This document shows, piece after piece, positions 1 to 64,000 of a DNA stretch of 64,000 nucleotides. How positions within the stretch are numbered: position 1 is the first letter of the stretch; every line of letters starts with the position of its first letter. The notes beneath the pieces were generated by a model. It saw only the letters and a program-made list of their open reading frames with translations, searched no databases and had not been told where the DNA came from. Both the position numbers and the translations under genes were made by a program. Source of the stretch: Cohnella panacarvi Gsoil 349 (GTDB taxonomy: Bacteria > Bacillota > Bacilli > Paenibacillales > Paenibacillaceae); the NCBI RefSeq assembly GCF_000515335.1, contig NZ_KI911563.1, positions 4,601,233 to 4,665,232 of the forward strand, written 5' to 3'.

Positions 1-179
1 TTCCAGCTGTACCCCGGGATGGGCCTACCACCTTTGGAAGCATGCTTGGTTAGCGGATGTTTCAATCGGTAGTAGTACGTAGAACGAGGGACGCCGCAAA
101 TCCGAAGAACTGTCCTGATCGCGTATCCCGCTGCAATCCATGGCAAGGCTACTTGGAGTCTGAACTCGACCGTGGAGTC
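1..179 (-). CDS. IS3-family transposase OrfB, N-terminal fragment (window edge)
   Basis: Reading the minus strand from 179 down gives about 59 uninterrupted codons. They include the segments AAGYAIRTVLRICGVPRSTY and GRPIPGYSW, which match the start of IS3-family OrfB, where an HTH-like GVPRSTYY segment precedes the integrase core. The DDE catalytic domain would lie beyond the window. The frame is -1 relative to orfA and has no good start of its own, so expression is expected as an OrfAB fusion by ribosomal frameshifting at the A8 run at 188-181. Confidence 0.75.
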
Positions 180-475
180 GTTTTTTTTACCAGATCCCTG
201 AGAATGGCGATCTCAAGTTCTTTCTCGCCAAGCATCTTCATGGCCTGTTCGTATTTTTTCTGCAGGTCTTGCGTTTCTTTTGCAAGTTGATCCGCTTGCT
301 GCTTCTTTTTCACCATATCAGCCTCTACCTCATCCCAGTATTGACGCACCCATTCTCGTAAGGCAGAAGGAGACATCCCGTGTTCCCGTGCTACGTGCTC
401 TGTCCGATACCCGGAGACCACTAGCCCCACGTATTCCTTCTTCTTGTCCTCATTACAGAAAAAGCGTCTCTTCAC
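149..475 (-). CDS. IS3-family transposase OrfA
   Basis: A 108-residue protein. Its N-terminal helix-turn-helix includes GYRTEHVAREHGMSPSALRE (about residues 22-41), followed by WVRQYWDEVE. A long charged heptad-like helix (about 58-92) looks like the leucine-zipper dimerisation segment of OrfA proteins. It ends with EIAILRDLVKK immediately before the slippery A run. OrfA binds the IS terminal repeats and regulates transposition, and the OrfAB fusion is the active transposase. The length is typical and the frame is intact. The start at 475 is the first Met of the conserved region. Confidence 0.85.
   Translation of the reverse strand: MKRRFFCNEDKKKEYVGLVVSGYRTEHVAREHGMSPSALREWVRQYWDEVEADMVKKKQQADQLAKETQDLQKKYEQAMKMLGEKELEIAILRDLVKKTTPRSSSDSK
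182..188 (-). other. Programmed -1 frameshift site between orfA and orfB
   Basis: The minus strand carries eight A residues (188-181) read in the orfA frame as gtA AAA AAA, a canonical A7 slippery heptamer. A one-base backward slip continues as KK-N-D-S-T-V-E into the orfB frame, which is open to the window edge. The heptamer is seen directly; its use for frameshifting is inferred from IS3-family biology. Confidence 0.7.
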
Positions 476-551
476 TGAACATTTCCCCCACTCATTTTAG
501 TGTACTTCGAGTGAAGGAATGTGTCCAAAGGGATTAGGGGGCTAAATAGAT

Positions 552-617
552 AACGGCACTACATACCGCTAATTTATCTATACTTCATCCCTGAGCGAAG
601 GGGATACCGATATAAAG
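552..617. repeat. Dispersed inverted-repeat element, partial copy 1
   Basis: Holds one internal unit (AACGGCACTACATACCGCTA, 552-571) and a right terminal repeat (591-617) with the core GAGCGAAGGGGATACCGATA. Both match the copies at 24461-24626 and 49790-49965. The left terminal repeat is missing: the IS3 element ends about 25 bp to the left, so IS insertion or an associated deletion may have removed it. The right end lies immediately before the cdd ribosome-binding region. Confidence 0.7.
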
Positions 618-633
618 AAGGTGTGGGATACCC

Positions 634-1071
634 ATGAACATGAGCGACCAAATCAGCCAATTGCCTTATACGATCGAACAATTATTATCGGAGGCGAAAG
701 CCGCGTTCGAACGGGCTTACGTCCCCTACTCGAACTTTAAAGTGGGAGCCGTGGCGCTCGACGACGACAACCAGCTGCACTACGGCTGCAATATCGAGAA
801 CGCCGCGTACAGCCCGACGAACTGCGCCGAGCGAACCGCGCTGTTCCGCGCGGTGGCGGACGGCAAACGCCCGGGTCAATTTCAAGTTGTCGCGGTCATC
901 GGGGACACGCCCGATCCGATTACGCCGTGCGGCGTATGCCGCCAAGTGATGGCGGAGCTGTGCGGGCCTGACATGCCTGTCGTTCTGGGCAACCTAAAGG
1001 GACAATACCGAATCACGACGTTATCCGAGTTGCTGCCCGGAGCCTTCACGTCGAAAGATTTGCACAGCTAG
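634..1071 (+). CDS. cdd: Cytidine deaminase
   Basis: Deaminates cytidine and deoxycytidine to uridine and deoxyuridine in cytosolic pyrimidine salvage. The 145 residues fit the small tetrameric class. The zinc site is complete: NCAERTA gives Cys64 and catalytic Glu66, and TPCGVCRQ gives Cys99 and Cys102. The substrate-binding NIENAAYSP precedes the first motif. A purine-rich stretch (gaaggtgtgggat) precedes the ATG; a second in-frame ATG lies two codons later. In B. subtilis cdd sits directly before era, as here. The IS element and repeat fragment upstream have probably replaced the usual upstream sequence, so the native promoter may be altered. Confidence 0.96.
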   Translation: MNMSDQISQLPYTIEQLLSEAKAAFERAYVPYSNFKVGAVALDDDNQLHYGCNIENAAYSPTNCAERTALFRAVADGKRPGQFQVVAVIGDTPDPITPCGVCRQVMAELCGPDMPVVLGNLKGQYRITTLSELLPGAFTSKDLHS

Positions 1072-1132
1072 CTAGCGATCTACCGCTCTAACCGAGTCAA
1101 CGCAGACGCACTATTATACAAGGAGAATACCC

Positions 1133-2032
1133 ATGACTACAAAAGGCTTCAAATCCGGCTTCGTAGCCATCGTCGGCCGACCGAACGTAGGAAAATCGAC
1201 GCTCATGAATCACGTCATCGGGCAGAAAATCGCGATCATGTCCGACAAGCCCCAGACGACGCGCAACAAAATCCATGGCGTATACACGACGGACGACGTA
1301 CAGATCGTATTCCTCGATACGCCGGGTATCCATAAACCGAATTCCAAGCTCGGCAACTACATGATGAAAGCCGCGGAGAGCGCGCTGGACGAAGTGGACG
1401 CCGTGCTGTTCCTGACAGACGTATCCGAGGAGCTGGGCGGAGGAGACCGCTACATTATCGAGCGCCTCAAATCCGTCAAGACGCCGGTGTTCCTCGTGCT
1501 CAACAAAATCGACAAAATTACGCCCGACGCCATGCTGCCGATTATCGACAAGTGGCGCAAGCTTCGCGATTGGACGGAAATCGTGCCGGTATCGGCGCTT
1601 CAAGGCAACAACGTGACCGCTCTGTTGGAGCAATTGTCGAAATACCTCGGGGAAGGCCCGATGTATTATCCGGCGGATCAAGTGACGGACCATCCGGAGC
1701 AGTTCGTGTGCGCGGAGCTGATTCGGGAGAAAATATTGCAAATGACGCGCGAGGAGATTCCCCATTCGATAGCGGTGGAGATCGAAAGCATGAGCAAGGA
1801 GGAGAACGGTCTCGTTAACATCGGCGCGGTGATCTACGTGGAGCGAGATTCCCAGAAAGGAATCATTATCGGCAAGAGCGGCTCGCTGCTGAAGGAAATC
1901 GGCAAGCAGGCGAGAGCGGACATGGAGCGGCTGCTCGGATCGAAGATTTTTCTGGAGCTGTGGGTAAAGGTCAATAAAGACTGGCGCAACCGCGAATCGG
2001 TGTTGAAATCGCTGGGATTCCGGCATGATTGA
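1133..2032 (+). CDS. era: GTPase Era
   Basis: Essential small GTPase that binds the 3' end of 16S rRNA and helps mature the 30S subunit. The GTPase domain shows the P-loop GRPNVGKST (about residues 16-24), DTPGIHKP (G3), NKID (G4) and a SAL motif (G5). The C-terminal KH domain has [14 protein letters not shown] followed by the conserved [13 protein letters not shown]. At 299 residues it is full length. AAGGAGAA lies just upstream of the ATG. It follows cdd at about 60 bp and precedes yqzL-recO, as in B. subtilis. Confidence 0.98.
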
Positions 2033-2139
2033 CGATATGCGCGCCTAAACTTGTCAGGGATACCCTGCGGCGCACGGTGACATCCTAACTGTGGAGAACG
2101 GAGAAGCAATTCATTTCCGCCGTGGGAGGATGAGGCGCT

Positions 2140-2286
2140 GTGCGTGATTTCACGTGGCATGTGTTTAAGCAAACCGGCGATATTGAAGCTTATTTGCTGT
2201 ATAAGGAAATGAACAATCTGAGCATGGCCGAACCGAGCGCGGACGGCCTTGCGGAAGACAACGGAGATCGCGGGGACGAGGAATGA
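2140..2286 (+). CDS. yqzL: YqzL-like small protein
   Basis: A 48-codon reading frame with a GTG start at 2140, a strong GGGAGG (2124-2129) at suitable spacing and a stop at 2284-2286. It begins VRDFTWHVFKQTGDIEAYLL, very like B. subtilis YqzL, which also lies between era and recO. The C-terminal third is acidic and not conserved. YqzL has no established function. The start six bases before recO-linked sequence and the 6-bp gap to recO suggest cotranscription. Position and N-terminal similarity both support the call. Confidence 0.9.
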   Translation: MRDFTWHVFKQTGDIEAYLLYKEMNNLSMAEPSADGLAEDNGDRGDEE

Positions 2287-2292
2287 TGACCG

Positions 2293-3123
2293 ATGCTCTA
2301 TCGGGTAGAAGGCATAGTCATTCGAAGCGTTGATTACGGAGAAGGCAATAAAATCATTACCCTGCTGACGCCGAGTTACGGCAAGCAGGGCATTGTCGTG
2401 CGCGGAGCCAAAAAGCCGAAGAGCAGATTCGGCGCGATGGCTCAGCTTTTTACATACGGAGACTATTCGTACTACAGGACCAGCTCGCTTGGGACGTTAA
2501 ACAGCGCGGAACTGCTCGAATCGTTCCGCGAACTTCGGGAAGGGCTGGAAGGTCCGGCCTACGCCGCTTACGCCGCGGAGCTGACGGACCGTGCGATCAA
2601 TGACGACGAGGCTGCGGCGTACTTGTTCCATCAACTGAAGGCGTGCTTGACGGCGTTAGCCGAAGGCAAAGACCCGCAAATCGTGCTTCGCGCGTACGAG
2701 ATGAAAATCACCGTCGCTGCCGGGTATGAACCGGTGCTGGACGAATGCGTAAGCTGCGGCCGCCAGGAGGGGCCGTTCCGGTTCAGTCCGCTTGCCGGGG
2801 GCGCGTTGTGCCAAGCTTGCCGCCATCGCGACAGCGCCTCTCTGGAGCTGGAAGAAGGTGTATGGAAGCTGCTTCGGGTGTTCGCCGCGCTGGATTTACG
2901 ACGGCTTGGCAACGTCGCGGTCAAGGACAACACGAAGCGACAGCTTCAGCTCGTCATGCGCAGATGGATGGATACGCATCTCGGACTGAATTTGAAATCG
3001 CGTCAATTTCTCGACCAGCTCGAGAAGTACGGCGACTTGCTCGGCGGACCGACCGGCCAGCCTCGTTCGACAACAGGGGCGCAGGAGCCGGAGACGCCCG
3101 AAGCAGGCGACGGGACGGTTTGA
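2293..3123 (+). CDS. recO: DNA repair protein RecO
   Basis: Recombination mediator that, with RecF and RecR, loads RecA on SSB-coated single-stranded DNA. The N-terminal OB-fold begins YRVEGIVIRSVDYGEGNKII. A helical domain follows with a zinc-binding set CVSC...CQAC (Cys152, 155, 173, 176). The 276 residues include a non-conserved acidic/Pro-rich tail after about residue 245. The ATG follows yqzL closely and is preceded by gaggaatga. The TTGACA hexamer of the next promoter overlaps its stop codon. Confidence 0.96.
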   Translation: MLYRVEGIVIRSVDYGEGNKIITLLTPSYGKQGIVVRGAKKPKSRFGAMAQLFTYGDYSYYRTSSLGTLNSAELLESFRELREGLEGPAYAAYAAELTDRAINDDEAAAYLFHQLKACLTALAEGKDPQIVLRAYEMKITVAAGYEPVLDECVSCGRQEGPFRFSPLAGGALCQACRHRDSASLELEEGVWKLLRVFAALDLRRLGNVAVKDNTKRQLQLVMRRWMDTHLGLNLKSRQFLDQLEKYGDLLGGPTGQPRSTTGAQEPETPEAGDGTV

Positions 3124-3149
3124 CACAGGTCGCCTCGGTAGTTTAGAAT
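3120..3149 (+). promoter_or_regulatory. SigA-type promoter of the glyQS T-box transcript
   Basis: TTGACA (3120-3125), an 18-bp spacer and TAGAAT (3144-3149), overlapping the recO stop codon. Transcription would start near 3156, just before the T-box leader. The -35 is a perfect consensus. Confidence 0.75.
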
Positions 3150-3155
3150 GGCTAC

Positions 3156-3390
3156 ATAATTGAATCGTTCTCGATGAAGGAGAAAGTAGCCGATGATCGT
3201 CGTCATCGCAGCGAGCCGGGGGTAGTGCAAGCCCGGAGGGACGGCATGGGCGAAGGGCACTCCGGAGAGAAATCGCGAAAGAGCGGGTTTATGCTTATCG
3301 GCATAGGCCAAGTAGGGTGGAACCGCGGAAGACGACAGCTTCCGTCCCTATGTCTGCAACGGCGGACGTGGGACGGGAGCTTTTTTTGTG
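3156..3390 (+). promoter_or_regulatory. Glycine T-box leader of glyQS
   Basis: A tRNA-sensing leader that lets transcription proceed when uncharged tRNA-Gly binds. The T-box core GGGTGGAACCGCGG is at 3315-3328. It is followed by a terminator that competes with the antiterminator formed by the core. A GGC triplet at 3256-3258 inside the stem I region is a plausible glycine specifier, but the specifier loop was not folded. A perfect SigA promoter lies directly upstream and the regulated genes are glyQ and glyS, as known in Bacillales. Confidence 0.92.
3338..3387 (+). terminator. T-box-controlled intrinsic terminator
   Basis: AGCTTCCGTCCC (from 3338) pairs with GGGACGGGAGCT (ending 3381) with one wobble pair, followed by a run of T. 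This is the regulated terminator of the glycine T-box. Confidence 0.88.
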
Positions 3391-3458
3391 TGTTCACGGA
3401 CCGTTCGGACGTTCGCCTGATCGAATAACGATGAGCGATTAAAGGAGCGAATGAAGCG

Positions 3459-4346
3459 ATGAATTTTCAGCAAATGACGCTGACGCTGCAGCAATTCTGG
3501 GCGGAACAGAACTGTATCGTCGTTCAGCCTTACGACACGGAGAAAGGCGCCGGCACGATGAACCCGATGACGTTCCTGCGTTCGATCGGACCGGAGCCGT
3601 GGAACGTCGCGTACGTAGAACCTTCCCGCCGTCCGGCTGACGGACGTTACGGCGAAAATCCGAACCGTCTGTATCAGCATCACCAATTCCAAGTCATCAT
3701 GAAGCCGTCGCCGGACAACATTCAAGAGCTGTATCTGGAGAGCTTGAAGCGTCTTGGAATCAATCCGCTGGATCACGATATCCGATTCGTCGAGGATAAC
3801 TGGGAATCTCCGACGCTCGGCGCTTGGGGTCTCGGTTGGGAAGTGTGGCTCGACGGCATGGAAGTGACTCAATTTACGTACTTCCAACAAGTCGGGGGCA
3901 TCGATTGCGTGCCCGTGGCAGTCGAGATCACGTACGGCATGGAGCGGCTGGCTTCGTACATTCAGGAAAAAGAGAACGTATTCGACCTTGAATGGGTCGA
4001 AGGCGTCAGCTACGGCGACGTATTCAAGCAACCGGAATACGAGCATTCCAAGTATACGTTCGAGGTGTCCGACGCGGCGATGCTGTTCCAGCTGTTCTCG
4101 ACCTACGAGACGGAAGCGAAGCGCGCGATGGAACAGAACCTCGTGTTCCCGGCTTACGATTACGTGCTCAAATGTTCGCATACGTTCAACCTGCTGGATG
4201 CCCGCGGCGCGATCAGCGTGACGGAACGGACGGGCTACATTACGCGGGTGCGCAATCTGGCCCGTCAAGTCGCGGGAACCTATCTGCAAGAACGCGAGCG
4301 GCTGGAATTCCCGCTGCTGAAGAAAGGGGCGGCGAACCATGGCTAA
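3459..4346 (+). CDS. glyQ: Glycyl-tRNA synthetase alpha subunit
   Basis: Catalytic alpha subunit of the heterotetrameric bacterial glycyl-tRNA synthetase, which activates glycine and charges tRNA-Gly. The class II features are clear: [20 protein letters not shown] at the N-terminus, GAGTMNP, the motif 2 region [19 protein letters not shown], and [14 protein letters not shown]. At 295 residues it has the usual length. AAAGGAG precedes the ATG. It is controlled by the upstream glycine T-box and overlaps glyS by eight bases, indicating translational coupling. Confidence 0.98.
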
Positions 4347-6420
4347 GAACCTGCTGCTGGAGATCGGCTTGGAAGAGGTGCCGGCGCGTTTCGTGCGCGC
4401 GGCGATGGAACAATTGAAGGACAAGACGGAGAAGTGGCTGACGGACAGCCGCATCGCTTTCGAAGAAGTCAAAGCTTACGCGACGCCGCGCCGACTGGCC
4501 GTGCAAGTGATCGGGCTCGCCGATAAACAAGAGGACGTTAACGAAGAAGTCAAAGGCCCTTCGCGCAAAATCGCATACGACGAGAACGGCGCGCTCAGCA
4601 AACCGGCGCTCGGCTTCGCGAGAAGCCAAGGGGTTGATCCCGAAGCGCTGTTCGTGCGCGAAGTCGCGAACGTGGAATACGTGTTCGCGAAGAAAAGCAG
4701 CGTCGGCGTCGATACGGCATCGCTCTTGCCGGAGGCGCTGCCCGCGCTTGTTACGTCGCTGACGTTCCCTAAGAATATGCGCTGGGGCAATTACGATCTG
4801 CGCTACGTTCGGCCGATCCGCTGGCTCGTGGCGCTGCACGGCAGCGAGGTCGTTCCGTTCGAGATTACCGGCGTCGCAACCGGCAACGTCTCTCGGGGAC
4901 ATCGGTTCCTCGGCAAGGATGCGGTCATCGAATATCCGAGCCAGTACGTCGAGCGGTTGCGCGAACAACACGTTATCGTCGACGTCGTAGAGCGCCAAGC
5001 GGCGATCCTGGCAGGCATTCGCAAGCTGTCCGAGGAGCGCGGCTGGCAAATCGCCGTCAAGGACGATCTGCTCGAAGAAGTATTGTTTCTCGTAGAGACG
5101 CCGACGGTGCTCACCGGTTCGTTCGATCCGTCTTTCCTGGATATCCCGCAGGAAGTGCTGATCACGTCGATGCGGGAGCATCAGCGCTACTTCCCGGTTC
5201 TGAACGGCGAAGGCAAGCTGCAGCCGCATTTCGTAACCGTGCGCAACGGGGACGCGCGCTCCCTTGACGTCGTCGCGAAAGGGAACGAGAAGGTGCTTCG
5301 CGCACGTCTGTCCGACGCTAAGTTTTTCTATGAAGAAGACAAGAAGCTGGTGATCGCGAACGCGCTGGCTAAGCTTGAGAATATCGTGTATCACGAAGAG
5401 CTCGGCACGGTCGCGGACAAAGTTCGGCGTACCCGCGCGATCGCCGACCGCATCGCGCAGCAAATGCTTGTAGACGAAACAACGAAATCCGACGTAAGCC
5501 GCACGGCCGACATTTGCAAGTTCGACCTCGTCTCGCAAATGGTGTACGAGTTCCCCGAGCTGCAAGGCATCATGGGCGAAGATTACGCACGCAAAGCCGG
5601 CGAACGCGAGAGCGTCGCGCGCGGCATTAACGAGCACTATTCTCCGCGCAACGCAGGCGACAAGCCGGCGGCATCGCTTGTCGGCGCGATCGTAGGCATC
5701 GCCGACAAAATCGATACGATCGTCGGCTGCTTCCAGATCGGCATCATCCCGACCGGCTCGCAGGATCCGTACGCGCTGCGCAGACAAGCGCAGGGCATCG
5801 TCAGCACGCTGCTCGCGCACGATCTCGAGCTGCCGCTGTCCGATCTATTCCGCATCGCGCTGGAGGAGCATAGCGCGCGCGGACTGAAACGCGAAGCGTA
5901 CGAAATCACGAAAGACCTGAACGATTTCTTTACGCTCCGCATCCGCAACGTGCTGTCCGAGCAATCGATCCGCTACGACGTCGCGGACGCGGTCATCGGC
6001 GCGGGAGCGAGCGACGTTCGCCGCACGCTGCTCAGAGCCAAAGCGCTGCAAGCCGCGGCCGCGGAAGGCAATAAAGCCGACTTCCGTCCGGCCGTAGAAG
6101 CGTTCAACCGCGTCTTCAACCTCGCGTCGAAGGCGGATTCCAAGCAAGTGGACGCCCTTCTGTTCGCCGACGCCGCGGAGAAGAAGCTTTACGAAGCTTG
6201 GCAAGGCGCGCACGGCGGATTCGTCAAAGCGTTCGCCGAGGCTGACCTGGCCGAAGCGCTTGCCGCGCTATCGTCCTTGAGCGCGCCGATCGCGGCGTTC
6301 TTCGAAGCCGTAATGGTGATGGCCGAAGACGAGGCGGTCCGCAGAAACCGCCTTGCCTTGCTGTCGCTGATCGCAGACGACGTAAGAACGTTCGCGGATT
6401 TCTCCAAGCTCGCTGGTTAA
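4339..6420 (+). CDS. glyS: Glycyl-tRNA synthetase beta subunit
   Basis: Beta subunit of the alpha2-beta2 glycyl-tRNA synthetase, needed for tRNA binding and full activity. The 693 residues start [20 protein letters not shown], typical of GlyS. The central [13 protein letters not shown] and the [12 protein letters not shown] region near the C-terminal anticodon-binding/DALR-like domain are recognisable. Full length. It follows glyQ with an eight-base overlap. In B. subtilis ccpN (yqzB) lies between glyS and yqfL; it is absent here. Confidence 0.98.
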
Positions 6421-6455
6421 CCTAATGTCAATGCATGGAGAGGGGGGAGCTGCCC

Positions 6456-7262
6456 ATGAACGAGCATAGCGTTACCGTCTACGTCGTGTCCGACTCCGCG
6501 GGAGATACGGGGGAGCTTGCGGTCCGGGCGGCCGCCGCCCAATTCCATCCGCTGGCCGTGCATATCCGCCGCGCCGCGTTCATTCAGACGCGGGAGAGTA
6601 TCGATGCCGTCATTCGCGCGGCGAAGGCCGACAATAGCATCGTGCTGTACACGCTCGTTATTCCGTTCCTGCGGGATTATATGGTCGAACAAGCCCAACT
6701 GATCGAGCTGACGGCGATCGACTTGCTCGGGCCGCTCATCGGCAAGCTGGAGGAGAAGCTCGGCAGGGAATCGAGGAACGAGCCCGGTTTGAACCACGTG
6801 CTGAACGCGGATTACTTCCGCAAAGTCGAAGCGGTCGAGTTCGCGGTCCGTTACGATGACGCAAGAGACGTGTCCGGCATTCTGAAAGCGGATATCGTGC
6901 TTGTGGGCGTGTCCAGAACGTCGAAGACCCCGCTCTCGATGGTGCTCGCCCACAAGACGTTCAAAGTCGCTAACGTCCCGCTCATTCCGGAGCTTGTGCC
7001 GCCTAAGGAGCTCTTCGACGCTCCGGCTCATAAGGTCGTTGGCCTGACGATTAATCCGGACGCCCTGAACGCGATCCGGAAAGAACGGCTGAAGGCGCTG
7101 GGGCTGCCGGATACGGCACCCTACGCGACGTCGGATCGCATCCATCTGGAGCTGGCGCACGCCCGCCAAGTGATGGAACGAATCGGCTGTCTCGTGATCG
7201 ACGTGTCCAATAAAGCGGTAGAAGAGACGGCTAGCTTGATTTTGGAACATTTTCAGAGATAG
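6456..7262 (+). CDS. yqfL: Pyruvate, phosphate dikinase regulatory protein (DUF299 family)
   Basis: Bifunctional ADP-dependent kinase/Pi-dependent phosphorylase that switches pyruvate phosphate dikinase, or PEP synthase, off and on. The N-terminal VYVVSDSAGDTGE and the nucleotide-binding GVSRTSKTPLS (P-loop-like) followed by LAHKTFKVANVPL are hallmarks. The start is taken at ATG 6456 because GAGAGGGGGGAG is placed just before it; an ATG at 6435 in the same frame lacks a site. The 268 residues match the family. The actual target dikinase is not in the window. It closes the glyQS transcript before a strong terminator. Confidence 0.92.
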   Translation: MNEHSVTVYVVSDSAGDTGELAVRAAAAQFHPLAVHIRRAAFIQTRESIDAVIRAAKADNSIVLYTLVIPFLRDYMVEQAQLIELTAIDLLGPLIGKLEEKLGRESRNEPGLNHVLNADYFRKVEAVEFAVRYDDARDVSGILKADIVLVGVSRTSKTPLSMVLAHKTFKVANVPLIPELVPPKELFDAPAHKVVGLTINPDALNAIRKERLKALGLPDTAPYATSDRIHLELAHARQVMERIGCLVIDVSNKAVEETASLILEHFQR

Positions 7263-7285
7263 GCCGTGTCGTACAATACGCAAAC

Positions 7286-7321
7286 GGAAGACTCCTTGTG
7301 CCGGAGTCTTCCGTTTTTTTG
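7286..7321 (+). terminator. Intrinsic terminator after yqfL
   Basis: GGAAGACTCC (7286-7295) and GGAGTCTTCC (7303-7312) form a perfect 10-bp stem followed by a T run. It lies between convergent operons; on the minus strand the stem is followed only by GTTTG, so it may be weaker in that direction. Confidence 0.9.
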
Positions 7322-7327
7322 TTGCGT

Positions 7328-8908
7328 CTATTTCTCCCGTTGAATCCGATAAAGCTTCCACAACCCGCCGAACTCCCGCTCGAGTTCTACCCATTCCGCG
7401 CCTTTCTCGTATAGATCGGGGTATTGCATGTTAATGGTGCTCTGTACGTTGTTGAGCGGCTTCGGAATGAGAATGTAGTCGATGGCATAATCGAGAGGGC
7501 GAAGCACCGCATCGCGGAAATCGTAGTCGCTCGTAATCAAATATTTCCTCGGCTCGCGGCTGTTCACGAGGATCGTGAACGCGGAAGCGGAGTCCGTCAA
7601 GACCGTACCGTCGATCGATACTTCGATCCACCTCGCAAGGTCTCTTTCCACGAGCTGTCTTTGGTAATGCTCGTTCGTCGTCTTGATCGTCAAGTAGTTG
7701 TTCTCGTCCGGGGCGATGTTCGGATTCGTCATCGCGTAGCCGAGCATGACAGCGGAGACGACCAGGCTTCCCGCTAATATGGCGAACGAGGTTCGCCGCA
7801 GCCGTAAGCCGACCCGGTTCATCTCGTATGGAATCCAGGCGACGACGACGGGGAATACGTACATGAAGTAACGAAACCAACCGAACGAAGTTTGACGCAG
7901 CAGCAGCAAGTATTGCAAGCCCGGCACCGCGCAGAACAGCAGCAGCAGCACCGCGGTATCCCAATCGCGCAGACGGCCCGTTATCGTTCGTACGATCAAG
8001 ACCCCGAGCAGCGGCACGGAGTACCAGAACGTCTTCTCGAACACGAATTGCAATATCGTCCACGGGGTACGGAAAATGCGTTGGAATTGCTCGTCGTTCT
8101 TCAGGACGAGCGCCGCGGCATCGTTGGAATATTCCGAGTTGAGGAAGTAAAACGGATTACCCATGATCGAGTAGTTGAAAAACAGCCATAACGCGGAGGA
8201 GAATACGATCGGAAGCAGAACGAGCACCGATGTCGCTTCCGATTTATGCCACTTTTCCTTCCAGGAATATTCTTTGTCCCGTTGCATCAGGTAAACGACG
8301 ATGAATATGGACGCCGCGAACGAGAACCCGAACGGTACGGCCTCGTATCGCGTCCAGAAGGCGAAGGCAAGCGCGAAGGCGGCCACGACCAAACTGCCGA
8401 TCGCGCGAAAGCGAATCCAGACGCAGAACCGCGTGATCGCTAGAATCAAGAAGAACATATAAGGAACGTCGCTTAGTCCGTTAGCTCCGAACAGGAACAT
8501 GAACGGATTGAGTCCGTACAGGAGCGCGATCGTCAGGCTCATGGCGACGGACATGTCGAATTTGCGTCCGGTGCGGAACAGCAGCACGGCCGTCGCGCCG
8601 GCGAACAGGCTCGTTAGGAGAATGCCGGCGAGCGCCGACGAAGCCAGCGGCGGGTACAACGGATAGAACAGCAGGAAGAACAGCTCCAGGAAGCTCGGAA
8701 GCGGGTTCCAAATGAAGCCGATCGCCCCCAAGTGCGGATCGCGGCTGTATAACACATAGAACGCGTTCGCGACGCGGCTGATCGCGTCCGAATGCAGGAA
8801 TCCGATGACATGGCTTACGTAGTATCCCGCAGCGAATTCGATCGCGAAAATGCCGATAAAGAGCATCCATGCCACTCGGTTCGTTCGTTTGCGGATTTCG
8901 GTAGTCAA
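7328..8908 (-). CDS. Multi-pass GT39-like glycosyltransferase (GT-C fold)
   Basis: A 526-residue integral membrane protein with about ten hydrophobic segments. A first helix (about 13-33) is followed by an outer loop, HSDAISRVANAFYVLYSRDP, whose acidic His-Ser-Asp resembles the catalytic loop of GT-C enzymes that use polyprenyl-phosphate sugars. A soluble C-terminal part (about 400-526) probably faces outside. The exact family (GT39/PMT-like versus another GT-C group) is inferred from topology. It is the last gene of the leftward operon and overlaps gtrA at an ATGA junction. With the upstream GtrB-like synthase and GtrA it would form a three-part system adding sugars, probably mannose, outside the membrane. 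Confidence 0.75.
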   Translation of the reverse strand: MTTEIRKRTNRVAWMLFIGIFAIEFAAGYYVSHVIGFLHSDAISRVANAFYVLYSRDPHLGAIGFIWNPLPSFLELFFLLFYPLYPPLASSALAGILLTSLFAGATAVLLFRTGRKFDMSVAMSLTIALLYGLNPFMFLFGANGLSDVPYMFFLILAITRFCVWIRFRAIGSLVVAAFALAFAFWTRYEAVPFGFSFAASIFIVVYLMQRDKEYSWKEKWHKSEATSVLVLLPIVFSSALWLFFNYSIMGNPFYFLNSEYSNDAAALVLKNDEQFQRIFRTPWTILQFVFEKTFWYSVPLLGVLIVRTITGRLRDWDTAVLLLLFCAVPGLQYLLLLRQTSFGWFRYFMYVFPVVVAWIPYEMNRVGLRLRRTSFAILAGSLVVSAVMLGYAMTNPNIAPDENNYLTIKTTNEHYQRQLVERDLARWIEVSIDGTVLTDSASAFTILVNSREPRKYLITSDYDFRDAVLRPLDYAIDYILIPKPLNNVQSTINMQYPDLYEKGAEWVELEREFGGLWKLYRIQREK

Positions 8909-9342
8909 GGTCGACCTCCCCGTTCGTTCTTAGTCGTCCCGGGCGCCCGTTCCTTGAACGTCCATGTCCGGTTGAAATAATAGTTGCTCACCGGCACGAT
9001 GACCGTAACCGCGGCTTGGCCGAGCAGATACGGCCATCCAATCGCGTCGACGATCGCATACATGATGGCGGTGTTCAATACGAGCCCGGACGTCGAGACG
9101 ACCGCGTATCTGGCGAAGCTTCCGGGCGCGGGGGAAGCGGCCGATTTCGAGAACGTCCAATGACGGTTTAAGTAGTATGACACGACGACGACGAGCAGGA
9201 AGCCGATCGCTGACGAAAGGACGGCGGGCAATTCAGCCGCTTCCACGAGGAAGATCAGCGAGGCAAAATGCAGCAGCGTGCCGAGCGCGCCGACGACGGC
9301 GTACTTGACGAATGGGCTCCGAAGGGCACGATCAATATTCAT
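8905..9342 (-). CDS. GtrA family membrane protein (lipid-linked sugar flippase)
   Basis: A 145-residue protein with four transmembrane helices. The GtrA signatures are KYAVVGALGTLLHF in helix 1, SYYLNRHWTF after helix 2 and NYYFNRTWTFKE near the C-terminus. GtrA proteins are thought to flip undecaprenyl-phosphate-linked sugars to the outer leaflet. It overlaps the GtrB-like gene upstream by 11 bases and the GT39-like gene downstream by four. Full length. Confidence 0.9.
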   Translation of the reverse strand: MNIDRALRSPFVKYAVVGALGTLLHFASLIFLVEAAELPAVLSSAIGFLLVVVVSYYLNRHWTFSKSAASPAPGSFARYAVVSTSGLVLNTAIMYAIVDAIGWPYLLGQAAVTVIVPVSNYYFNRTWTFKERAPGTTKNERGGRP

Positions 9343-10309
9343 GCGAGCGGGCTCCGATCGGTACGGTGCGAGATTCGTTCGCGAGCTTCTCGGAGATCAA
9401 ATAGCGCGGCCGGCCCTTCACTTCATGATAGATCGCGGCGATATATTCGCCGACGACCCCGATGGACAGCATGATGACGCCTCCGATGAACAATTGCAGC
9501 AGAATGACCGTCGTAAATCCGGTCACGGCGCCCAGGAATAGCTTGCGCCACAGCGTGTGAATGCCGAGAGCGACGGCCCCGAGCGAGAAGAGCACCCCGA
9601 ACGCGCTGACGATCCGAAGCGGCACCGTAGAGAAGGAGACGATCGATTCGACCGCGAGCCCGGTCAGCTTGACGAATCCCCACCGGCTGGCGCCGGATTC
9701 GCGAGGCGGCACGTGGAACGGAATCGACTTCCGCCGGAAACCGATCCAGGCGGTCATCCCGCGGAAGAACGTCTTCCTTTCCTTCAACCCGCGCCATGCC
9801 TGCACGACTTTACCGTCGAGAAGCTTATAGTCGGACGCGTTTTTCAAGTCGAAACCGGCCAGCCGGTTCAACATGCCGTAGAACAGGCTAGCGCCGGCTT
9901 TTTTGAACATCGGTTCTTTGCCGCGGCTCTCCTTCACGCATTCGACGATATCGTAGCCCTCGTCGCGCCAAGAGCGAATCATCTCGGGGATGAGCTCGGG
10001 CGGATGCTGCAGATCCCCGTCCATTACGATGACCGCGTTGCCTGCAGCATGCTCCAGACCCGCGCATAGCGCGAGCTCCTTGCCGAAGTTACGGCTAAGC
10101 CGCAGCGCCTTCAGCTCCGGGATCTCTTGCGGCAAGCTTTGCAGCGCGAGCCAGGTCGCGTCTGTCGAACCGTCGTCGACGACGATCAATTCGAATGGCA
10201 ACCGGGTTAGCCGAATGTAACCGGCGATCGCGAGCAAAGAATCTCTGAGGTGCAGTTCCTCGTTATACATTGGAATGAGAACGGATATTTCGGGCGCCGG
10301 GCGGTACAT
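9332..10309 (-). CDS. GT2 polyprenyl-phosphate sugar synthase (DPM1/GtrB/ArnC-like)
   Basis: Transfers a sugar from a nucleotide donor to undecaprenyl phosphate on the cytoplasmic face. The N-terminal GT2 domain has SVLIPMYNEE, VVDDGSTDATW and the metal-binding VMDGDLQHPPE, followed by NASDYKLLD. Two transmembrane helices lie after about residue 230 and another near 280. At 325 residues it matches GtrB/DPM-type enzymes. ManC in the same operon makes GDP-mannose, so mannose is the likely sugar; this is inference. It starts 27 bases after the polymer synthase. Confidence 0.9.
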   Translation of the reverse strand: MYRPAPEISVLIPMYNEELHLRDSLLAIAGYIRLTRLPFELIVVDDGSTDATWLALQSLPQEIPELKALRLSRNFGKELALCAGLEHAAGNAVIVMDGDLQHPPELIPEMIRSWRDEGYDIVECVKESRGKEPMFKKAGASLFYGMLNRLAGFDLKNASDYKLLDGKVVQAWRGLKERKTFFRGMTAWIGFRRKSIPFHVPPRESGASRWGFVKLTGLAVESIVSFSTVPLRIVSAFGVLFSLGAVALGIHTLWRKLFLGAVTGFTTVILLQLFIGGVIMLSIGVVGEYIAAIYHEVKGRPRYLISEKLANESRTVPIGARSHEY

Positions 10310-10336
10310 TGGCGATCACTCCCGTATCGATTTGAA

Positions 10337-12730
10337 TTAATTGAAGCTTGCCGGAGGATGCTCGTCATGATCTAAGTGATGATCTTCGGACAATCCGTGC
10401 ACGGTTTTCTCCCAATAGAACGGCTTCGTAATGAGCTGCCATGCCGCTTTCATCGCGGCGATGCTCATGAGCACCCAATAGAGCGGCGTAAGCAGCGTTG
10501 TGCGGACGAGACTGTACGAGAATCGGCGATCGCCTTTCGATTCGAGCGCGTGGATAACCCAGTACACGCCGGCGGCGCTGCTGAACACGAACAAGAAGTT
10601 GGCGATATAGAATTCCGCCGACGCCATGTAGTAGATCCCGTCAGGGAAGAACAAGCTGATCCATTCGGCATGGAAACCGTACCAGAACAGGATCATCGAC
10701 CAGAATATCGGGTTGAGCAGCGGCAGCAGAGGCGTGGCCAGCACCATGACATGGAAGCCGAGGAAGCCGCGCAAGCCGAGCTCGCGATAAAGGCGAAACG
10801 GGTGGCGCATATGGACAAGCCACGTTTGCATGTAGCCCTTGATCCAGCGCGACCGCTGCCGGATCCAGTTGCCGACGCGGCTGTTCGCCTCTTCCCAAGT
10901 CCTCGAGTCGACGATCGCCGTCTTGTAGCCTGCTTTGTACAGCCGGATGCCAAGATCCGCGTCCTCGGTAACGTTATACGGGTCCCAGGCGTTCAATTTT
11001 TTCAGAACATCGGTCTTGAAGTGGTTGGACGTGCCGCCGAGCGGAATCGGGATATTCAGCTTCATGATGCCGGGAAGCAGCAATTCGAACCACATGCTGT
11101 ACTCCTGGGTGAACCACTTCGTCAGCAGGTTCTGGCCGCTGTTGAAGTAATTCAGCTTCGCTTGCACGCAGGCGGTGTTCTCGTCGCACGCCTTGAAAGT
11201 CAGGTACACTTTCTTCAGCTGGTCCGGATCGGGCCGGTCTTCCGCGTCGTAGATGACGACGATGTCCCCGCGGGCTCTGATTAGGCCGAAGTTGCAAGCC
11301 TTCGGCTTCGTCTTCGGAAGGCTGTCCGGCACGACGAGCACCGTATAATACGGCGGCAGCTTCATGTTCTTGAGAAGCTCCTGGGCTTCGATATCGTCGT
11401 TCTCGATCAGCAGGCGGACGTCGAGCTTCGCCTTCGGATAGTCGAGCCGCTCCAAATTCCGGATCAATTGCGGAATAACGTCGCTTTCCTTGTACATGGG
11501 CACGAGAATCGTATAGACGGGCAATGCCTTCTCGTCGATCTCTTGGAGCGCCTTTATATCGAAACGATACTGCGAATCGCTTCTGGAGCCGTACATAATG
11601 ATAGCGAACCGGAACAGGGTCATTAGAAAATACAATAGCTGCACCGCGACGTTCATCAGGATTAACGTCCCAAGCCAGTTCCACGCGAGACCGCCGGCCG
11701 CCGCGGCGACCGTCAGGAAGATCCCGACGAGCTGTTTGCGCGTGAAGGTGACGTTCGCCGAGTTGTGCGGTTGTTCGGTCGCGAGCTTAGAGGTACTTGT
11801 CTCGAGCATCTCGTTGCCGTACGCTTCCGTCCAGAACGCCTCCATCTCGTTCTTCGTCGCAAGTACTTGCTCCGCGGGCAGTCCTAGAATTTCCTCCAGC
11901 GCGATGCGATTCTCCTCCGATAACGGTTCGTTGACCGCGACGAGGAATCGGTTGTCGAACCGCTGCAGCAGGACGACGCCGAATTGCCGGGCGACCGGCT
12001 CGGGGAGTTTATCGGACGTATCGAAGTCATGTTCGGCGCCGATTCGGCCCAAGTTGTTCTGGGTGGCGATCGCCCGGTACAATTGTTCGGGCTCGAGGAA
12101 CTGCAGCGACAGCAGGATATCGCCCAGCATGCCGCCGCTCTTGCGCTGGAACGAAAGAGCTTTCTCTAATTGCTCGCGGGTCAGTTGACCCGTCTGCACG
12201 AGCATGTCGCCAAGCCGGCCTTTCGGCGGGGCGTTCGTGACGTACGGCAACAACTGCTCTGCGTTCACGTAACCAAGGTCGAGCAGAATGTCGCCCAGTC
12301 GCCCGCCGACCGCTTGTTGTCTCTCGATGGCCGTCTCCAGTTGAGAGGAGGTAATCAAGCCGCTGACGATCAGCGCTTCTCCAAGCTTGGCGCGAGGGGC
12401 AGCGGGAGCGGAATCGTTGCTTGAGCGGGAAGGAGCGACCAGCGTCTCGGCGGTCGCAGCGATCCCGGAGCCGAGGACCGGAGGATGCCCGTCGACTGCC
12501 GGACCGTTCGGCTCTTCCGCTCGAAAAACCTGTATGCGCATTCGAGCGGCAAGAATGCGCCGTTTCAGCTCTTCGGTCTCGGATTCGAGCCGCATGAGCG
12601 AGATCTTCTGATGCGCGCGTTGGCGCGCAAGCGCGCTTCGCGTATCGTGCAGCTCGCGCTCCGCCTCGCGCAATCGTGTCATCTCTTCGTTAGAGAAGAG
12701 TCCGGCGATCCGGCGTTTCAGCGCCTTCAT
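10337..12730 (-). CDS. Membrane GT2 polysaccharide synthase with N-terminal MshEN-type (c-di-GMP receptor-like) repeats
   Basis: A 797-residue fusion. Residues 1-70 are a charged coiled-coil segment. Residues 115-224 hold four copies of a 24-residue MshEN/GspE-N motif: KLGEALIVSGLITSSQ (115), RLGDILLDLGYVNAEQ (144), RLGDMLVQTGQLTREQ (172) and MLGDILLSLQFLEPEQ (201). Transmembrane helices lie at about 334-378. A processive GT2 domain follows with DAED (495-498), TED (588-590) and QRSRW (625-629), then three or four more helices at about 652-765. This matches cellulose/PNAG-type synthases that extrude polymer. MshEN domains of this consensus are known cyclic-di-GMP receptors, so allosteric control is likely. 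It overlaps the upstream small gene at ATGA and lies downstream of a BcsB-like gene. Confidence 0.88.
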   Translation of the reverse strand: MKALKRRIAGLFSNEEMTRLREAERELHDTRSALARQRAHQKISLMRLESETEELKRRILAARMRIQVFRAEEPNGPAVDGHPPVLGSGIAATAETLVAPSRSSNDSAPAAPRAKLGEALIVSGLITSSQLETAIERQQAVGGRLGDILLDLGYVNAEQLLPYVTNAPPKGRLGDMLVQTGQLTREQLEKALSFQRKSGGMLGDILLSLQFLEPEQLYRAIATQNNLGRIGAEHDFDTSDKLPEPVARQFGVVLLQRFDNRFLVAVNEPLSEENRIALEEILGLPAEQVLATKNEMEAFWTEAYGNEMLETSTSKLATEQPHNSANVTFTRKQLVGIFLTVAAAAGGLAWNWLGTLILMNVAVQLLYFLMTLFRFAIIMYGSRSDSQYRFDIKALQEIDEKALPVYTILVPMYKESDVIPQLIRNLERLDYPKAKLDVRLLIENDDIEAQELLKNMKLPPYYTVLVVPDSLPKTKPKACNFGLIRARGDIVVIYDAEDRPDPDQLKKVYLTFKACDENTACVQAKLNYFNSGQNLLTKWFTQEYSMWFELLLPGIMKLNIPIPLGGTSNHFKTDVLKKLNAWDPYNVTEDADLGIRLYKAGYKTAIVDSRTWEEANSRVGNWIRQRSRWIKGYMQTWLVHMRHPFRLYRELGLRGFLGFHVMVLATPLLPLLNPIFWSMILFWYGFHAEWISLFFPDGIYYMASAEFYIANFLFVFSSAAGVYWVIHALESKGDRRFSYSLVRTTLLTPLYWVLMSIAAMKAAWQLITKPFYWEKTVHGLSEDHHLDHDEHPPASFN

Positions 12731-12987
12731 GGCGAAGGTCTCTCCCGGTCCCGGGAGTCCCGAAGAAGAAGTTCCTCTTCCAAGAGCGATTCCAGTTGCT
12801 CGGCGAGGCGGTCGCGAAATTCGCGCTTCGTCTCATAGAACGAGAGGAACGCTTCCCGTTCTTCCCGGGCCGCAGTCCCGATCCGAAGAGCATGGTCGCG
12901 AATCGCCTCGATCCGTAATTCGACGCCATCCTTGCGGGCAAGGGTTGTCGGAACTGTTCTTGATCGGCTTCTATTCCTCCGGTTCAT
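12727..12987 (-). CDS. Small charged helical protein of the exopolysaccharide operon
   Basis: An 86-residue protein rich in Arg and Glu, predicted to be mostly a single amphipathic or coiled helix (about 20-78), without membrane segments or a signal. I do not recognise a family. It is judged real because GGGAGG precedes its ATG, it fills the space after the BcsB-like gene, and its TGA overlaps the ATG of the synthase (ATGA), a sign of translational coupling. The synthase also begins with a charged coiled coil, so the two could interact; that is speculation. Confidence 0.65.
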   Translation of the reverse strand: MNRRNRSRSRTVPTTLARKDGVELRIEAIRDHALRIGTAAREEREAFLSFYETKREFRDRLAEQLESLLEEELLLRDSRDRERPSP

Positions 12988-13034
12988 GGAATCGCGATCC
13001 CTCCCGTCTTTCGATTTCGTTGGCCCGGTTCATC

Positions 13035-15212
13035 TTAAGAGCCGTTCCGGCGGATTTTGCGAGCGTATAGCAGCAATGCGGTAATCATGACGATAAGCGC
13101 GCCGAGGAATGCATATTGTCCGTTAGGGAGCTCGCGCGTGGTCCGATCGGCTTTCGACTGCGGCACGCTCGGATCTCTGAGGTCCGCCGTGCCCGGGAAA
13201 GCATGCACTTGATTCCTGACGTCGATCACCACGACGCGGCCGGTAACGGACCCGCTGGCGGCAGGATCGGATAGCGCTCTTCCGATATAAGTCATTTCTT
13301 CGGGACCCGTGGCGGTTACGAGCAGGACGCTTCGTCCCTGGCTGATCGGAGATTCCGTCAATTGCATCACAGCGGAGTCTTGCGATAGTTCCTTCAATAT
13401 CGTCACGAGATCGGACTGCGAGGAGACGCGATCATCCTCGAACGTTACGTAGCTGGCGCCGAAGCCGTTCAGAGTCGCCGGCAAGGCGGATGACATGCCT
13501 ACGTAGACGACGTTCCGGTCCGTTAGCTTCGCCTGAAGATCCGGATCGTCCGCATCGGCCAGCGCAATGTCCGAATCGCTTCCGATCGGCATGCCGGTAC
13601 GGGCGAGCAACGTCATGGCCGCGACCAATTCCGTCGTTGTCTTCCCGCCCATGACGATCGTCGTGTCTCTCCACTCATTGCCGGATACGAACGGGAACGG
13701 TAACGAGTCGAGGTTGTAGTTCTCGCGTTTATCCGGCGTGAACGTGAAATAGGAAGTTTTGTCGACCAGCGCCCAATCTCCCATGAGATTCTCCGAGGAG
13801 CATGCGGTGTTCTGTTCATGCTGGTCGGAACCGCTCGTCGGGTTGACGAATTGGAATCGCACCTCGATGTTCAACCCGCGGCTTGCGCCGATCACGGAAG
13901 GATCAAGGCGGATATCGATTTCCCCGCCCTCGCTCGTGCGTTCCAACAAGTTCACGCTTTGAACGGGCGTTCCGTTAAGGAACACCTTCATAACCGATTT
14001 ATTATATAGAATCGACTTGGAATGCTTATACTTCAAGTGAAGCGTCGCGCCATTGTTCAAGTCCCAGTTGTTGGGGATCGGATAATAGATCGAAGAACCT
14101 CCTTGGAGGACGTCCTCGGTAACCAGATTGCCGTACCCCAGACTCTCGAACGTCAGCACGTAGGTCTTGTCGGTAGTTCCGTCCGCATCCGATGTCGAAT
14201 TCGGCAGCTTGTCCGGGATGACGGTGAAACCGCCTTGCAATTGCTTGTACAGCGTATCGGTCGTCAGAATCTCGGCGCCTCGCACGAGCTTGTCGCCTTC
14301 GCCGGTGACGACCAAGATCGTTCTTCCCTCATGCCAAGGCGACTCGGCCACGCCGATAATGCCTTGGGACGCTAAGGCGGCGCCGTCCGGACGGGATGCG
14401 GCGAATGCGTCCATCGCGCGGTGGCCTAATCCGTTCCAGCGATCGCCTGCGCCGATCCAGATGGCGGATGAACCGGACAAAACCGCATCCGTTACTTCGG
14501 ACTCCGCATAGATCGGCGTCCGCAGCAGCTCGTTGGGAGACTGGGAAGCGAGAAACTGGGACAATCGCGCCGCCGCTTTGAATTCCGACTGTTCGATATC
14601 GTCGGGGACGATCAGGATCGTCTGGACCGGCTTCTCCGACCCGCGAGCCAGAAAAGGGCTCGGGTAAATCGTCAGATCCGCTTCGGAGCCGGCGTCCGCG
14701 ATCTTCAGGTTGATGCGGGTTTCCCTGTCTATCGTGAGCCAGGCGGAGCTATTCTGAGGATCTTCGCATACCGCCGCGTTGACCTTCATCTTGGCCCAGA
14801 ACGACAGCTTATGGAATCCGGGCTTAAGATCGAATGAGGAAATGTCGATTTTCCAGTCGGTTACTGTCGTATTCGTATGATCCAACGCGGTACTGGAAAT
14901 CGGAATGTCGTCCAGCAGGATGGTGAGCGTCGAGTAATCCGGGTGCAGCGTCGGAGAGTGGGAGAAGCTGACATCGATCGAAGAGCCGGGCAAGACGGTT
15001 CGGTTTTTGCCGATTTCGAAATAAGCGTCTTGTTTGGCGCTGTCGCCTTTGAATACGCGGTCCTCGTTGAACGCGGTAAGCAATTCCCGATTTCCCGAGG
15101 AGGCAGCGGGCGCGGATGCGGATGTCGACGGTTCCGCGAAGGCGGAAACGGGTGAGACGAGTAAGACGAATAGAATGACTGCATGGAGCCAATAAGCGTG
15201 CTTGCGGTTCAT
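13035..15212 (-). CDS. BcsB/YdaN-like membrane-anchored polysaccharide export subunit
   Basis: A 725-residue exported protein. A signal peptide (about 1-27) is followed by a Ser/Ala-rich linker and two BcsB-type carbohydrate-binding/flavodoxin-like units. A C-terminal transmembrane helix (about 700-719) ends in ARKIRRNGS. BcsB partners the catalytic synthase and guides the growing glycan outside the membrane; B. subtilis YdaN is the closest known context. The start is set at 15212 because AAAGGAGG lies directly before it and the signal peptide begins there; an earlier in-frame ATG at 15260 lacks these. It is 14 bases after the GGDEF-like gene. Confidence 0.82.
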   Translation of the reverse strand: MNRKHAYWLHAVILFVLLVSPVSAFAEPSTSASAPAASSGNRELLTAFNEDRVFKGDSAKQDAYFEIGKNRTVLPGSSIDVSFSHSPTLHPDYSTLTILLDDIPISSTALDHTNTTVTDWKIDISSFDLKPGFHKLSFWAKMKVNAAVCEDPQNSSAWLTIDRETRINLKIADAGSEADLTIYPSPFLARGSEKPVQTILIVPDDIEQSEFKAAARLSQFLASQSPNELLRTPIYAESEVTDAVLSGSSAIWIGAGDRWNGLGHRAMDAFAASRPDGAALASQGIIGVAESPWHEGRTILVVTGEGDKLVRGAEILTTDTLYKQLQGGFTVIPDKLPNSTSDADGTTDKTYVLTFESLGYGNLVTEDVLQGGSSIYYPIPNNWDLNNGATLHLKYKHSKSILYNKSVMKVFLNGTPVQSVNLLERTSEGGEIDIRLDPSVIGASRGLNIEVRFQFVNPTSGSDQHEQNTACSSENLMGDWALVDKTSYFTFTPDKRENYNLDSLPFPFVSGNEWRDTTIVMGGKTTTELVAAMTLLARTGMPIGSDSDIALADADDPDLQAKLTDRNVVYVGMSSALPATLNGFGASYVTFEDDRVSSQSDLVTILKELSQDSAVMQLTESPISQGRSVLLVTATGPEEMTYIGRALSDPAASGSVTGRVVVIDVRNQVHAFPGTADLRDPSVPQSKADRTTRELPNGQYAFLGALIVMITALLLYARKIRRNGS

Positions 15213-15226
15213 GCGCGCGCCTCCTT

Positions 15227-16108
15227 TCAAGGGGATTCGGGGGATTCGATGCTGCTCCACGATAACGCGGTCCGGGCTTGCTCCATCAGCGACCTTGCTT
15301 CGATGCCGTCACCGGGACATTCCGCGAACCCGAACCGAAGCTTAAGCTTGACCGAAGATTCGCGGCGCGGGCGAGTCATCTGCAGCTCGAACAGCTTGCG
15401 CGTTAACGTCTCGCGAATGTTGTCGGCCTCGTCAGGATCGGAACCGGCGATCACGCCCGCCAGCAACGATTCGCCGACTTGCGCTTTCGTCTCCGGCCGG
15501 ACCTCCGCGAACCATTCGGCCACCGCGTTTAGAATCGCCGTCGCTTGTTCGATGCCGAATAGAAGCTTGAACTCCCGGAAGTGTTCGATTTGAACGAGGA
15601 CGATCCGGAACGTGCTGCGATCCCTTAGAGAGGCGATAACGCGTTCTTCGACTTTATATAGAAAGGCGTTGGTACTCGTATAGCCGTGCTGGTCGTCCAC
15701 GAGACATGCGCCGACGCTCTGCTGGCGATCGGAGGGTTCGCTCCCGAAGAGAGTGGTTTCCAGCCCCGGTATCTCTCCGCCGGAAGCGCGCGGAAGCGCG
15801 CCGAGCAACGTAAGAGCCGGGAATACGAAAAGCCAGATCAGCTCGTTCCACCCGATTGCGGTCGGCTGCGCGCTCCATTCCGACAGGTAATACAAATATC
15901 CGCCGAACGCGGCCAGAGCGACCGCGCAGAGGACGAGTCCCTCGGCGGCTTTCCTGAAAGACGCGTATACGAACAAGACGACGGCTGCCGCGGTCAGCGC
16001 GGCGTTATGCGAATGCAAAGGATAGGTTACGTAGGCGTATATGCCGAGGAGTACGATCAAGATGAATTGAAGAAAGCGGACGACGAGCCGTCGTTCGTTA
16101 TTAAGCAT
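15227..16108 (-). CDS. Membrane protein with degenerate GGDEF domain (YdaK-like)
   Basis: A 293-residue protein with four transmembrane helices (about 9-28, 35-50, 56-75, 88-105) and a cytosolic GGDEF-fold domain (about 132-285). The catalytic signature is lost: VGESLL at 211-216 stands where GGDEF is expected. The substrate-binding DxxxFKxxND region has become EHFREFKLLFG, and the I-site position reads RPET instead of RxxD. It is therefore unlikely to be an active diguanylate cyclase and may be a cyclic-di-GMP sensor or scaffold, as proposed for B. subtilis YdaK. The ATG at 16108 is preceded by GAAAGGGA; a TTG at 16117 is an alternative. Confidence 0.8.
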   Translation of the reverse strand: MLNNERRLVVRFLQFILIVLLGIYAYVTYPLHSHNAALTAAAVVLFVYASFRKAAEGLVLCAVALAAFGGYLYYLSEWSAQPTAIGWNELIWLFVFPALTLLGALPRASGGEIPGLETTLFGSEPSDRQQSVGACLVDDQHGYTSTNAFLYKVEERVIASLRDRSTFRIVLVQIEHFREFKLLFGIEQATAILNAVAEWFAEVRPETKAQVGESLLAGVIAGSDPDEADNIRETLTRKLFELQMTRPRRESSVKLKLRFGFAECPGDGIEARSLMEQARTALSWSSIESPESP

Positions 16109-16159
16109 GCACAACAATCCCTTTCAATGGAACCAATATCGGTAAGGTTGACGGTCCGC

Positions 16160-17170
16160 CTACCAGTCTACGGCATCCTTAATGCGGATTTGCTCGATGA
16201 GAGGTTTGATTTGATGCGAGACGCTCCTGTCGCAGATGAGAATGCCTTCCGGACTGGCGACGACGACCGCATTCGAAATTCCGGCTACGACGATCGGAAC
16301 GTTCAATTGGTTGATAACGAAAGTACCGGCGCTTCGGTCGTCCTTAATGAAGTTCCGGGTGTCGTTTTCCCCTAGCACGCGCACGATGTCTTTCCAGGTG
16401 CCGAGATCCGTCCATTCGCCTTCATAGCGGACGCAAATCATGTTCTTCTCGGTTTCGGTTACCATGTAGTCGAAGCTGATCCGGGGCATCGTGTCGTAGC
16501 GCGACTTCAGTTTCGCGTATTGGAGCGGACGGTTCATTCCGGTCAAAACGCCGAGTATGTACGCGAGACGGAAGGCGAAGATACCCCCGTTCCACAATGC
16601 GTCTTTCTCGATTAGTGCCGCCGCCGCGGCAAGTTCGGGCTTCTCGACGAAACGGTTTACGCGGCGAGCCGCGCATCCCGGAACCGGGTCGGATAAGATA
16701 TAACCGTATTTCTCCGATACTTCGCTTGGACGGATGCCGACAAGGCCTAAATTCGCTTCGCCGCGTTGGATGGATTCGTCAAGCCTGCCGAGCAAATCGT
16801 AATAGTCGCCGTCGGCGTGAGCGTCCACGGGAATGACGACGACGGTCTCGTCGGCAGACGTTCCGATATCCGATAAGTAGACGCTCGCGAGGGCGATCGC
16901 GGGGAACGTATCCCGACGCGAAGGTTCGAGGATCAACTGCGCCGTCGGTCCGAGCTGTTCGGCGAGCACCAGGGCTTGCGATTCTCCTCCTACGACGTAA
17001 AGATTCGATTCTCCGTATTTTTGGGCCAGTATCGACCAAGTTTTCTGCACCATGGAGCAGGATTCGCCTTTATCGTTTTTTACAACCTTCATATATTGTT
17101 TAGGCATGATATCGCTAGATAAAGGCCACAGCCGTTTGCCGTTTCCACCCGCCAGAATGATGATCTTCAT
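16160..17170 (-). CDS. manC: Mannose-1-phosphate guanylyltransferase
   Basis: Makes GDP-mannose from GTP and mannose-1-phosphate. The 336-residue nucleotidyltransferase begins MKIIILAGGNGKRLWPLS followed by the catalytic lysine in MPKQ. RFVEKPE and DALWNGGIFAF are the family sugar-binding motifs, and the C-terminal part reads GTWKDI and GILICDRSVSHQIKPL. There is no fused phosphomannose isomerase domain. The start at 17170 has GAGGTG upstream; an earlier in-frame ATG at 17203 adds a non-conserved tail. It is first in the operon and fixes the probable donor sugar for the downstream enzymes. Confidence 0.92.
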   Translation of the reverse strand: MKIIILAGGNGKRLWPLSSDIMPKQYMKVVKNDKGESCSMVQKTWSILAQKYGESNLYVVGGESQALVLAEQLGPTAQLILEPSRRDTFPAIALASVYLSDIGTSADETVVVIPVDAHADGDYYDLLGRLDESIQRGEANLGLVGIRPSEVSEKYGYILSDPVPGCAARRVNRFVEKPELAAAAALIEKDALWNGGIFAFRLAYILGVLTGMNRPLQYAKLKSRYDTMPRISFDYMVTETEKNMICVRYEGEWTDLGTWKDIVRVLGENDTRNFIKDDRSAGTFVINQLNVPIVVAGISNAVVVASPEGILICDRSVSHQIKPLIEQIRIKDAVDW

Positions 17171-17242
17171 GGCCGCACCTCGATTCTCTGCTTGTATCCT
17201 CATTTATAGGACCATAGAAACAGGAACTAATAGATATTTTAG

Positions 17243-17271
17243 ACTATAAATCGAATCTCCTCGCAAATCAA
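17243..17271 (-). promoter_or_regulatory. SigA-type promoter of the exopolysaccharide operon
   Basis: On the minus strand TTGATT (17271-17266), a 17-bp spacer and TATAGT (17248-17243), placing the start near 17236 and giving manC a leader of about 65 nt. A Spo0A-box-like TTTGTCGCA abuts the -35 upstream. Confidence 0.6.
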
Positions 17272-17318
17272 TGCGACAAATTAGTGCATTTTCGTCATTA
17301 TTCGACAAAATTTGTCGA
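17272..17318. promoter_or_regulatory. Cluster of Spo0A-box-like sites with a perfect palindrome
   Basis: TCGACAAA-A-TTTGTCGA (17302-17318) is a perfect inverted repeat. On the minus strand 17309-17301 reads TTTGTCGAA, a full match to the Spo0A box. TTTGTCGAT lies on the plus strand (17311-17319) and TTTGTCGCA on the minus strand (17280-17272). A fourth core, TGTCGAA, is at 17402-17408. The sites touch the -35 elements of both divergent promoters. Assignment to Spo0A is inferred from the consensus; another palindrome-binding regulator is possible. Confidence 0.6.
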
Positions 17319-17340
17319 TAGTTTTCTATTATTATATAAT
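17312..17340 (+). promoter_or_regulatory. SigA-type promoter of the yqxD-dnaG-sigA block
   Basis: TTGTCG (17312-17317), a 17-bp spacer and a perfect TATAAT (17335-17340). The -35 lies inside the palindrome described above, so a bound regulator would either block it or contact the polymerase here. Confidence 0.6.
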
Positions 17341-17496
17341 TTCAGTCTGAACAGATATTGAACATCCGCGTCGCGAGGACTAAGATCCGGTCTTGACGTT
17401 CTGTCGAATCGCAAGGGGTGAAAAATTGATCGGGGAGGCAGGATTTCGTTGCCGGTTATCGTATATAATAATACGGCAAACTTTGGGGTGAACGTG

Positions 17497-17976
17497 GTGA
17501 AAGCGATGGCGAACTTGCGGAATCGTGTCGTCGTGGACGGAGACGCCTGTCCGGTAAAGTCGGAAATTGCAAGAACGGTAAGGGATGCGGGAGCGACGGC
17601 GTTAATGGTGTCCAGCCATGCGCATGTGCTCACACCGGAGCCGTCGGTGCAAGTCGTTACCGTCGACGCTAGCGACCAATCCGCGGATTTGTATATCGCC
17701 AACGTGCTGACGAGAGCGGATATCCTCGTTACCGGAGATTACGGGCTCGCGGCGTTGGGACTCGCGAGAGGAGCCGCCGTGCTAACGCCGCGAGGCAAAC
17801 AGATTCGGGAATCCGACATCGACGGTTTGCTTACGCAACGGCACTTGTCGGCAAGACAGCGAAGGAATGGCATGCGCACCAAAGGACCTAAGCCGTTCAC
17901 GGAAGAAGACAGGTCGCGTTTTCAACAAAAACTGACAACTCTATTGCGGGGGATGCAGGAAAATTTCGACGATTAG
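17497..17976 (+). CDS. yqxD: YaiI/YqxD family protein (DUF188)
   Basis: A 159-residue member of the DUF188 family, which has a PIN-like/NYN fold. The family pattern VVVDGDACPVKSEI opens the protein, and later segments include DQSADLYIANVLTRADILVT, GDYGLA and LTPRGK. The acidic residues could bind metal, but the function is unproven. GTG 17497 is chosen because GGGGTGA ends five bases before it; ATG 17506 and an upstream TTG at 17449 are also possible. It precedes dnaG, as in B. subtilis. Confidence 0.85.
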   Translation: MKAMANLRNRVVVDGDACPVKSEIARTVRDAGATALMVSSHAHVLTPEPSVQVVTVDASDQSADLYIANVLTRADILVTGDYGLAALGLARGAAVLTPRGKQIRESDIDGLLTQRHLSARQRRNGMRTKGPKPFTEEDRSRFQQKLTTLLRGMQENFDD

Positions 17977-18012
17977 CGAATTGTATTACGACAACCTTGA
18001 AGGTGACCTGTT

Positions 18013-19839
18013 ATGAATAACGGCATGATCCCTCAATCCGTCATCGATGAAGTGCTGCGACGCCATGATATTGCCGAAACCGTGGGAAAAGTCGTCCATC
18101 TCGTCAAGAACGGCAAATACCTTAAAGGCCTTTGTCCGTTTCATTCCGAGAGAACTCCTTCTTTTACGGTAACGCCGGAGAAGCAAATTTATCATTGCTA
18201 TGGCTGCGGTAAAGGCGGCAACGTCATTAAGTTCGTGATGGACATGGAGAGCCTCTCGTTCCCTGAAGCGGTGAAGCAGCTCGCGGAGGATATCGGATTG
18301 CCCGTTAGTTGGTCGGCGTCCAGCAACGCGGAGCCTACTCCGCAGCAGCAGGAGAAGCTGCGTCTCGTCGAAGCGCATGAGTACACGGCTAAGCTGTATC
18401 ATTACATTCTGCGCAATACGGAGCCGGCCAAGCAGGCTATGGATTACTTGCGAACCCGCGGGTTTACGGATAACCTGATCGAGGAATTCGGTCTCGGTTA
18501 CGCTCCGGCCAGATGGGATACGCTTACGTCGGCGCTGGAACGCAAGGGCTATGACGCGAAGGAGATGGAAACAGGCGGATTGTTATCTCGCAGGCAGGAA
18601 GGCGAAGGGTACGTCGATCGTTTTCGGGACAGGGTCATGTTCCCGATTCAAGACGGCAACGGTCATACGATCGCGTTCGCAGGTCGGTTGATGACAAGCG
18701 GGCAACCCAAATACTTGAACTCTCCCGAGAGTCCGCTCTTTAATAAGAGCCGAACGCTGTATCGGCTGCACGAAGCGAAACCGGCGATCCGCCGCACGCG
18801 GCAAGCCGTATTGTTCGAGGGTTACGTCGACGTCATCAAAGCATGGTCCGCGGGCGTTCATAACGGCGTCGCGACGATGGGAACGGCGTTGACGGCTGAG
18901 CATGCGGCAGTGCTTAAGAGATTCGCCGACGAAATCGTATTGTGCTATGACGGCGATGACGCGGGACAAGCCGCCGCACATAAGAGCATCCCGTTGCTCG
19001 AAGGCGCGGGATTCCACGTTCGGGTCAGCGTGCTGCCTAACCGGATGGACCCGGACGAATATATTACGGCGAACGGTCCGGCTTCATTCGTCAGGGAATG
19101 TATCGAAGGCGCGGTATCCGCCATTAAATTTCAGCTTATATATTTAAGGAAAGCCCATATACTCCTAGAAGAAGATGGGAGAATCCGGTATTTGCGCGAT
19201 GCGGTTAAGCTCGTGGCCAGACAAGAGTCTCCGACGGAACGGGAGCTGCTCCTGAAGGAGTTATCCCAGGAGTTCGGCGTATCGATCGATACGCTGAAGC
19301 AGGAAACCGTCGAAGTCCGGCAGCGGGAAAAATTGGGAAGCGCAAGGGATATTCCAAGCGGATCGTGGAATAATGAATGGAATGAAAAACGATCTTCGTC
19401 CAGGCATCCTACGCTCGCGCCCGCCAACGTTCAAGCGGAACGGCAATTGCTGGCATGGATGTTATTGGATGCGGATACGGCCGGTATCGTACAGGAACGG
19501 CTCGGAGATGATTTTCACGTAGAGGATCACGCGGCGCTTGCTGCTTATTTATATGCTTATTACGCTCAAGGCAACGATCCGGATGTCGGTCGGTTCATAT
19601 CTACTTTGCAGGATGACCGCTTGGAAAGCCTAGCCAGCGCGGTCGCGCTCGATAACACGCCGTTCGACGAACGGGTGTTGGAAGACTGCCTCCGAACGAT
19701 CGGCCGCGCTTCTCTCTCCAGAGAGATAGAACGGAAGAAGGAACAAATGCAGCAGGCGGAGAGATCTGGCGATCCGATTAAAGCCGCACAAATTTTGACA
19801 GAGATTATAGCCTTGGATAAGCGGCGCAAGCAGCAATAG
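18013..19839 (+). CDS. dnaG: DNA primase
   Basis: Makes RNA primers for chromosome replication. The N-terminal zinc-binding domain has CPFH...CYGC (Cys41, His44, Cys62, Cys65). The RNA-polymerase core with a Toprim fold shows VLFEGYVDVIKA and CYDGDDAGQAA. The C-terminal ~150 residues form the helicase-binding domain. The 608 residues are full length. AAGGTGA precedes the ATG. It sits 33 bases before sigA, the conserved macromolecular-synthesis arrangement. Confidence 0.97.
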   Translation: MNNGMIPQSVIDEVLRRHDIAETVGKVVHLVKNGKYLKGLCPFHSERTPSFTVTPEKQIYHCYGCGKGGNVIKFVMDMESLSFPEAVKQLAEDIGLPVSWSASSNAEPTPQQQEKLRLVEAHEYTAKLYHYILRNTEPAKQAMDYLRTRGFTDNLIEEFGLGYAPARWDTLTSALERKGYDAKEMETGGLLSRRQEGEGYVDRFRDRVMFPIQDGNGHTIAFAGRLMTSGQPKYLNSPESPLFNKSRTLYRLHEAKPAIRRTRQAVLFEGYVDVIKAWSAGVHNGVATMGTALTAEHAAVLKRFADEIVLCYDGDDAGQAAAHKSIPLLEGAGFHVRVSVLPNRMDPDEYITANGPASFVRECIEGAVSAIKFQLIYLRKAHILLEEDGRIRYLRDAVKLVARQESPTERELLLKELSQEFGVSIDTLKQETVEVRQREKLGSARDIPSGSWNNEWNEKRSSSRHPTLAPANVQAERQLLAWMLLDADTAGIVQERLGDDFHVEDHAALAAYLYAYYAQGNDPDVGRFISTLQDDRLESLASAVALDNTPFDERVLEDCLRTIGRASLSREIERKKEQMQQAERSGDPIKAAQILTEIIALDKRRKQQ

Positions 19840-19872
19840 CGCGCAGGCTGGCTAAGGAGGAGGGAGTCGGGA

Positions 19873-20997
19873 ATGGCGAACGATCAACACACAGGGCTTG
19901 AGACGGAATCGACGCTTGAACAGGTCAAATCGCAACTGATGGAACAAGGCAAGAAGAAATCTTCCTTGACCTATAAAGACATTATGGAGAAGCTGTCTCC
20001 TTTCGATCAAGACCCGGAGCAGATTGACGAATTTTTCGAACAATTGGCGGACTTGGGCATCGAAGTCGTGAACGATCATGACGAGATGGGCAGGCACGGG
20101 GAAGAAGAAGAGCGAGACGAGTTCAACTTCGATGACGATCTGTCGCTTCCCCCAGGCATCAAGATCAACGATCCCGTTCGCATGTACTTGAAAGAAATCG
20201 GGCGCGTGCCGCTCCTCGGGGCGGACGACGAAATCGATCTCGCGAAGAAAATCGAAGCCGGCGGAGCCGATGCCGAAGAAGCCAAAAAAAGGCTGGCGGA
20301 AGCCAACCTTCGTCTAGTCGTCAGTATCGCGAAGCGCTATGTCGGACGCGGAATGCTGTTCCTCGATCTTATTCAAGAAGGCAACATGGGTCTATTGAAG
20401 GCCGTCGAGAAGTTCGACTACGAGAAGGGTTTTAAATTCAGTACTTACGCGACATGGTGGATTCGCCAAGCGATTACGCGCGCCATTGCGGACCAAGCCC
20501 GAACGATTCGGATTCCGGTCCACATGGTGGAGACGATCAACAAGCTCATTCGCGTATCGCGCCAACTGCTTCAAGAGCTGGGCCGCGAGCCGGCACCGGA
20601 AGAAATCGCCGAGCAGATGGAACTGAGCGTGGATAAAGTCCGCGAAATTATGAAAATCGCGCAAGAGCCGGTTTCCTTGGAGACTCCGATCGGCGAAGAA
20701 GACGATTCGCACTTGGGCGATTTCATCGAGGATCAGGAAGCATTGGCTCCAGCCGATGCGGCTGCCTACGAGCTCCTGAAAGAACAGCTCGAAGACGTCC
20801 TCGATACGCTTACCGAAAGAGAAGAGAACGTCCTTCGTCTGCGATTCGGACTCGATGACGGCCGCACTCGCACCCTTGAGGAAGTAGGCAAAGTGTTCGG
20901 CGTCACGCGCGAGCGCATTCGCCAGATCGAGGCGAAAGCGTTGCGTAAGCTGCGCCACCCTAGCCGCAGCAAGCGTCTGAAAGATTTCTTGGAATAA
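19873..20997 (+). CDS. sigA: Primary sigma factor SigA (RpoD)
   Basis: Housekeeping sigma-70 factor. The 374 residues resemble B. subtilis SigA. An N-terminal acidic region 1.1 (about 1-85) is followed by region 1.2 ([16 protein letters not shown]). Region 2 contains [20 protein letters not shown] and the -10-binding [19 protein letters not shown]. Region 3 follows, then region 4.2 with [33 protein letters not shown] is a very strong ribosome-binding site. It is cotranscribed with dnaG. Confidence 0.98.
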
Positions 20998-21019
20998 CAT
21001 CATGCCGAACGTTCGGATG

Positions 21020-21053
21020 AGACCTTTGGCCGTATCGGTTGAAGGTCTTTTTA
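21020..21053 (+). terminator. Intrinsic terminator after sigA
   Basis: AGACCTT (21020-21026) and AAGGTCT (21042-21048) form a 7-bp stem with a 15-base loop followed by TTTTTATT. It lies immediately before the ribosome-binding site of the next gene, so it may be partial or act as an attenuator. Confidence 0.65.
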
Positions 21054-21080
21054 TTCCGAAGGAGCAAGGAGGAACGCCGC

Positions 21081-21914
21081 ATGGCTTCTGGCGATGACGA
21101 GAAGCGCAAAGCAATCGTGCTGGAAATCGAAGCATGGCGACGCAGCAAGCTGCTACCCGAACATTATTGCGATTTCTTGATCAATCTCTATTTGGATGAC
21201 CTGAATGAACGTCCGAAAGGGATGGTCGGCAACGCGGTCAGGAAAATCGGGCAAGCGTCAGGCAAACACTGGCTCCTTACATTTGGCATTTTTACCTTGA
21301 TCTGTATCGTTGTACTTCATTTTAGCGCGTTTCCTTTGGCATTGCAAATAGGGTTGACCGGTGTCGTAACCGCCGCATTCATCGGCTTCGCCGGTAAGAT
21401 CCAAGAGCTTAGCCCAACCCGCAGCATGATGCTCGCGGGTACGGGCTGCTTCTTCTTGCTTGGGACGGGCTACAGTATATGCCAATTGCACGGATGGACA
21501 AGCCCGCTCGGTTATATTCTGCTGCTGGTCGTTTGCGCGGTCGTGTGGATCGTCAGCGGCATTGCATTGAATGCGTTTATCCTGCACGGCTTAGGATGGA
21601 TTCTCGCGATTGCGGCGTACACGAAGCTTCTTGCCGATCACGTGGCCCATCCGACATGGCTGGAAGTACAAATTTTCTGGCTTCCCGCGGCATTGCTGTT
21701 CGGTTGGCTGAGCTGGTTCGTGCATAATCGCTACCAGTCCAGCGGGGCGGTTCTATTCGCCGTCGCGCTTGTATTATGGTTCATGCCCGAAGTATACTCG
21801 GCTCTATACGGGATCAATAAAGATTGGCTTCAAATCGAGCTGCTCTGCAAAGTCGTTATCGTTGGAGCAGGGATGTTCCGCTTAAGAAAACAATGGATGG
21901 AATGGGTTGCATAA
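21081..21914 (+). CDS. Multi-pass membrane protein of unknown function
   Basis: A 277-residue protein with a cytoplasmic N-terminal region of about 60 residues (EIEAWRRSKLLPEHYCDFLI) and about eight hydrophobic helices. The N-terminal helix pattern recalls DUF2157-like membrane proteins, but I cannot assign it firmly. ATG 21081 is chosen because GCAAGGAGGAA precedes it. It sits between sigA and trmK, within a few bases of trmK, and is probably read through from the sigA transcript or from a local promoter. Confidence 0.75.
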   Translation: MASGDDEKRKAIVLEIEAWRRSKLLPEHYCDFLINLYLDDLNERPKGMVGNAVRKIGQASGKHWLLTFGIFTLICIVVLHFSAFPLALQIGLTGVVTAAFIGFAGKIQELSPTRSMMLAGTGCFFLLGTGYSICQLHGWTSPLGYILLLVVCAVVWIVSGIALNAFILHGLGWILAIAAYTKLLADHVAHPTWLEVQIFWLPAALLFGWLSWFVHNRYQSSGAVLFAVALVLWFMPEVYSALYGINKDWLQIELLCKVVIVGAGMFRLRKQWMEWVA

Positions 21915-21918
21915 TAAG

Positions 21919-22734
21919 ATGAAACAATCGGATCAACGATTCGGAGCAGGCTTGAAGCTGTCCCGTCGACTGTCCGCGCTGGCCGAATGGGTTCCGCAAG
22001 GAGCCAGGCTCGCCGACATCGGGACGGACCATGCGCTGCTCCCCGTCTTTCTGGCGGGCAGCGGTCAAGTGGAGCTGGCGATCGCCGGCGATGTTAACGC
22101 GGGGCCTGTCGAGGCCGCCAGAAAACAAGTGAGGGACGCCGGACTCGATACTCTCGTATCGGTTCGTTTAGGAGACGGTCTAGCCGTCGTCGAACCTGGA
22201 GAGGTCGATTCGGTATCGATCGCCGGCATGGGCGGCAGCCTGATGGTTCGTATCCTCGATCAAGGAATATCGCGCTTAGAAGGCGTGAACACGCTGATAT
22301 TGTCTCCGCACGTCGCGGAGGAGGCGGTTAGAAGATGGCTTACGGCGCACCAATATGGGATCGACCGGGAAACTTTGATCGAGGAAGACGGCGTCATCTA
22401 TTCGATCATTCGCGCGGTTAAAATATCCGATGCGGCGGAGGCGCGCGAAACTGCGGCTCGATTATACGATACGGGGCTGCTTGCGCCCAAATTAAAATCA
22501 ATATCCCCGTCGCTGCTTTACGAGATGGGACCGCTCCTGCTGCGCGAGCCGACAGAGACGTTCCGCCGCAAGTGGGAGCAGGAGATCGCCAAACGCGAAC
22601 GGGTCATCCTGCAGCTTGAGCACGCGGATGCGCCGGAGGCTGCGGAGAAAGCGAAGGAATGGCAGGAAGACGTGCGAGAAATCCGGGAGGTGCTGGCATG
22701 TTTGCCCGCGGAGAAACGATCATTCAATTCATAG
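21919..22734 (+). CDS. trmK: tRNA (adenine-22-N1)-methyltransferase TrmK
   Basis: SAM-dependent enzyme that methylates A22 of bacterial tRNAs. The Rossmann core has ADIGTDHALLPVFLAGSG (SAM-binding), GDVNAGPVEAAR and VRLGDGLAV. The family motif SIAGMGGSLMVRIL contains the catalytic loop, and LSPHVAEEAVRRWL follows. A C-terminal coiled-coil extension (about 200-271) is typical. ATG 21919 is favoured; a TTG at 21907 is possible. In B. subtilis (yqfN) it lies downstream of sigA and next to yqfO, as here. Confidence 0.93.
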   Translation: MKQSDQRFGAGLKLSRRLSALAEWVPQGARLADIGTDHALLPVFLAGSGQVELAIAGDVNAGPVEAARKQVRDAGLDTLVSVRLGDGLAVVEPGEVDSVSIAGMGGSLMVRILDQGISRLEGVNTLILSPHVAEEAVRRWLTAHQYGIDRETLIEEDGVIYSIIRAVKISDAAEARETAARLYDTGLLAPKLKSISPSLLYEMGPLLLREPTETFRRKWEQEIAKRERVILQLEHADAPEAAEKAKEWQEDVREIREVLACLPAEKRSFNS

Positions 22735-23813
22735 AGCGGTTGGCTCCCAAGCATTATGCGGTCGAAGGCGACAAAATCGGCCTGCAGGTCGGCTCGGCGG
22801 CTCGCGAAGTGCGTCGCGTGCTAGTTGCGCTAGACGTTAATTCTGCTGTCGTAGAAGAAGCTGCTAAGTTAGGCGCGGAGCTGATCATTGCGCATCACGC
22901 GGTCATTTACAGGCCGCTGGCGCACCTTCGTACGGATACTCCCGCAGGTGCGCTGGCAGCTCGTTTATTGCGGAACGACATCGCAGTTTACATTTCCCAT
23001 ACCAACTTGGATACCGCCGAAGGCGGGATGAACGATTGGATGGCGGAAGCGCTCGGTTTGACCGGCCGCGACGTACTCGAGGAGGTCCATACCGACAAGC
23101 TGTTCAAACTCGTCGTATTCGTGCCGGAGACGCATCAGGATAAAGTCAGGGCTGCGCTATTCGGCGCGGGCGCTGGCTGGATCGGCAATTACAGCCACTG
23201 CAGCTTCAACTCCGAGGGAACGGGCACGTTTCTCCCGCGTGAAGGCACGCAGCCATTCATCGGTCAGCAGGGTAGATTGGAAAGCGCTGCGGAAATCCGC
23301 ATCGAGACCGTCGTTCCCCAAAGCGTTCGGAAAGCGGTCGTCTCCGCGATGCTCAAAGCGCATCCGTACGAAGAAGTGGCCTATGACCTGTATCCGATGG
23401 ATTTGAAGGGCAGATCTTTCGGGCTTGGGCGAGTCGGCGTGCTGCCGCAGCCTGAGACGCTGGATCAATTCGCGGAGCGCGTGAAGCAAGCTTTGGACGT
23501 TCCGTTCGTCCGCATCGTAGGCGACGGATCAAGGCCAATTCGCAAAGTTGCCGTGCTCGGCGGTTCTGGAGCGAAATACATCCGTCATGCCACGTTCGCG
23601 GGCGCTGACGTGCTCGTAACGGGAGATATCGACTACCATTCCGCGCAAGATGCCGAAGCCGCAGGATTGGCGATCGTCGACCCGGGCCATAACGCGGAGA
23701 AAATCATGAAGCCTAAGCTGGCGGAGTGGCTGCAAGAGCAATTGAAGAGCAAAGGCTACGCCACGGAAGTATTCGCCTCCGAAGTTCATACGGAGCCGTT
23801 TAAGCTCAGATAG
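22698..23813 (+). CDS. yqfO: Nif3-like dinuclear metal protein (YqfO/GTP cyclohydrolase I type 2 family)
   Basis: A 371-residue two-part Nif3 protein with an inserted PII/CutA-like domain, as in B. subtilis YqfO. Metal ligands are visible in IIAHHAVIYRPL, in SHTNLDTAEGGMND and in DPGHNAEKIM near the C-terminus. The insert (about 125-230) contains ETHQDKVRAALFGAGAGWIG and HPYEEVAYDLYPM. The molecular function is unsettled despite the GTP cyclohydrolase label. ATG 22698 has GGGAGGTG upstream and lies 37 bases inside the end of trmK. Confidence 0.92.
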   Translation: MFARGETIIQFIERLAPKHYAVEGDKIGLQVGSAAREVRRVLVALDVNSAVVEEAAKLGAELIIAHHAVIYRPLAHLRTDTPAGALAARLLRNDIAVYISHTNLDTAEGGMNDWMAEALGLTGRDVLEEVHTDKLFKLVVFVPETHQDKVRAALFGAGAGWIGNYSHCSFNSEGTGTFLPREGTQPFIGQQGRLESAAEIRIETVVPQSVRKAVVSAMLKAHPYEEVAYDLYPMDLKGRSFGLGRVGVLPQPETLDQFAERVKQALDVPFVRIVGDGSRPIRKVAVLGGSGAKYIRHATFAGADVLVTGDIDYHSAQDAEAAGLAIVDPGHNAEKIMKPKLAEWLQEQLKSKGYATEVFASEVHTEPFKLR

Positions 23814-23854
23814 GCTGCATTGCCTTTGTTACGCAGTCGCCCCATCCATTACCG

Positions 23855-23883
23855 TTGTGTTGGCGAGCGATTCGCGATATACT
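23855..23883 (+). promoter_or_regulatory. SigA-type promoter of rnpB
   Basis: TTGTGT (23855-23860), a 17-bp spacer and TATACT (23878-23883). The predicted start near 23890 lies just before the P1 stem of RNase P RNA. Confidence 0.7.
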
Positions 23884-23895
23884 TATCGTTGCAAA

Positions 23896-24379
23896 CCGGA
23901 AAGATTGACAGACAATCGCTGGTGGCTTCGCGCCACGAGAGGAAAGTCCGGGCTCCATAGGGCAGGATGCTGGATAACGTCCAGTCAGCGCGAGCTGAAG
24001 GATTAGGGCCACAGAAATGGACCGCCGATGACCACTCCCCACAAAGTGACGAAATGCTTCGAAGCATATTCCGATTACTTTGCGGGGGCCCCATAAGCGG
24101 GGAGGTGGAACAGGCAAGGATGGAACCGTGGTGTAAGAGACCACGAGGAGCACTGGTGACTTTGCTCCTGGTAAACCCCATCTGGAGCAAGACCTAGGAG
24201 AACGTAGCAGCCGCTTGCGGCTGCAGCCCTTGCCCGGGGTGCGTTCGGGTTGGTCGCTTGAGCCGTTCAGCAATGGACGGCCTAGAAAGATGATTGTCGC
24301 TTCCATACGTGGGAGGGTGGCGCAAGCTGTCCGCGATACCACCGGAAGTACAGAACCCGGCTTACGGCAATCTTTCCGG
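23896..24379 (+). ncRNA. rnpB: RNase P RNA, class A architecture
   Basis: Catalytic RNA of RNase P, which removes 5' leaders from pre-tRNA. Universal elements are present: GAGGAAAGTCCGGGCTCC, CACAGAAA, GGTAAACCCC, CTAGAAAGATGATTGTC and ACAGAACCCGGCTTA. The ends pair as a perfect 12-bp P1 (CCGGAAAGATTG at 23896 with CAATCTTTCCGG ending 24379). GGAGCAAGACC paired near CGCTTGAGCC, plus the P13/P14 hairpins (GTGGTGTAAGAGACCAC and the next stem), indicate the ancestral class A fold, not the class B fold of B. subtilis. The region is longer than the E. coli RNA, with extra sequence around 24035-24110. Ends are from pairing, not mapping. Confidence 0.95.
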
Positions 24380-24398
24380 CATAGCTTTCGTAACGAAC

Positions 24399-24455
24399 AC
24401 AGGGTTGTCCCGGCGGATTTTGATCTTGGATCCCGCCGAGACAGCCCTGTTTTTT
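24399..24455 (+). terminator. Strong intrinsic terminator of rnpB
   Basis: ACAGGG-tt-GTC-c-CGGCGG (from 24399) pairs with CCGCCG-a-GAC-a-GCCCTGT (to 24450), followed by six T residues. Confidence 0.9.
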
Positions 24456-24460
24456 ATGGG

Positions 24461-24626
24461 CATTATATCGATATCCCCGTCGCTCAGGAGAAGGGAAAAG
24501 CTACTCTAACGGCACCACACACCGCTACAGCGGCGATTCTCGACAAAAGTATCGTGCAACGGCACCATACACCGCTACAGAGATATCCCCTAAGCTCACC
24601 TGAGCGGAGGGGATATCGTTGTAAAG
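24461..24626. repeat. Dispersed inverted-repeat element, copy 2
   Basis: Left terminal repeat at 24461-24487 (core CGATATCCCCGTCGCTCAG) and inverted right repeat at 24600-24626 (core CTGAGCGGAGGGGATATCG). Between them are two internal units, AACGGCACCACACACCGCTA at 24508 and AACGGCACCATACACCGCTA at 24558, exactly 50 bp apart. An extra left-type core (GATATCCCCT, 24582-24591) faces the right end and could form its own hairpin with AGGGGATATC (24608-24617). It lies between convergent rnpB and the subtilase gene, ending five bases from the subtilase stop. No coding frame is supported. Confidence 0.85.
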
Positions 24627-24630
24627 GCGG

Positions 24631-26490
24631 TTATTGCGAGTTCAACCGCTCGAGCTGCCGCCTGACTTGCGTTGGATACAGTTGCAACGACGCGCTTGCC
24701 CCGCTGACCGACTGCAAGGCGGACTTCACGTCGATCTCGCCGTAACCGAAGTCGTCGTCCTTTCCTTCCGGACCAAGATCCCGAGCGGTGCGCCGTAACA
24801 CGTCCATCACTTCTTCGTTGTTTAGCTGCGGATTCACCGCGCGTACAAGAGAGGCGAGAGCCGCGACGTGAGGGCATGCCATGGACGTTCCCGACAGCGC
24901 CGCATACCGGCTGCCCGGATAGGTACTCGGAATCGATGTACCCGGAGCGGCGATATCGATATAGTCGCCGTAGTTCGAATATTCCGCCCGCGATTTATCG
25001 GGGTCCGTCGCCGCCACGGCCAGCACTTCCGGGTAGGCGGCAGGAAATCCCGGCCGGTCCGTATTGTCGTTGCCGCTGGCGGCGACGAGCACGACGCCGT
25101 GATCATAAGCATACTTGAGCGCGTCGTGAAGAAATTCCGCCTGCGCATAGTTGCCAAGGCTCATATTAATGACATCGGCGCCATGGTCTACCGCCCATAA
25201 TACGCCTTCCGCCACCGAATAGGTCGATCCCGCGCCCGTGCTGTCGAGCGCTTTGATCGGCATGATTTTCGTATACCAGGTCATTCCGGCGACGCCTTCT
25301 CGGTTATTAACCGAAGCGGATATAATTCCCGCGACATGGGTGCCGTGACCGACATCGTCTTCGGGAGGGCTGGAGGGGTCGACGATGTTCACGCCCTCGA
25401 CCAATCGTCCTTGCAAGTCGGGATGATCCGCTTGGACGCCCGTGTCGATTACGGCAACGACGATGTCGTCGCTTCCCTTAGATACGCTCCAGCCGGATTC
25501 GGTCGCGATCTGAGGCAAGTTCCATTGGTATTCGGAATAAAGTGTATCGTTAGGGACAATCGTTCCTTCGGAGGCAGGCTCCTCCGGCAACTCGTTCGTC
25601 AAATATAAGTAATGCGGTTCCGCGTAGATCGGATTCCACTCGGAATTGAAGTAGGCGATGAGCTCTTCCGTTTTATGCTTTTTGGACCGGAAAACATAAG
25701 TTTGGCGGCGCGTCTGGCGAACAACGATTAAATCGAGCGATTTGCGCAATTGAAGCAGTTGCGCGTCCGTTAACGGCGTTCTGAACTTGACGACCACTTC
25801 GTCGACCGAATAGTGGCTTGCGTTGCCGTTGTCTTCTCCTTTGCGAACGGTCGTATCCTTCAGCGTATTCGGCACGACGGATTCGACCCGGTATCTTCCT
25901 TCCGCGGGATAGGGGATCAATCTCATGTTGCGGCGTTGATGGCGTTCGACGGACTGAATGACTTCCGATGAAATGAGCGATATTAGTCCGCTATGCGACG
26001 GTGAGGCCGAAGCATGCGCCATGACGTAATAGCTTTTGCCTTGATCCGCGAACAAGGGGGAGGTGTACGATTTGCCGTGACGAATCGCTTGACGCCCGGC
26101 TTCCCAATACGGAGCGGAAGCTTTCCATAAAGCCGCCGGAACGGTTGCGGATTCGGTCGCATGCTTCTTGTTTCCATCCGTCCATTCGAGAAGGCGCATC
26201 TCCGGATGGACGGTCATCAGCCTCTTCATCTCCGGAACCGTAAATTCGCCGTTGCTTAAATAACGCCGAATATCCGCTACCGTCTGGGCTCGGGAGAGCT
26301 TTTCCGTAGCCGCGACGTCGTTCTGGACGATTTTTTGTTTGTATACGGCCTCTTGTCCCGGCAGTCGTTCGTTCGAAGCCGCATGAGGCATAGGCGAAGG
26401 CTGGTTCGGACTCCAATCGCGGAACAGAAGCGGTACGACGACCATGACGAAAGCGGCGGTCAACAGGATCCCTTGCAGCGTGCGTCGCAT
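24631..26490 (-). CDS. Membrane-anchored subtilisin-like serine protease (S8)
   Basis: A 619-residue exported protease. The N-terminus has a signal or anchor helix (about 7-24) and a novel region to about residue 215 that I do not recognise. An I9-like propeptide follows (VVVKFRTPLTDAQLLQLRKS). The S8 catalytic domain has IDTGVQADHPD (Asp349), VGHGTHVAGI (His382), AASGNDN (oxyanion Asn474) and SGTSMACPHVA (Ser536), so the triad is intact. ATG 26490 is chosen for its AAGGAGAG and the hydrophobic segment right after it; the open frame extends to 26763 without such signals. It is a single gene, convergent with rnpB and separated by the repeat element. Confidence 0.9.
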   Translation of the reverse strand: MRRTLQGILLTAAFVMVVVPLLFRDWSPNQPSPMPHAASNERLPGQEAVYKQKIVQNDVAATEKLSRAQTVADIRRYLSNGEFTVPEMKRLMTVHPEMRLLEWTDGNKKHATESATVPAALWKASAPYWEAGRQAIRHGKSYTSPLFADQGKSYYVMAHASASPSHSGLISLISSEVIQSVERHQRRNMRLIPYPAEGRYRVESVVPNTLKDTTVRKGEDNGNASHYSVDEVVVKFRTPLTDAQLLQLRKSLDLIVVRQTRRQTYVFRSKKHKTEELIAYFNSEWNPIYAEPHYLYLTNELPEEPASEGTIVPNDTLYSEYQWNLPQIATESGWSVSKGSDDIVVAVIDTGVQADHPDLQGRLVEGVNIVDPSSPPEDDVGHGTHVAGIISASVNNREGVAGMTWYTKIMPIKALDSTGAGSTYSVAEGVLWAVDHGADVINMSLGNYAQAEFLHDALKYAYDHGVVLVAASGNDNTDRPGFPAAYPEVLAVAATDPDKSRAEYSNYGDYIDIAAPGTSIPSTYPGSRYAALSGTSMACPHVAALASLVRAVNPQLNNEEVMDVLRRTARDLGPEGKDDDFGYGEIDVKSALQSVSGASASLQLYPTQVRRQLERLNSQ

Positions 26491-26725
26491 ACGGGTTGAT
26501 CTCTCCTTATCGGTACTCGCGCAAGCGAGAGCATTACTCGTTAGCATGAGGCGCGAGCGCAAAAATATACTGAACATTTTGGCCGTTGCCAGTACCGTTT
26601 CCAACGATTTTGTGGTACGATGATTGGAGTTTCGCGACAGTGATGCGTATGCGGAACTATTTCGCTTGAGTCCGCAACAACGCATATACTCAGTACGGTC
26701 TGCACATTGGAAAGGGGAACCATTC

Positions 26726-27226
26726 ATGCCAGCTATGAAAATTAAGAGCCTTGCCGAGTCCACCCGAGATAAACTGAAGGCGGCTATCGTTCAGATTGAA
26801 GAGTTCCTGAACAACAACGCCCTGCCGCAACTCGTGCAAGAGAACAACGAGCAGACGCAAAGCTTTTACAGCGGCTTGCTGTCCGACATGAGACATTTGC
26901 TCGTATTTTCAGAAGTGGCTTACGAGAAGCTTGGGGCTGTACTTAGACGTCCTAACTTCGATGTCGAATTGGCCGAGCGCGCGCTGTATGACGTGTACCA
27001 TAACGGCGTTAACGCCTTTTTCTATCCGAAGAACGAGTGCTACTCCGAAGATGGCCGTTATGCATATACCGGACAAGACGCCATTCGTTTCCGTATGAAG
27101 CCGATCCGCGTCGCCCGCGACGTCGTACTCAGCGCATCCCGGATTTACGAAGAGCTTCGCGACGATCTGTCTTATTATGAGAGCGATTATTTGACGCAGC
27201 GCCGTATGCAAAACCAACCCAAGTAA
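26726..27226 (+). CDS. ypuI: YpuI family protein (DUF3907)
   Basis: A 166-residue soluble protein resembling B. subtilis YpuI: LAESTRDKLKAAIVQIEEFL near the start, then SFYSGLLSDMRHLLVFSEVA and an FYPKNECYSEDGRYAYTGQD segment. The function is unknown. ATG 26726 has GGAAAGGGGAA upstream; an in-frame extension to 26624 is not supported. It is monocistronic with its own terminator and divergent from the subtilase. Confidence 0.82.
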   Translation: MPAMKIKSLAESTRDKLKAAIVQIEEFLNNNALPQLVQENNEQTQSFYSGLLSDMRHLLVFSEVAYEKLGAVLRRPNFDVELAERALYDVYHNGVNAFFYPKNECYSEDGRYAYTGQDAIRFRMKPIRVARDVVLSASRIYEELRDDLSYYESDYLTQRRMQNQPK

Positions 27227-27242
27227 CCAAATCGATTCTGTC

Positions 27243-27272
27243 GCCGCTATCCACACGGGTAGCGGCTTTTTG
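27243..27272 (+). terminator. Intrinsic terminator after ypuI
   Basis: GCCGCTA (27243-27249) and TAGCGGC (27260-27266) form a perfect 7-bp stem followed by TTTTTG. Confidence 0.85.
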
Positions 27273-27368
27273 TTGTAATGCGCGTAAGGAAATCGTGCCA
27301 AGAGCCTCCGCCTCGTTCGCTGCATACCCGTCCCTGCGGGGCGCACAATAGGAGCGGGGGTGATTAGG

Positions 27369-27578
27369 ATGCCGAACGGCGTCTCGTGTAGTGTCAGCAA
27401 TTGCTCTTTCTGGGGTGAAGGCAACCGTTGCGCAGCGCAGGAAATCGCAGTCGAAATCGACGCACACGCTGCGAACCGTTGGAACGAGGAATATGCCGAA
27501 GAATTCGCCGCTCACCAAGATCATGCACCGAACTCATCCGTTACTTGTTGCCTGACGTTCAAGCCTAAAGAAGATTAG
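27369..27578 (+). CDS. DUF1540 small cysteine-rich protein
   Basis: A 69-residue protein with the DUF1540 pattern near the start (CSVSNCSFWGEGNRCAAQEI) and a late CC pair. The four or more cysteines suggest metal binding; the function is unknown. The start is ATG 27369 after GGGGGTGA; a GTG at 27360 is possible. It is a single small gene between ypuI and the lytic transglycosylase. Confidence 0.8.
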   Translation: MPNGVSCSVSNCSFWGEGNRCAAQEIAVEIDAHAANRWNEEYAEEFAAHQDHAPNSSVTCCLTFKPKED

Positions 27579-27684
27579 GTCCGAAGTCGCTATTCATCCC
27601 GAAAGCTGTCGGGACTAGCCGGTTGGCGTCGGTTGTTGTACAATAAGAATCGTATAACAATCGACAAGGCAGGAGAATGCCGAC

Positions 27685-28344
27685 GTGAATGTAACGACGG
27701 ATCCGCGCATATTGAAGCAGTTGCTGCTCTCCCAATGGACGCAGAACGTGAATCCATTAGCGGTAACGAAGACATCCGGCACGACTGCCGCCGAGGATAC
27801 AGGATTGTTCGATATGCTGCTCGGTCAGATGATGGAAGCAAACGCTCAGCCTTTATCCCAAGGATTGACTTTATCGGCGCTTGCACCGCATCATACGAAT
27901 TTGTTGTCGCCCGATGCTATCGGCTCTTCTGCGGCTTTCGACGAGCTCATTAACGCCGCAGGCCTGAAATACGGCGTAGCCCCTGCATTAATCAAGAGCG
28001 TGATTCAGACGGAATCGTCGTTCCATCCGAACGCGGTGTCTTCGACAGGAGCCAAAGGACTCATGCAATTGATGGACGATACGGCCCGTGGACTCGGCGT
28101 TTCGGATTCGTTCGATCCCGCCCAGAATATCGACGGCGGAACAAGGTTTTTATCTTATTTGCTTCGTAAATACGACGGCAACACCCCGGTAGCGCTGGCT
28201 GCGTATAATGCCGGTCCGGGCCGGGTAGATCGGCTGGGAATCGCCAGCGAGCAGGATCTTGCCGCTAAGTACGAACAACTGCCGCAAGAAACGCAAAATT
28301 ACGTTCGCAAAGTCGCCGCGGCGATGATTCAATGGGGCGCATAA
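27685..28344 (+). CDS. SLT-type lytic transglycosylase
   Basis: Cleaves peptidoglycan glycan strands with formation of 1,6-anhydro-MurNAc. The C-terminal SLT domain (about 105-215) has SVIQTESSFHPNAVSSTGAK with the catalytic Glu in QTES, then GLMQLMDDTARGLGV and ALAAYNAGPGRVDRLG. The N-terminal ~100 residues are variable, with no obvious signal peptide, as in other Bacillales SLT proteins of this size (219 residues). GTG 27685 follows AGGAGA. Confidence 0.9.
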   Translation: MNVTTDPRILKQLLLSQWTQNVNPLAVTKTSGTTAAEDTGLFDMLLGQMMEANAQPLSQGLTLSALAPHHTNLLSPDAIGSSAAFDELINAAGLKYGVAPALIKSVIQTESSFHPNAVSSTGAKGLMQLMDDTARGLGVSDSFDPAQNIDGGTRFLSYLLRKYDGNTPVALAAYNAGPGRVDRLGIASEQDLAAKYEQLPQETQNYVRKVAAAMIQWGA

Positions 28345-28443
28345 CGGAATAATCGTGTACAATAGAAGAAATTCAGGCAAACAGGGATCATGACGGCGTA
28401 TGAAGCCGTTATCGATCCCTTTGTTGCGGAACGGGGGATCCGG

Positions 28444-29628
28444 GTGAACACGCACTATTTCGATCATAGCGCATCTTCGCCGATGTATCCGAAAGTGATC
28501 GAGACGATCTCGGATATAATGAAATTGCATTACGCCAATCCGGCTGCTCTGCATCGTGCCGGCTCGGAGGCGGCCAAGCTGGTCGAGCGCGCGCGAGCGA
28601 GCGTCGCCGAGCGGTTCGGAGCGGCACCGCAAGAGGTCGTATTCACGTCGGGCGGAACGGAGAGCAACAACTTGGCGATCAGAGGAACGGTCGCGAACGC
28701 CGCCAGGTCGTCCAAACACGTCATTACGACCGGGATCGAGCATGCGTCGGTTTACGAATGCGTGAAGCAATTAGGACTTCAAGGCGTGGACGTAACGATA
28801 CTGCCGGTCGATTCGGAAGGCAGGGTGTCGCCCGAAGACGTTGCCGCCGCCATGCGCAAAGACACCGTATTGGTTAGTATCATGCATGTGAACAACGAAA
28901 CCGGCGCGATCCAGCCGATCGAAGAGATCGGGCGGATCGTCGCTGGACATGCGCAGGCGCGATTCCATGTCGACGGCGTTCAAGCGATCGGGAAAGTCCC
29001 GTTTCATTGGCATTCTTCAGGCGTACATCTTTACTCCGGCTCGGCGCACAAGATCGGCGGTCCGAAGGGAGTAGGCTTCTTGCTCGTGCAAGAGGGCATA
29101 AGATTGGCGCCGCTGCTGAGCGGAGGCGGACAGGAGGACGGCATTCGCTCCGGCACGTCGAACGTTCCCGGCATCGTCGGGACGGCGCAGGCGTTGCGGT
29201 TAACGATGGAAGGGATGGCCAGGCGATCGGCATTCATGTATGGCTTGCGGAATAGATTGCTGAAGGCCGTAGCCGATATCCCGGAGCTCGTCGCGAACGG
29301 GATCGGCATCGAGGAGCCAGTCGATTCGCTTACGCATCGGACGGCGCCTCATATCGTTAATCTTTCCTATCCCGGCATGCGCCCGGAAGTGCTCGTCCAT
29401 ATGCTGGAGAAACACGGCATTCTCGTATCGACGCAGTCCGCATGTTCCTCCAAGAGCTTGATGCCGAGCCGCGTCTTGCTTGCCATGGGCTGCGGGGAAG
29501 GGCGCGCGACGGGCAGCATTCGCATCAGCTTCGGCGACGAGCATGCCGAACCTCACATAGAGATACTCGCGGCGGCGTTGAGGCAAGCGGTTGCCGAGTT
29601 AAAGCCGCTCGAAAGGAGCAACCGATGA
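28444..29628 (+). CDS. nifZ: Cysteine desulfurase (NifZ type, partner of ThiI)
   Basis: PLP-dependent enzyme that takes sulfur from cysteine and passes it to ThiI for 4-thiouridine in tRNA. The start NTHYFDHSASSPMYPKVIE, the phosphate-binding TSGGTESNNLAIRG, the PLP-lysine motif SGSAHKIGGPKG (Lys203) and the persulfide cysteine in STQSACSSKS (Cys334) are all present. 394 residues. GTG 28444 is preferred over ATG 28390 because GGGGGAT precedes it and the conserved domain starts there. It overlaps thiI at ATGA, the known nifZ-thiI pairing. Confidence 0.93.
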   Translation: MNTHYFDHSASSPMYPKVIETISDIMKLHYANPAALHRAGSEAAKLVERARASVAERFGAAPQEVVFTSGGTESNNLAIRGTVANAARSSKHVITTGIEHASVYECVKQLGLQGVDVTILPVDSEGRVSPEDVAAAMRKDTVLVSIMHVNNETGAIQPIEEIGRIVAGHAQARFHVDGVQAIGKVPFHWHSSGVHLYSGSAHKIGGPKGVGFLLVQEGIRLAPLLSGGGQEDGIRSGTSNVPGIVGTAQALRLTMEGMARRSAFMYGLRNRLLKAVADIPELVANGIGIEEPVDSLTHRTAPHIVNLSYPGMRPEVLVHMLEKHGILVSTQSACSSKSLMPSRVLLAMGCGEGRATGSIRISFGDEHAEPHIEILAAALRQAVAELKPLERSNR

Positions 29629-30899
29629 CATACGAAATGATCTTAGTCCGCTTCGGAGAAATCACGATTAAAGGCAGAAACCGCAACCGGTTCGAAAAAA
29701 TGCAGCTCGACCAAATTCAGTCCGTCCTCGGCGGATTCCCCGCGCTGACCTACGAGCGCGCATACGGAAGGGTGTACGTTCGGCTAAACGGCGAAAGCTA
29801 CGAGCAAGTCGCCGCGCTGCTGAAAAACATATTCGGAATCGTCTCGTTCAGTCCGGTCGTGAGAGTCGCGCACGACTTGCAGGAGATCCGCGAAGCCTCG
29901 CTGGCGTTATTGCAAGGAATGACGCCAGCGCCGCGAACGTTCAAAGTGAGCGTTAAACGCGGATGGAAGCAGTTTCCGCATAATTCGATCGAGATGAATC
30001 ATCTCGTCGGCGCTCATTTGCTGCGCAATACGCCTTCGTTAAAGGTCGACGTGCGCCAGCCTGAAGCCGAGCTGAGGATCGATATCCAATACGAAGGTAC
30101 GTTCATTTATTGCGTGGTCGAAAAGGGAGCCGCCGGATTTCCGCTCGGCATGAACGGCAAAGCGATGTTGTTGCTGTCCGGCGGAATCGACAGCCCCGTC
30201 GCGGGCTGGATGGCGATGCGCAAAGGGCTCGCGATCGAAGCGGTCCACTTCCATAGCTACCCGTTCACGAGCGAGCAGGCGAAGGATAAAGTCGTGTCCC
30301 TGGCGAAGCGGTTGTCGTTCTATAGCGGACGAATCAGGCTTCATCTCGTACCGTTCACGGAAATTCAGACGACGCTTGCACAATCGGGCCACGATAGCTT
30401 GATCATTACGCTAATGAGAAGAATCATGCTGCGAATTACGGAACAACTCGCGGAGAGGAACGGGGCGCTGGCCATCGTAACCGGAGACAGCTTGGGACAG
30501 GTGGCCAGCCAGACGCTCGTCAGCATGAACGTGATCGGCCGCGCTACGGTGCTTCCTCTGCTGCGGCCGCTCGTCATGATGGACAAGCAGGACATCATCG
30601 ACCACGCGCATCGTATCGGCACGTATTCAACGTCGATATTGCCGTACGAGGACTGCTGCACGCTGTTCGTGCCGAAAAATCCCGCGATACATCCAAGCTT
30701 GAAAACCGTCGAGCAGGTGGAAGCGAAGCTGGCGGAATCGATGGAGCGCATGATCGCGGAAGCGGTGGAAGGCACGGAAGTCGTCGTACTGTCCGGCAAA
30801 GGCGAGCAGAAGCAATCGGTTGCGGAAGATCGGGCCGCGCCGCCTGCCGAATCCGGCGTTTCGGCGGCCTCCGTAGGATCAGAGGACGATTGGTTTTAG
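29625..30899 (+). CDS. thiI: tRNA 4-thiouridine synthase ThiI
   Basis: ATP-dependent sulfurtransferase that makes s4U at position 8 of tRNA. An N-terminal ferredoxin-like part (LVRFGEITIKGRNR) and THUMP domain precede a PP-loop ATPase with LLSGGIDSPVAG (about 183-194). At 424 residues it lacks the C-terminal rhodanese domain of E. coli ThiI, as is usual in Bacilli, where NifZ donates sulfur directly. The last ~35 residues are acidic and not conserved. AAAGGAG precedes the ATG inside the end of nifZ. Confidence 0.95.
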   Translation: MTYEMILVRFGEITIKGRNRNRFEKMQLDQIQSVLGGFPALTYERAYGRVYVRLNGESYEQVAALLKNIFGIVSFSPVVRVAHDLQEIREASLALLQGMTPAPRTFKVSVKRGWKQFPHNSIEMNHLVGAHLLRNTPSLKVDVRQPEAELRIDIQYEGTFIYCVVEKGAAGFPLGMNGKAMLLLSGGIDSPVAGWMAMRKGLAIEAVHFHSYPFTSEQAKDKVVSLAKRLSFYSGRIRLHLVPFTEIQTTLAQSGHDSLIITLMRRIMLRITEQLAERNGALAIVTGDSLGQVASQTLVSMNVIGRATVLPLLRPLVMMDKQDIIDHAHRIGTYSTSILPYEDCCTLFVPKNPAIHPSLKTVEQVEAKLAESMERMIAEAVEGTEVVVLSGKGEQKQSVAEDRAAPPAESGVSAASVGSEDDWF

Positions 30900-30924
30900 G
30901 TTCTATCATACTTAGGCAAACCTA

Positions 30925-30960
30925 AAAAGCCGTGAAACGCAATTGCGTTTCACGGCTTTT
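30925..30960. terminator. Bidirectional intrinsic terminator between thiI and a TerC gene
   Basis: A perfect 36-bp palindrome: AAAAGCCGTGAAACGCAA mirrored to TTTT. It has A residues on one side and T residues on the other, so it can end both convergent transcripts. Confidence 0.92.
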
Positions 30961-30975
30961 CTGTATGTCGGTCGG

Positions 30976-31719
30976 TTATGCAGGCTTTGGTCTCTTATCG
31001 GACTTGGGTTGCTGTTGCGCTTTGCGTTCCAATGCGGCGCGCCGTGCTTTGACGGCGTTCGTCCATACGCCGGCAACGATGACAAGCGCCGTGATCGTCG
31101 CGATGAACGTCCAGCTCAGGACGGGATTCCCTTCGAAACCGCTCTTGAATTGCTCTTCGTGCGTAATCATCTTCGCGGCGGTATACGCCAGAATGCCGGA
31201 GCCGATATACACGATCCATTGGAATTTCTCGACGACCTTGATGAACAGCGTGCTGCCCCACACGACGATCGGAATGCTGATCAGCAAGCCGAGTACGACG
31301 AGCACGTAGCTCCCGTGTTTGCCCTGGGCCATGCCGGCGATCGCCATGACGTTGTCCAGCCCCATTGCCGCGTCCGCGATGATGATCGTCCGTACGGCCG
31401 ACCACAACGTTGCGCCGGCTTGGATCTCGGCGTGTTCTTCCTCTTGCACGAGCATTTTATAGGCAATCCATACGAGCAATACGCCGCCTACCGCGACCAA
31501 GTACGGAATTTCAAGCATTCCCCACAAGACAAGGAACGTTGCTAGAATTCGGATGGCAATCGCCCCGACCGTTCCCCATATAATCGCTTTCTTCTGATTA
31601 TCCTTCGGCAAGTTGCGCGCGGCCATGCCGATAACGATCGCGTTATCCCCCGCCAACAGCAAGTCGAAAAATACGATAGCGGCTAACGCCGACCAAAATT
31701 CTATGCTCAATAAGTCCAT
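30976..31719 (-). CDS. TerC family membrane protein (1)
   Basis: A 247-residue, about seven-helix member of the TerC family. Several Bacillales TerC proteins export manganese or other metals to secreted enzymes. Motifs: FFDLLLAGDNAIVIGMAARN in helix 1, DAAMGLDNVMAIAGMA mid-protein and conserved acidic residues in both. A basic tail (about 225-247) is cytosolic. ATG 31719 has GGGGGGACAAG upstream; a longer frame to 31860 overlaps the divergent gene and is rejected. It is divergent from a second TerC gene. Confidence 0.85.
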   Translation of the reverse strand: MDLLSIEFWSALAAIVFFDLLLAGDNAIVIGMAARNLPKDNQKKAIIWGTVGAIAIRILATFLVLWGMLEIPYLVAVGGVLLVWIAYKMLVQEEEHAEIQAGATLWSAVRTIIIADAAMGLDNVMAIAGMAQGKHGSYVLVVLGLLISIPIVVWGSTLFIKVVEKFQWIVYIGSGILAYTAAKMITHEEQFKSGFEGNPVLSWTFIATITALVIVAGVWTNAVKARRAALERKAQQQPKSDKRPKPA

Positions 31720-31842
31720 GATCTTGTCCCCCCGATGCACTATTCTCCCTCTAATACGCTGTAAATGCAAGACGGATTCGTAAAAAAGCGGCTTCATATT
31801 CTTCCCTGCTTGTACATATGACTGGTATGAGGGGGTGGCTGC

Positions 31843-32517
31843 ATGGGATTCATGGATCATTTCTGGGTGTTCATCGAAATCGTCATCATCAATTTGCTGC
31901 TAAGCGGAGACAACGCCATCGTGATCGCTATGGCCGGCAGGCGGCTGCCTGCTTACCAGAGGCGGACGGCAGTCTGGTGGGGAACGGCAGCCGCGATCGC
32001 GCTCAGGTGCATTCTGACGCTTGGCGCGGTAGCTTTGCTTCATATCCCCTTGCTGCAGACGGTCGGAGCGCTCCTGCTGCTGGCGATAGCGCTGCAATTG
32101 CTCGTCGACCGGAAGGAGCATGCCGCGAATACGAAAGCCGCTTCTACGCTGACCGGAGCCGTATGGACCATCGTAGCCGCGGATTTCGTCATGAGCTTGG
32201 ACAACGTGCTCGCGGTCGCCGCGGTGGCGGACGGCGACACGATTCTGCTCGTCATCGGGATCGTCATGAGCATTCCGATCATCATTTGGGGCAGTTCCTT
32301 TATTATGCGGCTATTGGATAAAGCGCCGGGGCTCGTCTACGTCGGGGGAGGCCTGCTCGGTTATACGGCCGTGGAGATGATGCTGAAGGACCCGGGTTTG
32401 CAGCGGTATCGCCATTATCTTGATCCGGATGTCGAGAAGATTCTGCCGATTGCGGCCGTGGCGGCATTGATCCTGATCGCCTTATGGCTGCGCCGGCGTC
32501 CGCAGGAGGGGCTATAG
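31843..32517 (+). CDS. TerC family membrane protein (2)
   Basis: A 224-residue paralogue of the divergent TerC gene, about the size of B. subtilis YjbE. Helix motifs NLLLSGDNAIVIAMAGRRLP and DFVMSLDNVLAVAAVADGDT carry the acidic residues thought to bind metal. GAGGGGGTGG precedes the ATG. The ~120-bp shared upstream region with the first TerC gene shows no yybP-ykoY manganese riboswitch that I can recognise. Confidence 0.85.
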   Translation: MGFMDHFWVFIEIVIINLLLSGDNAIVIAMAGRRLPAYQRRTAVWWGTAAAIALRCILTLGAVALLHIPLLQTVGALLLLAIALQLLVDRKEHAANTKAASTLTGAVWTIVAADFVMSLDNVLAVAAVADGDTILLVIGIVMSIPIIIWGSSFIMRLLDKAPGLVYVGGGLLGYTAVEMMLKDPGLQRYRHYLDPDVEKILPIAAVAALILIALWLRRRPQEGL

Positions 32518-32655
32518 GAAGTTTTTAGGCATTATTTTGCAGGAGTGAACTAGTTTTTTCCCCCGAATTCCATTAAACTATAGGAAAGACGTCACGATCC
32601 GACACTCGGAAAAGCGGCGATTAGAACGCAAATAGGGCGAACTGGGGGAACTATC

Positions 32656-33138
32656 GTGAACAGACAATCCGCCGCAGTCGGAATTACCGTTTTGACTGTT
32701 GGATTGATCATCCTACTAGGTAAACTTGGCGTATTCGCTTTTATCGGGGCTGTGTTCTGGCCTTTATTCATTCTCATTCCGGGCGTGCTTCTGCACGTGC
32801 TTTATTTCGGACGCATGGTACCGTCGGTGACGCTCGTGCCGGCCGGGATTCTGACCGTCATCTCCGTCGTCCTGCTCATCGGGAACTGGTTCGGTTGGGG
32901 CACGATGAAATATTTGTGGCCGATGTTTATTTTCTCCGTCGCCGTAGGCTTGTACGAATACCATGTATTCGGCGGCAACCGCTCCCGGGAAATTTGGACG
33001 GCCGCCGTCGGCCTCGCGGCGATCTCGCTGCTGTTGTTCTGCTTGACGCTCATCTGGACGTGGGGCATTTACTTGATCGCCGCCGTTCTAATCGCGATCG
33101 GCGCTTGGCTTGTGCTTAGACGGCCGCGGACGTGGTAA
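32656..33138 (+). CDS. Small multi-pass membrane protein (LiaI/DUF5668-like)
   Basis: A 160-residue protein with five predicted helices and very short loops. The FWPLFILIPGVLL and YLWPMFIFSVAVGLYEYHVF segments resemble the LiaI-like/DUF5668 transmembrane module found in envelope-stress proteins. The function is not known. GTG 32656 follows GGGGGAA. It stands alone between terC and the typA leader; the 138-bp gap upstream holds no promoter I can defend. Confidence 0.65.
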   Translation: MNRQSAAVGITVLTVGLIILLGKLGVFAFIGAVFWPLFILIPGVLLHVLYFGRMVPSVTLVPAGILTVISVVLLIGNWFGWGTMKYLWPMFIFSVAVGLYEYHVFGGNRSREIWTAAVGLAAISLLLFCLTLIWTWGIYLIAAVLIAIGAWLVLRRPRTW

Positions 33139-33176
33139 GTGCATCGGACGAGTTTTTCGTTCGATTACAAATTACG

Positions 33177-33205
33177 TTGGCTTTTCAATGGAACTAGCGT
33201 ATAAT
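33177..33205 (+). promoter_or_regulatory. SigA-type promoter of typA
   Basis: TTGGCT (33177-33182), a 17-bp spacer and a perfect TATAAT (33200-33205). Transcription would start near 33211, leaving a ~175-nt leader before typA. Confidence 0.75.
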
Positions 33206-33210
33206 AGAAG

Positions 33211-33384
33211 GGATGATGACCTATCTCTCCTTCCGGAGACTTTAGGTCGGTCGTACCGGTTAAGTCCTGTAACGTCGACCTCGCGTCGGCGTTTTGTTGT
33301 GCTAAGGGTTTGTACTTGCTAAGATCAACAATCCTAACTTAACGATAACTGCGTTGAGCACGGACATAAATAAGGAGTGGGACC
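33211..33384 (+). promoter_or_regulatory. Structured 5' leader of typA with possible attenuator
   Basis: A hairpin GACCTA/TAGGTC (33218-33248, with inner TCTCC/GGAGA) is followed by GGTCG (33245-33249). GGTCG can pair with CGACC (33276-33280). That pairing would exclude the terminator-like stem at 33273-33291. I do not recognise a known riboswitch or leader motif. Translation starts much later with AAGGAGTGG before the ATG. Confidence 0.5.
33273..33300 (+). terminator. Terminator-like hairpin inside the typA leader
   Basis: CGTCGAC (33273-33279) and GTCGGCG (33285-33291) pair with one wobble, followed by TTTTGTTGT. It lies between the promoter and the gene, so if active it would be a regulated terminator. 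Confidence 0.55.
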
Positions 33385-35229
33385 ATGCAAGCTAGAGAAA
33401 AAATCCGCAATATCGCCATTATCGCTCACGTCGACCATGGCAAGACGACGCTCGTCGACCAATTGCTTCGCCAATCCGGGACGTTCCGCGAGAACGAACA
33501 AGTTCAAGAACGCGCGATGGACTCCAACGACATCGAACGCGAACGCGGAATTACGATATTGGCTAAGAACACCGCGATCCAGTACAAAGGCAACCTGATC
33601 AATATCGTGGATACGCCGGGACACGCCGACTTCGGCGGAGAAGTTGAACGGATCATGAAGATGGTCGACGGCGTATTGCTGGTCGTCGATGCGTTCGAAG
33701 GCTGCATGCCGCAAACGAAATTCGTATTGCGCAAAGCGTTGCAGCACGGCTTGACTCCTGTCGTAGTCGTGAACAAAATCGACCGTCCGGCCGCTCGCCC
33801 GGCTGAAGTCATCGACGAAGTTCTCGAGCTCTTCATCGAGCTCGAAGCGAACGACGAACAGCTCGACTTTCCGGTCGTCTACGCGTCCGGCTTGAACGGC
33901 ATCGCGGGCAATTCGCCGGATAGCCTGGAGCAGACGATGGAGCCGCTGTACGAGATGATTCTCGAGCATATTCCGTATCCGAAGGAAGATACGGAAGCGC
34001 CGCTGCAATTCCTTGTAACGCTGCTCGATTACAACGAATACATGGGCCGCATCGCGATCGGCCGCGTGAACCGCGGCAAAATTTCTCAAGGCCAAGTCGT
34101 CGCGGTGCTTGATCGCGAAGGTAAAGCGCGTCAAGCCCGTATCGAGAAGCTTTTCGGCTTCCAAGGGCTGAAGCGGGTCGAGATCGATCAAGCCGCCGCC
34201 GGCGATATCGTCGCGATCGCGGGCTTAAAGGACATCAATATCGGCGAGACGATCGCAGATCCCGCCAATCCGGAAGCTTTGCCGGTTCTTGCGATCGACG
34301 AGCCGACGCTGCAGATGACGTTCCTCGTCAACAACAGCCCGTTCGTCGGCAAAGAAGGCAAGTTCGTGACATCGCGCAACCTCCGCGAGCGTCTGTTCAA
34401 AGAACTCGAGACGGATGTCAGCTTGCGCGTGGAAGAGACGGACAGTCCCGACGCCTTCGTCGTCAGCGGACGCGGCGAGCTTCACCTCGGCATCCTGATC
34501 GAGAACATGCGCCGCGAAGGCTTCGAGCTTCAAGTATCCAAGCCTGAAGTTATTATTAAGGAAATCGACGGCGTGAAGAGCGAGCCGATCGAACGTCTTC
34601 TGATCGACGTACCGGAGGAAAGCATGGGCGCGGTCATGGAAAGCTTGGGCACGCGCAAAGCCGAGATGGTCAACATGATCAACAACGGAACGGGCCAAAT
34701 TCGGCTTGAATTCCTTATTCCGGCGCGCGGCTTGATCGGTTACCGCACGAACTTCCTGACGCTGACGCGCGGCTACGGCGTCATGAACCATGCGTTCGAC
34801 AGCTACGGACCGCTAGTCGTCGGCCAAGTCGGCGGACGCCACCAAGGCGTGCTCATCGCCAGCGAGACGGGCAAGTCGACGATGTACGGCATGCTTTCCG
34901 TCGAGGATCGCGGCATCCTATTCTTGGAACCGGGCGCGGAAGTCTACGAAGGAATGATCGTTGGCGAGCATACGCGCGACACCGACATCATCGTTAACAT
35001 TTGCAAAGAAAAAGCGTTGAACAATATTCGTACGGCGAACAAGGAAGAGACGGTACGCATGAAAACGCCGCGTCTCATGTCCTTGGAAGAAGCGCTCGAG
35101 TATTTGAACGACGACGAGCTTTGCGAAATTACGCCTAAGAGCGTGCGTCTGCGCAAGAAAGTGCTTAATAAGAGCGAGCGCGACAGATACGAGAAGCAAC
35201 GCCGCGTAGCGGCGGAAGCCGGCGTATAA
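33385..35229 (+). CDS. typA: Translational GTPase TypA (BipA)
   Basis: Ribosome-associated GTPase of the EF-G family, involved in 50S assembly and growth under stress or cold. The GTPase domain starts IAIIAHVDHGKTTLVDQLLR and has DIERERGITI, DTPGHADFGGE and NKIDRPAA. EF-G-like domains III and V follow, with the BipA-specific C-terminal part (AEMVNMINNGTGQIRLEF, RGLIGYRTNF, KSTMYGMLSVEDRG). At 614 residues it has the expected length. AAGGAGTGG precedes the ATG. Confidence 0.97.
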   Translation: MQAREKIRNIAIIAHVDHGKTTLVDQLLRQSGTFRENEQVQERAMDSNDIERERGITILAKNTAIQYKGNLINIVDTPGHADFGGEVERIMKMVDGVLLVVDAFEGCMPQTKFVLRKALQHGLTPVVVVNKIDRPAARPAEVIDEVLELFIELEANDEQLDFPVVYASGLNGIAGNSPDSLEQTMEPLYEMILEHIPYPKEDTEAPLQFLVTLLDYNEYMGRIAIGRVNRGKISQGQVVAVLDREGKARQARIEKLFGFQGLKRVEIDQAAAGDIVAIAGLKDINIGETIADPANPEALPVLAIDEPTLQMTFLVNNSPFVGKEGKFVTSRNLRERLFKELETDVSLRVEETDSPDAFVVSGRGELHLGILIENMRREGFELQVSKPEVIIKEIDGVKSEPIERLLIDVPEESMGAVMESLGTRKAEMVNMINNGTGQIRLEFLIPARGLIGYRTNFLTLTRGYGVMNHAFDSYGPLVVGQVGGRHQGVLIASETGKSTMYGMLSVEDRGILFLEPGAEVYEGMIVGEHTRDTDIIVNICKEKALNNIRTANKEETVRMKTPRLMSLEEALEYLNDDELCEITPKSVRLRKKVLNKSERDRYEKQRRVAAEAGV

Positions 35230-35271
35230 GCTCATAAGCATATGCAGCTTTGAGTGATGGAGGGATTATCC

Positions 35272-35559
35272 GTGCAGCAATGGTTTCACGAGCATCAGCT
35301 CATCTCCTATCTGCTAATCCTTGCGTTTACGATCTATATTTTCAACGCCGTGTTCAGACCGGGAAGACTCCCGATCCTGAAGGAGGTCGTCGTCTATCTC
35401 ATGATGGCGGCCGGTTGCGGCATTCTGCTTATCATGCAGCTCGACAGGCTCCCGATCATCCAGTGCATGTCGGTAGCGGTAGCGATGATGCTGCTGCTCC
35501 GGCTGCGCCAGCTGTACGATAAGAGACGTAACTCCCGCAAAGACAGCAAGCCTTCTTAA
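35272..35559 (+). CDS. ylaH: YlaH-like membrane protein
   Basis: A 95-residue protein with three hydrophobic helices and a basic tail. In B. subtilis ylaH directly follows typA (ylaG), and the size and topology agree. The function is unknown. GTG 35272 is chosen because GGAGGG (35259-35264) lies seven bases before it; an in-frame ATG at 35257 overlaps that site. Confidence 0.78.
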   Translation: MQQWFHEHQLISYLLILAFTIYIFNAVFRPGRLPILKEVVVYLMMAAGCGILLIMQLDRLPIIQCMSVAVAMMLLLRLRQLYDKRRNSRKDSKPS

Positions 35560-35577
35560 GAGGAGAGGGATACAGCG

Positions 35578-35889
35578 ATGTCGTTGATGGATGCGCTTTT
35601 CTATTGGCTTCAGATGAAGTGGGTAATCTCCGCTCGCCCCGACGACGAGGCGGCGAAGGACACGCTTCTCTTTTTTGCCCAAATTTTGTCGGAAGATCAC
35701 GAATTGACGTCGTTCGATGTCGCTTCGGTCGAGCCCGCGAAAGTGTACGTTACTTATGCGGCCAAAGACGGAACGACGCGCACGGTATGGTTCGATCGCG
35801 AGGCCGTAGAGCAACTGAACAGGGAAATGTTCGGCATTCAAGGCGATCTTGACGGTGCAAGCGAGGACGACGGGGAGGAACCGCATTGA
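35578..35889 (+). CDS. Hypothetical acidic protein
   Basis: A 103-residue soluble protein that I do not recognise. It begins SLMDALFYWLQMKWVISARP and ends in an acidic tail. The centre (AKVYVTYAAKDGTTRTVWFD) looks like a small beta-rich fold. AAGAGGAGAGGG precedes the ATG. It lies 18 bases after ylaH and overlaps the LCP gene start by a few bases, so it belongs to the typA transcript. Confidence 0.7.
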   Translation: MSLMDALFYWLQMKWVISARPDDEAAKDTLLFFAQILSEDHELTSFDVASVEPAKVYVTYAAKDGTTRTVWFDREAVEQLNREMFGIQGDLDGASEDDGEEPH

Positions 35890-36992
35890 ATCAGCATACA
35901 CCTATGCCGCCTCGATCGAGCAGCAGAGCCAGCACTCGGTCGTCTAAGAGCACGAAGAAGAGAAAGATTCGCTGGGGCAGAATCGTCTTCATTCTAGTAT
36001 CGCTCGTTATTATATCTTTGGCATCCTACGCCGGTTATCTGTACATGGTCGGCAAGAATAACCTACATAAAATCGCCGATCAGGACCCTACCGCTCCTCC
36101 GATCCCGAAGGATCAGAAGGCGAGCGTCAAGCCGGTATCGATCGTACTGCTCGGCCTCGACTATCGCAAGCAGCTAGGCAGCATGAATACCGACGTCATT
36201 ATGGTTGCCGCTTTTAACCCGATATCGAAGACCGCGACCGTCGTCTCCATTCCGCGAGACAGCGATCTGAAGCTGGAAGGATATAAGAAACACAAGGCCA
36301 ACGCCTGGTACGCGATCTACGACTCCATCGCCCGCAATGACAATGGGCTCGAAGGCGAAGCGGCGAAAGATTACGCCCGCGATCATACGCGGGAGATGCT
36401 AGGCAAGTTTTTCGGAATCGATATCGATTATACGGCCGTCATCGACTTCCAAGGGTTCATAGACGTCGTTGACGCGCTCGATGGCGTTAGGGTTAACGTC
36501 GACAAGGATATGAGATGGGTCGATAAAGCCGACGGCACGAACATCGATCTGGTGGCCGGCGAACAAGAGCTGGACGGAGAAGACGCTCTTGGCTTCGTCC
36601 GGTACCGGAAGTCGAACCGCGGAACGGCGCCGTCGAGCGACTTCGAGCGCAACGAGCGCCAAAGCCAAGTGCTGGGAGCGATTATCGACAAGCTGAAGTC
36701 GTTCGGCAGCATTACGAAGATCGACGACGTCCTGAACGCCGTCGGAGACAATATGCGCACGGACATTCCGGAATCGCAGCTCGAAGCGATGATCAAGAAG
36801 TACTTCGGCATCGACAGCTCGGCGATCCGATTCATCCCGCTGGAAGGCGAATGGATCAGCCCTTACGTCGTCCTAGACCAAGAGAAGCTAACGGAAGCGA
36901 AGCAGGCGCTGCGGGAGGAATTGCTCCCTGAAGGCCGTCCGGCCGAGACGCCGGAATCGACGCAAGGCGCGGAGTCTTCGTCCGGCAATTAA
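35886..36992 (+). CDS. LytR-CpsA-Psr family glycopolymer transferase
   Basis: Membrane-anchored enzyme of the LCP family, which attaches teichoic acids or other glycopolymers from lipid carriers to peptidoglycan. A basic Ser-rich cytoplasmic N-terminus (1-32) is followed by one transmembrane helix (about 33-54). The extracellular LCP domain has VLLGLDYRKQLGSMNTDVIM, VVSIPRDSDLKL and LGFVRYRKSNRG with conserved Arg/Asp phosphate contacts. The C-terminal ~35 residues are acidic and low complexity. TTG 35886 follows GGGGAGGAA. 368 residues, full length. Confidence 0.9.
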   Translation: MNQHTPMPPRSSSRASTRSSKSTKKRKIRWGRIVFILVSLVIISLASYAGYLYMVGKNNLHKIADQDPTAPPIPKDQKASVKPVSIVLLGLDYRKQLGSMNTDVIMVAAFNPISKTATVVSIPRDSDLKLEGYKKHKANAWYAIYDSIARNDNGLEGEAAKDYARDHTREMLGKFFGIDIDYTAVIDFQGFIDVVDALDGVRVNVDKDMRWVDKADGTNIDLVAGEQELDGEDALGFVRYRKSNRGTAPSSDFERNERQSQVLGAIIDKLKSFGSITKIDDVLNAVGDNMRTDIPESQLEAMIKKYFGIDSSAIRFIPLEGEWISPYVVLDQEKLTEAKQALREELLPEGRPAETPESTQGAESSSGN

Positions 36993-37015
36993 GCCGCGCG
37001 CGGGCAGATTGTCCG

Positions 37016-37044
37016 TTGGAATCGATTGGCGCGTATGCTATAAT
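37016..37044 (+). promoter_or_regulatory. SigA-type promoter upstream of the FMN-binding protein gene
   Basis: TTGGAA (37016-37021), a 17-bp spacer and a perfect TATAAT (37039-37044), about 30 bases before the start codon. Confidence 0.7.
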
Positions 37045-37073
37045 GGAGCCAGTAACGTGACGGAGGGCTGCGG

Positions 37074-37529
37074 ATGGCAGATACGACAACCGTTCTCAAC
37101 GACGCGCTTTACGCGCAGCTTCAGAAGCAAACCTTCGTGCTCCTCCACACCGTTGATGCCGATAGCGGCAGTCCGACGACCAGCGCAATCTCGTGGATTT
37201 ACGCCGTAGATCCAACGCGGCTGCGGCTTGCCTTGGATGCCCGGTCCCGTCTTGTCGCCAACATGGCGAAGAGTCCCGAGACAAGCGTTACGCTGTTCGG
37301 AGGCGAGTCCGTCCATGCGATCTACGGCAGAGCGGTTATCGTTACGGATCACCTCGAAGGCGTTCCGTTCCCGCTTGCTTGCGTCGACATCGAGATTACG
37401 GCCGTCAGAGACGCCATGTTCTACGGCGCACGTCTGACCGCTGGCCCGGAAGTGGAGAAAACCTACGATAAAAGAGCCGCCGACCGCTTGGATGGACAAG
37501 TGTTCGACGCGATGAAGAAAGCCCAGTGA
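37074..37529 (+). CDS. Pyridoxamine 5'-phosphate oxidase-like FMN-binding protein
   Basis: A 151-residue split-barrel protein of the PNPOx-like superfamily. Features include TFVLLHTVDADSGSPTTSAI, the strand LRLALDARSRLVANMAKSPE and AIYGRAVIVTDHLEGVPFPL. Such proteins bind FMN or F420 and are often reductases or heme-utilisation proteins; the substrate is unknown. ACGGAGGG precedes the ATG. It is monocistronic, with its own promoter and a terminator that overlaps its stop codon. Confidence 0.8.
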   Translation: MADTTTVLNDALYAQLQKQTFVLLHTVDADSGSPTTSAISWIYAVDPTRLRLALDARSRLVANMAKSPETSVTLFGGESVHAIYGRAVIVTDHLEGVPFPLACVDIEITAVRDAMFYGARLTAGPEVEKTYDKRAADRLDGQVFDAMKKAQ

Positions 37530-37550
37530 TGCTCCTATCACTGGGCTTTT
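37518..37550. terminator. Bidirectional terminator after the FMN-binding protein gene
   Basis: AAAGCCCAGTGAT (37518-37530) pairs with ATCACTGGGCTTT (37537-37549), followed by T residues; A residues precede it. It serves the convergent ylaJ-like gene as well. Confidence 0.88.
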
Positions 37551-37573
37551 CGTCTTTATAAACGGCTTGTCCG

Positions 37574-38128
37574 TCATGGATTGGGTTCGTTCCGTTCAGT
37601 CGTACCATGGTTCTCGGGCGCCTTGGGAGGAACGATGTTGCGCGGAATTTGCGGCACGAGCCGGCCGACGATATCGGCCATCTCCTCCGCGAAGCCGGCA
37701 ATCGGCCTTCCTCCTTGGATGTCGGCCCTAATCTCGCGAAGCCGTTGACGAAGGTCCATATCCGCGGTCACCAGCGCGTCGACCCCGTAAGGATCTTTGC
37801 GGAACGCTTCCGCTACCGCGTATTTCACCGTACCGACTTGCGCGCGCTCCATTCGGTCGTCGACGTCGATGCCGACGATGGCGTAATTGCCGAACACGAC
37901 GCAGTTCGCGCCTTTAACGCCCGGAATGCCGCGAGCAAGCTGCTCTAGATGAGCGGCAACCTGCTTCGAATCCGCGCCGGCGATTCTGGACGGCTTCGTG
38001 GATTGCGCTTGAACCCCGCCGTTATTCTGGTTCGGCGCCGCCGATCGGTTTCCGCAGCCTGTTACGCTCGCTGCAATGCCCAACAGCAATAGGAGCGAGC
38101 TGCAGGCGATTCTCATATTTCGTTGCAT
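37574..38128 (-). CDS. ylaJ: YhcN/YlaJ family sporulation lipoprotein
   Basis: A 184-residue lipoprotein. The signal peptide ends at the lipobox VTGC (Cys about 25). The domain has HLEQLARGIPGVKGANCVVF and YAIVGIDVDDRMERAQVGTV, typical of the YhcN/YlaJ family of spore-associated lipoproteins. GGTGGTGAAC precedes the start. It is divergent from phoH, matching the ylaJ-ylaK neighbourhood in B. subtilis. Expression during sporulation is expected from the family, but I cannot identify the sigma factor from the sequence. Confidence 0.87.
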   Translation of the reverse strand: MQRNMRIACSSLLLLLGIAASVTGCGNRSAAPNQNNGGVQAQSTKPSRIAGADSKQVAAHLEQLARGIPGVKGANCVVFGNYAIVGIDVDDRMERAQVGTVKYAVAEAFRKDPYGVDALVTADMDLRQRLREIRADIQGGRPIAGFAEEMADIVGRLVPQIPRNIVPPKAPENHGTTERNEPNP

Positions 38129-38164
38129 GTCTTGTTCACCACCCTAGTCTGGAGGGATGCCCGG

Positions 38165-38207
38165 TAAGCCGAAAGAACGACGCGATTATCGCGAAGCCGT
38201 CGGCTTT
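38165..38207. other. Imperfect inverted repeat between ylaJ and phoH
   Basis: AAGCCG (38167-38172) and CGGCTT (38200-38205) flank an inner GCGAT-TATCGC hairpin. It lies in the 203-bp divergent intergenic region. It has no T run for either gene, so a terminator is unlikely; an operator or a leader hairpin is possible. Confidence 0.3.
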
Positions 38208-38331
38208 CACAGGAAGTGGATTATTGATGGTTGTAGTGTTCCCTGTCGTTCGTGCACTATGTAACGTTAATGCCAAAAGCGTAAACGAAAACTAATCGCA
38301 AGCTAATCCGCTGATCCGGGAGGGAATACGA

Positions 38332-39663
38332 TTGAGAAAAATTTACGTGCTCGATACGAACGTGCTGCTGCATGATCCTCTCTCCTTGTATGCCTTCGAA
38401 GACAATGAAGTCATCATACCTTCCATCGTGCTCGAAGAGATCGACTCGAAGAAGAGGCTGGCCGACGAGATCGGACGCAACGCCAGGAACATCTCGCGGG
38501 AGCTGGATCGCATGCGGGAGCTCGGGCAACTGCACAACGGAGTACCGTTGCCTCAGGGCGGGTTGCTAAAGGTGGAAATGAATCATCGCCGGTTCGTCAG
38601 AGTACAGGAGTCGTTCGGGGAAATGACCAACGATAACCGGATACTCGCGGTGGCGTTGAATTATTATATGGAGGAGCAGGAGAGCGACGAGCCGCGCCCG
38701 GTCATCATCGTCAGCAAGGACGTACTCGTGCGGGTGAAAGCCGACGTTCTCGGCATTCCCGCGCAAGATTATTTATCCGATCACGTCCCGTCCATATCCG
38801 ATCAATATACGGGACATCTGACGCTGCATGTTCATCCGTCCGTCATCGACGAATTTTACTCCTTCAGAATTCTCGCGATCGAGCAATTGGGGATCAGAGC
38901 TTCGCTTCATCCGAATGAGTTCGTCATTCTGCGGGATGAGCTGGGAACGTCTAAGTCGGCGTTGCTTAAAGTGTCTCCCGACGGGAAGAAGCTAGAGCCG
39001 CTGCATATGAGCAACGACCCGGTGTGGGGCATAACCGCCCGCAACGCCCAGCAGAGGATGGCTCTCGAGCTGCTGTTGAACGACGATATCCCGCTTGTCA
39101 CGTTGACGGGCAGGGCGGGGACGGGCAAGACGCTGCTTACGCTCGCGGCAGGGCTGATGAAGGTCGAAGACGAGCATAAATTCAAGAAGCTGCTGATCGC
39201 GAGGCCCGTCGTGCCGATGGGCAAGGATATCGGTTATTTGCCGGGGGAAAAGGACGAGAAGCTGCGTCCGTGGATGCAGCCGATTTACGACAATCTGGAG
39301 TATCTATTCGATACCAAAAAGTCCGCCGATCTCGATAAAATATTAATGGGGCTCGGGAGCATCCAAGTCGAGGCGCTCACCTACATTCGAGGCCGATCGA
39401 TTCCCGGGCAATTCATCATCATCGACGAGGCGCAAAATTTAAGCAAGCACGAAGTGAAGACGATCGTATCGCGGGTCGGGGAGAACAGCAAAATCGTCCT
39501 TCTGGGCGATCCCGAACAGATCGACCATCCTTATCTCGACTCCCAAAGCAACGGTTTAACTTACTTGGTCGATAGATTCAAGGAGGAAGGGATCAGCGGC
39601 CATGTGACCTTAGAGAAGGGAGAGCGTTCGAGATTGGCGCAGCTCGCCACGGAGCGACTCTAA
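38332..39663 (+). CDS. phoH: PhoH family ATPase with N-terminal PIN domain (YlaK type)
   Basis: A PIN-PhoH fusion of 443 residues, a class linked to RNA unwinding and cleavage. The PIN domain opens YVLDTNVLLHDPLSLYAFED with acidic residues later at SKDVLVRVKAD. The PhoH ATPase has Walker A TGRAGTGKT (about 259-267), ARPVVPMGKDIGYLPG and Walker B FIIIDEAQN. TTG 38332 follows GGGAGGGAA. The stop overlaps the end of the convergent hypothetical gene. Confidence 0.93.
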   Translation: MRKIYVLDTNVLLHDPLSLYAFEDNEVIIPSIVLEEIDSKKRLADEIGRNARNISRELDRMRELGQLHNGVPLPQGGLLKVEMNHRRFVRVQESFGEMTNDNRILAVALNYYMEEQESDEPRPVIIVSKDVLVRVKADVLGIPAQDYLSDHVPSISDQYTGHLTLHVHPSVIDEFYSFRILAIEQLGIRASLHPNEFVILRDELGTSKSALLKVSPDGKKLEPLHMSNDPVWGITARNAQQRMALELLLNDDIPLVTLTGRAGTGKTLLTLAAGLMKVEDEHKFKKLLIARPVVPMGKDIGYLPGEKDEKLRPWMQPIYDNLEYLFDTKKSADLDKILMGLGSIQVEALTYIRGRSIPGQFIIIDEAQNLSKHEVKTIVSRVGENSKIVLLGDPEQIDHPYLDSQSNGLTYLVDRFKEEGISGHVTLEKGERSRLAQLATERL

Positions 39664-40166
39664 TATTCCCACGCCGCGGCGCAGCCATAGGCTTGCACGA
39701 CGCGATCGGCCAGCGATGCCAGTTGCCGGTCGATAAGGTGCACGCTTCCCTGGGCTGACGATAGCGTGCCGATCAAGTGCTCTTCCAATTGCAGCAAAGC
39801 CGGGGCGGGTTCCGCTACCGGCTTTGTCGCCGTTATCTGGAACGCGGCGACGAGATGAAGGTCGAAATAGACGTTGCCCGAGCGGGCATGGATCGCATAA
39901 TCCGCGTATAATGCGCCGGCCTTGAAACGTGCGGAAGCCATCGGAGATATCCTTAAGAGCTCCAGCTTCTCGTAATCGACTTCTCGCCGATGAAGAAAGT
40001 CTGCCGCTTCGGACGCGATCTCCGGCGACTCGAACATTAGAATTTCCTCCGCTCGGTCGCTCGGCTTCGCGAGCCTAACGATTTCGGTCATGACATCGGC
40101 GGACGGAGTGACGCGGTTATTAATTGGGCTCATTATCAGCTCGATACCGTTAATCCGAACAAGCAT
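39660..40166 (-). CDS. Hypothetical protein
   Basis: A 168-residue soluble protein without a signal or membrane helix that I do not recognise. The central part (DYEKLELLRISPMASARFKA, GNVYFDLHLVAAFQ) suggests an alpha/beta fold. AGAAGGAGG upstream of the ATG and a tail-to-tail overlap with phoH support a real gene. It might correspond to YlaL by position, but I cannot confirm similarity. Confidence 0.6.
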   Translation of the reverse strand: MLVRINGIELIMSPINNRVTPSADVMTEIVRLAKPSDRAEEILMFESPEIASEAADFLHRREVDYEKLELLRISPMASARFKAGALYADYAIHARSGNVYFDLHLVAAFQITATKPVAEPAPALLQLEEHLIGTLSSAQGSVHLIDRQLASLADRVVQAYGCAAAWEY

Positions 40167-40288
40167 AAGAGTGTGCCTCCTTCTATTAAAGCGCTGCCAA
40201 AAAAACGAGACAGTACCGGATCATTCCTGTATGATGGAGATGAGTAGCATTAGCAGTATTTCACAATGCGATGAAAAAGGTGACTGCA

Positions 40289-41626
40289 GTGGCGCGTCGG
40301 AAGATCGCCCTAATCCTAATATTGGTCGGCATGATGGTGCTCATTCTCTCTCCTTGGAAGGAGACTTCGCGGCCACAAACCGTTCCGGCGGTCGCGATTC
40401 CGCAGGCGGAGCCCGCCATCGTCTCCGAGCCCGCCGAATTGGCGATGCCGGCCCGCTTGTCCGTAGCCGTGGCGATGGAAGAAGAGGCTTTCCAAATGCT
40501 GGCCGAGCAGAACGTCGAATTTCGCAAGCGGCATCGAGACATCACGGTGGCGCTCACGCGCGTGGAGCCGGACAACGCCTATCGATATTTTCAGCGGGCT
40601 TCGGAGATGGAAGAAGCGGCGGACGTTATGCTGCTAAGCAGCGATTGGGTAAGCGAATTCGCCGCTTCCGGCTATTTGCTGCCCGTTGAAGCCGCATTCG
40701 TCGGGAAAGCCGAGGCGGAGCAGTTCGATGCTCTGATCGCGCCCGTGAAGTGGAACGATTATAAGTGGGGAGTCCCCCTTGATTTCGATCCTTACGTTCT
40801 CGTATGGAACGAGACGCTGCTCGAACAATGGCTCGGGAACGGCGTTTCGTTGCCGCTGACGATCGAGCAGTGGGGAGCCGTCGCAACCAAGAGCGCAGAG
40901 ACGTTCGGCAATCCGGTCATCGCTGCCGGGCAGCAGGATGCGGATGCGAGCCAACCTGCGTCCGGTCCGATCAGTTGGTTGTCGATCGATCCCAACGATC
41001 CTTACGCGCTTCTCTCCTGGCTAGAGAACGCGGCCGGCACCCGAACGGACACGCTATGGACGGACGGCGGAGAGAGCTGGGCAGCATCGCCGCTCGGGAA
41101 TGCGCTTGAGCTTGTCGACGCGTACAGAGCAGGCATGAGATTCGCATCGTCGGCCGCGACGGTCCGAGATCAGATGTACGGCGGAGATACGCTGGTCGCC
41201 GCCGTACCGTATTCCGTCGCCATGGAACTGATGGATAACGGCAATCCTTCGGTCAAGCTGAAGCTCGATCATTCTTCATGGAGGCTGCCTTACGTATGGC
41301 CGCGCGGAACGAGTTACGTGATGTCTTCCGGCACGGCCGTCGAGGAGGCGGCGATGACTTGGATTTCGGAAATGACGGATGCTTCCATCCAGTCGGCGAA
41401 CGAGAAGAGGTTAAATCGGCTGCCCGTCTATCGATCCATCTATGACGGCGATACGGGCAGTCTCTCGAACCTGTTGCCTTCGCGAGGCGGGCAATCGTTC
41501 CCGAACCAAGCTTCGTCCATGGACGGCCCGGAGCTTGCGGGGCGCCTGCTGAAGCTGAAGTCGTTATGGCAGCAGTTCGCGTCAAGTCAGCTTTCGATAG
41601 AAGAGTGGAAGCAGAATTGGTCTTAG
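40289..41626 (+). CDS. Membrane-anchored extracellular solute-binding protein-like protein
   Basis: A 445-residue family 1 solute-binding-like protein. A basic start and one hydrophobic helix (ALILILVGMMVLILSP) without a lipobox cysteine indicate a signal anchor rather than a lipoprotein. The binding fold is seen in RLSVAVAMEEEAFQMLAEQN, VMLLSSDWVSEFAASGYLLP, WGVPLDFDPYVLVWNETLLE and RLPYVWPRGTSYVMSSGTAV. No ABC permease or ATPase lies nearby, so it may be an orphan sensor or binding protein. GTG 40289 has AAAAGGTGA at ideal spacing; an ATG at 40271 is an alternative. Confidence 0.75.
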   Translation: MARRKIALILILVGMMVLILSPWKETSRPQTVPAVAIPQAEPAIVSEPAELAMPARLSVAVAMEEEAFQMLAEQNVEFRKRHRDITVALTRVEPDNAYRYFQRASEMEEAADVMLLSSDWVSEFAASGYLLPVEAAFVGKAEAEQFDALIAPVKWNDYKWGVPLDFDPYVLVWNETLLEQWLGNGVSLPLTIEQWGAVATKSAETFGNPVIAAGQQDADASQPASGPISWLSIDPNDPYALLSWLENAAGTRTDTLWTDGGESWAASPLGNALELVDAYRAGMRFASSAATVRDQMYGGDTLVAAVPYSVAMELMDNGNPSVKLKLDHSSWRLPYVWPRGTSYVMSSGTAVEEAAMTWISEMTDASIQSANEKRLNRLPVYRSIYDGDTGSLSNLLPSRGGQSFPNQASSMDGPELAGRLLKLKSLWQQFASSQLSIEEWKQNWS

Positions 41627-41629
41627 TCG

Positions 41630-42712
41630 CTAACCGACTTTAAGCGCAACGATTAGCTTTCCGTCCTCCATCGAGACGCTTTGAGCCTTTATGTACTTGA
41701 TCAGCTTCTGCGGATAGAAACCAAGATCGAATTCGCGCTCTAAATCCGCGCGCGTCGTATCCGGAAGGGCGAGTCCGTTGAAAACGAGCTTATCGACATG
41801 AAAGAGGATGGCATTCTCCGGCTCGTTAACGACTTCGTACCGCCCTTGGATCATGACGCTGATATTGCCGTTGTCGCCGTTCATCGTCAGCAACCCGTCA
41901 TCGAACGCAAACGCGAAATGTTCAAACCGATTATCCTTGGATCTTAAGAATTCGTTCAACTGCTCGTCGGTGATGGTCAGCTTGGCTTTAAGCCCGCTCG
42001 TCTGCAGGATGCCCGGCGTGTCCTTGACCCACTGCGGCAAGTCGTGCATGGCGTCCGCCAGCGCCCTGAAGTGCTGCTTCACCTCGTACAGCCCGACGTT
42101 GTTCCAGTAGGCTTGGAGTTCGTCCATGAGTTGTCTCATCAGTTCGGAGTCGCCGCTCGCGGCTAGCGCGTTGTCGACCTCTTGCCGCAGCGCCGTGATC
42201 CGCTTGCGTTGGGCGACGAGCTGTTCGGAGACCGAGTCCAGCTCCGACTTGTGGGATTGCAGCACGGCGTAGCCGTTCCTTAGCTCATCGTATTGTTCGG
42301 CGTAGCGATCCATCGTCTTCTGATCGGACCTGACGACGATATCCATCATGTCCCACGCGCGTATGAGGTCGGGCAGCGATTTGGACGATAATAGCGCGTC
42401 CAGCCAGAAGTCTTTGTGACCCATATAATATTCGCGAAGGATGCGCCCGGCTTTCTCGCGCTGCACGACGATCGCGATTTCTTGCTGTTCCAGACTTCGC
42501 TCGGTCGTCTCGATTGACCCTTGCGTCTCTTCGCGAAGCTTGGATATTCGTTCGATTTCCCTGTCCAGCTCGACGACGGATAAGCTTTTCTCGAGCAGTT
42601 GCCTCGTCTCTTCGTCCATCGGCTCCGCGTTAACCGGAACAAGCGCTTCGGCTCTGGCGATGACAAGCAGCAAGGCGATAACGATGAGAACGGCCCATCT
42701 CAGCCGATGCAT
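41630..42712 (-). CDS. Secreted coiled-coil protein of unknown function
   Basis: A 360-residue exported protein. A signal peptide (about 1-24) is followed by a long coiled coil (about 34-185) resembling the N-terminal coiled coil of PcsB/CwlO-type hydrolase regulators. The C-terminal domain (about 200-360) has no catalytic CHAP or NlpC residues and is not recognised. It could be a periplasmic/envelope scaffold. AAAGGAGGAG precedes the ATG. It is convergent with the solute-binding-like gene (3 bp apart) and divergent from the methyltransferase gene. Confidence 0.65.
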   Translation of the reverse strand: MHRLRWAVLIVIALLLVIARAEALVPVNAEPMDEETRQLLEKSLSVVELDREIERISKLREETQGSIETTERSLEQQEIAIVVQREKAGRILREYYMGHKDFWLDALLSSKSLPDLIRAWDMMDIVVRSDQKTMDRYAEQYDELRNGYAVLQSHKSELDSVSEQLVAQRKRITALRQEVDNALAASGDSELMRQLMDELQAYWNNVGLYEVKQHFRALADAMHDLPQWVKDTPGILQTSGLKAKLTITDEQLNEFLRSKDNRFEHFAFAFDDGLLTMNGDNGNISVMIQGRYEVVNEPENAILFHVDKLVFNGLALPDTTRADLEREFDLGFYPQKLIKYIKAQSVSMEDGKLIVALKVG

Positions 42713-42788
42713 GCCACTCCTCCTTTCGGATGCGGTCGTTCTTGAATATTATAATAGGTCAGCACCTATGGGGAAAGGTACCGATACG

Positions 42789-43910
42789 ATGGATGCCAAT
42801 CGATCGACCACGCCGTTAACGGCGATCATTAGAGCGGAAATCGCGGAGTTGTCCGCGATCTCCTTTCACCATTATATGTCGCTTTGTCTCTATCATCCCG
42901 AATACGGCTATTATCGTTCCGGCAAGACGCGAGTCGGCCGGGAGGGAGATTTCTATACGAGCGCGTACGTCGGGGAAATCATGGGAGAGCAATTGGCGAG
43001 CTCGATCCTCCGATTAACGAACGAACGATTCGCCGGTTCGGACGCCGTCGAAGTCGTCGATTGGGGCGGGGGGACCGGACGGTTAAGCCGCGCGATGTTG
43101 GATGCCTGGTCGGACAGCGGCGAGGCGGGGAAGCGATTCGCGTTAACGGTGATCGAAGGAAATCCCGAACATCGGCAAGAGGCCGGCGAACAGTTGGCCG
43201 CGTACATAGATGCCGGAATCGCGCGCGTCGTAGGCGGACAGCTTGACCGGTTGCCCGATTGGAGCGATCGACCCGTCGTCGTCGTAGCGAACGAACTGCT
43301 GGATGCGTTTCCCGTACATCGGATCGCAAGACGCGACGGCCGGATTGTCGAGTGGGGCGTAACATGGGACGAACGTTCCGAGTCGTTCGTTTCCTGTATG
43401 CTTCCGCGGAGCGGGACGAATTGGTCCGCTTGGTTGGAGGAACAAGGCATTACGTTATTGGAAGGCCAGACGTTCGAGGTGAATCCGGACGCAGCGGGAT
43501 GGATTCGGGATTTAGCGCGGCGAACGAACCGGGCGCTGCTCGTCCTCATCGACTACGGAGACGAAGACAGGGAACTGTCCGCGCCCCATCGCATGGACGG
43601 GACGTTGCTCTGTTACGCCAAGCATCGCGCCCATAACGATCCCTATATCCTTCCCGGCGAACAGGATTTGACCGCGCACGTCAACTTTAGCCATATGCGC
43701 CGAGCGGCGGAGCAGTCGGGCTGGCGTCAGATTTGGTACGGGACGCAGAAGCGATTCTTGGTCGAATCCGGCGTCATGGACAAGCTCGCCGAACACCGGA
43801 ACGCGGATCCTTTTCATCCGCTCGCAAGGCGTAATCGGGCCATCCGCCAATTGCTGCTATCCGACAATATGAGCGAGCTTTTCAAAGTGCAAATTTTCGA
43901 ACGAACCTAA
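42789..43910 (+). CDS. MidA/NDUFAF7 family SAM-dependent methyltransferase
   Basis: A 373-residue class I methyltransferase of the DUF185/MidA family. Conserved features: SFHHYMSLCLYHPEYGYYRS, FYTSAYVGEIMGEQLA, the SAM loop EVVDWGGGTGRLSRAML, and VVANELLDAFPVHRI. The mitochondrial homologue methylates an arginine of complex I subunit NDUFS2; the bacterial substrate is not settled. ATG 42789 follows GGGGAAAGGT; an in-frame ATG at 42768 is possible. Confidence 0.88.
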   Translation: MDANRSTTPLTAIIRAEIAELSAISFHHYMSLCLYHPEYGYYRSGKTRVGREGDFYTSAYVGEIMGEQLASSILRLTNERFAGSDAVEVVDWGGGTGRLSRAMLDAWSDSGEAGKRFALTVIEGNPEHRQEAGEQLAAYIDAGIARVVGGQLDRLPDWSDRPVVVVANELLDAFPVHRIARRDGRIVEWGVTWDERSESFVSCMLPRSGTNWSAWLEEQGITLLEGQTFEVNPDAAGWIRDLARRTNRALLVLIDYGDEDRELSAPHRMDGTLLCYAKHRAHNDPYILPGEQDLTAHVNFSHMRRAAEQSGWRQIWYGTQKRFLVESGVMDKLAEHRNADPFHPLARRNRAIRQLLLSDNMSELFKVQIFERT

Positions 43911-43921
43911 CGGGACAACAT

Positions 43922-43966
43922 AAAAACCGGGTACATGCAGATCGTCGTCTGCGTATACCCGGTTTT
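43922..43966. terminator. Bidirectional terminator after the MidA-like gene
   Basis: AAAACCGGGTA-CATGCAGA pairs with TCTGCGTA-TACCCGGTTTT around a short loop; A and T tracts flank the stem. Confidence 0.88.
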
Positions 43967-43983
43967 GCTCGTTGTCGTTGGTT

Positions 43984-44220
43984 TTACAAAGGAATTCCCA
44001 TTTCGAATACGGACCAATAGGTGAACCCGAGGAATGCGAGAACCATGTATCCCCAGAACATCATGAGGTATGTCCGTTCCGAGAAGTTCAAGTATCCCAG
44101 CAAGAAGAATGCGGCCGTCTGGAAGAAGAACAGCAGCGACATCTCATACATATCGCCCGCGAATGCCATCAGACCGATGACCAGCGTCCAGAAGCCAAGC
44201 ACCCGAAACATACGTGCCAC
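43984..44220 (-). CDS. yqgY: DUF2626 membrane protein (YqgY-like)
   Basis: A 78-residue protein with three hydrophobic helices, beginning MARMFRVLGFWTLVIGLMAF with an SERTYLMMFWGYMVLAFLGF segment. It closely resembles B. subtilis YqgY (DUF2626). The function is unknown. GAGGGGGA lies upstream of the start. It is a single gene, convergent with the methyltransferase. Confidence 0.85.
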   Translation of the reverse strand: MARMFRVLGFWTLVIGLMAFAGDMYEMSLLFFFQTAAFFLLGYLNFSERTYLMMFWGYMVLAFLGFTYWSVFEMGIPL

Positions 44221-44505
44221 GAAGTATCCCCCTCTCTAACTAAAGCATATTATACCTTTTGCCCAAAATGGTGTAAACCGCAACTCGTGACGAATTGGCA
44301 AACTTTTCGCTTTATCGAATAGCATTGCCCGACGGCGGGCGAATTATGAACGCGCGGTTAGGTAATGCGCTTACAGCGGGAGGTATAGTGATTCAAAAAA
44401 TGGTTATACATAGAAGTATCCGATAGATTCTATGAATTCTACTCCGGGCATAGAAATGTACAAAGACGTAAGCAGACGGAACTTAACAAGGAGGGAATAG
44501 CTCCC

Positions 44506-45153
44506 ATGACGGCTATTAGACAAGACGCATGGAGTCCGGACGACGATATGATCCTGGCGGAAGTCACCTTGCGTCATATACGGGAAGGCAGCACCCAATT
44601 GGCGGCATTCGAAGAGGTCGGACAGCGAATCGCCCGTACGTCCGCCGCATGCGGATTCCGTTGGAATAGCTGCGTTCGCAAAAGATACGACGAAGCGATC
44701 GGGCTTGCCAAACAACAGCGCCAGAAGCGCAATTACTTGAAAAAGCAAGGCATCACGACGATTTCCGGAACGGATCGGATGATCGTCGAAGAAGTCGAAT
44801 CGACCGGCAAGAACGATCTATTATCCGCCGAATCGATGTCTTTGGAAGCGATTATACGCTACTTGCGCCAGTGGAAGAGCACGGTTCAAGAGATGAGCAG
44901 GCAGATCCGGCAGCTAGAGAAAGACGTGAAAGAGAAGGAAGAACGGCTGAACGAGTACAGAGAGCTGAACGAACGGTTGTCTAAAGAAGTGAATGAGGTA
45001 CAGACGGACTATAGAGTCGTGAACGATGACTATAAAGCGCTCATTCGTATAATGGACCGGGCTCGCAGGCTCGCTTTTCTAACGGAAGAAGTCGACGAAG
45101 ATCGGACAAGATTCAAGATGGACGCCAACGGCAATCTCGAACGAATCGAATAG
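44506..45153 (+). CDS. RsfA/GerR family sporulation regulator (Myb-like)
   Basis: A 215-residue DNA-binding protein. The N-terminal Myb/SANT-like domain reads [20 protein letters not shown] and ends [20 protein letters not shown] coiled coil (about 118-185) follows. In B. subtilis the family holds RsfA (prespore) and YlbO/GerR (mother cell). Its place just before panE and bshC matches the ylbO-ylbQ-yllA region, so it is probably the GerR counterpart. CAAGGAGGG precedes the ATG. The 285-bp upstream gap carries no sigma-E or sigma-F promoter that I can identify confidently. Confidence 0.87.
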
Positions 45154-45245
45154 CCGGCAACCCGAGTCGCCCGCGAGGACTATCCTCGCGGGCTTTGCTT
45201 TGGTATCTTAAGCACATAGAGAACGAATGGGGAAGGAAGACCGCC

Positions 45246-46157
45246 ATGTCCGCTTATTGCATCGTCGGGGGAGGCTCGCTGGGCTTGCTCCTGGCCGGGA
45301 AGCTCGCCGCTGCGGGCTCCGAGGTGACTGTCGTCACGAGAAGCTCCGAGCAAGCGAGGAAACTATCGGAGGACGGGATAACCATAGAAGACGTCGCTAC
45401 GGGCGCGCCGAACGTAACCGCTAAAGTTCGGGCCGCGTCGTGGGAGGGCGCTCCCGTCGCGGACGGGCTTACGATACTGACCGTGAAGCAGACGGCGTTA
45501 ACGCCGGAATTCGTCGTTCGGCTCGCGGCAATCGTTCCGTCCGGAGGCGAAGTCGCCCTGTTCCAGAACGGCATCGGCCACGCGGAGAAGCTGCGCGCGG
45601 CGTTGCCGGACCGGAAGATCATGCTGGCGGTAACGACGGAAGGGGCTAAGCGGGACGGGCCGACGACCGTTCGCCATACGGGCCGGGGAGACACCCGCAT
45701 CGGAGAGTCGGGTTTGCTGGAAAGAAGTCTGGTACAGGCAGGATTTTCCGTTATTTTGTCGAACAAGTTGGAAAGCGACGTTATGCGCAAATTGCTCGTT
45801 AATGCCGTCATAAATCCTCTTACCGCCTTGCTGCGGATCAGGAACGGGCAGCTGCCAACCTCGCGGGAGCGGCTGGAGTTGATGCGCAGCCTGTTCGACG
45901 AAACGTTCGAAATCGTACAAGCGCGCGGTTTCGCGGAAGAGAGGGAAACGATGTGGCAGGCGGTGCTGGCCGTCTGCGAGAACACCAAACATAACGAATC
46001 GTCCATGCTGCAGGACGTCGCTGCGGGAAGAGAGACAGAGATCGAAGCGATTAACGGTTCCGTGTGTCGACTGGCCGCGGAGCAGGGCAGGAAGGTGCCT
46101 TGGAACGAGGCGGTAACCGCGCTCGTGAAAGCCACATATACAGGCAAGGGAGATTAA
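45246..46157 (+). CDS. panE: 2-dehydropantoate 2-reductase
   Basis: NADPH-dependent reduction of ketopantoate to pantoate in coenzyme A biosynthesis. The Rossmann start CIVGGGSLGLLLAGKLAAAG, the cofactor loop VVTRSSEQ, TVKQTAL, LFQNGIGHAEKL and the C-terminal catalytic Lys/Asn/Ser set (KLLVNAVINPLTAL, KHNESSMLQDVAAGRETEIE) are present. ATG 45246 has GGGGAAGGAAGA upstream; the longer open frame from 45195 lacks one. 303 residues, full length. It corresponds to B. subtilis ylbQ by position. Confidence 0.93.
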   Translation: MSAYCIVGGGSLGLLLAGKLAAAGSEVTVVTRSSEQARKLSEDGITIEDVATGAPNVTAKVRAASWEGAPVADGLTILTVKQTALTPEFVVRLAAIVPSGGEVALFQNGIGHAEKLRAALPDRKIMLAVTTEGAKRDGPTTVRHTGRGDTRIGESGLLERSLVQAGFSVILSNKLESDVMRKLLVNAVINPLTALLRIRNGQLPTSRERLELMRSLFDETFEIVQARGFAEERETMWQAVLAVCENTKHNESSMLQDVAAGRETEIEAINGSVCRLAAEQGRKVPWNEAVTALVKATYTGKGD

Positions 46158-46160
46158 AAG

Positions 46161-46565
46161 ATGAGTACGATCTACGACGCGCTCAAGCATGTGTATGCAA
46201 GCGTCGCCATAGTGCCGATTATCCCGTTTTTGATCGTTTTTTTCTTTATGCGGGCTAGAACCGGCGACCGGAAGATGGCGATCCGCAAAGCAATGGACGT
46301 AACGACCGTTTTCCTCATCACTACCGTCGCCGTTCTGATCAATAATCGTTTCGGCGGGTCGTTCGGACTTTATTTGATTCTATTGATCATGCTGATTCTC
46401 GCAGGACTGATCGGCAACGCGCAGAACCGGGCACGGGGCAAAGTCGACGCGGCCAAGCTTTTCAGGGCCGTGTGGCGGCTTTCGTTTTTCGGCATGGCGG
46501 TTTTATACGTCTTGTTGATGTTCGTCGAAGTCATCGTCATCTTCGGAAAAGCAGCGAACTCATAG
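46161..46565 (+). CDS. DUF3397 membrane protein
   Basis: A 134-residue protein with four hydrophobic helices (about 15-30, 46-62, 68-85, 108-128) and a basic central loop, matching DUF3397 by topology and by position between panE and bshC. The function is unknown. It starts three bases after the panE stop, with AAGGGAG inside the end of panE. Confidence 0.75.
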   Translation: MSTIYDALKHVYASVAIVPIIPFLIVFFFMRARTGDRKMAIRKAMDVTTVFLITTVAVLINNRFGGSFGLYLILLIMLILAGLIGNAQNRARGKVDAAKLFRAVWRLSFFGMAVLYVLLMFVEVIVIFGKAANS

Positions 46566-46604
46566 TCAAGGAGCTGATCCAATCGGGAGCGGCTTCTTTT
46601 CTTT

Positions 46605-46633
46605 TTGACGAGTATTCGGGTCTTGTGTACAAT
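46605..46633 (+). promoter_or_regulatory. SigA-type promoter of bshC-ahcY
   Basis: TTGACG (46605-46610), a 17-bp spacer and TACAAT (46628-46633), about 40 bases before the bshC start. Confidence 0.7.
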
Positions 46634-46675
46634 CAACTGTGTATCTAATTTGACAGATCGGGGGGGACACTCCCT

Positions 46676-48343
46676 TTGCATATTGCCTCATTAACCGAAC
46701 GTAACGATAAGTCAATCGTCGAAAAGTTCCGTCAAGGAAGCACGGAAGCAACGGAATTATTCGGACTGCATCCCGCTAATGCCGACCATTGGCGCATCAG
46801 GGCGGCCGCGCTTGACGCGACGGTCGACCGCAGAGCAAGCACAGGAGCAATCGCCTCGGTCATTCGCGAATATCATCGCAGGCTGCCCGCGCGCCTTGAA
46901 GCCGATCAATCGATCGCCAAGCTTGAACGAGGCGACGCGCTAGTCGTCGTCGGCGGTCAGCAGGCGGGATTGTTCGGCGGCGCGCTGCTCATCTTCTACA
47001 AGGCGCTTACCGTAGTCCAGACCGCTCGCTACGCGGAGAAACTGCTTGGAAGACCCGTCGTTCCGGTCTTCTGGATCGCGGGCGAGGACCACGACTTCGA
47101 CGAAGCGAATCACGTCAACATCCAAGCGGCGGACGGCAGCGTAAGACGGCTTCGCATCGACCGTCCGGAAGGTCCGCGCCTGGCCGTAAGCCGGACGCCG
47201 ATCTCGGCGGAGGAATGGCGGGCTTCGCTGCAGGAGTTGGCCGCCCAGCTTCCCGATACGGAATTTAAGCCTGAATTGCTCGCTCGCCTGCAAAGCTATG
47301 TCGAGGATTCGCCTACCCTTAGCTTGGCATTCGCAAGGCTGCTGGCCGATTGGTTCGGCGGCGAGGGGTTGGTGCTTCTCGATGCGGACGATCCGGCGCT
47401 GCGCGCTCTTGAAGGCCCCATGTTCCGCGACTTGATCGGACGCAATGACGATCTGGAGCGAGCGTTGAAGCTGGGCGAGCAACGCGTCAGCGGGCGGGGC
47501 TTTCCGTTGCAAGCGGAAATTGCGGACCGCAGCGCCAATCTGTTCCTGCATCATGAGCAAGGCAGATTGTTGCTTCATAAGGATGGGGACGGTTTCGTAG
47601 ACCGCAGAGGCAACGTCGTCTATACGAGAGAGCAATTGCTTGCCCTGACGGAATCCGCGCCGGAGCAATTAAGCACGAACGCCCTCACTCGGCCGCTAAT
47701 GCAAGATTACGTGCTTCCGGTGCTTGCAGCGGTGCTTGGTCCGTCGGAGCTCGCCTATTGGGGAATTCTCGGACCGGCTTTCGAAGCTTTTCAATTCTCG
47801 ATGCCCTTATTGATACCTCGCCAATCTTTCACCTATGTGCCGCATACGATCGGGAAGCTGATGGACAAATACGAACTATCGATCGAAGCCGCATTGCATG
47901 AATGGACAGACCGGAAGGCGCAGTGGCTTAGCCGTCAAGACAGGTGGAATCTCGAAGAGAAGTTCGAGCAAGCTAGAATGCAATTCGCGAGCCTGTACGC
48001 GCCGATCATGGATGCGGTCGGTTCGTTGCAACCGGGATTGGCCAAGCTGGCGGAGAGCAACCGGGATCGGATCTTGGAGCAAATGTCTTACTTGGAATCA
48101 CGATCTATCGACGCGATCGCCAAACAGCATGAAGCAGCGCTCCGGCAATGGGATCGTATTCAGGTTACGCTCTCTCCGCTCGGCAAGCCGCAGGAAAGAG
48201 TATACGGAACGATTCATTACTGGAACCGATACGGCTCGGCATGGCTATCTCAATGGCTGAACGTCCCTTACGAGGTGATGGGCGGCCAGCGCGTCGTCGA
48301 GAGCTTGGTTCCGATGAAAGAATACAATGGGGGGAATTATTAA
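46676..48343 (+). CDS. bshC: Bacillithiol biosynthesis cysteine-adding enzyme
   Basis: Last step of bacillithiol synthesis, joining cysteine to glucosaminyl-malate. The 555-residue protein has [57 protein letters not shown] and a C-terminal coiled-coil part. It is the yllA counterpart, and mraZ follows yllA in B. subtilis. TTG 46676 follows GGGGGGAC. Its last base overlaps the ATG of ahcY, so ahcY is coupled to it. Confidence 0.93.
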
Positions 48344-49605
48344 TGACGACGAAGACGAAAAGCATCGTGCGCGACCTAGCACTAGCACCTGAAGGAAAAC
48401 TTAAGATCGATTGGGTTCAAGCGCATATGCCCGTGCTGAACCGAATTCGCGAGCAGTTCGAACGCGACCAGCCGTTCAAAGGACTTCGCGTGGCCATCTC
48501 TCTTCACCTGGAAGCGAAGACGGCCTATCTGGCCAAAGTCGTGCAGGCCGGCGGCGCCGAAGTCGTCATTACCGGCAGCAATCCGCTGTCCACGCAAGAC
48601 GACGTGTGTGCGGCGCTAGTCGAAGACGGCGTCACCGTATTCGCGAAGTACAATCCGGACCCGGTCGAGTATAAGGAACTGATGGTTCGAACGTTGGAGA
48701 CGAAGCCCGACCTCATCATCGACGACGGCGGCGACCTCGTATCGATTCTGCACGCCGAGCGTCAGGATTTGCTGGCTAACGTGCGCGGCGGCGCGGAAGA
48801 GACGACGACCGGCATTCTGCGCCTGAAGGCGATGGAGAAAGACGGCTCGCTCAAGTTCCCGATGGTCGCGGTCAACGATGCGTTCTGCAAGTACTTGTTC
48901 GATAACCGTTACGGCACGGGACAATCGGTATGGGACGGCATTAACCGGACGACGAACTTGGTCGTGGCGGGCAAGAACGTCGTCGTCAACGGCTACGGTT
49001 GGTGCGGCAAAGGCGTCGCGATGCGCGCCAAAGGGCTAGGCGCCAACGTCATCGTAACCGAAGTCGACGCGATTCGCGCGGTCGAAGCGTACATGGACGG
49101 CTTTACGGTGCTGTCGATGGCCGAAGCGGCCAAAGTCGGCGAGTTCTTCGTCACGGTGACCGGTAATAAAGACGTTATCCGCGGCGAACATATCGCGAAT
49201 ATGAAGGACGGCGCGATTCTGTCCAACGCGGGCCACTTCGACATCGAAGTGAACCTGGTCGAGCTGGCGGCCATGTCGACGAGCAAACGCATCGTTCGCC
49301 GTAACATCGAGGAGTACACGCTGAAGGACGGCCGCCGCATTTACGTGCTGGCGGAAGGACGTCTCGTCAACCTGGCGGCGGGCGACGGGCATCCGGCGGA
49401 AATCATGGATATGACGTTCGCGCTTCAAGCGTTGTCGCTTCGCTACGTGAACGAGAACTACAAGCAAATCGGCAGCAAAGTCGTGAACGTGCCTTACGAG
49501 CTCGACGAGCAAGTGGCGCGGACGAAGCTGGAGTCGCTCGGCATCTCGATCGACACTTTGTCCGAAGAACAAAAGGCTTACTTGGAGAGCTGGACGGCTC
49601 ACTAA
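48343..49605 (+). CDS. ahcY: Adenosylhomocysteinase (S-adenosylhomocysteine hydrolase)
   Basis: NAD-dependent hydrolysis of S-adenosylhomocysteine to adenosine and homocysteine. The 420 residues match the short bacterial/archaeal form. Visible are [20 protein letters not shown], the NAD loop [18 protein letters not shown], and [11 protein letters not shown] with the conserved His/Asp. Many Bacillales, including B. subtilis, use MtnN (Pfs) with LuxS or other routes instead, so this gene is notable. Its position as second gene after bshC with a one-base overlap joins it to thiol metabolism. GGGGGGAA precedes the ATG. Confidence 0.93.
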
Positions 49606-49624
49606 TAGAGAAGTTGACTTACGG

Positions 49625-49663
49625 AAATCCCGCATGCGCGGTTGTCGCGCAGCGGGATTTTTG
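49625..49663 (+). terminator. Intrinsic terminator after ahcY
   Basis: AAATCCCGC (49625-49633) and GCGGGATTT (49652-49660), with an inner TGCGC/GCGCA pairing, followed by T residues. Confidence 0.9.
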
Positions 49664-49789
49664 CTGTGGTGCGCGAAATTCCGGCAGAGACACGTTGAGT
49701 ATCCATCATTCGTCGGTTGATCGATTATAGCTCATGGTGTTTCGTAAACGACATTGCGACTTGGGTGGGCTATTCCATGTTTTCGCTCC

Positions 49790-49965
49790 CTTTATAACGG
49801 TATCCCCTTCGCTCAGTACCCTGTATTCCGTCTACAACTGTTCGACGTAACCCGGTGACGCCGCGCTAATGCGTGCGTCCACGCCAATTCCGTCTCAGTA
49901 ACTCGGTAGCACCGCGCTAATGCGTGCGTCATCCGTTCCTGAGCGACGGGGATATCGTTATAAAG
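49790..49965. repeat. Dispersed inverted-repeat element, copy 3
   Basis: The best-preserved copy. The left terminal repeat (49790-49816, core TATAACGGTATCCCCTTCGC) and the inverted right one (49939-49965, core GCGACGGGGATATCGTTATA) agree at 25 of 27 positions. Two internal units, each containing CCGCGCTAATGCGTGCGTC, start at 49847 and 49898, 51 bp apart. The internal units differ in sequence from those of copy 2 but share the spacing. It lies in the 447-bp gap between ahcY and the DUF4349 gene and shows no coding frame. The rest of that gap (49664-49789) holds nothing I recognise. Confidence 0.88.
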
Positions 49966-50052
49966 AAGATTTTTTACCTCCCCCCATTATTGGAAACCTT
50001 TTCTTGTCTCCCCTCGTCTAGGGCATTAGAAACCGAAAAGGGGAGATCAGAG

Positions 50053-51231
50053 ATGAAGGGAAACAGACGGAGCAAGCTTAAAGCCTTGCTTGGAATCGCG
50101 ATGGCGGTACTACTGATGCTCGGGCTAGCGGCATGCTCTAGCAATGATGCAGACGAAGACGCGGCTGTGGCGGAAGCGCCGCAAGCGAATGCAGCCAAGT
50201 CGGTTGCTAATTACAACGAGGCCGATTCCGCTTTCGCGATGAACGACCAATACGGGGCCCCCGTCTCCGAAGGGGCCTCTGCGGCGTCGGAGGCTCCCGA
50301 GATGCCGGAAGCGGAAAGCCAAGCGCTCGGAGGGAGCCAGGCAGCAGTCGGCGGAGGCATCGGCGCGAACTCGGACAACGCCGCGGGCATGGATCGCAAA
50401 GTCATCTACCGGGCGAACATGGTCATGAAAGTGGAGAAGTTCGAGACGGCCGAGGAGCAGCTTACGAATCTCATTCATATGTCGCCGGGCGCGTACATTC
50501 TGCAGTTCAACGACAGCCGCAATCCGGACGAGAAAGGCGCGAGCTATGTCGTCAAAGTCCCATCGAACGGTTTTAACTCTTTCCTCGACGGGCTAAAGAA
50601 AATCAAAACGATCTATCAAGAACGCGATCTGCAAGGGAACGACGTTACCGAAGAATACGTGGATCTCGGCGCGCGGCTGAAAGCGAAGCAAGTCGTCGAG
50701 GAACGTCTGCTCGGCTTTATGGACAAAGCGACGAGAACCGACGATTTGGTCAAGTTCTCCAACGAATTGGCGCGCGTGCAAGAGGAGATCGAACAGCTTA
50801 AAGGAAGAATGCGTTATCTCGATCAGAACGTCGCGTTCTCCACGGTCAGCATTCGTCTCTATCAGAGCGAGCACGCAGAAGCGAAAGCAGAGGAAGAGCC
50901 GGAGGACAAAAGCTTCGGCGACCGCATCTACGACGCGTTATCCGGCAGCGCGAACGTGCTTAGGCAGTTCGGCGAAGGCTTGCTCGTCGTGATCGCCGCG
51001 CTGCTTCCGGTACTCGTCGTACTGACGGTAATCGGCATTCCGGCTTATGTCGTCATGAGGAGACGGCATGCGGCAAGAAGGGCGAGCGCCGAAGCGAGAA
51101 GAAGAGAGATGATCGCTCACAATCGGAGCTTGAGCGACACCGCGGAAGGCGACGAAGACGAATCGGAGCGCATCTCGTCGAAAGAGGAGGAAACCCCGGA
51201 CACGAACGAAGTCGATCGCAAGGAAATATAG
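50053..51231 (+). CDS. DUF4349 domain lipoprotein
   Basis: A 392-residue lipoprotein with signal peptide and lipobox LGLAAC (Cys about 28), then an acidic low-complexity linker (29-115). The DUF4349 domain has VIYRANMVMKVEKFETAEEQ, YVVKVPSNGFNSFLDGLKKI and a coiled coil (ELARVQEEIEQLKGRMRYLD). A transmembrane helix (about 305-330) and a charged tail follow. The function is unknown. ATG 50053 follows AAAAGGGGAG; an upstream frame to 49924 runs into the repeat element and is rejected. Confidence 0.85.
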   Translation: MKGNRRSKLKALLGIAMAVLLMLGLAACSSNDADEDAAVAEAPQANAAKSVANYNEADSAFAMNDQYGAPVSEGASAASEAPEMPEAESQALGGSQAAVGGGIGANSDNAAGMDRKVIYRANMVMKVEKFETAEEQLTNLIHMSPGAYILQFNDSRNPDEKGASYVVKVPSNGFNSFLDGLKKIKTIYQERDLQGNDVTEEYVDLGARLKAKQVVEERLLGFMDKATRTDDLVKFSNELARVQEEIEQLKGRMRYLDQNVAFSTVSIRLYQSEHAEAKAEEEPEDKSFGDRIYDALSGSANVLRQFGEGLLVVIAALLPVLVVLTVIGIPAYVVMRRRHAARRASAEARRREMIAHNRSLSDTAEGDEDESERISSKEEETPDTNEVDRKEI

Positions 51232-51290
51232 AAGAAAGCTGCTATTAAAGAGAGAACAATGTCTTTTAGTCCCTAAAATATTTTTTTCAA

Positions 51291-51320
51291 AATCCTGCTA
51301 ACGAGGCAGGATTTTTATTT
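51291..51320 (+). terminator. Intrinsic terminator after the DUF4349 gene
   Basis: AATCCTGC (51291-51298) and GCAGGATT (51306-51313) followed by TTTATTTT. Confidence 0.88.
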
Positions 51321-51340
51321 TATGATGCGAATAATCATTA

Positions 51341-51380
51341 TAAGTGGTTAAAAGTGGTGGAAAGTGGTGGAGGATGGGGG
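51341..51380 (+). promoter_or_regulatory. Predicted MraZ-binding direct repeats upstream of mraZ
   Basis: Four consecutive 10-bp units: TAAGTGGTTA, AAAGTGGTGG, AAAGTGGTGG and AGGATGGGGG. MraZ is known to bind short GTG-rich direct repeats at its own promoter (AAAGTG-type in mollicutes, TGGG-type in E. coli). The exact 10-bp period, one helical turn, suits its ring-shaped oligomer. They end 13 bases before the mraZ start, so binding would control the whole cluster. Confidence 0.72.
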
Positions 51381-51393
51381 GTGCGGAGAGCGA

Positions 51394-51831
51394 ATGTTTC
51401 TGGGCGAATTTCAGCATAGCATTGACGACAAGGGACGCATTATTATCCCGGCGAAATTCCGCGAAGCTCTCGGCATAGATTTCATCATCACCCGCGGCTT
51501 GGACAACTGCTTGTTCGTTTATCCACGCAAGGAATGGAATGCGCTCGAAGAGCGAATGAAAGCTTTGCCTTCGATGGCCGCCAACGCGCGCGCGTTCTCC
51601 AGGCTCCTGTTCTCGGGCGCATCGGAATGCGAGTGGGATAAACAGGGAAGGGTAAACGTGCCGAACCACTTAAGGGAATACGCCAAGCTGGATAAGGAAT
51701 GCACGGTCATCGGCGTATCCAGCCGGGTAGAGATTTGGGATAAAGCGACTTGGGAACAATATTCCAAAGCATCCGAAGACTCTTTCAACGAGATCGCGGA
51801 GAAGCTCGTCGACTTCGATTTCAACTTCTAA
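51394..51831 (+). CDS. mraZ: Transcriptional regulator MraZ
   Basis: First gene of the division and cell-wall cluster; a DNA-binding regulator of that cluster with two AbrB-like swapped-hairpin domains. It begins [20 protein letters not shown], the family signature. The second half has [19 protein letters not shown]. At 145 residues it has the usual length. ATG 51394 is chosen because the conserved N-terminus starts there with GCGGAGAG upstream; an earlier GTG at 51364 lies in the binding repeats. Confidence 0.96.
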
Positions 51832-51911
51832 TGAGCTAACAACTTCTACAAAGCATATAGACTTACACAAGAAAGACGGACCCGACTTCAGGGTGCCGGG
51901 GGGCAGGAACG

Positions 51912-52880
51912 ATGTTTCATCACGTAACGGTATTGAAAGAGGAATCGGTAAAAGGTTTGAATATTCGTCCGGACGGCATTTACGTCGATTGCACGTTAGG
52001 CGGAGCGGGGCATAGCGAGTTGATCGCCAGCCAGCTTGGGCCAAGCGGCCGACTGATCGCCTTCGACCAAGACGAAACGGCGCTTGCGAACGCGCGAATC
52101 AGGCTTGCTTCCTACGAGAAGGTCGTTACGCTGGTGAAAAGCAACTTCCGCTACCTTAAGCAGGCGCTTCGCGAAGTCGGAGTGCCGGAGCAAGACGGCT
52201 GTCCGCAAGTGGACGGCGTGCTGTTCGATCTCGGCGTATCCAGCCCGCAGCTGGATGAAGCCGATCGGGGCTTCAGCTACAACCATGACGCGGATCTGGA
52301 CATGCGAATGGACCGAGACGAGCCCCTTACGGCGAAGACGATCGTCAACGAATGGGACGAGCGGGAGATCGCGGACATCCTTCGCGATTACGGGGAAGAG
52401 AAGTTCGCGCGCAAAATCGCCGCGAACATCGTCAAAGCAAGACAGAAAGCGCCCATCCTGAAGACGGGCGAGCTCGCGGAGATTATCAAGTCGTCGATTC
52501 CGGCCGCTACGCGCCGCACGGGACCGCATCCTGCCAAGCGCTCGTTTCAAGCGCTACGCATCGCGGTGAACGACGAGCTTGGCGCTTTCCAAGACGCGCT
52601 GGAACAAGCCATCGATTGCGTCGGCCCCGGAGGGCGGATCGCGGTCATTACGTTCCACTCGCTGGAGGATCGGATTTGCAAACAGACGTTCGCCAGCGAA
52701 CTGGCAAGCTGCAGCTGCCCGCCGGATTTTCCGGTATGCGTATGCGGCGGCGGGGACGGCAGGCTCAAGCTGACGCCTCGCAAGCCGATCGTGCCGACAG
52801 AGGCGGAGCTGGAAGCGAATCCGCGCGCTAGATCATCCAAGTTAAGAATCGCCGAAAAACTCGCAAAAGCGGGTTCCTAA
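51912..52880 (+). CDS. rsmH: 16S rRNA (cytosine-1402-N4)-methyltransferase RsmH
   Basis: SAM-dependent methylation of C1402 in 16S rRNA. The 322 residues show [20 protein letters not shown], the SAM loop [38 protein letters not shown] and [27 protein letters not shown] precedes the ATG. It follows mraZ, as in nearly all bacterial dcw clusters. Confidence 0.97.
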
Positions 52881-52915
52881 ATACAACACCAAATTACGAG
52901 AGGGGAAAAAGACGA

Positions 52916-53326
52916 ATGCAATATTACGGCAACCTTGCGCTTAGGCCGGAACGCGTTCAAGAACAACCGCAATCGCCCGCGCGCCAGCAGTCGCAGCAGG
53001 TAAATAAAGTCGTTCGCCGCCGGTCGATCACAATGGGAGAAAAGCTGTTATACTTAGTTACGGTCGCCGTCGTCGTTCTCGTAGCGGGCCTCATCATTTA
53101 TCGTTACGCTGAAATCTATCAAATCAACGGGCAAATTCAAGATACGACTCGCCAATACACGCAGACGACCGAGCATATGAAAGAGCTTCAAAGGGAAGTA
53201 GAACATCTAAGCGATATGAAAAGAATTCGAGATTTGGCTGCAGGCTACGGAATGGTACAGGTCGAAAACCGCAGCATCACGATCACTTCGAGCGGCGGCG
53301 ATCAAGCCGTTGTCGCGAAGCCGTAG
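52916..53326 (+). CDS. ftsL: Cell division protein FtsL
   Basis: A 136-residue bitopic membrane protein: a basic cytoplasmic start (1-45), one helix (about 44-66, LLYLVTVAVVVLVAGLIIYR) and an extracellular coiled coil with heptads (IYQINGQIQDTTRQYTQTTE). It forms a complex with FtsB/DivIC and FtsQ/DivIB that activates septal synthesis. Sequence is poorly conserved in this family, so the call rests mainly on topology and position between rsmH and pbpB. GAGAGGGGAAA precedes the ATG. Confidence 0.9.
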   Translation: MQYYGNLALRPERVQEQPQSPARQQSQQVNKVVRRRSITMGEKLLYLVTVAVVVLVAGLIIYRYAEIYQINGQIQDTTRQYTQTTEHMKELQREVEHLSDMKRIRDLAAGYGMVQVENRSITITSSGGDQAVVAKP

Positions 53327-53356
53327 CGCGGGCCGGCGTGTGAAGAGGGCTAACGG

Positions 53357-55633
53357 ATGACGAAACGAATAAAGCTCAGAACGCTGTTAATGGGAGGGTT
53401 TTTCACCCTCCTATTTGTCGGTTTAATCTTCAGGCTTTACTGGGTTCAAGTCGTCAAAGCGGATTTCTGGTCGGCGCAAGCGATGAAAACGTGGATTACG
53501 AGCGAGACGATCAAGCAGGAGCGGGGCATGCTCCTAGATCGGGACGGCAAAGTGCTGGCCGCGGACGCGCTCGCCTATACGGTCGCGGTAGGGCCGAAAA
53601 GGTTGAACGAACTTGAGCAGAAGCATCCGGAATGGAAGCTGACCGATCAGATCGTCGCCAAGCTGCGCGAAGTGCTCGGGACCGGCGAAAGCGATCTTCG
53701 CAAAGCTGCAACATCGAAGAAAGATAACGGGGAGCTGCGCGATCAGCGGGAAATACGTCCTGACGGCTGGAAAGTCGATAAGGCGGTCAAAGACGCGCTG
53801 AGCGAATTCCGCGACTCGCTTCGCAAGCAGACCGGAACGAACGATGTCGGTCTCTATTTCGTCGAGGATACGAAGCGTTATTATCCGAACGGCGCGCTCG
53901 CTTCGCAAATTCTCGGTTACGAGAGTAAGGAAGGCGAAGCGGTCATCGGACTTGAGAAAGAGCTGAACGATCAGCTGAAGGGCGAACCGGGCTTCATCAA
54001 ATACCAGAAGGACGGCACGAGAACCCAACTGCCTAACGGGGAGCTGGATTTCAAGCAAGCCATTAACGGGAACGACGTTACGCTGACGATCGATAGGGAC
54101 ATTCAGTTCTACATCGAAGAGGCGTTGCGCAAAGCCTATGAGAAGTATAAACCGATCAGTATTACGGCGATTGCCGCGGATCCGAATACGATGGAGATTC
54201 TCGGCATGTCGAGCATGCCTGATTTTAATCCGAACAATTACTGGGATTATTCGAACAATCAAGCCGCATTCCGCAATAACGCGATCCAATCGCTCTACGA
54301 GCCGGGCTCGACGTTTAAGATCGTTACGTTGGCAGGAGCCGTTCAGGAAGGCTTGTTCGACCCGAACGAGATGTACATGTCCGGCCGAATCAAGTATACC
54401 GAGAAAGACAAGCCGATCCGCGATTACAACTACACGGGCTGGGGCGAAATCTCGATGCTGGACGGGCTCAAGCACTCCAGTAACGTCGCGTTCGTAACGC
54501 TTGGCTATGAGCGGTTGGGCAAAGAACGTCTGGTCAACTACATCAACAATTTCGGGTTCGGCCAGAAAACGGGCATCGAGCTGCCTAACGAGGTGTCGCG
54601 TCCATACAGCTTGGATTACCCGTCCGAAGTCGCGACCGCAGCGATCGGACAAGGTAAAGTTCTCGTCACGCCGATTCAGCAGGTAACGGCCGTCGCGGCC
54701 GTCGCGAACGGAGGCAAGCTGCTTGAGCCGCACATCGTAAAATCGATCACGAATAACGAGACCGGCGAGAAAATCGTGACGGAACCGAAGGTGATTCGCC
54801 AGGTTATATCCGAGGAGACGTCCCGCAAAGTAGGCGATTACTTGGAACAGGTTGTCAGCGACCGAGAGATCGGCTCCGGCAAGCTGGCGTACATCCCGGG
54901 CTACAGGATCGCAGGCAAGACCGGCACCGCGCAGAAAGTCAGCACGGGCGGGCAAACGGATCCTAACGGCAGCGGTTACGCCAAAGACCGGTTCGTCGTA
55001 TCGTTCATCGGATATGCCCCGGTAGAAGCTCCGAAAATCGTGTTGTACGTCATCATGGACGAACCGCAGGCGGAAAGCGCCTTCGGCGGCACGCTCATCG
55101 GGCCGATCTTCAAAGAAATCATGGGCCAGTCGCTGGAGCATCTCGGCGTGAAGCCGAATATGCCGAAGCTGGAGGCGTCGTCGATCTCGGCTGCCCATAC
55201 GGCCGCAAGCGCCGAGATCACGGCGAAGGTGCCTGACGTCGTCGGCATGACGGTGTCTCAGGCTCAATCGGCGTTAAAGCAGAAGAACTTCCCGGTCGGC
55301 GTGCTGGGCAAAGGCACGAAGGTGCTTCAGCAGCTTCCGAAAGCGGGCAGCGTCATGCCGGATTCCCAGCGCATCTATTTGCTTACCGCCACGCAACAAG
55401 GCGGGGTGCCTGATCTGACGGGATTGTCGTTGCGGGACGCCATTGAGATGTGCTCGCTCCTGCAGGTTCCGTTCACGGTCGACGGAGAAGGTTATGTCAC
55501 GAGTCAGAAAGCGGCTAAAATCGGCAGTCAGTGGACGCTTCAGCTGACGCTGTCCCCCCAAGGGCAACAGGCGAACGATCAGGACGACGGATCCGATCAG
55601 GACGACTCGTCAGATCAGCCGGCTTCCGAATAG
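53357..55633 (+). CDS. pbpB: Penicillin-binding protein 2B (division transpeptidase) with PASTA domains
   Basis: Class B PBP for septal peptidoglycan cross-linking, FtsI group. A short cytoplasmic start and one helix (about 9-30) precede the dimerisation domain. The transpeptidase domain has YEPGSTFK (Ser318), SSN (374-376) and KTGTAQK (Lys521). Two PASTA modules follow (about 630-740: VPDVVGMTVSQAQSAL and VPDLTGLSLRDAIEMC), then an acidic tail. The 758 residues are consistent with PBP2B. It lies between ftsL and spoVD. Confidence 0.94.
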   Translation: MTKRIKLRTLLMGGFFTLLFVGLIFRLYWVQVVKADFWSAQAMKTWITSETIKQERGMLLDRDGKVLAADALAYTVAVGPKRLNELEQKHPEWKLTDQIVAKLREVLGTGESDLRKAATSKKDNGELRDQREIRPDGWKVDKAVKDALSEFRDSLRKQTGTNDVGLYFVEDTKRYYPNGALASQILGYESKEGEAVIGLEKELNDQLKGEPGFIKYQKDGTRTQLPNGELDFKQAINGNDVTLTIDRDIQFYIEEALRKAYEKYKPISITAIAADPNTMEILGMSSMPDFNPNNYWDYSNNQAAFRNNAIQSLYEPGSTFKIVTLAGAVQEGLFDPNEMYMSGRIKYTEKDKPIRDYNYTGWGEISMLDGLKHSSNVAFVTLGYERLGKERLVNYINNFGFGQKTGIELPNEVSRPYSLDYPSEVATAAIGQGKVLVTPIQQVTAVAAVANGGKLLEPHIVKSITNNETGEKIVTEPKVIRQVISEETSRKVGDYLEQVVSDREIGSGKLAYIPGYRIAGKTGTAQKVSTGGQTDPNGSGYAKDRFVVSFIGYAPVEAPKIVLYVIMDEPQAESAFGGTLIGPIFKEIMGQSLEHLGVKPNMPKLEASSISAAHTAASAEITAKVPDVVGMTVSQAQSALKQKNFPVGVLGKGTKVLQQLPKAGSVMPDSQRIYLLTATQQGGVPDLTGLSLRDAIEMCSLLQVPFTVDGEGYVTSQKAAKIGSQWTLQLTLSPQGQQANDQDDGSDQDDSSDQPASE

Positions 55634-55721
55634 AGAAGGCTTGTTCTAACCCCTCTCGTCCAAGAATAGTTTGAACTATGCGAAAGCTTGTTCAGACGTC
55701 TTGGCCGAGGGGGTTTTTGTT

Positions 55722-57644
55722 GTGAAAATATCGCAAGTGACCGTGCGGAAGAGGCTATACTTGGCGCTGATCCTCGTCATCGTCGCTTTCGGCGCTTTGG
55801 TCGTCAGACTCGGTTACGTGCAACTGTGGAAAGGCAGCGAAATTACGAAAAAGGCGGAGGATTCGTGGCGCCGGAACATTCCGTACGCGCCGAACCGGGG
55901 AGAGATTCTGGATCGCAACGGCGTGCGGCTCGCCTATAATATCAGCACTCCGACGATTATGGCGATACCCGTTCAGGTCAAAGACCCGCGAGGCACGGCG
56001 CGCGCGCTCGCCGGGCCTCTTAGCATGTCGGAGGAGCAGCTCTATCGGCTGCTGACGAAGAGAGAGATGATCGTCGCCCTCAAGCCGGGCGGACGCAAAA
56101 TAACGAAGGAGAAAGCGCAGCAGATTAGCGATTTGGCGCTTCCGGGCGTCGTGGTGGCGGAGGACAACCGCAGATATTATCCGTTCGGCTCGCTGGCGTC
56201 GCACGTGCTCGGTTTTACCGGCGGATACAATCAAGGGCTAACCGGCCTTGAGCTGCAATACGACGACAGGCTGACCGGCATTAAGGGCGGCGTGAACTAT
56301 TTGGCCGATGCGGCGGGCAATTCGATGCCGGGCTCCTCGGACACGTTCGACGCGCCGAAGGACGGTCTTTCCTTGCAGCTGACGATCGACCAGAAAGTCC
56401 AATCGATCGTCGAACGCGAATTAGACCAAGCGGTATTGCAATACAATCCGAAGAGCGCGATTGCGATCGCGATGGACCCGAATACCGGAGAAATTCTCGC
56501 GATGGGCAGCAGGCCGACCTATCAGCCCGACAAGTATCAGGAAGTTTCCCCCGAAGTGTACAACCGCAATTTGCCGATCTGGATGACCTACGAGCCGGGG
56601 TCGACGTTCAAGATTATTACGCTTGCCGCCGCCATTCAGGAGGGGAAGGTCGATCTGGAGCACGAGCATTTCTATGACCCGGGCGCGATCGAGGTGGGAG
56701 GCGCGAGACTGCGGTGCTGGAAGAAAGGCGGGCACGGCAGCCAGTCTTTCCTCGAAGTCGTCGAGAACTCCTGCAACCCGGGTTTCGTCGTCCTGGGCCA
56801 GCGGCTCGGCAAGGATAAGTTGTTCCAATACATTAACGAATTCGGCTTCGGCAAGAAGACGGGAATCGACTTGAAAGGCGAGGAGAACGGCATTCTGTTC
56901 AAACCGAGCCGGGTCGGTCCGGTGGAGCTCGCGACGACGGCGTTCGGCCAAGGCGTATCCGTGACCCCGATTCAGCAGATCGCCGCCGTCTCGGCCGTCA
57001 TTAACGGAGGTAAGCTCTACAAGCCGTTCGTCTCGAAGGCATGGATGCAACCGGACACCGGCATCATTCTAGAAGAAGGCAAACCGCAGCTCGTGAGGCA
57101 GGTCATCAGCGAGGAGACGTCCAAGAAGGTCAGGGCGGCATTGGAGAACGTCGTCGCGCAAGGCACGGGGCGCAACGCGTTCTTGGACGGATATAGAGTC
57201 GGTGGCAAAACGGGTACCGCTCAGAAGGTCGTGAACGGACGTTATTCGACGAGCGAGCATATCGTATCGTTCATCGGATTCGCGCCTGCCGACGATCCGA
57301 AGCTGATCGTGTACGTCGCCATCGATAATCCGCAAGGCATCCAATTCGGCGGGGTCGTCGCCGCGCCCGTCGTTCACAACATTATGGCGGATGCTTTGCC
57401 TTACTTGGGCGTTCAGCCTCGGACGACGCAAGTCGAGAAGGAATTCAAATACGGGGATACGCCGATCGTCAAAGTTCCGAATCTCGTAGGCAAGACGGTG
57501 TCGGACATTTACGAGGATATGAACATGAACTTCCAGCTAGCCGCTTCCGGCAGCGGCAACACGGTCATTCGGCAAGCGCCGGCGGCCGGAACGAAGCTGG
57601 AACGGGGTTCGGTTATCCGCATCTATTTGGGAGCGGAAGATTAG
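55722..57644 (+). CDS. spoVD: Stage V sporulation protein D (spore cortex PBP)
   Basis: Class B PBP that works with SpoVE in spore cortex synthesis. The start VKISQVTVRKRLYLALILVI closely resembles B. subtilis SpoVD. The transpeptidase domain has YEPGSTFK (Ser294), SCN (350-352) and GGKTGTAQK (Lys496). One PASTA module ends the protein (VPNLVGKTVSDIYEDM). GTG 55722 is chosen since GAGGGGG lies eight bases upstream; an earlier in-frame TTG at 55671 has no site. 640 residues. A gene duplication with pbpB is typical of spore formers. Confidence 0.93.
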   Translation: MKISQVTVRKRLYLALILVIVAFGALVVRLGYVQLWKGSEITKKAEDSWRRNIPYAPNRGEILDRNGVRLAYNISTPTIMAIPVQVKDPRGTARALAGPLSMSEEQLYRLLTKREMIVALKPGGRKITKEKAQQISDLALPGVVVAEDNRRYYPFGSLASHVLGFTGGYNQGLTGLELQYDDRLTGIKGGVNYLADAAGNSMPGSSDTFDAPKDGLSLQLTIDQKVQSIVERELDQAVLQYNPKSAIAIAMDPNTGEILAMGSRPTYQPDKYQEVSPEVYNRNLPIWMTYEPGSTFKIITLAAAIQEGKVDLEHEHFYDPGAIEVGGARLRCWKKGGHGSQSFLEVVENSCNPGFVVLGQRLGKDKLFQYINEFGFGKKTGIDLKGEENGILFKPSRVGPVELATTAFGQGVSVTPIQQIAAVSAVINGGKLYKPFVSKAWMQPDTGIILEEGKPQLVRQVISEETSKKVRAALENVVAQGTGRNAFLDGYRVGGKTGTAQKVVNGRYSTSEHIVSFIGFAPADDPKLIVYVAIDNPQGIQFGGVVAAPVVHNIMADALPYLGVQPRTTQVEKEFKYGDTPIVKVPNLVGKTVSDIYEDMNMNFQLAASGSGNTVIRQAPAAGTKLERGSVIRIYLGAED

Positions 57645-57677
57645 AAGCGTAATTCAGACCATCGGTCGAGGGGAGCC

Positions 57678-59177
57678 GTGATCTTCGTGCGATTGAGCGA
57701 GCTGGCCAAGCAATTGTTGATTCGGAGCATCGTCGGAGATCCCGCGGCGATCATCACGAGTCTGGCGTCAGATTCCCGGCTTGCGCAGCCGGGTTGCCTG
57801 TTCTTCTGCTTGCCGGGGCTGAAGGACGACGGACATCGCTTCGCCGTGCAGGCCGTCGAGCGCGGAGCGGCAGCCCTGGTCACCGCGCGCGTGCTCGAGT
57901 TTCCGGTCGCCCAACTGATCGTACCGGACACGAGACAGGCGCTGGCGATGCTGGCCGACTTCTATTACGGCCGGCCTTCGCATCGGCTCAGACCGATCGG
58001 CGTCACAGGCACGAACGGGAAAACGACGACGACGTATTTGATCGAGCAAATTTTGGCGGACGCCGGCATCGCGCCGGGTGTTATCGGCACGATCGAGACC
58101 CGCTACGGCGGGCGCCATTACCCGATGTCGGGAACGACGCCCGACTCGCTCGAGCTGCAGAGCATCTTCAAGTCGATGGTCGACGCGGGAACGGACCGTT
58201 GCGTCATGGAAGTGTCCTCGCACGCGCTGGAGCAAGGGCGGGTCAAGGGTTGCCGCTTCCGCACGGCGGTGTTCACCAACCTGACGCAAGACCATCTGGA
58301 CTATCACGGCTCGATGGAGGCGTACGAGAAAGCCAAGGCGCTGTTCTTCTCGCGGCTCGGCAACGTCTATTACGACGATCCGAAGCTGCGCTCCTATGCC
58401 GTGCTTAACGCGGACGATCCCGTAGCCGCAGCGTACGCGAGAACGACGGCGACGGAGACGGTTACGTACGGGATCGACGGCGAAGCGCAGCTGCGGGCAT
58501 CGCGGTTGGCCATCTCGGCGGGAGGCACGTCGTTCCTGCTGGATTCTTTCTGGGGCAGCCGGCGCGTCAACCTGAAGCTCGTCGGCAAGTTTAACGTCTA
58601 CAATGCGCTTGCAGCCTTAGGGGCGGCGATATGCGAAGGAATCGATCTGCAGGAGGCGGTCCGAAGTCTCGAACGAATTCCGGGCGTGCCCGGCCGGGTG
58701 GAGCCGGTCAACGCCGGTCAGTCCTTCGCGGTCATCGTCGATTATGCGCATACCCCGGACGGATTAGAGAACGTCCTGAGAACGGTCAAGGAGTTGACGA
58801 ACGGGCGGGTCATCTGCGTATTCGGCTGCGGAGGCGACCGCGACAGGGCGAAGCGTCCGATGATGGGACGGATCGCCGCAGCCTACGCGGACGCGGTCAT
58901 CGTCACGAGCGATAATCCTCGCACGGAGGATCCTTATCAGATCCTGCAGCATATCGAAGCGGGTCTCCTTGCGGCTTCCGTGCCGTCCGATAAATACGAG
59001 CTAGTGCCAGATAGGCGCGCCGCGATCGAAAAAGCGGTTGAAATGGCAAGCCAAGGCGATGTAGTATTGATTGCGGGGAAGGGACATGAAACCTACCAAT
59101 TGATCGGCGGAGTCGCCTACGATTTCGATGACCGCCTCGTAGCGAAAGAAGCGATAAGGAGTCGAACGAATAGATGA
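57678..59177 (+). CDS. murE: UDP-MurNAc-L-Ala-D-Glu:meso-DAP ligase MurE
   Basis: Adds the third stem-peptide residue. The ATP loop GVTGTNGKTTTTYLIEQIL, the carbamoylated-lysine region and VDYAHTPDGLENVL are present. The substrate-selecting motif DNPR (412-415) indicates meso-diaminopimelate, giving a DAP-type peptidoglycan. 499 residues. GTG 57678 follows GAGGGGAG closely; a GTG at 57690 is an alternative. It overlaps murF by four bases. Confidence 0.96.
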   Translation: MIFVRLSELAKQLLIRSIVGDPAAIITSLASDSRLAQPGCLFFCLPGLKDDGHRFAVQAVERGAAALVTARVLEFPVAQLIVPDTRQALAMLADFYYGRPSHRLRPIGVTGTNGKTTTTYLIEQILADAGIAPGVIGTIETRYGGRHYPMSGTTPDSLELQSIFKSMVDAGTDRCVMEVSSHALEQGRVKGCRFRTAVFTNLTQDHLDYHGSMEAYEKAKALFFSRLGNVYYDDPKLRSYAVLNADDPVAAAYARTTATETVTYGIDGEAQLRASRLAISAGGTSFLLDSFWGSRRVNLKLVGKFNVYNALAALGAAICEGIDLQEAVRSLERIPGVPGRVEPVNAGQSFAVIVDYAHTPDGLENVLRTVKELTNGRVICVFGCGGDRDRAKRPMMGRIAAAYADAVIVTSDNPRTEDPYQILQHIEAGLLAASVPSDKYELVPDRRAAIEKAVEMASQGDVVLIAGKGHETYQLIGGVAYDFDDRLVAKEAIRSRTNR

Positions 59178-60580
59178 AAGCAACGATAGAGCAAGTCGCC
59201 GAGTGGTGCGGGAGCGCTGGGGCCGCGGGGTTGCCGGACCAAGCGGCCGGCATCTTCGTGACCGGAGTTACTTGGGATTCCCGGAAGATCGTTCCCGGGA
59301 GTCTTTTCGTGCCTCTCGCGGGAGAACGTCATGACGGGCACGATTATATCGGCGACGCGGAACAAGCGGGCGCCGTTGCCGCGCTATGGGAGACCGGCAG
59401 GCCTCGCCCCGAACAGGCGAAGCTGCCGCTGATTCTCGTTGCGAACGTCGTCGAAGCGTTCCAGAGGCTGGCGTCCGGTTATGTCGGCCACACGAAGGCT
59501 AAAGTCGTCGGCGTGACCGGGAGCAACGGCAAGACGACGACCAAAGATCTCGTCGCCGCGGTGCTTGGGACTGGCTTTCGCGTACATAAGACCGAGGGGA
59601 ATTTCAATAACGAACTGGGCTTGCCGTATACGATCCTGAACGCGCCGGATGGCACGGAAGTATTCGTGCTCGAGATGGGGATGAGCGAGTTCGGGGAAAT
59701 CGAGCTTCTGTCCAAGCTGGCTAAGCCCGACGCGGCCGTTATTACGAATATCGGCGAATCCCATTTGCTGCAGCTCGGCTCGCGGCGCAACATCGCGCGC
59801 GCGAAGCTGGAAATCGTGTCCGGAATGAAGCCGGGCGGCTTGCTCGCTTATTACGGTCAAGAGCCGCTGATTGCGGAAGAGCTTGCAACTTTGGAACGTT
59901 CCGTTCATATTAAAGAGATCACGTACGGGGAAACTAGCGATTGCGCGCTTGCGGCTAGCAATATCCTCTTGACGGCGGAAGGGACCTCCTTCTCGGTGCA
60001 GGACGCGCCGAGCGTACGGTTCGAGCTACCGATTCCGGGCCGTCACAACGCGATCAACGCGCTCGCCGCCATCGCCATCGGACGCGAGTTCGGACTGAGC
60101 ATCGAACAGATCGCCAGCGGACTTCGGTCCGTCAAGCTGACGAGCATGCGCATCGAACGCGTTCAGGCGAACAACGGAGCGGTCGTTCTGAACGACGCTT
60201 ATAACGCCAGTCCGACATCCGTCAAGGCGGCGATCGACCTCGTGTCGCAGTTGACCGGATACCGCTCCAAGTGGGTCGTGCTTGGCGACATGCTCGAGCT
60301 TGGGCCGGACGAAGAAGCTTTTCACGCGCACATCGGCGAATATTTGACCGATGCCAAAACCGACCGCGTGCTGCTCTTCGGTCCGTTGTCGTCGCATACT
60401 TTCGATGCAGCCAAACCGCATTTCGCGCCGGACCGCGTGCTCTATTTTCACCAGAAACAACCGTTGATCGAACATTTGCTTGCCGAGCTTAAGTCGGAAG
60501 ATCTCGTATTGGTCAAAGCCTCGAGAGGCATGAGGATGGAAGAGGTCGTCGCGGCGTTGACGAAAGGAGACAGGGGGTAA
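59174..60580 (+). CDS. murF: UDP-MurNAc-tripeptide:D-Ala-D-Ala ligase MurF
   Basis: Adds the D-Ala-D-Ala dipeptide to complete the pentapeptide precursor. The 468 residues show [20 protein letters not shown], the ATP loop [19 protein letters not shown] (about 114-132), [16 protein letters not shown], and [17 protein letters not shown]. It starts at the ATGA overlap with murE and is followed four bases later by mraY. Confidence 0.97.
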
Positions 60581-60584
60581 CGAC

Positions 60585-61550
60585 ATGGACTATACATCGC
60601 TCTTCTGGACGTTAGGCGTATCGTTCGTACTCGCCGTTCTCATCGGTCCGCTGTTCATTCCGCTTTTAAGAAGGCTGAAATTCGGCCAGCATATTCGCGA
60701 AGAAGGACCGGAGTCCCATCAGAAGAAAGCAGGAACCCCGACGATGGGCGGCATAATCATCTTATTTGCGCTTACGCTCGCATTCTTGAAATTCGCCGAC
60801 AGAGGGCTGGAATATTGGTCTCTCATCGTCGCTTGTCTAGGCTTCGGACTCGTCGGCTTCCTTGACGACTATATTAAAATCGCGTTTAAACGCAACCTTG
60901 GCTTGACGGCGAAGCAGAAGCTGCTGGGCCAATTGTTGTTCTCGATCGTATTCTGCGTGCTGCTGTACAAAATGGACCACAGTACCGCGCTTTCGTTCCC
61001 CGGAGCGGATTGGTCGCTTGAGCTTGGCTGGGGCTATTACGTGCTCGTCGTCATCATGTTCTTCGCCGCCAGCAACGCCGTGAACTTCACGGACGGGGTG
61101 GACGGCTTGCTTTCCGGGACAAGCGCGATCGCGTTCGGCGCGTTCGCCATTATCGCGGTCGAAGCGACGCAGCCTCAAGCGGCGGTTTTCTGCGCGGCCA
61201 CGGTTGGCGCGGTGCTCGGCTTCCTCGTATTCAACGCGCATCCGGCGAAAATTTTCATGGGCGATATCGGTTCGCTCGGTCTCGGAGGCGGCATTGCCGC
61301 GGTCGCGATTCTGACCAAGACGGAGCTGTTGCTCCTGATCATCGGCGGGGTGTTCGTCATCGAGATGCTTTCGGTCATCATTCAAGTCGTGTCTTTCAAA
61401 ACGCGGAACGGCAAGCGGGTATTCAAGATGAGCCCGATTCACCATCATTTCGAGCTGTCCGGATGGTCGGAGTGGCGGGTCGTATCGACGTTCTGGTTCG
61501 TCGGTTTACTGCTCGCGGGCACCGGTCTGATTCTGTATAAGGGGCTATAA
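60585..61550 (+). CDS. mraY: Phospho-MurNAc-pentapeptide transferase MraY
   Basis: Integral membrane enzyme that transfers phospho-MurNAc-pentapeptide to undecaprenyl phosphate, forming lipid I. About ten helices. Motifs: [22 protein letters not shown] (metal-binding Asp pair), [39 protein letters not shown] and [13 protein letters not shown]. 321 residues, full length. It is in the same transcript as murF and murD. Confidence 0.98.
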
Positions 61551-61554
61551 CCAC

Positions 61555-62991
61555 ATGAAGGAACTATCGAGCTACAGGGGGCGCAAAGTCGTCGTCCTCG
61601 GCTTGGCCAGAAGCGGCGTTGCCGCAGCCAAGCTTTTTCACGGCATCGGCGCCGATGTCGTCGTCAACGATCGCAAAGAGCGCGAACTATGTCCCGAAGC
61701 CGACGAACTGACGGCTTTGGGCATTTCTGTTGTGTGCGGCGGCCATCCGGAAGGGCTAGTGAACGCGGCAACGGCGCTACTCGTCAAAAATCCGGGCATT
61801 CCGTACACCGCGGAACCTGTCGTGGAAGCTCAGCGCTTGGGCGTCGAAATCGTTAGCGAAGTCGAAGTCGCGGGACAGCTGTCGCCCGCGCCGATCATCG
61901 GCATTACCGGCTCCAACGGGAAAACGACGACGACGACGCTGACCGGCGTCCTGCTCGAAGCCGCGGGACTTCGCCCGCTCGTCGGCGGCAACATCGGTCG
62001 CCCGCTCAGCGACGCCGTCCGAGAGGTCGACCCGAACGGCTGGCTCGTCGCGGAGCTGAGCAGCTTCCAGCTCAAAGGGACGACGGACTTCCGTCCGCGC
62101 ATCGGCTGCTTGCTCAACGTCGCGGAGACGCACCTCGATTACCATGGGGACATGGAGGATTACGTCGGTTCGAAGGCGAAATTGTTTTCTAACCAGACGG
62201 ATTCCGACATTGCGATCTACAACGCCGATTACGAAGCTTGCGTACGGGTAACCGAGCGCGTCAAGGCGCGGCATTATCCGTTCTCGCTGACGAAACGTCT
62301 TGCGGTCGGCGTATTCGTCGATCCGCCGTACGCGGCTATTAAGCCCGGCGCGGAAGGGGAAGACGAAGCCGAGCGTTGGATCGTGAGCCGGACGGAAGAG
62401 GGGACGGAAGACCGCGTCATCCGCGTCGGAGAGCTTGGCCTCCCCGGAAGGCACAATACGGCGAACGCGATGGCCGCGATCGCCATCGCGTTGTGCGCCG
62501 GTGCCAAGCCGGAACAGCTCGTTCCGTCGCTTAGGAACTTCCGCGGCGTCGAGCATCGTCTCGAGTTCGTCGGAACGATTCAAGGCGTCAAGTATTACAA
62601 CGACTCCAAAGCGACGAACCCGATGGCCACGACGATGTCGATCCTATCGCTGCCCTCGCCGCTTATTCTGATCGCGGGCGGTCTGGATCGCGGCTCGGAT
62701 TACATGGAGCTCGTTCCGGTATTCCGGGATCGGATCAAAGGGCTCGTGGCGATCGGAGAGACGAGAGAGAAATTAGGGCGCGTGGCCGCGCTCGCCGGTT
62801 TAGAGGCGGTTAAACTCGTCGAACCTATGAGAGACGCCGAGAGCACCGTTCGCCGCGCGGTAGAGGAAGCTGCCGCCATGGCAGGGCCGGGAGACATCGT
62901 TCTGTTGTCGCCCGCATGCGCGAGCTGGGATATGTTTCCGTCTTACGAAACGAGAGGTCGCATGTTTAAGCAATCGGCGCATACGTTGTAG
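61555..62991 (+). CDS. murD: UDP-MurNAc-L-Ala:D-Glu ligase MurD
   Basis: Adds D-glutamate to UDP-MurNAc-L-Ala. The N-terminal Rossmann domain begins KVVVLGLARSGVAAAKLF. The ATP loop is [14 protein letters not shown] (116-129), with LNVAETHLDYHGDMEDY, LPGRHNTANAMAAI and VKYYNDSKATNPMATTMSIL following, and LLSPACASWDMFPSYETRG at the end. The 478 residues are slightly longer than usual owing to an insertion of about 20 acidic residues around 255-275. It starts four bases after mraY. Confidence 0.96.
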   Translation: MKELSSYRGRKVVVLGLARSGVAAAKLFHGIGADVVVNDRKERELCPEADELTALGISVVCGGHPEGLVNAATALLVKNPGIPYTAEPVVEAQRLGVEIVSEVEVAGQLSPAPIIGITGSNGKTTTTTLTGVLLEAAGLRPLVGGNIGRPLSDAVREVDPNGWLVAELSSFQLKGTTDFRPRIGCLLNVAETHLDYHGDMEDYVGSKAKLFSNQTDSDIAIYNADYEACVRVTERVKARHYPFSLTKRLAVGVFVDPPYAAIKPGAEGEDEAERWIVSRTEEGTEDRVIRVGELGLPGRHNTANAMAAIAIALCAGAKPEQLVPSLRNFRGVEHRLEFVGTIQGVKYYNDSKATNPMATTMSILSLPSPLILIAGGLDRGSDYMELVPVFRDRIKGLVAIGETREKLGRVAALAGLEAVKLVEPMRDAESTVRRAVEEAAAMAGPGDIVLLSPACASWDMFPSYETRGRMFKQSAHTL

Positions 62992-63033
62992 AAGGGGGCT
63001 TGTCCCTACTTCTGCTTTCGAGGTGTCCGGTTC

Positions 63034-64000
63034 ATGGCCAAAACCCGTTCCGTTCCCGATTTGTGGATGATCGTCGCCATCATAGGCATCTTGGCCATTG
63101 GCGTGGTCATGGTGTACAGCGCAAGCGCGGTCGCCGCTTTCCACGATTACGGGGACGCTTACTATTACGTCAAGAGACAGCTGTTATTCGCGACGCTTGG
63201 CGTCGGCGCAATGTTCGTAACGATGAACGTAGAGTACACGGCTTGGCGCAAATATGCCGTTCCCGCCGTGTTGCTGTGCTTCGGCTTGCTCGTGATCGTG
63301 CTGACCCCCGGTCTCGGGGTCGTGCGCGGGGGAGCGCGAAGCTGGCTCGGCATCGGGTCGTTCGGCATTCAGCCTTCGGAGTTCATGAAGCTGGCGATGG
63401 TGCTTTTCCTAGCCAAGCTGCTCTCCGAACGGCAAAATCAAATTCAGCAATTCACGACGGGATTAATGCCGCCTCTTGGCACCCTGGGACTCGCATTCGG
63501 GCTTATCATGCTGCAGCCCGATCTCGGAACGGGCGCCGTCATGATCGGAGCGTCGCTCCTCGTCATCTATGTCGCCGGGGCGCGAATCGCTCATCTCGGC
63601 GGACTAGCCCTCGTCGGGTTGGTCGGATTCGTCGGACTCATCGCCGCTGCGCCTTATCGGCTTCAGCGGATTACGGCGTTCCTCGATCCTTGGCAGGATC
63701 CGCTCGGCGCGGGATATCAATCGATTCAATCGCTTTACGCGATCGGACCGGGCGGTTTGGTCGGTCTCGGGCTCGGCATGAGCCGTCAGAAGTACAACTA
63801 CTTGCCCGAACCGCAGACGGATTTTATTTTCTCTATCTTGGCCGAAGAGCTCGGATTTATCGGCGGCACGCTGCTGCTTCTCCTGTTCCTGCTGCTTATT
63901 TGGCGAGGAATGCGGACGGCCATCACGATAACGGACCCGTTCGGCAGCCTGCTCGCTTCGGGCATCGTCGGCATTATCGCCGTGCAAGTGCTCATCAATA
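63034..64000 (+). CDS. spoVE: SpoVE/FtsW SEDS-family glycosyltransferase, C-terminus cut by the window
   Basis: Peptidoglycan glycan-polymerising SEDS protein. 322 codons are visible from ATG 63034 (GAGGTG upstream) to the window edge. The start reads VPDLWMIVAIIGILAIGVVM. SEDS landmarks include GGARSWLGIGSFGIQPSEFM, MLQPDLGTGAVM, FLDPWQDPLGAGYQSIQSL, and LPEPQTDFIFSILAEELGFI. The position after murD and the spoVD gene in the same cluster favour SpoVE over a vegetative FtsW, but the two cannot be separated by sequence here. Confidence 0.93.
   Translation, partial: MAKTRSVPDLWMIVAIIGILAIGVVMVYSASAVAAFHDYGDAYYYVKRQLLFATLGVGAMFVTMNVEYTAWRKYAVPAVLLCFGLLVIVLTPGLGVVRGGARSWLGIGSFGIQPSEFMKLAMVLFLAKLLSERQNQIQQFTTGLMPPLGTLGLAFGLIMLQPDLGTGAVMIGASLLVIYVAGARIAHLGGLALVGLVGFVGLIAAAPYRLQRITAFLDPWQDPLGAGYQSIQSLYAIGPGGLVGLGLGMSRQKYNYLPEPQTDFIFSILAEELGFIGGTLLLLLFLLLIWRGMRTAITITDPFGSLLASGIVGIIAVQVLIN

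Follow-up and report, generated by a model that had tools for sequence, protein, structure and literature searches.

An MshEN-GT2 synthase and a GtrB/GtrA/GT-C module in one operon of Cohnella panacarvi: a probable route to a c-di-GMP-controlled, decorated surface polysaccharide

A window of 64,000 nucleotides from Cohnella panacarvi Gsoil 349 (the whole stretch of DNA analysed) carries eight leftward genes that an earlier note had described as an operon-like set with short overlaps, uniting a c-di-GMP-type polysaccharide synthase and its accessories with a module for transferring a lipid-linked sugar outside the membrane. The locus raises the question of whether these two halves serve one product and, if so, what that product might be. 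The ORF list contained all eight genes, and Pfam and NCBIfam profiles placed them in the families named in that note:

17243 to 17271, minus strand: weak promoter-like site 5' of manC (9/12 match)
16160 to 17170, minus strand: manC-like mannose-1-phosphate guanylyltransferase, single domain (NTP_transferase, 96.8 bits)
15227 to 16117, minus strand: ydaK-like membrane protein with a degenerate GGDEF domain (34 bits), RxxD I-site lost
13035 to 15212, minus strand: bcsB-like extracytoplasmic, membrane-anchored subunit (PF03170, 163 bits; the ORF opens at 15260, ATG at 15212)
12727 to 12987, minus strand: small charged helical protein (no Pfam or NCBIfam match)
10337 to 12730, minus strand: predicted processive synthase of MshEN-GT2 type (two MshEN units after a helical N terminus, then a BcsA-like GT2 with membrane helices)
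9332 to 10309, minus strand: GtrB-type polyprenyl-phosphate-sugar synthase (Glycos_transf_2; Synechocystis GtrB 247 bits, residues 6-308)
8905 to 9342, minus strand: GtrA-type putative flippase (GtrA_DPMS_TM, 95.5 bits, cutoff 26.1)
7328 to 8908, minus strand: GT-C-fold transferase of an uncharacterised family (predicted model, pLDDT 92, pTM 0.92)
7282 to 7316, no strand assigned: likely terminator between yqfL and the last gene (GT-C), which converge (14-pair hairpin, T tail)

From manC to the GT-C gene the intergenic gaps are 42, 14, 47, -4, 27, -11 and -4 bases, values that assume the inner ATG at 15212 as the start of bcsB and the ATG at 17170, picked by its ribosome site (GAGGTG precedes it), as the start of manC. 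These ORFs and gaps bear out the proposed arrangement and, judged by this layout, the eight-gene operon is real. The hairpin was the single strong one with a T tail found between the GT-C gene and yqfL; promoter-like sites such as that upstream of manC occur about as frequently in shuffled sequence.

We consider it probable that the product of this operon is a synthase-type surface polysaccharide under c-di-GMP control, decorated outside the membrane by a built-in step. As we infer it, c-di-GMP would bind the synthase at its two MshEN units and turn on the BcsA-like GT2 domain, which would polymerise a nucleotide sugar, GDP-mannose supplied by ManC perhaps, and extrude the chain through the synthase's own membrane channel; BcsB, where present, would take up the chain outside. 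GtrB would put a sugar on undecaprenyl phosphate, GtrA would flip the lipid-linked sugar outward, and the GT-C enzyme would move it onto the emerging chain; the YdaK-like protein may retain a structural or docking role after the loss of its c-di-GMP site.

The synthase matches Glyco_trans_2_3 and MshEN in Pfam, and two of its regions bear directly on this scheme:

12059 to 12388, minus strand: four MshEN half-motifs at residues 115, 144, 172 and 201, forming two putative c-di-GMP-binding units
10835 to 11515, minus strand: GT2 catalytic core (D495, TED 588-590, QxxRW 625-629)

The half-motifs are tandem 24-residue motifs spaced 5 residues apart (115/144 and 172/201), scoring 11, 10, 10 and 9 of 11. 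The second unit aligns gap-free with V. cholerae MshE (5htl); in its second half M replaces R and Q replaces G, which counts against the proposed scheme. At least four half-motifs were found in 28 of 28 synthases by motif scoring run without a shuffled control, and the catalytic residues do not vary among the 28 relatives aligned. The predicted model resembles BcsA (Z 28.4, rmsd 3.3, 392 residues) and the mannosyltransferase PcManGT (Z 27.4, rmsd 3.8, 336 residues). Domains, half-motifs and BcsA-like model together uphold the assignment to a c-di-GMP-type synthase family. Two narrower identities were rejected: for a cellulose operon, TIGR03030 (the BcsA/CelA equivalog) gave 45.5 bits against a cutoff of 699.1, with no PilZ match; for an NfrB-type synthase, PRK11234 gave 55 bits against 1170, and MshEN stands N-terminally, before GT2, in the window synthase, whereas it is C-terminal in NfrB.

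The best solved relative of ManC is the mannose-1-phosphate guanylyltransferase 2x5s (123 bits). With it stand genes that recall ydaJKLMN of the B. subtilis type: the operon holds together a GT2 synthase, a BcsB-like subunit and a GGDEF-remnant membrane protein, with a link to c-di-GMP. The parallel with ydaKMN drawn earlier stands for these parts and fails elsewhere, since the window synthase carries MshEN, a GtrB/GtrA/GT-C module is added, the I-site is lost, and Pfam identified no GH8 (YdaJ) or DUF2334 (YdaL) gene among the eight, both of which are present in the comparison operon L079. It is very improbable that the whole locus is a variant ydaJKLMN operon with the extra genes as passengers: its BcsB and YdaK-like genes are of that type, and genome G029 has a complete ydaJKLMN-like operon in the same chromosomal slot, but against this stand the two missing genes, the lost I-site, and conservation of synthase with GT-C mostly in loci that lack a YdaK-like gene (found in only 5 of 55 related loci) or BcsB (22 of 55). 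In an alignment, the RxxD I-site is lost in 6 of 6 MshEN loci and kept in 21 of 21 ydaK-type operons (Fisher p 3e-6, the relatives not being independent and several of the 21 near-identical; their GT2 proteins were judged to lack MshEN by length, about 420-440 residues and split in L126, not by domains). In B. subtilis YdaK the I-site is described as needed (PMC7064775). From these sequences, c-di-GMP sensing has probably moved from the I-site of YdaK to the MshEN units of the synthase.

The bcsB-like product scores 28 bits against solved BcsB. A synthase/BcsB pair had been proposed as the polymerising and exporting core; the constant pair is instead the synthase and GT-C (52 of 55 loci), and BcsB is, on the surveyed gene content, an optional component. 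It is absent genome-wide from 9 of 14 relatives with synthase and GT-C (an unselected set), and none was found in 21 of 28 genomes searched, a biased set in that 12 were picked for having no BcsB near the synthase, some are of unstated completeness, and G018 and G029 are without synthase plus GT-C. The synthase tree needs 5 changes to explain its presence and the GT-C tree 7, a small difference. BcsB usually adjoins the synthase in clostridial loci, and L065 has a weak match (50 bits) near it. In L047 the YdaK and BcsB genes point away from the synthase. The small helical protein shows similarity solely in L031 (40 bits) and L069 (31 bits); other small ORFs occupy its position in many Paenibacillus and Cohnella loci.

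The Gtr-like module foreseen for the second half is present in all three parts, by sequence scores and the predicted GT-C model. Its proposed sugar, mannose delivered by polyprenyl-phosphate-mannose, is unsupported: against 247 bits for Synechocystis GtrB, described as glucose-specific (PMC4728340), the window GtrB gives 158 for ArnC and 72 for dolichol-phosphate-mannose synthase (DPMS), a DPMS-type enzyme occurring in only some relatives. A mannose-specific side sugar was rejected on this comparison. The last gene product had been called GT39-like; it shares the fold common to GT39 and misses the Pfam PMT_2 cutoff (23.3 against 26.1 bits). D41, R45 and N48 are invariant in 30 sequences of its family.

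Do synthase and GT-C belong to one pathway? A GT-C gene of the window's family lies within 6 kb of an MshEN-GT2 synthase in 52 of 55 related loci. A pattern-based, non-exhaustive scan for such loci gave 48, or 46 once L077 (24% match) and L078 (23%) had been dropped; L090, a second copy of L068, was omitted as well. Two of the three exceptions (L060, L075) stop at a contig edge; L071 has no GT-C within 4.3 kb before or 10 kb after its partial synthase ORF. Among 100 related genomes (synthase >600 bits; GT-C E up to 0.001), GT-C occurs in 14 of 14 with the synthase and 0 of 86 without it; among 398 Bacillota genomes (GT-C E up to 1e-15), a set overlapping the first in part, the figures are 7 of 8 and 0 of 390, and the eighth synthase genome, G418, has a divergent GT-C (57 bits) beside its synthase. 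The neighbourhood search that the earlier note had suggested thus came out in favour of the synthase/GT-C association and against a general place for BcsB. Because the co-occurrence is conserved across loci and both genome profiles, a functional linkage of the two operon halves is supported by gene content. Genome G018 holds a 40% MshEN-GT2 protein with no detectable member of the GT-C family; Pfam recognises nothing in the membrane ORF of 470 residues that follows, which may, by eye only, be GT-C-like.

These profiles weigh on what the GT-C enzyme acts upon. We think it unlikely that it glycosylates another target, a surface protein such as BcsB or a teichoic acid, and is co-located because both products are wanted under like conditions. 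The structural neighbours lean that way to a degree: the model is equally close to the protein O-mannosyltransferase Pmt4 (Z 20.1, rmsd 4.8, 364 residues) and ArnT (Z 19.8, rmsd 4.8, 405 residues), Foldseek ranks protein C-mannosyltransferase and oligosaccharyltransferases first, and GtrB-like systems are described as glycosylating teichoic acids in other bacteria (PMC7117936). Yet teichoic acids and surface proteins occur generally, whereas GT-C was found without the synthase in neither genome set; and BcsB, missing from 9 of the 14 relatives that have both genes, cannot be a general acceptor. Less probable still is a GT-C enzyme acting as a second polymerase or initiator, which would use lipid-linked sugar to build an extracellular glucan, or prime or end chains, and add no side sugars. 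GtrA/GtrB-like genes are reported as needed for a Lactobacillus johnsonii homoglucan, with an unusual route proposed (PMC7117936); against such a role, the GT-C model lies near single-sugar transferases (ArnT, Pmt4), and the synthase has a full catalytic set of its own and a BcsA-like fold. Decoration of the synthase-made chain remains our preferred reading.

Which sugar is added may differ among relatives. No GtrB or DPMS gene above threshold lies within 6 kb in 13 of 52 rows, so that the lipid-sugar step there would come from elsewhere or be non-existent. By our own count, ManC is present in 18 of the 30 rows with GtrB (the window among them), in 5 of the 9 of DPMS type and in 6 of the 13 with neither; its presence being independent of donor type, GDP-mannose is as likely to serve the backbone as the donor. 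The DPMS-type rows carry a 'fused' label that denotes similarity to two DPMS-type queries; among five of the nine scanned with Pfam, a GtrA domain is present in four (L050, L051, L032, L069) and none in L061.

Trees (of the 'quick' kind) covered 51 of the 55 loci and the window, omitting L060, L071 and L075 (no GT-C) and L074 (synthase in pieces); for L069 (C. faecalis), whose synthase is split in two ORFs, the larger was used. With the synthase controlled for, GtrB distances follow those of GT-C (partial r 0.54, reached by 0 of 2000 permutations); with GT-C controlled for, they do not follow those of the synthase (partial r -0.05, reached by 1331 of 2000). Both are partial Mantel tests with n=25, a type of test that is liberal on tree-shaped data. 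To account for the donor-type label, 6 changes are needed on the tree of the synthase and 4 on that of GT-C, a small difference. A single clade of the three DPMS-type rows from Paenibacillaceae is rejected on the synthase tree (p 1.5e-4) and not on the GT-C tree (p 0.17), where these rows are long branches and L069 plus L082 is flagged as a possible false join. On these comparisons the GT-C gene evolves with the lipid-sugar synthase and not with the polymerase, and GtrB, GtrA and GT-C probably form an exchangeable decoration cassette, so that the backbone could stay as the side sugar changes.

A broader reading, which we hold tentatively and at somewhat less than an even chance, is of a widespread Bacillota glycan system in which a c-di-GMP-gated synthase makes a fixed backbone, strains exchange a cassette (GtrB/GtrA or DPMS-type, plus the new GT-C family) that sets the side sugar, and the sensor has passed from the YdaK I-site to MshEN. 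If true, it would parallel O-antigen seroconversion, in Gram-positive bacteria and with a synthase-made polymer. Deacetylation, acetylation and phosphoethanolamine addition make up most of the known changes that such polymers undergo outside the membrane. Examples are given in PMC7710045. Decoration from polyprenyl-phosphate-sugar by a dedicated GT-C enzyme would be a new type of tailoring for c-di-GMP exopolysaccharides, and would give a role to a GT-C family without an assigned function. The sensor swap in otherwise similar operons would allow the site that reads c-di-GMP to be tested by point changes, in harmless soil bacteria and solvent-forming clostridia.

Control by c-di-GMP may also act at the RNA level in some relatives. 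A scan of 37 sources (the window, then 6, 7, 8, 8 and 7 loci; L114 is a second copy of L051) found c-di-GMP riboswitches in L049, L050, L052, L061 and L111. Those of L049, L050 and L052 are of class c-di-GMP-II and lie 43-71 bases 5' of the first operon ORF; in L061 a c-di-GMP-I riboswitch lies 622 bases before a long GT-C ORF at a contig edge, with an intervening gene possible. In L111 the riboswitch follows the GT-C gene and precedes a TIG-domain gene, which leaves four that lead into the operon. These make up 4 of the 27 scanned loci outside Paenibacillales, and neither the window nor any of the 7 scanned loci from Cohnella/Paenibacillus has a riboswitch; RNA-level control is therefore not general.

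Elements of the operon are known separately. E. coli NfrB-NfrA, the N4 glycan receptor, is described as a GT2 joined to MshEN that makes polysaccharide dependent on c-di-GMP; the Achromobacter nfr cluster includes a BcsB homologue, so that MshEN-GT2 with BcsB is already known, and rare Gram-positive homologues of NfrB are mentioned in Eggerthella (PMC8669469, PMC8669472). That system differs in its outer-membrane NfrA and WecB, the excerpted text describing no lipid-sugar module. Three-component GtrA/GtrB/GT-C glycosylation after polymerisation has all three parts and a GT-C fold, and its donor and the roles of its parts match those proposed here (PMC11127046); it is reported for Wzx/Wzy and ABC-transporter O antigens (PMC11127046) and for teichoic acids (PMC7117936), whereas the presumed acceptor in the window is a synthase-type polymer and the Gtr set lies inside the synthase operon. 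Related, too, is a Streptococcus module (Liu et al. 2020) described as one insertion with a c-di-GMP gene, a Dpm1-GtrA hybrid, and cellulose-synthase-like and large membrane proteins (PMC10333796); since it has been described, the operon is not wholly new in kind. By its description only, that module has its own diguanylate cyclase and a 16-TM protein, where the predicted model of the window's GT-C enzyme shows about 11 long helices (our count), and the excerpted account mentions no MshEN, BcsB or ManC. An XrtG-associated cluster (L136) likewise sets a fused GtrB-GtrA-type protein beside a GT2 synthase and large membrane proteins, and differs in its TIGR03111 synthase of 452 residues, exosortase XrtG and PTPS_related proteins. 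A search of titles and abstract openings in open PMC, with subscription papers outside its scope, found no report on Bacillota in which a GT-C or GtrA gene accompanies MshEN-GT2; in a paper on Paenibacillus type IV pili (PMC9765702), MshEN belongs to PilB, as far as its excerpted text goes.

The position of the operon had been read as an insertion between yqfL and yqxD-dnaG, and gap lengths across the genus confirm this. Over 37 genomes (our own and 36 others; G031 measured from a broken yqfL copy), yqfL and dnaG are 673-1097 bases apart in 33 and 6.3-10.9 kb apart in 4, which shows a genuine insertion slot that has been used repeatedly. In a sister species (L079) the same slot is filled by an operon of the ydaJKLMN type.

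The operon comprises eight leftward ORFs, separated by intergenic gaps ranging from -11 to 47 bases (in order 42, 14, 47, -4, 27, -11 and -4), the first and last being:

16160-17170, minus strand: manC, a sugar nucleotidyltransferase by Pfam and NCBIfam
7328-8908, minus strand: membrane transferase (GT-C), with a PMT_2 match under cutoff

Pfam and NCBIfam identified a weak GGDEF, BcsB, MshEN plus GT2, a GtrB-like GT2 and GtrA in the middle genes, with no match for the 86-residue protein; a 14-pair hairpin with a T tail ends the operon, facing yqfL. The same set occurs in Cohnella silvisoli (locus L031). The eight-gene operon described in the earlier note is borne out. The small helical protein encoded before the synthase (12727-12987 in the window; 9504-9746 in the comparison locus L044) is fast-varying, and its L044 version resembles DivIVA weakly (17 bits; cutoff 28), a faint hint of polar placement. 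The window also carries a bacterial RNase P class A RNA (23900-24379, plus strand; 249 bits).

One pattern-based scan of named genomes, after two weak matches were dropped, left 46 loci whose MshEN-GT2 synthase is truly related, spread over Paenibacillus, Cohnella, Clostridium, Desulfosporosinus, Syntrophomonas and Lachnospiraceae; nine further relatives' loci brought the total to 55. In 52 of these 55, a GT-C gene of the window's family sits no more than 6 kb from the synthase; a GtrB- or DPMS-type lipid-sugar synthase is found in 38, manC in 28, BcsB in 22 and YdaK in 5. Among 100 related genomes, 14 contain the synthase (>600 bits) and precisely those 14 contain the GT-C family (E up to 0.001), beside the synthase. 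Eight of 398 Bacillota genomes have the synthase; seven of these, and no other genome of the set, have the GT-C family (E up to 1e-15). In the eighth, G418, a distant GT-C (57 bits) adjoins the synthase and BcsB precedes. This co-occurrence leaves little room for chance, though relatives are non-independent samples. BcsB, usually adjacent in clostridial synthase loci, does not belong to the constant core, because nine of the 14 relatives carrying the pair lack it genome-wide.

Tandem GT-C genes occur in L039, L041, L042, L045 and L048, and also in L032 and L051, an arrangement that would suit the addition of two different side sugars or linkages. Paenibacillus macquariensis (L043, 2913-15344) has two consecutive manC/MshEN-GT2/GtrB sets with a single GT-C, and in genome G464 (L110, 11739-14144) an 801-residue exosortase EpsH-like protein adjoins the GT-C of the pair.

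The supposition that no combination of such a synthase and BcsB with outside mannosylation had been described fails as worded, since published relatives exist: passages of PMC8669469 and PMC8669472 present NfrB, the GT2-MshEN protein of the E. coli N4 glycan receptor system, as able to act as a c-di-GMP-dependent synthase, and already note that an nfr cluster of Achromobacter contains a homologue of BcsB. Fusion of MshEN to glycosyltransferases is mentioned as possible in PMC5013675, and decoration of O antigens by three-component systems in PMC11127046. Among the papers listed by searches of the open literature, none is devoted to an MshEN synthase paired with a GT-C family of its own. The operon is real, conserved, c-di-GMP-linked and of predicted polysaccharide type, and probably includes an outside-decoration cassette; the parts worth following are the synthase/GT-C partnership and the apparently moved c-di-GMP sensor.

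This operon type appears to be served by lipid-sugar synthases of two distinct kinds: a DPMS-type protein occupies the place of GtrB in nine loci, six clostridial and three from Paenibacillaceae (L032, L069, L082). Four of five DPMS-type proteins scanned are fused to a Pfam GtrA domain, and that of C. drakei, the single member compared with solved structures, is closest to dolichol-phosphate-mannose synthase (226 bits). The synthase tree groups the window with L031 and L069, with support, even though L069 has the DPMS type; the GT-C data reject this grouping (p 6.6e-5). The synthase tree requires six changes of donor type and the GT-C tree four. In the 25 Paenibacillales loci that carry GtrB, its distances correlate with those of GT-C once the synthase is accounted for (0.54; 0 of 2000 permutations), and not with those of the synthase once GT-C is accounted for (-0.05; 1331 of 2000), which argues that donor and GT-C genes travel together, as would follow if this donor is the one GT-C uses; the DPMS-type rows include long branches, so caution is warranted.

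The predicted GT-C model is confident (pLDDT 92, pTM 0.92). Pmt4 (Z 20.1, rmsd 4.8, 364 residues) and ArnT (Z 19.8, rmsd 4.8, 405 residues) are equally good matches, the one to ArnT extending along the model. Foldseek ranked the C-mannosyltransferase DPY19 and oligosaccharyltransferases at the top, and a sequence search against solved structures found no relative. Residues D41, R45 and N48, directly past the first helix, are invariant across 30 sequences; PMC11127046 locates catalysis by GT-C enzymes in the loop following helix 1. The synthase model (pLDDT 78) resembles both BcsA (Z 28.4, rmsd 3.3, 392 residues) and PcManGT, a mannosyltransferase (Z 27.4, rmsd 3.8, 336 residues). The synthase's catalytic D, TED and QxxRW do not vary among aligned relatives. 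Mannose as the transferred sugar is not borne out, and the label should be dropped for the time being: the nearest match of the window's GtrB is Synechocystis GtrB, described in PMC4728340 as glucose-specific.

Four MshEN half-motifs, forming two units, are present in the window's synthase; the second unit aligns gap-free to V. cholerae MshE, though R and G are substituted in its final half-motif. Four or more half-motifs occur in each of the 28 relatives aligned. The B. subtilis c-di-GMP receptor is YdaK, acting via its I-site (RxxD), according to PMC7064775. This RxxD persists in all 21 of the relatives' ydaK-type operons, where GT2 lacks the length to carry MshEN, and is gone from all six MshEN loci having a YdaK-like gene; on this pattern, the simplest reading is that sensing was handed over from YdaK to the synthase. 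The 18 GGDEF matches in the window's genome (two share one reading frame, and one is the operon's own) make it very probable that the organism produces c-di-GMP. A protein that looks like GGDEF-EAL by eye lies 4.4 kb past the MshEN-GT2/GT-C pair of G418 (L109, 12156-14405), and in G016 a ydaK-type operon lacking MshEN is followed by a GtrB-like gene (L116, 10600-11598; 235 bits).

Riboswitches independently link some of these operons to c-di-GMP. Of 27 different loci scanned from outside Paenibacillales, four have one leading into the operon: c-di-GMP-II riboswitches 43-71 bases upstream of the first ORF in C. algifaecis, C. drakei and C. carboxidivorans, and a c-di-GMP-I riboswitch upstream, at a contig edge, in an Acetobacterium MAG. 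In the three species of Clostridium, RNA-level c-di-GMP control probably covers the operon together with its lipid-sugar gene. Scans of the window, six Cohnella/Paenibacillus MshEN loci and L079 turned up no such riboswitch. In G423, a c-di-GMP-I-GGC riboswitch (L111, 10403-10487) lies between the GT-C gene and a gene whose 763-residue product has a TIG domain and may be secreted as a matrix protein.

The distance from yqfL to dnaG is 673-1097 bases in 33 of 37 genomes of the genus and 6.3, 8.1, 10.8 and 10.9 kb in the remaining four, all of which, the window included, hold a polysaccharide operon in the slot. C. silvisoli has the window's eight genes in identical order; C. endophytica (L053) has manC and the synthase, with the GT-C gene inverted; G029 (L079) has a complete ydaJKLMN-like operon (GH8, GGDEF, DUF2334, GT2, BcsB). 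The slot is a recurrent site of this operon class. In C. silvisoli the yqfL next to the operon is broken into two ORFs (L031, 15483-16285), and a second, full-length yqfL lies on a separate contig (G031:C40).
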